Shown piece by piece: positions 1 through 25,532 of a stretch of DNA of 25,532 bases. The notes below the pieces were generated by a model. It ran no database searches and had not been told where the DNA came from. It saw nothing but the letters and a program-made list of their open reading frames with translations. The translations under genes were made by a program, and so were the position numbers. Position 1 is the stretch's first letter; each line of letters begins with the position of its first letter. Source of the stretch: a virus; IMG/VR virus record IMGVR_UViG_3300039412_000775, positions 1 through 25,532 of that record; one strand, 5' to 3'.

Positions 1-1305
1 GAACCAGTTGTTGCCGTAGTCGACGTAGTGCCCCGTGTAGGTGGTCATGTTGATCCACCAGGCAGACGCCGAAGCGTAAAAGCCCGTCGCGGCGATGGTG
101 TTGCCGTAGCACTTGTGGTGGTAGCTCGCGCCGCTCGTGTTCGGCGCGCCGCTGGAAAGCACAAACGCCAAAATCGGCCCCAGCACGAGGTTGTTGTAGA
201 TCTGCATCGAGGAGCCCGTGTCGGTCGTGTTTCGATAGCCGAGGTACCAAATGAAGGACGGAGCGTATTGCAGGGAAGCGGCACCGTTCCAGAAACTCAG
301 CATGATGTTGTTCTGGATCGTCACCGCATAGCCAGCCACGCCGTTGCCGGCCGCAGCGGTGAGCCCTACCATGATGCAGGCGTATCCCATGTTGGCGGCG
401 GAGGTGTTGTGGCCGTTCATAAAGCCGCCGACAGAAGCCAGCCCGATGTTGGTGGACTGCCCGTTCACGACGAATACATTGTTTTGGATCAGCAGAGGCA
501 CGGTCGGATCGGCAACGATCTCGGCCTGAATGGCCGCCGCGCGCCCAGAGGTCGCTCCCGCCAACACCAGGTGAAACTGGCAATTCTGCACGGTGACCGT
601 CTTCACGGCGCCGCTCAAGAGCAGGCACGACATTTCTCCGTACGTGGCCCCAGAGCCGAAGCCGAAATTGAAATTCAGGCTGTCAATCGTGAGGTTCTGC
701 GGGTTGGTGATTTGCAGCCCGGTGTAGGCGATTGTGTTGGTGGCGGAGTAGGTCGCGCCCGGTCCAGTCGTTGGAATATACGCCAGGCCAGCGACGCTGT
801 AGCCAGACAGATCGCTCGCTATGTTGTGGAGCCACACCTCGCCCGGGTCGCCGGTGAAATTCCCGGTGGTGTCCCCGATGATCGCGGTGGCGCTCGCGCC
901 CATCGTGAAATTCGAGTAGATGGTCCCGGAGTAGGAACCGGCCCCGATGTATAGGGTGTCGCCGGCGGTGAAGGCAACCTCTGCGGTGACGCCGTTGGAA
1001 AGGACCTTCGCCGGCGTTGCGCAGGTCCCGCCGATCTTGTAAGTGATGCCGCTCTTGGCCGCGATGTTAGCACCGCTGAGCGTGAGAGTGGTCGAGGTCT
1101 GCGCGGTGATGACGCGCCAGATGTTGAAGCCGCTGGCGTTCAACTGGACCGCGTGCCCCACGACCGCGCTCGTGAAGGAGGCGCTCGCACTGGTGAGGAC
1201 CGTGTTTCCGCCCGCCGTGACTCCATCGGTGGCCTGGGCGACGACCGCGAGGCTTGTTCCGCCGTTCGTGTCGTCGCCCGAGGTTCGAACATAATAGGTG
1301 GCCAT
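1..1305 (-). CDS. Probable beta-helical tail spike/fibre protein, C-terminus beyond the window
   Basis: The reading frame is open from ATG at 1305 to the window edge (435 codons seen), so the protein is longer. A good ribosome binding site (GGAGG, 11 bases upstream) supports the start, which lies 26 bases after the previous gene. The N-terminus (MATYYVRTSGDD) is followed by Ser/Thr/Gly/Asn-rich repetitive sequence. Recurring short strands such as 'VTVQNCQF', 'LLIQNNVFVV', 'VTIQNNIML' and 'MQIYNNLVL' are the pattern of a right-handed parallel beta-helix (pectate-lyase-like fold), common in tail spikes and fibres. Its place at the distal end of the tail module suggests a receptor-binding or polysaccharide-binding role. 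That role is inferred; no catalytic residues can be assigned from the part visible. Confidence 0.75.
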   Translation of the reverse strand, partial: MATYYVRTSGDDTNGGTSLAVVAQATDGVTAGGNTVLTSASASFTSAVVGHAVQLNASGFNIWRVITAQTSTTLTLSGANIAAKSGITYKIGGTCATPAKVLSNGVTAEVAFTAGDTLYIGAGSYSGTIYSNFTMGASATAIIGDTTGNFTGDPGEVWLHNIASDLSGYSVAGLAYIPTTGPGATYSATNTIAYTGLQITNPQNLTIDSLNFNFGFGSGATYGEMSCLLLSGAVKTVTVQNCQFHLVLAGATSGRAAAIQAEIVADPTVPLLIQNNVFVVNGQSTNIGLASVGGFMNGHNTSAANMGYACIMVGLTAAAGNGVAGYAVTIQNNIMLSFWNGAASLQYAPSFIWYLGYRNTTDTGSSMQIYNNLVLGPILAFVLSSGAPNTSGASYHHKCYGNTIAATGFYASASAWWINMTTYTGHYVDYGNNWF

Positions 1306-1331
1306 CTTGTCCGTGCCTCCAACTTAGAGCT

Positions 1332-1715
1332 TTACGATTCGGTGACCGTGATCCCGCTGATGGCGAACGTCAACTGGTCGCCCGAATTGATCGTCTTGCT
1401 GGCGGTCAGGTTGCCGTAGTAGAGCAGGTTGCCGGAGCTGGCCGCGTCGAAGATGCCGAAGGAGGTGATGGTGCCCCAGCCTGCCGACGCCTGCGGGAAC
1501 GTGCAAGCCCCCGAATTGGTCAACGACCCGCTGGCCGCCGCCCCGAAGGTACACGCGGTGCGGGCATACGATCCTCCGCTGACTTCCGTGCCGCCACCAG
1601 TGGGCCCGGGCGCGGACGTGTAAAGCGCCACGTAGACCGTCGCGGGAGACGAGTACGATATGTTTCTGAGTGCCGCCTCAAGCAAGGCGTTGTCGAGGTA
1701 GTAGCTTTTGGCCAT
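1332..1715 (-). CDS. Phage tail fibre-type protein (short paralogue)
   Basis: 127-aa protein with a strong ribosome binding site (AAGGAGA) ahead of its ATG. The sequence 'VALYTSAPGPTGGGTEVSGG' then 'YARTACTFGAA' is the pattern of a widespread small phage tail-fibre family: an ALYT-x-P segment, an acidic/Gly loop, then GY/SYAR. The later part ('ITSFGIFDAASSGNLLYYGNL') matches the same family. It resembles the first 125 or so residues of the protein encoded immediately upstream (1740-2387), so the two are probably paralogues. It is likely a beta-sandwich subunit of the tail tip or fibre. No signal peptide or membrane segment is seen. Confidence 0.75.
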   Translation of the reverse strand: MAKSYYLDNALLEAALRNISYSSPATVYVALYTSAPGPTGGGTEVSGGSYARTACTFGAAASGSLTNSGACTFPQASAGWGTITSFGIFDAASSGNLLYYGNLTASKTINSGDQLTFAISGITVTES

Positions 1716-1739
1716 GGAAAGATCTCTCCTTGAAGTGTT

Positions 1740-2387
1740 TTAGAACGCGAGACTAGTTGGGCCGGCGACGGTGTAGCCGGTGGTGCTTCCGCGCGTGGTG
1801 TCGAGAACCTTGCAGAACAGATGCGCGCCGAGTTGTTGCTCTGCCATGACGGTCACCAGGTTCACCGCTGCCTGGTCCGCCGGCACAATCTGATACGTCG
1901 AAATGGTGACCAAGCCGGACGGGAGGCTGGTCAGGGACGCCCAGGCGTTGATCAGCGGTATGGCCACCGGACCGGCGACCGGCGCCCGGTCGGTCGACAC
2001 CCCCCAATTGACGGCCATGCCCATTGCCGGGTCGGCCCAATCGATCAGCAGCGAGCCGGCCTGGATGGTCGGCGTCGCCCCGGCTACGGCGGTGATGGGC
2101 ATGGGAAGCGATCCCCAATAAACCATCGAGCCGTCCGCCGTGCGGCAGATCGCGAAGTAGTAAGCCGTCGCCCACGTGCCACTTGCGGACCACGTGATGG
2201 CGTTGGTGTTGGCGGCGCAGAGGTTGAGGACCGCGGCGAGAGTGATGCTCTGGCGCGAATAGCCGGGCGCGGTCAATTCCGCGCCTGCGCTGTCGCCCTG
2301 CGGGTGCCGGGTGTAGAGCGCAATCGACAGGGAACTCGCCAGCAGAGCTTGGAGCCCCTGCTGCTGGTACGTGTAGGCTTGGGGCAT
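1740..2387 (-). CDS. Phage tail fibre-type protein (long paralogue)
   Basis: 215-aa protein whose ATG lies one base after the stop of the preceding gene, implying translational coupling. The N-terminal half ('IALYTRHPQGDSAGAEL', then 'GYSRQSITLAA', then 'YYFAICRTADGSMVYWGSLP') aligns by eye with the 127-aa protein encoded next (1332-1715). About 90 extra C-terminal residues are unique here. The family occurs among tail-fibre and distal tail proteins. The position after the hub gene and two other tip genes suggests the host-recognition end of the tail. The exact role is unknown. Confidence 0.7.
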   Translation of the reverse strand: MPQAYTYQQQGLQALLASSLSIALYTRHPQGDSAGAELTAPGYSRQSITLAAVLNLCAANTNAITWSASGTWATAYYFAICRTADGSMVYWGSLPMPITAVAGATPTIQAGSLLIDWADPAMGMAVNWGVSTDRAPVAGPVAIPLINAWASLTSLPSGLVTISTYQIVPADQAAVNLVTVMAEQQLGAHLFCKVLDTTRGSTTGYTVAGPTSLAF

Positions 2388-2388
2388 T

Positions 2389-3213
2389 TTATGCCACTTT
2401 GATCATCAGCGCCGGATCGGTGCCTTCGGTCAGCACGTACCAGGTGCCGCCGTCGTAGGAGAGCGTGGTGCCTCGCGGGAGGGGTTGATTGACCACCAGT
2501 GCGTCCCACTGGTAGCCGCAGGCGTGGAGGCTTCCACTCTGGGCGCCGGACCCGTTGGTCTGGAACGCCATGATGCGCGGTTCATAGTATTCGCAGCTTC
2601 CATCGAACCAGGTCGGCTTGGAGTAGGTTGCCACCGAGAAGAGGCTGAACTGGCCGGAGCGGGCGCTGCCCTGGCCGTTGAGGTAGGCGAAAGCGTTGGC
2701 TCCTGAGCTAAACAGACCACCGACGCCGATGGTGTCGGTGGTTTGGGCGCTCCCGTACGCGCACATGATCGAGTTCACCAGGCCCACCAGGTTCGGCGGG
2801 ATGTAGGGCACGGTGAAGAAGAAGCACGACTGCGCCGGCATCGGGGTCGCCGCGCGGAACAGGTAGAAGTAATAGGCGTTGGCCACCAACTGGTAGGTGT
2901 AGCCGGTGCCGACCACGAGGGTTTGGCCGACCTGCTCCTGGAGCCCACTGGCGTTGGTGGTGGCCAGGGCGCTGGAGGCCGCAAAGAGCGAGGGGGCGGG
3001 GCTGCCCGTGCTGCGCCACATCCAGACGTCGCCCTGCATGCCTTGCGGCGTGGCGGCCGAGCGCACACGCCAGACACCGTCGCTCGATCCGCTCTTGATG
3101 AGGCTCCAGCCGGCGGCGACGAGCGCGTTCGCGACGGCTTGATTGAGCGTGTCGTTGGTGGCAGCACTCACCACGGTGTTGGTGATCGTCTGCCCAGAGT
3201 AGATAACTCCCAT
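2389..3213 (-). CDS. Uncharacterised tail-tip protein
   Basis: 274 aa from ATG at 3213, preferred over an in-frame TTG at 3237 because CGGAGG lies 12 bases upstream of the ATG and the ATG sits one base after the previous stop codon. I do not recognise a domain. The protein has no coiled coil and is rich in aromatic residues and small polar residues, like a beta-structured virion protein. The N-terminal 50 residues ('NDTLNQAVANALVAAGWSLI') are helical and include a Trp-containing segment that repeats later ('GVWRVRS', 'DVWMWRS'). Its place between two distal tail genes suggests a structural or adsorption protein. Confidence 0.65.
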   Translation of the reverse strand: MGVIYSGQTITNTVVSAATNDTLNQAVANALVAAGWSLIKSGSSDGVWRVRSAATPQGMQGDVWMWRSTGSPAPSLFAASSALATTNASGLQEQVGQTLVVGTGYTYQLVANAYYFYLFRAATPMPAQSCFFFTVPYIPPNLVGLVNSIMCAYGSAQTTDTIGVGGLFSSGANAFAYLNGQGSARSGQFSLFSVATYSKPTWFDGSCEYYEPRIMAFQTNGSGAQSGSLHACGYQWDALVVNQPLPRGTTLSYDGGTWYVLTEGTDPALMIKVA

Positions 3214-3214
3214 G

Positions 3215-4030
3215 TTATTGTAGAACCTCCGTTTCAAGAACCACGTTGTAGCCCATCCCGCAGGCCGCAGACCCGCTGAGGAGGTAAGCCCGGATCAGAT
3301 CGCCGGGCGCGAACGCCATGCGGGCGGCGAACTCCTGGCTCGACAGCACGCCGCCGAAGCCTGCAGCCACGGTGAGCGGCCCCGCCAGGATCGACGTCCA
3401 CGTCCCGGCGCGCAGAACCTGCAGGTCCAGGGTGACGTCGTCGCCGGGCGGGCTTTTGACATTGACGAAGACCGTGCCGGGCGACGTGAACCGGCTGACG
3501 ATGAAGTAGCCGCCGAAGTCCTTCCCCACAGGGGGATTCCCGGCGATGCCGAAGATGAACGTGGCGCGGTCCCAGCCTGGCGTGGTGGCGCCCTGCATGG
3601 TCAGCACGCATTGAAACCCGCTGGAGAAGCCCGCGGAGAGCACGTCCAGGCGCAGTAGGTTGCCGGGCGCAAACGCCGTACCCGCCGCAAAATCGGTGGA
3701 CTCGACGACGGCTGCCGAAACGATGCTGATCGGCGTCCCAAGGATCGTGTTCCACGTCGCGCCGGCGTCCTGGGAGAGCAGCACGTCAAACATGAAGCTT
3801 CCAGCCGGAGGTGGGGTCGAAAGGAACGCGTACAGGGTCGTCGGCGTCGATGCGCGTGCCACGATGTGCCGGACGCCATAGTCCTGGCCCGGCAGGATGG
3901 GCGTGCCGAAGCCGGCGAAGAACGTCGCCTTCTCCGCCAGACCGTCCAGCGTCGTCCCGCTGCTGCCGCCCCCGCTCGGGGGGTTGATGACCGGGCCTTG
4001 GCTGCCGCCGATGATTGTCCAATTTGCCAT
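3215..4030 (-). CDS. Tail-tip protein with two tandem beta-domains
   Basis: 271 aa. The N-terminus (about 30 residues) is Gly/Ser/Pro-rich. Two homologous halves follow, roughly residues 36-145 and 155-268. Matching landmarks are 'FFAGFGTPILPGQDYG' and 'FIFGIAGNPPVGKDFG', 'DVLLSQDAGATWNTIL' and 'DLQVLRAGTWTSIL', and 'FAAGTAFAPGNLLRLDVLS' and 'FAARMAFAPGDLIRAYLLS'. This is an internal duplication of a beta-sandwich-like unit. The gene starts six bases after the hub gene stop and has no clear ribosome binding site, so translation is probably coupled. Context points to a tail-tip or fibre component; function is otherwise unknown. Confidence 0.7.
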   Translation of the reverse strand: MANWTIIGGSQGPVINPPSGGGSSGTTLDGLAEKATFFAGFGTPILPGQDYGVRHIVARASTPTTLYAFLSTPPPAGSFMFDVLLSQDAGATWNTILGTPISIVSAAVVESTDFAAGTAFAPGNLLRLDVLSAGFSSGFQCVLTMQGATTPGWDRATFIFGIAGNPPVGKDFGGYFIVSRFTSPGTVFVNVKSPPGDDVTLDLQVLRAGTWTSILAGPLTVAAGFGGVLSSQEFAARMAFAPGDLIRAYLLSGSAACGMGYNVVLETEVLQ

Positions 4031-4036
4031 GACGGT

Positions 4037-7000
4037 TTACGAGCTAGGCATGAGCACCATGCGGTCGCCGGGGTTCAAGGTGACGCTGGCAATCCCCTCA
4101 ACGGTGTCACCATAAGCCGGGTTCACTACGAGCGGCCCCACGCCGGCGTGGATGATGTACCGCGGGAAGCGCCGGATCGCGTCGCTGGGCTGCAGGTTCA
4201 AAGTCTGGTTCACGCCCTGGAAGGTCAGCACGTGGTCGCTGGTTTTCATGGCGTACGTGGTATCGGAGATGAACGCCTGGACGTAGCCATTGCCGTAGAT
4301 GTAGACCATGCGCACAGGCGCCGAGGCGTCGCTCGATTCCAGCCCGCTTGTATTCTCGGTAAATCCGCCCACCAGCATCGAGAAGTCGAGGAAATTGGTG
4401 GTCGGTAGCGTGAGCGAGGTCGCCAGTTGGTAGTTGGCGTTGCCGGCGTCGTCCGACCGGACGCTGTTAGACCACGCCGTGTCCTCAACGATCCACACCG
4501 AGGTGGAATCGATCAGCAAGGGCTGATCCAGGGTGTACGCGGTCGTGGTGTTGTCGACGACCTTGGCCGTTGCCCCACGGTTCGTTCCTGCGATCACCCG
4601 GATGACCAGGCCCTTCTCTGCGTGCGCGATCAGACCGCCGTGCCCGCTCTCGGCGCCCAGCAGGCCGGCGTCGGTGAGAACGAGCGGGTTCGACCTGTTG
4701 TCGTAGCCCTTGAAGCAGACCACGAACGCGTCGCCGGAGAGAACTCCCGCCGCGGCCGCGTCGGTGGCGAGCGTAAACGTCCCGGTCGCGGGATTGAACG
4801 CGGTGATTGAGAAGCTGACGTACGGTGCCGCGCCGTCGTATCGACCGATGATGGCGAGCACTCGGCCCGCCCAGTTGTCGGTGCCGGCGGCGTCGATGGT
4901 CTCGGCCGCCACGATGGTGCTCCCGGTGCAGGTGTCCACCCGTGCGCCCAGCACGCCACCGTGCACCAGCAGTTTGCCTTTCAATTCCACGCCGGCGACG
5001 TTGTTGTTGGGCAGTGCCCATGTCGAGCGCGGGACCGGGCCGATGCAGGTGATCGAAGTGGGAGTGTAGCTGCCGCCGCTGGCCGTCAGGTTCCCGGTGT
5101 GGGTGTAGCAGATCAAGTCGTCCTGCGTCGACATGAAGACCACGTAGCCGGTGAGGCCGGACGCAGCGGGCCAGATGATGCCGGAGAGAGTGAACGAGTT
5201 GGTGTCGGTGCCGACCGGGAACTGCAGCAGGACGATCTGGCTGGGCGGCGTCAGGCCGCTCATGGCGTCAATGGCGCACACCGCCACGCGCAGCGTCGTC
5301 CCACCCTTTATCCAGCCGCCCGTGGTGGCCTGCGTGATGCTGCCCGAGGTGATGTTGGGCGCGCCCACGTTCGGAATGAAGCTGTTGACGGGCAGCTTCC
5401 CGGCGGCGGTTATGCTGGCTTGGGCATTGCCATCGGCGCTCGGGTTGTAGACCTGGGACAGATCGAAGGTCCACTCGTTCGGGAAGAGCGCGTCCGTGGA
5501 TGGTGCCTGAACCTGGTACGGCGCCCAGGCCGGGCGGAACGGAATGGCGTAGAACAGCACGGGCAAGGGAGCCGGCGCCACGTCCAACGGCTTCGGCCCA
5601 ACGGTCAGGTCGTACATCGATGCCGTCACGGTGCGCGCCGTAATGTCCACGGACCAGTCCTTGTTCAGCCGCCAGGATTGGATCCGGAAGTCGCCCGTGA
5701 TGAATTGGAACGTGGCGCCCGAGGCGTCCGCCGGCGCCGGCGTGATGGTGAAGCCGGTCACCGCGCCGCTCGAGGTGGTGATCGCCGTCACCGTGCACTG
5801 GGTACCGTTGATCAGGACGTCTTTATTGACGATGAACGCGTCGAGAGGATCGCCCGTCAGGCTGCCGCAGGCGCCACTGGCGACGGTGCACGTCCCCTTC
5901 ATGCCCGGCACGTCGGGGTGGGTGATCGAAACCACCTGGCCGACTTCGGTGTTGAGCGCCAGGACGGTGGTCTTCCAGGATACGTTCCGGGCGTTGCGCC
6001 ATTCTGCCGGGTTGATGCCGCCGATCTCTTCGCGCGTGCGCACAGCCGCCAAGCGGAGGGCCTGCGAGAGCGTCCCGCAGCCCACCAGGTGCTGGCGAGC
6101 CGTCAGCGGGGCGCTGGTGCGCCCGTAATAGGCCGCGTGGCTCTTGTCCTGGTATTCGGCGGTGTTGGCCTGGTACTGATACGCCTGATCCGCGAAATCG
6201 ATCACCAGGTGCTCGAAGGCGCCTTCGATGGGCTCCAAGCGGAGGCTCTGCAGAAGGAAGTTGCCGATCGTAAACGCCTCGGCCGCGGAGGCGTTGATGC
6301 GGCAGCCAAGTTTCAACTTGCCGAACTCCCAGGTGAAGTAGCCCAAGCCGCAGGCCAGGATCTCGGTGAGCCAGTCGCGGAACGGCTTCTGTTGCGCCAG
6401 GACGCCCTGGAAGCGGAACTGCTTTTCCGTTCCGCCCCCGACAACCGCGTCAACCATGTCATCGGCGATTTCCGAGGCGCCGCTGCCGTCGCCCGCGCAA
6501 ACCGAGGACAGTACGAAGTGGGCAAGTTGAGCGTCCGACGAAGAGTTCCTCTGGGCCAGCGCCCTAAGCAGCGCGTTCACTGCAATCCAGAACGGATTCG
6601 TCAAACCCGAAACTGCGCTCCGGTTCCCGCTCTGGTCCCAGGTCCAGCCAGTAAGCCCCTGCGAGATCGGCACCTCCATATCGTGCGAATCGGCGGTGGT
6701 CGGCTGAATCCCCGAGGCGTCGGTGCGCCGGATCTCCACGAACGCGGTGCCGGCGGCCATCTCCGGACCCCACACCTGCGGCGATCCCTGGCCCAGGCTG
6801 AACGAATCCGTGGTCGGATTCACCGGATCGTTGCCGGCGACCTCGCGCAGCCCCATGGTCGGCTCGTTCCTGGTAACGTTCAGGCCGCCGTCGACCTTGA
6901 ACCCCTGCGGCGTCTGTCCGTCGAGCATGGGCGCGATGATGTAGCGGTAGCCATCGGCGTTCTGGTAGACCAGCATTCCGGTGAACGAGCCAATTGGGCC

Positions 7001-8347
7001 GGCGCCGACGATGCCGAGGGCGTCGTAGAAGTCGGACTCGTCGCGGCCCGCCACGATCATGGCCTTCACCATGAACGCCTTCCCCGGATCGCCGTCGTCG
7101 TTACACCAGATCTCCTGGATGGCGTTGCCCCAGATCGAGTCGGAGACGATGGAAGTTGCGGTGACGTTGTTGCGGCCAAACCCCCAGGTGCCCGTCGAAT
7201 TGTCCTTGACGCTGACGCCCTGCGGCTGCGCGGGGTGGCCGCCGAAGTAGGGTGCCATGCCGTGCGCCTGGCAGCCGTTGGCCGAATCGAAATAGTAATC
7301 GCACGAGGACGGGTCCGCTTGGAACGGCACGCCGGTACAAGATGACCCCGAGGTCTGGAGGCCGCCGTGCGCTGCGTACGGACAGGCAGCGCCGTCGTTG
7401 AACGGCTTCCAGCACGTCCGCGAGACCACGGAGACGGGGTACTGCTGGGTGACCTGGTACATCCCATCGCTCGCGCGCACCACGAACTGCGGGCTGCCGT
7501 CCGCCGCGAAAGTGATGACGAAACCGGCCCAGAACTGAAGCAGGATGCCGCTGTTGGTGTGGTAGAACGACAGGTCGATGGTGGCCTGTTTGAGGTCCGT
7601 GTCGTTCGCCAGTTGCGTCATCACGCGGTCGGCGTTGCCGAACGTGAACTGGACGTTGTCCGCGGCGCCGGAGATGTCCTGCGAGATGATCGCCTCGGTC
7701 CCCGACTCGCCCAGCCCCAGCACGCGGGGCAGGTAGAGCTGGCCGCCGACCGTGCAACGACGGTCGGAAAGGTAGATGTCGGCCACCGCCGCCTCGCGCA
7801 CGCGGATGTGGATCAGCGGGATGATCTCCTGGACCTGGGCCAGCAGGGCAGTCTGGAGTGTGGTGGAGGGGAACCGCAGGCACGTGCTGGCGGCAGCGTA
7901 AGATGGCGCGGCGGTCGGATCCGGCACCTCGACAAACGTCAGGCCCACCTGGCAGACCTGCTGAAGGTACTGGAGGCTTAACGGGACGTTCTCGAAAGCC
8001 ACCTTGACCGCGGTGGTCGTGCCATCGGGGTTCGGCGCGTTGTAGGTGAACGACGCCCATGGTCCCTGCGTGCCCTGATGTCCGGTCGCGCCTGTCGGAA
8101 GCTGCTGCCAAAAGGCCGCGAGCCGGGCGCGGTCCCGGAGGTTCATCCCGGAGCGCAGGAATCGAAACTTTCGCGGGCCCAGACCAACCGCGAACCGCTG
8201 CTCGATCTTCGCGTCGACGCTCCCGAACTGGTGGACGACGGCGGCCCGGTCCTGACTCAGGCCGGCGCCGAAGTCGCTGATCAAGGGAAACGTGAGCCCG
8301 CTGTCAACCAGATCGGGGACGGGGATTCGCCCAATGGAGTCCGACAC
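4037..8347 (-). CDS. Tail tip/hub fusion protein (M-like, L-like and J-like regions)
   Basis: 1436 aa, starting with GTG directly after the TAG of the upstream gene and with GGAGG eight bases before it. Residues about 45-141 resemble the free-standing minor tail protein encoded upstream (8348-8749), with shared 'FW' and 'P..SF' landmarks and the ending 'VEV/AEV'. Residues about 160-390 resemble lambda gpL: a beta-rich part, then cysteines C312, C322, C337, C349 and C359 and the 'NGCQAHG..P.FGGHP' signature, which in gpL ligates an iron-sulfur cluster. Residues about 560-860 resemble the gpJ/central hub family ('FRDWLTEILACGLGYF'). The remaining 500 residues are Gly/Thr-rich beta sequence, possibly fibronectin-like or receptor-binding. 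Lambda uses separate M, L and J genes; here they appear merged. Lambda K and I counterparts are not seen. Confidence 0.8.
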   Translation of the reverse strand: MSDSIGRIPVPDLVDSGLTFPLISDFGAGLSQDRAAVVHQFGSVDAKIEQRFAVGLGPRKFRFLRSGMNLRDRARLAAFWQQLPTGATGHQGTQGPWASFTYNAPNPDGTTTAVKVAFENVPLSLQYLQQVCQVGLTFVEVPDPTAAPSYAAASTCLRFPSTTLQTALLAQVQEIIPLIHIRVREAAVADIYLSDRRCTVGGQLYLPRVLGLGESGTEAIISQDISGAADNVQFTFGNADRVMTQLANDTDLKQATIDLSFYHTNSGILLQFWAGFVITFAADGSPQFVVRASDGMYQVTQQYPVSVVSRTCWKPFNDGAACPYAAHGGLQTSGSSCTGVPFQADPSSCDYYFDSANGCQAHGMAPYFGGHPAQPQGVSVKDNSTGTWGFGRNNVTATSIVSDSIWGNAIQEIWCNDDGDPGKAFMVKAMIVAGRDESDFYDALGIVGAGPIGSFTGMLVYQNADGYRYIIAPMLDGQTPQGFKVDGGLNVTRNEPTMGLREVAGNDPVNPTTDSFSLGQGSPQVWGPEMAAGTAFVEIRRTDASGIQPTTADSHDMEVPISQGLTGWTWDQSGNRSAVSGLTNPFWIAVNALLRALAQRNSSSDAQLAHFVLSSVCAGDGSGASEIADDMVDAVVGGGTEKQFRFQGVLAQQKPFRDWLTEILACGLGYFTWEFGKLKLGCRINASAAEAFTIGNFLLQSLRLEPIEGAFEHLVIDFADQAYQYQANTAEYQDKSHAAYYGRTSAPLTARQHLVGCGTLSQALRLAAVRTREEIGGINPAEWRNARNVSWKTTVLALNTEVGQVVSITHPDVPGMKGTCTVASGACGSLTGDPLDAFIVNKDVLINGTQCTVTAITTSSGAVTGFTITPAPADASGATFQFITGDFRIQSWRLNKDWSVDITARTVTASMYDLTVGPKPLDVAPAPLPVLFYAIPFRPAWAPYQVQAPSTDALFPNEWTFDLSQVYNPSADGNAQASITAAGKLPVNSFIPNVGAPNITSGSITQATTGGWIKGGTTLRVAVCAIDAMSGLTPPSQIVLLQFPVGTDTNSFTLSGIIWPAASGLTGYVVFMSTQDDLICYTHTGNLTASGGSYTPTSITCIGPVPRSTWALPNNNVAGVELKGKLLVHGGVLGARVDTCTGSTIVAAETIDAAGTDNWAGRVLAIIGRYDGAAPYVSFSITAFNPATGTFTLATDAAAAGVLSGDAFVVCFKGYDNRSNPLVLTDAGLLGAESGHGGLIAHAEKGLVIRVIAGTNRGATAKVVDNTTTAYTLDQPLLIDSTSVWIVEDTAWSNSVRSDDAGNANYQLATSLTLPTTNFLDFSMLVGGFTENTSGLESSDASAPVRMVYIYGNGYVQAFISDTTYAMKTSDHVLTFQGVNQTLNLQPSDAIRRFPRYIIHAGVGPLVVNPAYGDTVEGIASVTLNPGDRMVLMPSS

Positions 8348-8749
8348 CTATGCCACCTCCGCCAGTTCGATCTGCGGGACGTTCAGACGCCCCAGGGTCA
8401 TCTCCTGCACCCAACCGCCCCGGAAGACCACCGTGTAGCGTCCAGTGGTGCTGTTTCCAGCGGGGTCGTAGTTGGAGCCAACCGGCGTGGCCTCCCAAGG
8501 GTTGTAGAAGTAGAACGGAACGTCCCGGTGCGCGTCCCAGAAGGTCTTCAGTGCGGCCAGCGCGGTCTCCGTTAGCCGTTTCCCGAGTTTGAACGACCGG
8601 CGCGGCGTCTGCGCCAGGCGGTACCGATGGACGGTGCCATCGTGGTACTGATTCTCGATCTGCAGGAAGGCGCAGTCCTCCACGAACGCGGTGCAGAGGC
8701 TCTGCGCCATCACGGCATCTGGTGCGGCGTTCTGGACACTTCCTGGCAT
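8348..8749 (-). CDS. Minor tail protein, lambda gpM-like by position and sequence pattern
   Basis: 133 aa, four bases after the tape measure stop codon. It contains the pattern of small distal-tail proteins: an N-terminal strand region, 'RRSFKLGKRLTETALAALK', 'FWDAHRDVPFYFYNPWE', then 'RYTVVFRGGWVQEMTLGRL' near the end. Lambda places gene M directly after the tape measure gene H, and this gene has the same position. In lambda, M joins the tail tip initiator complex around which the tape measure protein assembles. The first domain of the next protein (4037-8347) looks like a second copy of this domain. Confidence 0.75.
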   Translation of the reverse strand: MPGSVQNAAPDAVMAQSLCTAFVEDCAFLQIENQYHDGTVHRYRLAQTPRRSFKLGKRLTETALAALKTFWDAHRDVPFYFYNPWEATPVGSNYDPAGNSTTGRYTVVFRGGWVQEMTLGRLNVPQIELAEVA

Positions 8750-8753
8750 TGGC

Positions 8754-11700
8754 TTAGGAGATTACGAGGCCGGGCTGCTGCATCCACGCGCTGTTGGAGA
8801 CGCGACCGTTACTCGATGCGGCCGCACTCGACCACTGAGATTGCACGAACTCAGGCGTCACCACCTGGCCGGCCACGAACTGCGCAGCGCCCTGGCCAGA
8901 GACGTTGACCTGGAGCGACATCGGACCGGGGTACTGGCCGGCAGGCTGGCCGCCAGCGGTCAGCAGGCTGCTCTGGTACACGTTGGGATTTCCAAACATG
9001 TAGGTGGGCGCCTGGTAGAGACTGCCGCCCTGCTCCACCAGGCTCGCCCCGTGGGGCGTGGTGGCCGACAGGGGCATCTTCTGGCCGCTGGCCGCCGCGT
9101 AGAGTTCGATGGTCTTGCGGACGTCCGGATCGCGCACCGCCATCGACACGTGCCCCGAGTATTTCTGTTTGGCGATATCGACGATCTGCTTCGCCATGGC
9201 GGCGTCGATGCTGACGCCATAAATCTGCTTCACCAGGCGCTTCGCTTCGTTCTCTTTGGACTCCACGCCGGCGACCTTCTCCCCGATGCCGATTCCGGCG
9301 CCCACGGTACCGCCAATGAGTGCGCCCAGCGGGCCGCCGTACTTGAACCCGATCAACGCGCCGCCGGCAGCGCCCTCACCGACACCGCGCCAGGTGCCGG
9401 CATGCCCGATCAGCCCGTCCATCGCCAGCGCGGCGCCGCCCATGAGCGCAGCGTTGGACTTCCCGAGAGCGGTGAGCTTACCGCCGAGGCTGTCGATACT
9501 GATGGACTGGTTGCCCACCGTCGACCAGAGGCCCCCCTGCGAATCCTTAGAAACGTCGCCGAAGCCGAACATGCCCTTCAACCCGGCGAGGCCGCCCTTC
9601 AAGCTGCCAAGGATGCCGCCAGGCCCACCCGCGCCACCGGCGCCACCAGCGCCGCCACCACCGAAGCCGCCCGAACCGGCGCCAAGGGGGACGCCGGCGC
9701 CGCCGCCGCCCTGCGGCAGGTCGAATCCGCCCACCGGGCCAGCGAAGCCCGACGTGCCGCCCGGGCCGCCGACAAGACTGGCGATTTGGCCCATTCCACC
9801 GCCGCCACCGCCAGCCATGCTGACGATCTGGCCAACACCGCCGCCCCCGACGCCCACGCTGGCTCCCCCGCCGCCCACAGCGCGGCCCCCGAGCCCGAGT
9901 GCGGCAAGTATACCCACTCCGCCACCGACGCCGCCCGGGGCGCCCCCGCCGCCGAACACGGGCTGGCCGCCAGCCAGCCCATTGCCGCCGGCAAAGCCCA
10001 CCTTGGTGCCGTACAGCATCCCCATCAGCATCGCCGCCACGCGCGACGTGACGACGTCCTTGATGGCGGTCAGTAACGCGGTCTTCAGGGAGTTGCCAAT
10101 GGCGGACCAGACGGACTGCGACTTCGTCAGGAGGGCGTCGAAGACGCCGCCCGCTTCCTTCTTCAGCGATTCGAAGACCTGCTTGTTGTGGTCGCGAACC
10201 ATGGCCACGGTCTTGATGGAGGCGTTCTCGCGCGCCGCCTGGACATCCGCGTCGTTCCCCTCCTCCGCCTGGTCGCGGATATCCTGGCGCTGCTGACTGA
10301 GGTCGTTGAGCCGAGCCGCAATCTCGTCGGCTTTGTAGCCGAGGCGCTTCATGTTGAGTTCTTCTTCCATCAGCACCCGGCTGGTGTCGATGTCGTAGAG
10401 GCGCTGCTTGACCTCGTGCACCTTTTCCAGGTACTCGATCTCGATATCCGCCTTGCGCTGCTCGACGGCGATCTTCTGCTCCATCGTCTGCGGATCCATG
10501 GCCTCGAGCTGCCGGACGCGGGCATCCCGCGCAAAGCCGGCACGCTGCTCCTCGAACTCGTAAACCTTCGCCGCCTGCTCTAAATCCTGTTCAGAGGCTT
10601 CCTGGTTGTGCTTCAGACGCTCATCGAACAGCTTGCCGTCCCACTCCAGCCGCTTGCGCGCGAGTTCCTCTTCTTCCTTGGACGCCTCGGCAGTGACCTT
10701 ATGGTTCGATTCGGTGACGTGCTCTTTGTAGGCGTCGAACTTCTTTCGGGCCTCGTCGATAACGGAGGTCCACGAGGCAGCCGTCATCGGCACCTGGTGC
10801 GAGGCGCCGCGCTCGTCGACGAAGGACGACCGCTTGGCCATCTCGGCGTTGATCTCTTCGGCCTCTTTGGCGAAGCCGGTCTTGCCAGCCGCGCCGGCGG
10901 CCACTGCCCGGTCGGCAAAGACCCGCTCGTTTTCCTCCTGTTTCCTGCGGACCTCGGCGGCGAGTTTCAGCGCCTCCAGCTTTTGGGCCTTCTTGATTTC
11001 GTCATCTTCGCCAGTGTCCTGCTTGGCGCCAGGCTTAGTCTCCGCGCCGACGAGGTGAAGCCCCGATTTGGCCCACGAGACGTCTCCCGCGGCCGCCTCT
11101 CGCTTGCCGGTCAGCGCAAAGCGAATGTCTTCATCAGATACTCCTTGCGCGTGCAGCTTCGCCATGCCGCTACTCTCACCAGCGAGCTTCCGAATCTGGT
11201 CGCCGCGCTGCGCATCAAACTGCCGCTGCTGGCTCTCCTTCATCGTGTTGTAGCCGTGAGCAATGACGGCACCGGCGGCTATGCCACCGGCAATCGCGAT
11301 AGTGACCGGGTTGGCGGCAAGCGCGATGTTGAGCAACCCCTGCGCCGCCGCGTAAGCTTTAGTGGCGATGGTGATCGTGCCGATGATGCCGGCGAGAACC
11401 AGCGCGCCCTCTCCAAACTTGGCCAGCCAATCGGCGTTGTCCTTGAGGAACCCGACGAGGTCCCGGAGATGGCCGATCCAGGACTTCATGTATCCCTGGA
11501 ACTTTTCGCCCACAGCCTCTTTCAGTTCGTTTATTTCGCGGGCGAGGGCGGCGGTCTGCGTCTCCACGCTGCCGGCGGCTGCCGCCGCGGCGCCGTGAAT
11601 CCTTCCGGCAGCTTCCATCACCGCGTTGTACCGAAGCTGGACGACCTCGGTGTCGGTGAGCGTCCGGTTGAGTTCCAGTTCCGTGATTTGCAGATCGCGG

Positions 11701-12272
11701 GTGAAGTCGACGCGCAGGCCCGCCGATCGTAGGGCCCGGGCGTTGCCGAACTCGATGGCCTGAAGGATCTTTTCCAGAGCCTCGGGCGCGGCGATATTCT
11801 CGATGGCGGCGGCGTCCTTAGCGACCTTGGCGAGGCCCTCCGCCTTCGAAAGGGAGAGGTTGGCAACGATCAGGCGATCCACGGTGTGGATTGCTTCCTG
11901 CGTCGAGAACCCAACCGCCTTAACCGACAGGACCGCCTTGTTCGCAGCCTCGGAACTGACCCTGTGCGCCTTGGCCAGGGAGTCCATCGAGAGCGCCATC
12001 TTGTCGGTGTGGGCCGCGTACTGCGCAGCGCCCACGGTCCAGTCCTTAACCCAGTTGAGCGCCTGCTTGATCGCGTCCGCCAGGAGGTTCCCAGCGGTGG
12101 CGCCCTTGACCATGCTGACGGTGATCCCGTCGATGCCCTCGGACGCGCCGCGCGTGGCCTGCGTGGCCGCCTGCTCCATGCTGGACAGGCCGGTGTTGAT
12201 GCTCTTGATCGAGGCGTTCGCCTTGTTGACGTCCACCTCGACGACGAGTTCCAGCTTGCTGTTGTCGGCCAT
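8754..12272 (-). CDS. Tail tape measure protein
   Basis: 1172 aa. The protein spans the tail lumen, sets tail length and is usually ejected with DNA. The N-terminus is an amphipathic helical region. A hydrophobic Ala/Ile/Gly stretch at about residues 285-340 fits the membrane-active segment typical of tape measure proteins. Residues about 420-700 are charged and rich in Glu/Lys/Arg, predicted coiled coil. Residues about 755-890 are an unusual glycine-rich tract. A second small-residue hydrophobic region follows near 950-1000. Using the family rule of about 0.15 nm per residue, the tail would be about 175 nm long if unprocessed. The position after the G/GT chaperone and before the M-like gene is as in lambda. 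No strong ribosome binding site precedes the ATG. Confidence 0.92.
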   Translation of the reverse strand: MADNSKLELVVEVDVNKANASIKSINTGLSSMEQAATQATRGASEGIDGITVSMVKGATAGNLLADAIKQALNWVKDWTVGAAQYAAHTDKMALSMDSLAKAHRVSSEAANKAVLSVKAVGFSTQEAIHTVDRLIVANLSLSKAEGLAKVAKDAAAIENIAAPEALEKILQAIEFGNARALRSAGLRVDFTRDLQITELELNRTLTDTEVVQLRYNAVMEAAGRIHGAAAAAAGSVETQTAALAREINELKEAVGEKFQGYMKSWIGHLRDLVGFLKDNADWLAKFGEGALVLAGIIGTITIATKAYAAAQGLLNIALAANPVTIAIAGGIAAGAVIAHGYNTMKESQQRQFDAQRGDQIRKLAGESSGMAKLHAQGVSDEDIRFALTGKREAAAGDVSWAKSGLHLVGAETKPGAKQDTGEDDEIKKAQKLEALKLAAEVRRKQEENERVFADRAVAAGAAGKTGFAKEAEEINAEMAKRSSFVDERGASHQVPMTAASWTSVIDEARKKFDAYKEHVTESNHKVTAEASKEEEELARKRLEWDGKLFDERLKHNQEASEQDLEQAAKVYEFEEQRAGFARDARVRQLEAMDPQTMEQKIAVEQRKADIEIEYLEKVHEVKQRLYDIDTSRVLMEEELNMKRLGYKADEIAARLNDLSQQRQDIRDQAEEGNDADVQAARENASIKTVAMVRDHNKQVFESLKKEAGGVFDALLTKSQSVWSAIGNSLKTALLTAIKDVVTSRVAAMLMGMLYGTKVGFAGGNGLAGGQPVFGGGGAPGGVGGGVGILAALGLGGRAVGGGGASVGVGGGGVGQIVSMAGGGGGGMGQIASLVGGPGGTSGFAGPVGGFDLPQGGGGAGVPLGAGSGGFGGGGAGGAGGAGGPGGILGSLKGGLAGLKGMFGFGDVSKDSQGGLWSTVGNQSISIDSLGGKLTALGKSNAALMGGAALAMDGLIGHAGTWRGVGEGAAGGALIGFKYGGPLGALIGGTVGAGIGIGEKVAGVESKENEAKRLVKQIYGVSIDAAMAKQIVDIAKQKYSGHVSMAVRDPDVRKTIELYAAASGQKMPLSATTPHGASLVEQGGSLYQAPTYMFGNPNVYQSSLLTAGGQPAGQYPGPMSLQVNVSGQGAAQFVAGQVVTPEFVQSQWSSAAASSNGRVSNSAWMQQPGLVIS
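9599..9994 (-). repeat. Glycine-rich low-complexity tract within the tape measure gene
   Basis: This stretch encodes about 130 residues made mostly of Gly with Ala, Pro, Val and Ser. The motif 'GGxGQIxSxxGG' occurs twice close together ('VGQIVSMAGGG' and 'MGQIASLVGG'), and a later part is built of GGA/GGP steps. On the plus strand it reads as GCC/CCG-rich DNA and gives long spurious ORFs. It is a low-complexity coding repeat, not a CRISPR or separate gene. Confidence 0.8.
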
Positions 12273-12430
12273 GTAGAGTGACTGTTGGCTCGGAGCTTGG
12301 ACCTGAGAAGTTCGCCCAGAAGGAGATTGAACGGTCAGTGTGTTGCGGATTCGTTAAGGGTACGGTGTTACCGGCGGGCGATCCCCCTCAGCTTCCCAGA
12401 TGGCGACTTAACCGGCGCACGTCTACGGGT

Positions 12431-12448
12431 CGGGCGTAATAACGCCCG
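12431..12448. other. Short hairpin (7-bp stem, 4-base loop)
   Basis: CGGGCGT-AATA-ACGCCCG is a perfect inverted repeat, extendable by a T-G wobble and one G-C pair. No T-tract follows on either strand, so it is not a typical intrinsic terminator. It could affect mRNA processing or stability ahead of the tape measure gene, or be chance in GC-rich DNA. Confidence 0.45.
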
Positions 12449-12498
12449 GCTGAGCGGAAGGCATCAGCCCGGCGAGCTGCCCAGGCGGCGGTGGCGAA

Positions 12499-12530
12499 AG
12501 AAGGCAAAGGGATAAGAAGGCAAAGGGATA
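12499..12530. repeat. Perfect 16-bp tandem duplication
   Basis: The unit AGAAGGCAAAGGGATA occurs twice with no spacer (12499-12514 and 12515-12530). It is purine-rich and AT-richer than its surroundings and lies 40 bases upstream of the plus-strand ORF at 12571. It may be a slippage duplication, or a pair of binding sites for a regulator. No sequence match to a known operator is claimed. Confidence 0.7.
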
Positions 12531-12570
12531 GACGGTCACATCGTGCCACGGTGGTAGAATCAGTTCAACT

Positions 12571-12876
12571 ATGAGCCCCGACGAGCAGGATGCCGCAGTC
12601 CTTTGAATCGTAAAAGACCGCGCCGAAGCCAAACGGCGACGCGCGCTCTTGGAGAGCGAACTCCAAGCCGCAGGCAAAGCCCTGCATGTAATCTCCGAGG
12701 CCCTTCCCTTGCTGGGATCACCCGTCGTGAACATACCTGTTCTACTGAAACTGATCGCTGAGAATGCAGCGCTGCTCGCACCGTCGAAGCTGGCCCAAAT
12801 GATGCAGGAATACGCGGACCTTTCCGCCCAGATCGCAGATCTGGACGCAAGCGCCAAAGCGGCCGGGATCGACTGA
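12571..12876 (+). pseudogene. Small helical ORF interrupted by an in-frame TGA
   Basis: ATG at 12571 opens a frame that meets TGA at 12604-12606 after 11 codons. The same frame then runs open for 89 codons to a stop at 12874-12876. The downstream part is protein-like: charged helix ('KDRAEAKRRRALLESELQ'), then hydrophobic helical segments and an acidic end. A CGA-to-TGA transition would explain the break and would restore a 101-aa protein. An alternative is initiation at TTG 12649, giving 75 aa, but no ribosome binding site precedes it. TAGAAT at 12555-12560 could be a -10 element, with no clear -35. Orientation is opposite to all surrounding phage genes. Function unknown. Confidence 0.45.
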
Positions 12877-12889
12877 AATCAAGAGACGT

Positions 12890-13042
12890 TCAACGTACTT
12901 TCCAGGAACTGACGCCGCACTGGTCACGGATAGCGGGCCAGTTGGCCGAAATGTCGTCCCGGACTTGTGCCGCTTGAGGTCCCCAGTCGGCGTTGTGGGA
13001 AATGGCTCCGGCCTGCTCGCCCAGCGTTTCGGCATAGCCGCC
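12890..13042 (-). other. Open reading frame continuing past the GT stop codon
   Basis: After the TGA that ends the GT frame (13045-13043), the same frame stays open for 50 sense codons to a TGA at 12892-12890. The product would begin GGYAETLGEQ and end ANWPAIRDQC-GVSSWKVR, and looks protein-like. There is no ATG, GTG or TTG in it, so it cannot be an ordinary gene. It may be the end of a once longer GT protein cut by a nonsense change, a readthrough extension, or chance. Functional status is unclear. Confidence 0.3.
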
Positions 13043-13998
13043 TCAGGTAGGCTCTTTGCCTCTCCATGAGGGCGACTTTTCCCGGTCCAGCACGTCCCGT
13101 TCTTCCGCGATGATCAGCATCGCGGCCATCTCATCCGCCCGAATATCGCCGAGGGAGATTTGCACTCCCAGTTTCAGCGCGCACATGAGGTCGAGCGCGC
13201 GCCGGATTACCAGCCCCTTCTCCGATGCTTGGGCGGCGTCGAGCCGGTCATGGGGACAGTGGTCGCATCGGCCGCCGTCATCGGGAGAGTCGGGGCAGAG
13301 GCCGGGATCGCACAGTTCCTCGCGCCGCATGGCCCAATGCACCAGGAACCTGAACGAGGGATCCGCCGGCCAATCCCCGGCTAGAAATTTGCGTCGCGAT
13401 CCTCTGCGAACGCATTGTCCATCGCGTCGATGGCGGCCTTCACCGCCACCGCCTGGTGGATGATCGGAACGTCGCCAGCGTAGCCCTCGGTGGAGACGAC
13501 GAGTTTCTTATAGAGCACGCCAGCCGGGCTGATGTTGATGGTGAGTTCCTGCTTGCCGAAGGGGAGGTCGAGCACCCGCGCGAAGCCGCGCCGGTAATCG
13601 AAGACGTCCTTCGCCGAGGGCATGTTCAGAACGTGGGCGGTCGAACCGCCCAGGACCCGCGTGGTGATGCGGAAAGAGTCCCCCTCGGACACCACGTCGT
13701 CCACCTCGGATGTGGACAATTGCTCGACCACCTTGACCGCTTCGAACGCGTCAATGTCCGGCGCCGGATCGGAACGGATCTTGGCGACCAGCGCGGCATC
13801 CACGTCCTCGCCGTTGCCGACGATGGTTTCGGAGATGCCGCGCCCTAGCTGCTTGATAACGACCTTGCGGCGACGCTGGCGTTCAATCCATTCATCGTCG
13901 GAAGGAAAGCGGACGCGGACGGTCTTCACGCCGCCCGGCGCCCGCAGATTGACCGCGATCGGTCTGCTTGCATCAAACACTACAGCAGTCTGTTCCAT
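13043..13998 (-). CDS. Tail assembly chaperone GT, made by -1 frameshift from G
   Basis: The extended product joins the 205-aa G protein (13998-13381) to a 113-residue extension read in the -1 frame (13384-13043), about 318 aa in total. No start codon is needed for the extension: its frame is open from before the G stop, and the heptamer AAATTTC sits directly before that stop. In lambda the same arrangement makes gpG and gpGT in a fixed ratio; the T part contacts tail tube subunits and G binds the tape measure protein. The extension contains C230-x4-C235-x9-C245-x2-C248, a possible metal site, followed by a helical part ('LVIRRALDLMCALKLGV') that ends in an acidic helix and a basic tail. Confidence 0.82.
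13381..13998 (-). CDS. Tail assembly chaperone G
   Basis: 205 aa from ATG at 13998 with AAGGAG eight bases before it; the frame extends further upstream as an ORF, but that part is a shadow of the major tail protein gene. The protein is acidic and mixed alpha/beta, with an N-terminal segment 'RFPSDDEWIERQRRRKVVIK' and a central 'DDVVSEGDSFRITTRVLGG' region. It is identified mainly by position between the major tail protein and tape measure genes and by the frameshift site at its 3' end. The unextended form would predominate and coat the tape measure protein during tail assembly, as in lambda. Confidence 0.8.
   Translation of the reverse strand: MEQTAVVFDASRPIAVNLRAPGGVKTVRVRFPSDDEWIERQRRRKVVIKQLGRGISETIVGNGEDVDAALVAKIRSDPAPDIDAFEAVKVVEQLSTSEVDDVVSEGDSFRITTRVLGGSTAHVLNMPSAKDVFDYRRGFARVLDLPFGKQELTINISPAGVLYKKLVVSTEGYAGDVPIIHQAVAVKAAIDAMDNAFAEDRDANF
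13384..13390 (-). promoter_or_regulatory. -1 ribosomal frameshift slippery site AAATTTC
   Basis: Read on the minus strand, the zero frame is GCA-AAT-TTC-TAG. The heptamer A-AAT-TTC fits X-XXY-YYZ, so slippage by one base re-pairs as AAA-TTT and continues CTA-GCC-GGG into the open GT frame. The G stop codon follows at once. The sequence just downstream is GC-rich (GCCGGGGATTGGCCGGC) and could fold to stimulate pausing. No bench evidence exists here. Confidence 0.85.
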
Positions 13999-14006
13999 GG
14001 TTCTCC

Positions 14007-15050
14007 TTACTGGCAGATGCCGTCCACCGCGGATTTGGCCACTGCGGTGAGGATGCCGTTGGTGGCGTCGTACTGGGGCACGCAGTCCACCGCAACCGTG
14101 GCGAACTGATCCGTCTCCCCGATCTCCACCGTGGAGAAGGCGACCTTCTGCCAGGTGAGTTGGAGCGAGTTGTTGGCGTCGTAGTCGAGCATCATCACCG
14201 CCGTGCCGGTGGTCTGCGCCTTGAGCTTCGCGTATTCTGCCGAGTTGGCATCGAAGCGGGCGACGAACTTCAAGGTGCCCTGACGATTGCCAAACTCCAG
14301 CCGGCCCCGGACCGCGCCGCTGGTTGCGTCGCCGCCCGTCTGGAAGCCCGAACCCGGATAGAAGCCGTCGTTCATCCGGAGATTGTTTTTCCAGGAGGTT
14401 TCCAGGGAGACGACGTTCTTGGAGGTGACATAATCCACGCCGTTGATCGTCAGCGTAAGAGACGCGGACGGCAGCAGCTTCTCGACGGTGGCAGCCGGCA
14501 TGACGATGCCGGTGGCCGAGTCGATAACCTTGCCCGAGCCCGCGAACTCGCAGGTGATCTTGCTGTTGGCGCGCCCGGGCCCGGACCCGATGGCGATGGT
14601 GAAGCCCTCGATGGCGCAGCCCACTGCCTGCCGATCCAGGATCACGCCGCTGCCGGGCCGAATCTGCTCCACGAAGGAGAAGTACGGCAGTTCGGTGTCG
14701 TCGCCGGCAGACGGAAAGAGCGGGGTGCAGGTGTACGTGAAGGCAGGGGAGGAGCCTGATTTCACCACCTTGCCCAGGCCGAAGCACACCGCCCACGCAG
14801 CCATCTCCGCGCTGAGGTACTTCTCCAGCGTCCCGGTTACGTCCCAGGACGTCTTGAAGGTCGTGGTGGCGAACTCGTGGCCCTTGCCGTACTCTGTCGC
14901 GTCGTCTTCAATCGCCAGCTTCGGGTTGGCGAGCGCGGCGTTGAGCTTGTTCATTCTCCACATCACGCCCGCGGCCTGCGCGGTGACGATGTCAGCCTGC
15001 TTGCCCTTGCCAAAACAGACGAGAATTTCCTGCAGTCTAGTGGCCGACAT
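14007..15050 (-). CDS. Major tail (tube) protein
   Basis: 347 aa. Size, beta-rich composition and position directly before the G/GT chaperone genes match a siphovirus major tail protein, the subunit that stacks as rings around the tape measure protein. The N-terminal region 'RLQEILVCFGKGKQADIVTA' and the late 'WQKVAFSTVEIGETDQFATV' are typical of tail tube proteins with an extended C-terminal part. The start ATG overlaps the 3' end of the small gene upstream by 14 bases, which suggests coupling; GAGGTAACC lies just upstream as a ribosome binding site. It should be among the most abundant late products. Confidence 0.85.
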   Translation of the reverse strand: MSATRLQEILVCFGKGKQADIVTAQAAGVMWRMNKLNAALANPKLAIEDDATEYGKGHEFATTTFKTSWDVTGTLEKYLSAEMAAWAVCFGLGKVVKSGSSPAFTYTCTPLFPSAGDDTELPYFSFVEQIRPGSGVILDRQAVGCAIEGFTIAIGSGPGRANSKITCEFAGSGKVIDSATGIVMPAATVEKLLPSASLTLTINGVDYVTSKNVVSLETSWKNNLRMNDGFYPGSGFQTGGDATSGAVRGRLEFGNRQGTLKFVARFDANSAEYAKLKAQTTGTAVMMLDYDANNSLQLTWQKVAFSTVEIGETDQFATVAVDCVPQYDATNGILTAVAKSAVDGICQ

Positions 15051-15198
15051 TTTCGGTTACCTCCTGTTTGGCTGCCGCCGGTGGAGCACACTGGTACCAA
15101 CCCTTCACAAGCAGTGGCACGAGGATCTCGGGTGTCGCTTCGACCTCTTTCGGTTCGCCCTTGCCGAAAGGAGGCATCATCCAAACCGTGGATTGCAT
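15037..15198 (-). CDS. Small conserved-position tail module protein, 53 aa
   Basis: A 53-codon frame begins with ATG at 15198, sharing one base with the TGA of the upstream gene (TGATG), and ends at TAG 15039-15037, 14 bases inside the major tail gene. The product starts MQSTVWMMPPFGKGEPKEVE and continues with 'ILVPLLVKGWYQCAPP'. The 'VKGW.Q' element is seen in small proteins encoded just ahead of phage tail tube genes, but I cannot name a family with confidence. The overlap at both ends and the lack of any other frame in this 150-base gap argue that it is real. Confidence 0.65.
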   Translation of the reverse strand: MQSTVWMMPPFGKGEPKEVEATPEILVPLLVKGWYQCAPPAAAKQEVTENVGH

Positions 15199-15668
15199 CA
15201 CTGATCTCCGATCTCGGTAAATGAAAGTGGCATCTCAAAATAGTCCAGGCCCTCGGCATCCGTTTGCCGTTGGATCTGTGGAAGATCCATCGGGTAGCAG
15301 GACGGGTGGACCGTGAGGTTGATCATCTCGATGTCGCCCGTCGTAACCGGGGTTCCCTTGGTGATCAACCGGAAAAGAGCGTAGTAAGGGCTGGCGCCGG
15401 CCGCATTCTCCCCCACCCGCAAGAACAGCGTGACCTGGTGCTTCCAAACATCCATCCCGCCGAAGGATCCGGGCTGCGTCCCCTGCCACACCGCCATGCA
15501 CCCGGGCGCCGGCATGGTGTGGATCGCGTGAACCAGGCTGGCCCTCTTTGGGTACGAATCCCGGTACGCGAAGATCCTGGACGCATCGGCACCCAACGCG
15601 GCGACCAAGTCTTCGATATCCTGTAGCGCCGCAACCAGGTCGTCAACCAGCTCGTAGGGATCGATCAT
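15198..15668 (-). CDS. Tail terminator, lambda gpU-like by position
   Basis: 156 aa with an ATGA overlap with the upstream gene stop. The N-terminus is an acidic helix ('YELVDDLVAALQDIEDLVAA') followed by alternating beta strands ('HQVTLFLRVGEN') and a C-terminal 'FEMPLSFTEIG' strand, the general pattern of small tail terminator proteins. Such proteins cap the growing tail tube as a hexameric ring and prepare it for joining the head. The order FII-Z-U-V-G/GT agrees with lambda. Sequence evidence alone is moderate; context carries much of the call. Confidence 0.65.
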   Translation of the reverse strand: MIDPYELVDDLVAALQDIEDLVAALGADASRIFAYRDSYPKRASLVHAIHTMPAPGCMAVWQGTQPGSFGGMDVWKHQVTLFLRVGENAAGASPYYALFRLITKGTPVTTGDIEMINLTVHPSCYPMDLPQIQRQTDAEGLDYFEMPLSFTEIGDQ

Positions 15669-16114
15669 TTGCCTTCCATCGTACGTTCCAACACGAGCGT
15701 GGGCGCCATTTCCTTCAATACCTTGGCTGCAGACTCCGCGACTTCCTTCTGGTTCTTGGGCGAGAACAGAACCCAGGGTTCAATCTTCTGATTGAGCCAT
15801 GCTTTCAACCGGCCCGTCCGCGTGGAGTTATTGGCCTTCGCCTTGTTGTCCGAGACCGTGCGCACCTGAAAGTTCCGCAACATATCGCCGGTGAACATAA
15901 GATTGCGCTTGTCGCCCAGGCCGAGCTTCGTCTTGCGCCGGGCGTACCCTTTGGTCAGCGGCTTGGACGGCGCGTCGTTGGAATCCAGCGCCGCCGCCAC
16001 CCGGTTCTTGACCGTGGCCACGCCAACGGTGCCGATCTTGAGCATCGACTGCTGGCGGAAGTTCATCCGGTCGATCCGAACCTGCTTTTTGTAGAAGACC
16101 CGCACTGAAGCCAT
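15665..16114 (-). CDS. Tail completion / neck protein (lambda Z or HK97 gp10-like)
   Basis: 149 aa from ATG at 16114, which shares one base with the upstream TGA; a longer in-frame ORF from 16144 has no coupling logic and is rejected. The protein is basic. Its core 'YARRKTKLGLGDKRNLMFTG' followed by 'DMLRNFQV' fits the 'L..TG.M..s..v' pattern of HK97 gp10-like and gpZ-like proteins, which act at the head-tail interface. The neighbours (FII-like before, U-like after) support that role. Confidence 0.65.
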   Translation of the reverse strand: MASVRVFYKKQVRIDRMNFRQQSMLKIGTVGVATVKNRVAAALDSNDAPSKPLTKGYARRKTKLGLGDKRNLMFTGDMLRNFQVRTVSDNKAKANNSTRTGRLKAWLNQKIEPWVLFSPKNQKEVAESAAKVLKEMAPTLVLERTMEGK

Positions 16115-16419
16115 CAGGCGACCTCGCGCAGCGACAGCCAGCACCCGCCCATGGTGTCGGTGTGCAGCGAGAAGACGGTAAAAGCAGTTCCCGCGATGGT
16201 CGCCACGTCGCCCTGCTGAGGCGCCACCGCGAAGTCCGAGGTTTGAAAAAACAGACGAGCGTAGAGCGCATTGTCGCCGGTCTCTTCCTCACCCTTGCGC
16301 TCAAGAACTCCAAGGACGGTGAATGGATCACTGGTGCCCTGCTGATAGGACACCGGCTGGCCGAACGCGGCCAGGATAGCCGCGTTCGCCAGACCTGCGT
16401 GTGCACTAAACGCGCTCAT
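16114..16419 (-). CDS. Head-tail joining protein, lambda gpFII-like
   Basis: 101 aa, nine bases after the decoration gene. The sequence has 'ANAAILAAFGQPVSY', then 'FTVLGVLERKGEEE', 'LFFQTSDFAVAPQQGDVATI' and 'GTAFTVFSLHTDTMG'. This matches the layout of FII-like joiners: an N-terminal helix with an A.FG..v.Y motif, then a small beta-barrel with a P..GD.v...G..f.V segment. Such proteins bind the portal complex and form the docking surface for the tail. Size and position agree with the family. Confidence 0.75.
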   Translation of the reverse strand: MSAFSAHAGLANAAILAAFGQPVSYQQGTSDPFTVLGVLERKGEEETGDNALYARLFFQTSDFAVAPQQGDVATIAGTAFTVFSLHTDTMGGCWLSLREVA

Positions 16420-16428
16420 CGGATCCGC

Positions 16429-17142
16429 CTACGCCGAGGCCAGGTAGTACGTGACCCACGCTTCGATCACGCCGGCGGTGAGCGGGCCGGTCGCGACCGT
16501 GATGCACAGCTTGCCGGCTCCGTTCATCTTGAAGGGAGTGGCCTCCGACGTCGCCACGAGCACGGCGTCCGTGCCAAGCGACGCCTTGCCAGTCGCCGTC
16601 AGAACGGAGTTCCCCGCCGAGCCCGCGGCGGTGCCGATGGCCACCGTCGCACTGCCCGCGGCGGTCACCGCCCCGATAGAGTTGATAACCCCATTGGTGA
16701 CCACCGCGTTGTCCGGGATCGTGTCGCTGTTCGCGGGCGTGCAAGACGCCCCGCCGTCGACAGCGTAGTCGTACTTCATGTGCGCCACCCGGAGCCCGTT
16801 GGCCTGCCCCGAGAAGCCGGGTACGCCGAACAGGTTCACGCGCAGCGTGGTCACGCCGGTCGCCGCCGCGATTTCGCACGCGCCGATCAGCAGATTGCTC
16901 GCCACCGTGGACGTGACCGCCTTTGCCGTGTCGTCCCAGTAGGCCAAATCGCCCTGCGCAAAGGTGCTGGCGTCCTTGGCAAGGTCGTAGACGCCCTCGA
17001 CATTGCACTCGACGTCACCGCCCGAGAGCGTGTCGTTGGCGGCCACACCGAATACGTTGCCCACCTTGAAGCCGCCCCCAGACAGCACGTCGTAGGGCGC
17101 ACTGAGGGTGAGATTCTCACCGCTTTTTACAAAATTCGTCAT
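16429..17142 (-). CDS. Capsid decoration protein with N-terminal DUF2190 domain
   Basis: 237 aa with AGGGAG upstream of the ATG. Residues 1-108 have the DUF2190 pattern: 'FVKSGENLTLSAPYDVLSGG', 'GNVFGVAANDT', 'EGVYDLAKDA' and 'GVTTLRVNLFG'. Members form beta-barrel capsid decoration or cement proteins. Residues about 117-237 form a second Ala/Gly/Thr-rich beta domain with 'HMKYDYAVDGG' at its start and 'AWVTYYLA' at its end, an extra that may be exposed on the capsid. It follows the capsid gene directly, in the place of lambda gene D or HK97-like decoration genes. Confidence 0.75.
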   Translation of the reverse strand: MTNFVKSGENLTLSAPYDVLSGGGFKVGNVFGVAANDTLSGGDVECNVEGVYDLAKDASTFAQGDLAYWDDTAKAVTSTVASNLLIGACEIAAATGVTTLRVNLFGVPGFSGQANGLRVAHMKYDYAVDGGASCTPANSDTIPDNAVVTNGVINSIGAVTAAGSATVAIGTAAGSAGNSVLTATGKASLGTDAVLVATSEATPFKMNGAGKLCITVATGPLTAGVIEAWVTYYLASA

Positions 17143-17172
17143 GGTTTCTGTTCTCCCTTTTTGTGATTGGAA

Positions 17173-17194
17173 GGGGCGGCGTCGCCACCGCCCC
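17173..17194. other. Hairpin between capsid and decoration genes
   Basis: GGGGCGG (17173-17179) pairs with CCGCCCC (17188-17194) around an 8-base loop, in the 68-base gap after the capsid gene. It lacks a U-run on the minus strand, so it is more likely a partial attenuator or an mRNA stability/processing element than a full terminator. Downstream genes remain on the same strand with a normal ribosome binding site. Confidence 0.4.
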
Positions 17195-17210
17195 GCTGGT
17201 CCTCACCGCC

Positions 17211-19355
17211 CTACGCCGCGGTGTTCTTCTGCAAACCGCGAAAATCGATCGCCGCGGCCGCGAAATCCAGGCGAGCCTTGATCTCCACGCCGTCCACTTC
17301 GAAGCCCTGCCGGGTCTCGATGTAGACACCCTGCTGTCCCTCCAGATAGCAGTACTCGATCGTGTCAATCGAACTCGGGTCGGCCGCCGTGTACCAGTTG
17401 GTGTCCCCGTACGTCGCGACCGCGTCCAAGCGCGGCTCCACGATCGGCACCATGGCGCGCACGAAGGCGGGCACATCGGCGGAAGATGCGGTGGCCGCCA
17501 GGTTGATGGGATTGGTGATCTGGACCGCAATGCCTTCGAGTGCCGCCGGGATGATCAGGAACCTGGGAATCAGGTTCAGGATCGTGCCCTTGGGCGCAGT
17601 CTGCTTGCGCATTGCCTTGCGCGCCGCCGTGATGTTGGCCACCGCCGCGAGGGCATTGGTTGCCGTCAGGTTCTTGTGCGTGGCGTGGAACAGAGGCACG
17701 CCATCGGCCATGTTGGAGTTCGCCGTGATCACAGCCCACACGGCGTCGCTCTCGAGCGTGGCGGCCGCGATGCCCAACCCGGCAGGAATCCGCGTCAACG
17801 CCTGGAGGTCGTCGTTGAGGACCACCTTGCGGGTGATCGGTACGATGCCGCCCCAGGTGGTGAGCGCGTAGGACTCCTTGGAGTCGCCCAGATAGATGCG
17901 CACGAACTCCCCGTTTTCGTTGGTCTTCTGCAAGGCGGCGATGTCGCTCAACTGAATGCGATTCACCGGCTTGAAGTCGGCCGCCGTGACCTGGCGGCAG
18001 AACGGCACGAAGGTGCGGGGCGCCGCCTCATACGCCTGGCGCAGGGTCTTGTTGGCGACGTTCGCCAGGATGTTGGGAAAGTCGCTGGTGGTCATGGCGC
18101 CATCGAAATACTCGGATGCCCCATGCCGGCCCTGGAGCGCCACACGAGCGATCTCGTGCCGGTCCATTCCGCGAGTCTTCACGCCGGCGGCATTCAGGCA
18201 TTCGCGCGCCATGTCCACCAGGGTGAGCCCGGCAAATTCGCGGCCCCTGTCAACCATCTCGCCAGACGCGCGAGGGTTACCTCGCAGGAGCAACGCAGCC
18301 TCCATGCCCTTGCGCCGCTTGTCGGTCGCGTCTGCGCCCATCGTAACCCCACCGTTTTCCCCGTTGGTCGGCTTGTCCGTGAACTGGCTGGCCAGTTTCG
18401 CGAGGATGCGATCGCGGGCAGCCTCAATGGACACGCCCTCGTCGATCAAGGCGGTGACGAACGTCTCCTGCATCTTGAAGGGGCTGGCGATCGTGCGAAT
18501 CGTGGTCGCGCGCAACCGTTCCACCTTCGTGGCCTCGTCGCGCGCCGCGGCGAGTGCTACTTCGTTCAGACGGGCCTCTTCGCCCGTAGCCTGGGTGATT
18601 GGTTCCACAGGTGTCTCCTCTTGGGCAGATGCCCTTTCTGCAACTACAGTCGGTGGTGCCGGCGGCTGCGTTCGTTCCGCCGACATGAAAGTCGTGTTTG
18701 CGTCGGCCGCTACCGGTACGAGAGAGATCTCAAACGGTTCCCAGTCCGTCGCAGTGAATTCTTTTCGCTCTTGCCCCTTCGGCGTGGTGTCCACTTTCTT
18801 GTAGATCCACATGCCGGGGCTGAGGTTCTGGATGATGCCGGCTTGCACGTCGTTCCAGATCGGGGTCACGCTGTCCCGCTTGCTGAACTGGATGGTCGCC
18901 TTGCCGGTGGCGCCCGCCACCCACGCGCGCCGCACCACACCGAGTTGGCCCTCCACCCCGTACGTCTCGTGCGAGTCCAACAGTGGACCGCCCTTGTTGA
19001 GGCGGTCCAGGCGGGCGCCCTTCATCGACAGGATGAGGTCGTACGCCTCGCCGGTGCGCCAGTCCATGCGGGGCACCTTTGCGCCGGTGTACCACACCGC
19101 ATCGATCGTCCGTTTGTCGCCATCGGCCGAGGCTGGTGCGAAGGCGGCCGCCACCGTGAAGCGTTCCGTCTCCAGAGCGTCCGTGCCTTCGGCCGGAGTG
19201 CCAGGTACGCCCGGTAGGTATTGGATGGTGTAGGTCGGGTCGGTCAACCCGGCAGCCAGGCCAGTGCCACCCGATGAGCCATCGATAACCGCATCGCCTG
19301 ACGGCACGCCCGTGGTGGTGGGGGCGACCATCTGGTCCGCTGCAAGTTCGTCCAT
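17211..19355 (-). CDS. Prohead protease / major capsid protein fusion
   Basis: 714 aa with AAGGAG upstream of the ATG. Residues about 60-225 resemble the HK97-type (U35) prohead protease: 'LLDSHE' (H129), 'IIQNLSPGMW' (S179), then 'EPFEISLVPVAADANT', matching the His and Ser catalytic positions and the typical 'W.p.EiSlVp..A...' end. Residues about 225-410 are charged, partly helical, and probably act as scaffold or delta domain. Residues about 415-714 form the capsid shell part, with 'TTSDFPNILANV' at its start and HK97/Mu gpT-like features ('VPLFHATHKNL', 'WYTAADP', 'EVDGVEIKARLDFAAA'). Self-cleavage during maturation is expected. No separate protease or scaffold gene is present. Confidence 0.88.
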   Translation of the reverse strand: MDELAADQMVAPTTTGVPSGDAVIDGSSGGTGLAAGLTDPTYTIQYLPGVPGTPAEGTDALETERFTVAAAFAPASADGDKRTIDAVWYTGAKVPRMDWRTGEAYDLILSMKGARLDRLNKGGPLLDSHETYGVEGQLGVVRRAWVAGATGKATIQFSKRDSVTPIWNDVQAGIIQNLSPGMWIYKKVDTTPKGQERKEFTATDWEPFEISLVPVAADANTTFMSAERTQPPAPPTVVAERASAQEETPVEPITQATGEEARLNEVALAAARDEATKVERLRATTIRTIASPFKMQETFVTALIDEGVSIEAARDRILAKLASQFTDKPTNGENGGVTMGADATDKRRKGMEAALLLRGNPRASGEMVDRGREFAGLTLVDMARECLNAAGVKTRGMDRHEIARVALQGRHGASEYFDGAMTTSDFPNILANVANKTLRQAYEAAPRTFVPFCRQVTAADFKPVNRIQLSDIAALQKTNENGEFVRIYLGDSKESYALTTWGGIVPITRKVVLNDDLQALTRIPAGLGIAAATLESDAVWAVITANSNMADGVPLFHATHKNLTATNALAAVANITAARKAMRKQTAPKGTILNLIPRFLIIPAALEGIAVQITNPINLAATASSADVPAFVRAMVPIVEPRLDAVATYGDTNWYTAADPSSIDTIEYCYLEGQQGVYIETRQGFEVDGVEIKARLDFAAAAIDFRGLQKNTAA

Positions 19356-19373
19356 GAATAACTCCTTCGGTCG

Positions 19374-20936
19374 TTAGGACCTGAACACTCTGACCAACCG
19401 CGAATCGGAAAACTCCGCCGACGCCTTCACTGCCGCCTTCGCCTTGGGCGGGTCCGGCGACGCCTCCCCGCTGGTGGTGGGCTGCTCGACGCCCTTGTCG
19501 TTCACGTTGCGCGGATCGCAGTCCAGGATGATCCCCTTGTCGTCCAGCAGCCCGTTGATTCGCTCAATCTCATCCAACTGCTTCTCGGGGTCGTAGCCGT
19601 TCTGCAAGATCGCCTCGGTCAGCGTCAGTGTGCCGGTGCGGATCTTCTTCAACTCGGCCATGGCATCCTTCAGCGGATCCACCGACTCGAACTTGGGCGC
19701 CGTCCACTGGACGCCGTACTCCGCCTGAGGCATCTTGCCGAGCAACACCAGGGTGTCGATGAACCTGCGCCAGGTCGGGCGGCAAAACATCGGGATGAGC
19801 GTCAACCATCGGAACGCCTCAATGGCGTTGCGGAAGCCCAGCATACCGGCGCGGTAAGACGAGTAGTTGACGAGCGAAAGGTCGCCGGACAGAAGTTCGT
19901 AGGGCACGTCCACACCGGCGCCGATGCCCTGCAGCTCCGTCGTCAGGTACTCGCGGTAACCGCCGGTGCTATGGGGCGCGTTGAACTTGATGTCCTCGCC
20001 GGGCTTCAAGTACTCGATCATGCCGGGGTACATGCGCTCGAGGGTGTTCCCGGTTTTCGGGTCGGTGGACTTGGCGCCGATGGGCAGCCCGCCCGAACCT
20101 TCGGGGCGCGTGACGATCCCCGCCAGGCACGCCTCCGTCTTCTTGCGCATGCGCTCCGCATCCCGGTAGTCATCCAGGTCGCGCATTGCCAGCATCACGG
20201 GCGCCAGCCACGGCACCCCGCGGACCTGGCCAGGGCGCAGGATGTTGTAGGTATGCATCACCTCGCTGGCCGGCACAGCCTGGCTGAGAATCCCGCCGCG
20301 CGGGTTCAGCATGTAGACGCCGCCAGGGTGGTAGTTGTACAGCCAGTACGCCTCGCGCTGGCCGAACAGGTTGAACTGCACTCCCTGGATTACGTGCCCG
20401 GTGGCTGTGCCCATCGTGCGGGCCACGTCCAGGTAGTCACCCTCCAGCACCTGCAATTGGAGAGGCACCCGGAAATTGTCTCCCGCCCGCCGCCCACGGA
20501 ACCGCACAATGCCGTCTCCGCTCTCGGCGGTGGTCCGGACGATCAGCGATTGCATGCCGTAGTAATCCAACTGCCCGCCTGGGTCGCAGTTCTCAGCGAA
20601 AAATGGCCACTCCGCGTCGATGAGGTTGTCGAGCGCTACGTGGCCAGTCTTGGCCTGTGGCACGATCCCCGTGCCCACCGTGTTGCCGACCAGCTCCGCA
20701 ATCGCCTTGGTGGCATACGGGTTGTTGCGCAGCAGGTCGCGCGACCGGTTGCGCAGGTTGATCAGGGAGGCGCCGACCTCGGTGTTGGCGTCGCCGCCCG
20801 CAGCTACCCACCCGTCCGTGCGGCGGCCCGATTTCGCACCGTCATACGCAAAGACCTCGGTCGCTGCGCGGTATTGCGCGCGGCGATAGGCCCGCTCGGG
20901 TGAGAAGTACCCGATCATTTTGTCGAGGGCGTTCAT
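19374..20936 (-). CDS. Portal protein, lambda gpB family
   Basis: 520 aa; the ATG directly abuts the TAA of the small gene upstream. The portal dodecamer sits at one capsid vertex, passing DNA during packaging and ejection. Family marks are 'RAQYRAATEVFAYDGA' near the N-terminus, 'RSRDLLRNNPYATKAI', 'VGNTVGTGIVPQAK', 'VRFRGRRAGD', 'QLQVLEGDYLDV', 'IQGVQFNLFGQREAYWLYNY', 'GQVRGVPWLAPVMLAM', 'PGEDIKFNAPHSTGGY', 'LLSGDLSLVNYSSYRAG' and a C-terminal tail after 'ILQNGYDPEKQLDEI'. Length fits the 500-530-aa family. Order terS-terL-W-portal is that of lambda-type packaging modules. Confidence 0.93.
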   Translation of the reverse strand: MNALDKMIGYFSPERAYRRAQYRAATEVFAYDGAKSGRRTDGWVAAGGDANTEVGASLINLRNRSRDLLRNNPYATKAIAELVGNTVGTGIVPQAKTGHVALDNLIDAEWPFFAENCDPGGQLDYYGMQSLIVRTTAESGDGIVRFRGRRAGDNFRVPLQLQVLEGDYLDVARTMGTATGHVIQGVQFNLFGQREAYWLYNYHPGGVYMLNPRGGILSQAVPASEVMHTYNILRPGQVRGVPWLAPVMLAMRDLDDYRDAERMRKKTEACLAGIVTRPEGSGGLPIGAKSTDPKTGNTLERMYPGMIEYLKPGEDIKFNAPHSTGGYREYLTTELQGIGAGVDVPYELLSGDLSLVNYSSYRAGMLGFRNAIEAFRWLTLIPMFCRPTWRRFIDTLVLLGKMPQAEYGVQWTAPKFESVDPLKDAMAELKKIRTGTLTLTEAILQNGYDPEKQLDEIERINGLLDDKGIILDCDPRNVNDKGVEQPTTSGEASPDPPKAKAAVKASAEFSDSRLVRVFRS

Positions 20937-21149
20937 TTACTCCCTGCGATGCGTGGCCAAGGTGAAAGAAGGAGGCGTCCTGCCAGAGGCGCCGGCGATC
21001 GCGGCGTTGGCATCGGCGAGGGCCTTCCGAATGTCATCGACGCTGTTGAACTCGGTGGCACGATCGGGAAGCTGTACCCGGCGCACCCCGCTCAACAGGG
21101 CACGCTGTAGCGCGTCGCGCAGCGTCAGAAGTTCTGTCAGGTCGATCAT
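20937..21149 (-). CDS. Small head-tail connector, GpW-like
   Basis: 70 aa from ATG at 21149, four bases overlapping the large terminase stop (ATGA); an alternative start at 21182 lies inside the terminase frame and is rejected. The protein is 'IDLTELLTLRDALQRALLSG', a basic Val/Arg strand, 'FNSVDDIRKALADANAAI', then a short tail. This helix-hairpin-helix layout and its position between large terminase and portal match lambda gpW, which binds the portal and stabilises packaged DNA. Size is right for the family (about 70 aa). Confidence 0.8.
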   Translation of the reverse strand: MIDLTELLTLRDALQRALLSGVRRVQLPDRATEFNSVDDIRKALADANAAIAGASGRTPPSFTLATHRRE

Positions 21150-23080
21150 TTGAACCAGTCCCCGCCGCCGCGCGCCCCCCAAAAGTCACCGCGTGCGCCC
21201 CAATACCCGTCAGTGGTTGGCGCCCTCGCAGCGTCGGCTGGAATGTTCCCCTCCAGTTCCGCCCAATCCTCGTCCGAGAAGCGATCGATTCCACAGACCG
21301 CCGCTGCCGCGCGGCAGAGCACCGCAAGGTCGAGTGGTTCGTTCCGGATCGATTTGTCGGGGATCCACTCCACCTTGCCGCTCGACCGGATGATCCGCGA
21401 CTCGGAGCAGAGCCCGCGGTAGAAGTCCTGATCCTTGTAGGCGTAGTGCTGGTACCCGGGTGGGTACGTCCCATCGTCGGGCAGCACGATCCGCAGCCAA
21501 TCGTAGAACTCCTGCTTCGCCCAGTGCGTGCCAATGTGCCAGATCCGAACGTTCTGCCGCTTGCGCGCAGCGTCCGTAGGCGACACCCGCGCGATCAGTT
21601 TCAGAAAGTCGGGCGTGCCCTTGGTCGCTACCACGGTGCGCGGCGCAGAGATCCTGTCGCCTGCCGGGCCGTGCGCCGGTTGCGGATGGCGCGCGGCGAA
21701 CTCGTACACCATCTGGGGCCGGAAGCCGGTATCGATCGTCATGGCCATGATGGGCATGGTCCGGCCCGACTCGCACGGCCAGTCCGCCGCCAGCAAAGAT
21801 TCCAACTCCTGCCAGACTTCAGGCGAGGACGTTTTGAGCGATTGGCCGGATTGATCGGGCACCTGAATCACGCGGTAGTCGACCGACCAGGACTCCTTGC
21901 CGCGGCCATACGCCTTGATCTCCACCTCGAGGCGGTCGTCCTGCACATCGACACCCGCGACCAGCAGCGAAGCTTTGGCCGGCACGATCCCGAGGTCGTA
22001 ATCCTCGCGCCGCAGATAGAGCTTTTCCCAATCCGGCGCGGACCCGCGTTCTGTCCAGAGTTCCGCCAACACGGTATTGAGGAACGCCTTGAGCGTCTCT
22101 GTCGAGCCCTTGGCAACCAGGAACTCCGCGGCGATCGTTCCCCAACCACGCTTGGGCGAGATCAACTGCGACACCCGGAACCCGGGGATCGGCGATCCTG
22201 GATTCTGCGCACGGTACTCGCCGCGCTCCACCATCCACGATTTCTGGTTGTGCGGGATGAGTTCCCGGCACTTCTCACAGCAGTAGGCGGCCTTCTCCGG
22301 GTCGCCTTCCGGCCACACAAGCCCGCCGTCAGTGCCGTCGCTAAACACTAGGATCTGAAAGTGATTGCATAGCGGGCACGGCACGAAATACTCGCGCTGG
22401 TCGCTCGTGTTCCACGCCGCTTGGATCCGGCTCTCCCCGTCGACGGTCGGCGTCGAGCACATGATTACCTTCTTGTTGTGCTCGAACTCCCCGGTGCGCT
22501 GCATCGCCAGCGATACGGGATCGCCCTCCGATCCTGCGCTCACTGGATACCGGTCAACCTCGTCCAGCAACAGATACCGAATCGGACGCATGGCCAGGCC
22601 GGACGGCGAGATGGCTCCTGTAAAGGTGATGTGCCCGGAACCGTTGGCGAACACCTTGTGCATCGCCGTGTTGTTGGAATCGCGCGACTTCACCGCGGCG
22701 AGCTTCCCGCGGAGCGCTGGCGAGTGCCGGAACAACGGCGCAACGCGATCCTTCGAAAGCGCCTTGGCATCTTCCGATCGCGGTTCCACCGCCAGCGTCG
22801 GGCCCGGATCTACGTCCGCGATGTATCCCAGGAAGTTCACCATCACGCTCGTCTTGAGCATCTGTGCAGCGGACATCAGCACCACCTGCTTGCACGGATG
22901 GCTTGGGCTGAGGACGTCCATCGGTTCCCGCTGGTACGGCCTCGTATGCCACTGGCCCCGTTCCGCCGACCCGGATCCGGTGAGCACCACATTCTCGTCG
23001 GCCCACTGCGAGACGGAAATATCCCGTGGTGGCAGCAACGCCTCCGCTCCAACCTGGTACATCGAAAATGGTGTGTCCAT
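21146..23080 (-). CDS. Terminase large subunit, lambda GpA type
   Basis: 644 aa; the ATG shares its A with the TGA of the small subunit gene. It is the packaging ATPase and nuclease. N-terminal ATPase: Walker A-like 'SAAQMLKTS' at residues 70-78, 'LAVEPRSEDAKALSKDRVAP' after it, Walker B 'LLLDEVDRYP' with D173-E174, and coupling motif 'CSTPT' near 210. A zinc-type cluster is C235-x2-C238 ... C268-x2-C271. The nuclease part has 'AGVDVQDDRLEVEI' (D378), 'MTIDTGFRP' (D450) and a late 'NEPLDLAVLCRAA'. The C-terminus is Gly/Trp-rich ('WGARGDFWGARGGGDWF'), where GpA proteins contact the portal. Length agrees with the family (about 640 aa). Confidence 0.95.
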   Translation of the reverse strand: MDTPFSMYQVGAEALLPPRDISVSQWADENVVLTGSGSAERGQWHTRPYQREPMDVLSPSHPCKQVVLMSAAQMLKTSVMVNFLGYIADVDPGPTLAVEPRSEDAKALSKDRVAPLFRHSPALRGKLAAVKSRDSNNTAMHKVFANGSGHITFTGAISPSGLAMRPIRYLLLDEVDRYPVSAGSEGDPVSLAMQRTGEFEHNKKVIMCSTPTVDGESRIQAAWNTSDQREYFVPCPLCNHFQILVFSDGTDGGLVWPEGDPEKAAYCCEKCRELIPHNQKSWMVERGEYRAQNPGSPIPGFRVSQLISPKRGWGTIAAEFLVAKGSTETLKAFLNTVLAELWTERGSAPDWEKLYLRREDYDLGIVPAKASLLVAGVDVQDDRLEVEIKAYGRGKESWSVDYRVIQVPDQSGQSLKTSSPEVWQELESLLAADWPCESGRTMPIMAMTIDTGFRPQMVYEFAARHPQPAHGPAGDRISAPRTVVATKGTPDFLKLIARVSPTDAARKRQNVRIWHIGTHWAKQEFYDWLRIVLPDDGTYPPGYQHYAYKDQDFYRGLCSESRIIRSSGKVEWIPDKSIRNEPLDLAVLCRAAAAVCGIDRFSDEDWAELEGNIPADAARAPTTDGYWGARGDFWGARGGGDWFK

Positions 23081-23634
23081 CAGTAACCGGCGTCCGAGAT
23101 GGCTTTGGCCATCTTGCGGCGCAGGGCGTTCGTTTCACCCGCGAGTATCCGGTGAATCTCTGCTTCGGTTTTCGCGGCGGCTACCAGCGGCGCCACGCGA
23201 TCCGGGTATGCGGACAGCGCATCACCGACGATCGCGGACCAATGCGCCGCATACTCGCCGGCCTTGGTAGCCTGGATCAGCTTGCCGGCGCGCTCCTCAT
23301 ACTCCAACTGCGCCGTCTTTGCCTTGAACGTCTCGCTCACGGCGCGGGCCCGCAGATAGGCCGCAACCGGATCGGCCGCCACGTCGGGCTGACTCGGCAT
23401 GCCCGAACCGCCACGCGGTGGGGGCGGTGCACTGAGCGGCACCACTTTTGGTCTGGTCGCTTGGTGCAGGGTCTTGCCTGCGAACGTGTTCCTTTCCCAT
23501 TCCTGGTTCGCCCGCTCCGGATCGAGGGTCCCGTCGGCGTTCAGGGTGATCCGCTTGGTGGCGATCGCCTTCTGCACGGCGCTGAGGGCAACGCCGCGCA
23601 ACCGTGCGTACGCCCGCTGAGAGATACCGGTCAT
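23080..23634 (-). CDS. Terminase small subunit, Nu1-like
   Basis: 184 aa, first gene of the late operon. The N-terminus 'GISQRAYARLRGVALSAVQK' followed by 'AIATKRITLNADGTLDPE' is a winged helix-turn-helix as in phage Nu1, which binds the packaging start site and brings in the large subunit. A Pro/Gly linker (about residues 65-90) and a helical C-terminal part ('AVSETFKAKTAQLEYEE') follow; the latter is the oligomerisation and large-subunit contact region in relatives. The ribosome binding site is weak (AGAAAGAT). The promoter should lie in the 64-base divergent gap to the plus-strand genes. Confidence 0.82.
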   Translation of the reverse strand: MTGISQRAYARLRGVALSAVQKAIATKRITLNADGTLDPERANQEWERNTFAGKTLHQATRPKVVPLSAPPPPRGGSGMPSQPDVAADPVAAYLRARAVSETFKAKTAQLEYEERAGKLIQATKAGEYAAHWSAIVGDALSAYPDRVAPLVAAAKTEAEIHRILAGETNALRRKMAKAISDAGY

Positions 23635-23698
23635 GATGAGATCTTTCTGCCGAAAAGTTGAACTTCAGCCTTGCTTTCCGCCGCCACCGAAGTGATGT
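23635..23698. promoter_or_regulatory. Divergent intergenic region between late operon and plus-strand genes
   Basis: This 64-base gap separates the first gene of the minus-strand late operon from the plus-strand gene set, so at least one promoter per direction is expected here or inside the neighbouring genes. I see no convincing -35/-10 pair in either direction and no clear operator repeat. The call rests on gene layout alone. Confidence 0.35.
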
Positions 23699-23953
23699 AT
23701 GTGTTCGATGCCACGCCCCACCAAGACCACCAAGCAAACCGCCGCCGCCTGCTACGCGGAACGCCACACCGAATGCCAGGACCTGCTGAAGCGCATCGCC
23801 AGCCGCCTGGAGCAACACCAGAAGGATCAGGCGCAGGAACCCGCCGACTGGGGGCATGCCGGCGACCTCGGGCGAGTCACCGAAGAACTCGCCTACGTCC
23901 TGGCCAGCCTGGGCGACCGCAGCGCGGTGGACCAGAAGGGACTGGAGTACTAA
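23699..23953 (+). CDS. Small hypothetical phage-associated protein, 84 aa
   Basis: Begins MCSMPRPTKT; a second ATG at 23708 (MPRPTKTTKQ) is an equally good start, and neither has a strong ribosome binding site. The body is 'CYAERHTECQDLLKRIASRL', 'QHQKDQAQEPADWGHAGDLG' and 'RVTEELAYVLASLGD', mostly helical. Not recognised as a named family. It ends two bases before the next gene and so probably shares its transcript. It lies next to the terminase genes but on the other strand, a usual place for early or regulatory phage genes or for a flanking accessory module. Confidence 0.65.
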   Translation: MCSMPRPTKTTKQTAAACYAERHTECQDLLKRIASRLEQHQKDQAQEPADWGHAGDLGRVTEELAYVLASLGDRSAVDQKGLEY

Positions 23954-23955
23954 CG

Positions 23956-24189
23956 ATGCAAAAACACAACGTACACCTCGGAACGACTTACATCGTCAAG
24001 GTCAGCGGCACGCTGGCCAAGGTCCGCCTCACCCGCGAGCACCCACGCGGTGGCTGGTACGGCATTAATCTGACTACCGGCCGCGAGATCCGCATCCGAA
24101 CCGCCGCGCGCCTCCGCATGGAGGCACCTCCTAGGCAGGGAATCAGCCCCGACGAGGCACGCCGGATCGTCGACCAGATCAAGTTTTGA
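23956..24189 (+). CDS. Small beta-barrel-like hypothetical protein, 77 aa
   Basis: Start at ATG 23956, with CTGGAG eight bases upstream and two bases after the previous stop; a longer frame from 23671 is rejected as it overlaps the whole upstream gene. The product runs 'LGTTYIVKVSGTLAKVRL', 'GGWYGINLTTGREIRIRTAA', then a helix 'SPDEARRIVDQIKF'. It looks like a small SH3-like barrel with a basic tail. Such short 'G..Y.VKVSG.L..VR' proteins occur as uncharacterised genes beside phage and mobile-element genes. Function is unknown; nucleic-acid or protein binding is a guess. Confidence 0.65.
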   Translation: MQKHNVHLGTTYIVKVSGTLAKVRLTREHPRGGWYGINLTTGREIRIRTAARLRMEAPPRQGISPDEARRIVDQIKF

Positions 24190-24203
24190 ATCAGGAGAAA
24201 GCC

Positions 24204-24755
24204 ATGAACACGTTCACCATCGCCACCGACAACAACATCACCGCCTTCACCGCCGCCGAGCAGGTTCCCGAAGGCCAAGACCGTTTCGCCACCGAAAAGG
24301 AGTTCGCCAAGCTCTCCGCCGACTGGCCCATCAGCCGCTTCCCAGAGGTCTGGAATACGTTCGCCGGCGTAGTGCCCTTCGGCGACCTGAAGCCGGTCAA
24401 GAAGTTCACCGACCGCAAGACGGCGGTCACCCGAATCTGGAAGGCCATCCAGGTACTGACGCCCGCCCCCGCGCCGCTGGCGGCCCCCGCCGCGCCGAAG
24501 AAAGCCAAGGCGCCCAAGGACGCCACCGCCAAGGACGCGACACCCACGACGCGCGAGGGCAGCAAGAAGGCCATCGTGCTGGAACTGATCCGCCGCGCCG
24601 ACGGCGCCAGCCTCACGGAGATCGCGGGCGCTACTGGCTGGCAGGCCCACAGCATCCGCGGCTTCATCTCCGGCAGTCTGGGCAAGAAGATGGGCCTCAC
24701 CGTCGAATCCTTCAAACGTCCCGATGGGGCCCGCGCCTACAAATTGGCGCAGTAG
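24204..24755 (+). CDS. DUF3489 domain protein
   Basis: 183 aa from ATG 24204, with AGGAGA six bases upstream; an in-frame TTG at 24186 overlaps the upstream gene and is not needed. Residues 1-85 are a mixed domain ('EKEFAKLSADWPISRFPEVW'), residues 86-115 an Ala/Lys/Pro-rich linker, and residues 116-183 the DUF3489 domain: 'REGSKKAIVLELIRR', 'GASLTEIAGATGWQAHSIRG', 'FISGSLGKKMGL' and 'RPDGARAYKL'. That pattern is a winged-helix-like, probable DNA-binding fold. DUF3489 genes are often found near serine recombinase genes, as here. The role is unproven. Confidence 0.82.
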   Translation: MNTFTIATDNNITAFTAAEQVPEGQDRFATEKEFAKLSADWPISRFPEVWNTFAGVVPFGDLKPVKKFTDRKTAVTRIWKAIQVLTPAPAPLAAPAAPKKAKAPKDATAKDATPTTREGSKKAIVLELIRRADGASLTEIAGATGWQAHSIRGFISGSLGKKMGLTVESFKRPDGARAYKLAQ

Positions 24756-24769
24756 TACGGCGCACCATA

Positions 24770-24808
24770 CCGCCGCCGGTCTCACAAGCCGGCGGCGGCT
24801 TCTTCTTC
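24770..24808 (+). terminator. Intrinsic terminator between convergent genes
   Basis: CCGCCGCCGG (24770-24779) and CCGGCGGCGG (24789-24798) form a perfect 10-bp GC stem with a 9-base loop, followed by the pyrimidine-rich CTTCTTCTTC. It lies 14 bases after the DUF3489 gene stop. The T-tract is interrupted by C, so strength is uncertain. The stem also covers the stop codon of the small minus-strand gene to its right. Confidence 0.7.
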
Positions 24809-25045
24809 GGGCAGTACTTCTTGCCGTGCGTGGATCCGGCCTCTGCCTTCCGCAGCCAATGTGGACAACTTCGTCAGAACGATCTCTTCGCGCAATAGGC
24901 CGGAAATGGTCCGCAATCCGATGTCCTCGACTAGCTTTGTAATCCTTGCCTGCACGGTCTCATCGCGCAGTAGTGCAGCGGTCGCCTTCGCGCTTACATC
25001 GAGCGCCATCGCTTCCATCCGCGCATGGATTGTTTCTTCGCGCAA
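24782..25045 (-). CDS. Small helical three-repeat protein, start possibly frameshifted
   Basis: 87-aa frame opening at TTG 25045. It is built of three similar units of about 25 residues, beginning 'LREETIHARMEAMALDV', 'LLRDETVQARITKLVEDIG' and 'LLREEIVLTKLSTLAAEG'. The frame lacks an ATG. A typical start, ATG at 25083 overlapping the recombinase stop region, opens a different frame (MPRKHTSGAKNA...) that stops after 29 codons at 24996-24994. One missing or extra base near 25050 would join that start to the repeats and give about 100 aa. Thus it may be a frameshifted gene, or use TTG. It follows the recombinase gene and probably shares its transcript. Function unknown. Confidence 0.5.
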   Translation of the reverse strand: MREETIHARMEAMALDVSAKATAALLRDETVQARITKLVEDIGLRTISGLLREEIVLTKLSTLAAEGRGRIHARQEVLPEEEAAAGL

Positions 25046-25072
25046 GCGGCATTCTTGGCTCCGGACGTATGT

Positions 25073-25532
25073 TTACGTGGCATACTGCACCTCACGATGC
25101 GGTTCTCTAGTTTGGAACTCTTTTACGAGTTCCGGGCTGGGCCGGTGGTAGAGAAATCTGTTTGTGCCATAGGCTTCACCCTGCAACACGCCGTGGCAGC
25201 GCCAATACCATATCATCGTCGGCGAAGTATGGAGCATGGCAGCCATCTCCTCGGAAGTCAATAGCCCGGATTCCTGCAATCGCTGGCGGCGGCTCTTGAT
25301 GCCGTGGGTGCGCAGCGCGTGCTGGATGCCAATCGCGTTAAAGGAGAGGTCGTAGCCTGTGCGCAGCCCGCGTGCATTCAACATGGCCGCTATTTCCGCT
25401 TCCGTGTGCTGGTCCAGCAATCTTTCAATTTCCTGGATGACCGCGGGATCGAGCCTGTGCAGTTCCCAGTAGGGGTGCGGCAATGGGACGGTGAGAACGC
25501 TGGTGGCACCGCCCTTGAACCGAAGGGCGGTG
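25073..25532 (-). CDS. Serine recombinase (resolvase/invertase type), C-terminal fragment
   Basis: The frame is open to the right window edge, so about 152 C-terminal residues are seen. An in-frame TTG at 25483 is an internal codon, since the frame continues 'LRFKGGATSVLTVPLP' upstream of it. That segment, followed by 'VIQEIERLLDQHTEAEIAAM' and 'LNARGLRTG', is the pattern of the region after the catalytic and zinc-ribbon domains in large serine recombinases of mobile elements. A helix-turn-helix ('LTSEEMAAMLHTSP', 'RCHGVLQGEAYG') and a short basic tail end the protein. The catalytic Ser lies outside the window. It may drive integration of this element or belong to a neighbouring one. Confidence 0.72.
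   Translation of the reverse strand, partial: TALRFKGGATSVLTVPLPHPYWELHRLDPAVIQEIERLLDQHTEAEIAAMLNARGLRTGYDLSFNAIGIQHALRTHGIKSRRQRLQESGLLTSEEMAAMLHTSPTMIWYWRCHGVLQGEAYGTNRFLYHRPSPELVKEFQTREPHREVQYAT

Follow-up and report, generated by a model that had tools for sequence, protein, structure and literature searches.

The locus analyzed here raises the question of whether two overlapping frames of a phage genome are expressed as one short protein and as a longer fusion obtained by a -1 ribosomal frameshift, as it occurs for the G and GT proteins of phage lambda, and, if so, what might help the ribosome to slip. The window, i.e., the whole stretch of 25,532 nucleotides that was analyzed, corresponds to a 25.5-kb IMG/VR virus record in which the genes around the slip site lie on the minus strand. 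The comparison with profile libraries recognized a terminase, a portal, a head protein with protease, a lambda J-like tail protein and a cement/decoration protein, a gene set from which it can be assumed that the phage is a tailed, lambda-like one. The features of the locus are reported in Table 1.

Table 1. Position of the features surrounding the putative G/GT frameshift site in the window.
Feature	Position	Strand	Basis or remark
Major-tail-protein-like ORF (V position), 347 aa	14007..15050	-	Synteny: homolog upstream of G in 117/124 loci
G-like ORF, 205 aa, putative tail assembly chaperone, zero-frame product	13381..13998	-	ORF; homologs with 48-95% identity; predicted fold, pLDDT 89
Weak Shine-Dalgarno-like AGAGG, 10 nt upstream of the heptamer	13401..13405	-	Family-wide anti-SD pairing peak here
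Slippery heptamer A_AAT_TTC, containing the tetramer T_TTC	13384..13390	-	Sequence; third-base A of the preceding codon kept in 122/123 relatives
Zero-frame stop TAG, immediately 3' of the heptamer	13381..13383	-	Sequence; adjacency in 89/124 junctions
T-like extension, -1 frame, 113 codons + stop, with four invariant cysteines (CX4CX9CX2C)	13043..13384	-	dN/dS 0.12-0.2
Predicted G-T junction peptide: NF-LAGDWPADPSFR			
T-frame GTG (13342-13340) and ATG (13330-13328), possible internal starts, unconserved	13328..13342	-	
Insert of ~770 bp between T and the tape-measure gene	12273..13042	.	Absent from close relatives
Tape-measure-like ORF, 1172 aa	8754..12272	-	Position, length; homolog downstream of T in 110/124 loci

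In the window, the G-like frame ends with D-A-N-F-stop (GAC GCA AAT TTC TAG), with the heptamer AAATTTC sitting in the X_XXY_YYZ phase of canonical -1 signals, while the -1 frame reads AAA TTT CTA GCC GGG GAT TGG (LAGDW...) and continues up to a TGA at 13045-13043. The arrangement described in the earlier note, that is, an AAATTTC in phase at the G stop codon followed by a 113-residue extension in the -1 frame, is borne out, coordinates included. In-phase XXXYYYZ strings are rare, since only 10 of them exist in the 6,175 codons of the genes of the window (0.16% per codon), so that the presence of one of them exactly before a given stop codon is unlikely by chance. The 113-codon opening alone is weak evidence, 29% of the positions of this GC-rich window being equally open; on the sequences compared, chance is excluded by the comparative evidence rather than by the length of the opening.

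This comparison was based on about 200 loci, fetched from phage contigs and Acidobacteriota MAGs through searches with G and T, and including the viral loci L002-L168 (some contigs were retrieved twice) together with 39 loci from bacterial genomes. The latter are almost exclusively MAGs labelled as Acidobacteriota (Bryobacterales, Solibacter, Terriglobia), and among them there is the nearly complete genome of Bryobacterales bacterium F-183 (L187). One contig labelled as Planctomycetaceae (L169, PLYM01000158.1) carries a T 80% identical to that of the window; since all the other genome matches are labelled as Acidobacteriota or as a lineage within it, the label of this bin may be wrong. The collapsing of the loci gave 127 distinct junctions, in 124 of which the slip site could be placed; L084, L151 and L201, whose stop or T match is off the standard layout, were set aside.

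In 125 of the 127 distinct junctions, which come from many metagenomes and MAGs, the T frame is -1 relative to G. In the two exceptions (L151 and L201) the T match begins in another frame, L201 nonetheless having a standard CCCAAAC-TGA junction. According to the earlier note, relatives with the two frames joined without a shift would have contradicted the frameshift, and none of the junctions examined, L151 and L201 aside, is organized in this way. The neighbourhood is also shared, in that the gene order V - G/T - tape measure was counted in 105 out of 124 loci. The two overlapping frames are embedded, as in lambda-type loci, between a major tail gene and a tape-measure gene, whose identity is assigned through position and length; neither of these two flanking ORFs matches any family in the profile libraries.

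The T sequences share 53-91% identity with that of the window, and the dN/dS values calculated for the relatives (0.12-0.2) indicate that T is under purifying selection. The four cysteines are invariant in 58 T sequences (T corresponding to 13046-13384 on the minus strand of the window), which suggests a likely metal-binding site in the T domain, at a motif where the predicted T model is uncertain. It might be argued that T is an untranslated stretch, or that the shift is an assembly error or the mark of a pseudogene, an idea with which the lack of a label for both G and T in the libraries and the abundance of equally long openings in the window would be in agreement. However, neither the low dN/dS, nor the invariant cysteines, nor the recurrence of the same -1 layout in 125 of the 127 junctions fits such a scenario, which we regard as scarcely credible and as refuted in practice by the comparison.

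The comparison of related phages, which the earlier note had recommended, was also informative for the slip site itself. An in-phase XXXYYYZ heptamer (CCCAAAC, AAATTTT, AAATTTC or GGGAAAC) is kept at the end of G in 103 of the 124 junctions. The other 21, mostly with AAGTTTT, do not possess a full XXXYYYZ and, taken to the letter, they are the heptamer-lacking relatives that the earlier note considered adverse to its proposal; yet T_TTY is present at the same place in all of them. In E. coli this tetramer is known as a slip motif of lower strength; there, U_UUC and U_UUU are slippery in the presence of a stimulator, and the R_RR.U_UU.Y heptamers have been singled out as shift-prone in spite of their mixed bases (PMC4066793). 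The codon preceding the AAN/AGT codon almost invariably has an A as its third base (Table 1), while encoding Pro, Ala, Gly, Val, Thr or Glu. CCA accounts for 5.8% of the Pro codons in G but for 68 out of 68 at the slip site, and GCA for 9% of the Ala codons in G but for 42 out of 43 at the slip site. Within this set of sequences, it is the nucleotides of the slip site that are conserved, despite the codon bias and even where the encoded amino acids change. On a G tree built without the last 14 residues of G, the type of site (AAATTTY, CCCAAAC, GGGAAAC or T_TTY alone) changed at least 12 times. In L007 and L078 the heptamer is directly bounded by the -1-frame stop at its 5' end and by the G stop at its 3' end, so that the change of frame is possible only on the seven bases left between the two stops; in L025 T_TTT, with TAG next to it, is the sole Z_ZZN tetramer of the stretch delimited by these two stops. 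In the clade embedding L006, L177, L179, L008, L175 and L176, 4 to 8 extra zero-frame codons separate the slip site from the G stop; they increased the distance of both the stop and the T core from the slip site without altering the -1 frame.

The possibility that T is a separate protein, synthesized by re-initiation or internal initiation without any fusion, concerns its start codons. The earlier note stated that the extension has no start codon of its own, which is not strictly true, because in the window the -1 frame holds the GTG at 13342 and the ATG at 13330, both preceded by weak SD-like pairing (-3.7 and -5.1 kcal/mol, respectively). These codons are not conserved in the family, and most relatives do not have an early T start: 111 of the 122 relatives are devoid of start codons from the -1-frame stop to the conserved Trp, and in 66 of the 122 no ATG, GTG or TTG is found up to 14 codons past this Trp. 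Moreover, the G-E-W-P residues, which are located upstream of the candidate starts, are among the most conserved of T, and a separate T would leave the conservation of the slip nucleotides unexplained. On this basis, independent initiation seems to us very improbable. As to the idea that ORF callers would miss or misannotate the extension, they could list a truncated T of 99 aa from an internal start. Stop-codon readthrough was also rejected, the conserved extension being in the -1 and not in the zero frame, and transcriptional slippage is not favoured, the site having no long homopolymer.

We are confident that the locus represents a lambda-type tail assembly chaperone pair, formed by G and by a GT produced through a -1 slip on A_AAT_TTC; the lambda-like G/GT pair proposed in the earlier note is strongly supported by the comparison of 124-127 distinct junctions. 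Starting from the observed frames, from the observed synteny and from the observed conservation of T and of the slip site, we infer the slip itself, its efficiency and the assembly roles of the two products as follows. Most ribosomes would read G and halt at TAG, whereas a minority of them would slip by -1 on A_AAT_TTC, the tRNA on AAT re-pairing with AAA and the tRNA-Phe on TTC with TTT; the slipped ribosomes would then read CTA and go on through 113 codons, giving rise to a GT fusion of 318 aa. On the model of lambda, the role of G would be to coat the tape-measure protein and that of the T part, with its likely metal-binding Cys4 motif, to recruit the major tail protein, while the efficiency of the slip would set the G:GT ratio. 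Throughout the family, the slip is probably aided by the upstream SD-like stretch, and in the CCCAAAC/GGGAAAC class probably also by a hairpin starting about 8 nt downstream.

Concerning the upstream element, the family shows its strongest pairing with the 16S tail at 7-10 nt from the heptamer, close to the distance of 9-14 nt between the SD-like stretch and the shift site that has been reported for -1 sites (PMC5009743). The mean pairing energy of the family is -8.0 kcal/mol versus -5.8 kcal/mol for synonymous recoding, a figure that is inflated by the relatedness of the sequences. The pairing of the window itself (-5.8 versus -5.3 kcal/mol for synonymous recoding) is no better than its codons predict.

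Concerning the downstream one, exactly 8 nt separate the heptamer from the Gly codon opening the hairpin arm in all 68 CCCAAAC/GGGAAAC junctions, both when the stop abuts the heptamer and when it lies one codon later. The minimum free energy of this hairpin is -18.3 kcal/mol versus -11.9 kcal/mol for synonymous recodings, and 84% of the cells pair versus at most 61% for slid versions. In 6 of the 68 junctions a G-C pair is turned into C-G through two synonymous third positions, the overall covariation being modest. RNAalifold detected no consensus structure when all 113 junctions were folded together, and just a weak one (-1.9 kcal/mol) for 32 junctions of the CCCAAAC/GGGAAAC class; hence, the case for the hairpin rests mainly on its spacing and on its stability relative to synonymous recoding, the spread of these nulls being too narrow owing to the relatedness of the sequences. 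A stem-loop at about 5-9 nt downstream is found in this class and not in the window, where no stable hairpin was detected and where the 61 bases starting with the stop form a less stable fold than their shuffled versions (z = +1.07); the hairpin is not kept in the clade of the window either, and the Rfam search around the site gave nothing meaningful. Downstream structures are common, but not obligatory, in bacterial -1 signals.

A remaining question concerns the stop codon, which, together with the GC-rich DNA following it, had been proposed in the earlier note as the stimulator of the slip. Besides the junctions in which it abuts the slip site (Table 1), the G stop lies one codon later in 29 and 4 or 8 codons later in 6 of the 124 junctions; its adjacency is a frequent feature of this family and not a requirement. 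When a stop was placed right after the slippery site in published E. coli and HIV reporter tests, -1 frameshifting was lowered, and added release factor lowered it further (PMC4373837). A stimulatory role of the stop is unlikely, since the CCCAAAC/GGGAAAC class fixes the 8 nt to the hairpin whereas the distance of the stop varies; this proposal, which also runs against the poor folding of the region downstream of the stop in the window, was not upheld. The simplest reading is that the stop is just the end of the zero-frame protein.

A different role might be envisaged for a slip taking place once translocation has brought the stop into the A site, by E/P or P-site slippage on T_TTY-TAG; the competition with the release factor would then set the G:GT ratio, and the adjacent stop would be functional. 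Post-translocational slippage has been proposed for E. coli ribosomes whose next codon is a stop (PMC4373837, citing earlier work), and the finding that the stop directly follows the slip site in 89 junctions would be in agreement with it, as would its abutting in 18 out of the 21 relatives that lost A_AAT (AAGTTTT and similar) and the T_TTT-TAG of L025. However, one codon lies between site and stop in 29 junctions and more in 6, T_TTT occurs without an adjacent stop in L008, L175 and L176, the stop lowered frameshifting in reporters (PMC4373837), and T_TTT and T_TTC are slippery in E. coli even without a stop (PMC4066793). We consider such a mechanism unlikely, a tuning of the ratio by release-factor competition being least improbable in the T_TTT clade. 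Even more doubtful is the idea that in the AAATTTY/T_TTT clade the slip takes place with the stop in the A site and that the supply of release factor 1, rather than an RNA structure, tunes the amount of GT; if true, this would be the -1 counterpart of the release-factor-2 frameshift.

As for the relationship of the predicted G/GT pair with known systems, G and T do not belong to any PHROGs, Pfam or NCBIfam family and have nothing significant among solved structures; no match was obtained by Blast of G, V and the junction DNA against 50,697 phage records, nor at E <= 0.001 by fold searches of the predicted G and T models. The only match of the G fold search labelled as tail assembly (rank 6, probability 0.82) was phage Mu gp41/FS-gp41, which is not significant and too weak to be used (E = 0.041, TM-score 0.25); according to its record, Mu uses a -2 shift, unlike the -1 of the window. 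Since no sequence or fold homology to known G/T was found, the pair is classed by analogy of layout and mechanism and, both proteins being without a family label, their copies have probably been annotated as hypothetical proteins or only in part. The likeness to lambda includes the order major tail gene - G - T (-1 frame) - tape measure, the heptamer near the G end and, in the close relatives of the window phage, the tape-measure start overlapping the end of T; the T domain of lambda connects the tape measure and the tail protein (PMC5009743). The differences are the heptamer (AAATTTC instead of GGGAAAG), the stop directly following it (15 nt later in lambda G), the absence of sequence or significant fold similarity to a known family and the Cys4 motif in T. 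The -1 signal of E. coli dnaX has a similar SD-like stretch, 8-10 nt upstream, and a downstream hairpin, which is present here in part of the family; unlike this locus, dnaX is a cellular gene, and the SD-like stretch here goes only partly beyond the codon effect. A stop as the codon next to a slippery heptamer is also found in RNA viruses (PMC4373837), a likeness of arrangement only, given the eukaryotic ribosomes and the unrelated genes.

The -1 frameshift arrangement of the sequences analyzed is real and conserved and very probably functional; it belongs to a known kind, the lambda-type GT, and occurs in proteins that had no family label before. It would reveal that a large group of soil Acidobacteriota phages has a tail-assembly fusion gene hidden so far. 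The more than 120 junctions represent a natural mutagenesis series, with four types of slip site, stop distances of 0, 1, 4 or 8 codons and one class with a constant hairpin spacing, and they make the effect of an adjacent stop on bacterial -1 slippage directly testable.

Lastly, the boundary separating T from the tape-measure gene is a hotspot of insertion. In the close relatives the T stop is overlapped by the tape-measure ATG, while inserts of 0.3-2.3 kb interrupt this junction in the window and in at least 12 other loci (L172, L191, L087, L072, L055, L187, L170, L185, L182, L038, L080 and L115). The insert of the window contains an antisense frame (12571-12876, plus strand) with no family match, which from the ATG at 12571 meets an apparent in-frame TGA after 11 codons and is open from 12649 to 12876; a small gene that has decayed, or that was misread, may be the explanation. 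The inserts often hold antisense genes, such as HicB with a weak HicA-like match, PIN with an AF2212-like gene, and DUF6883.
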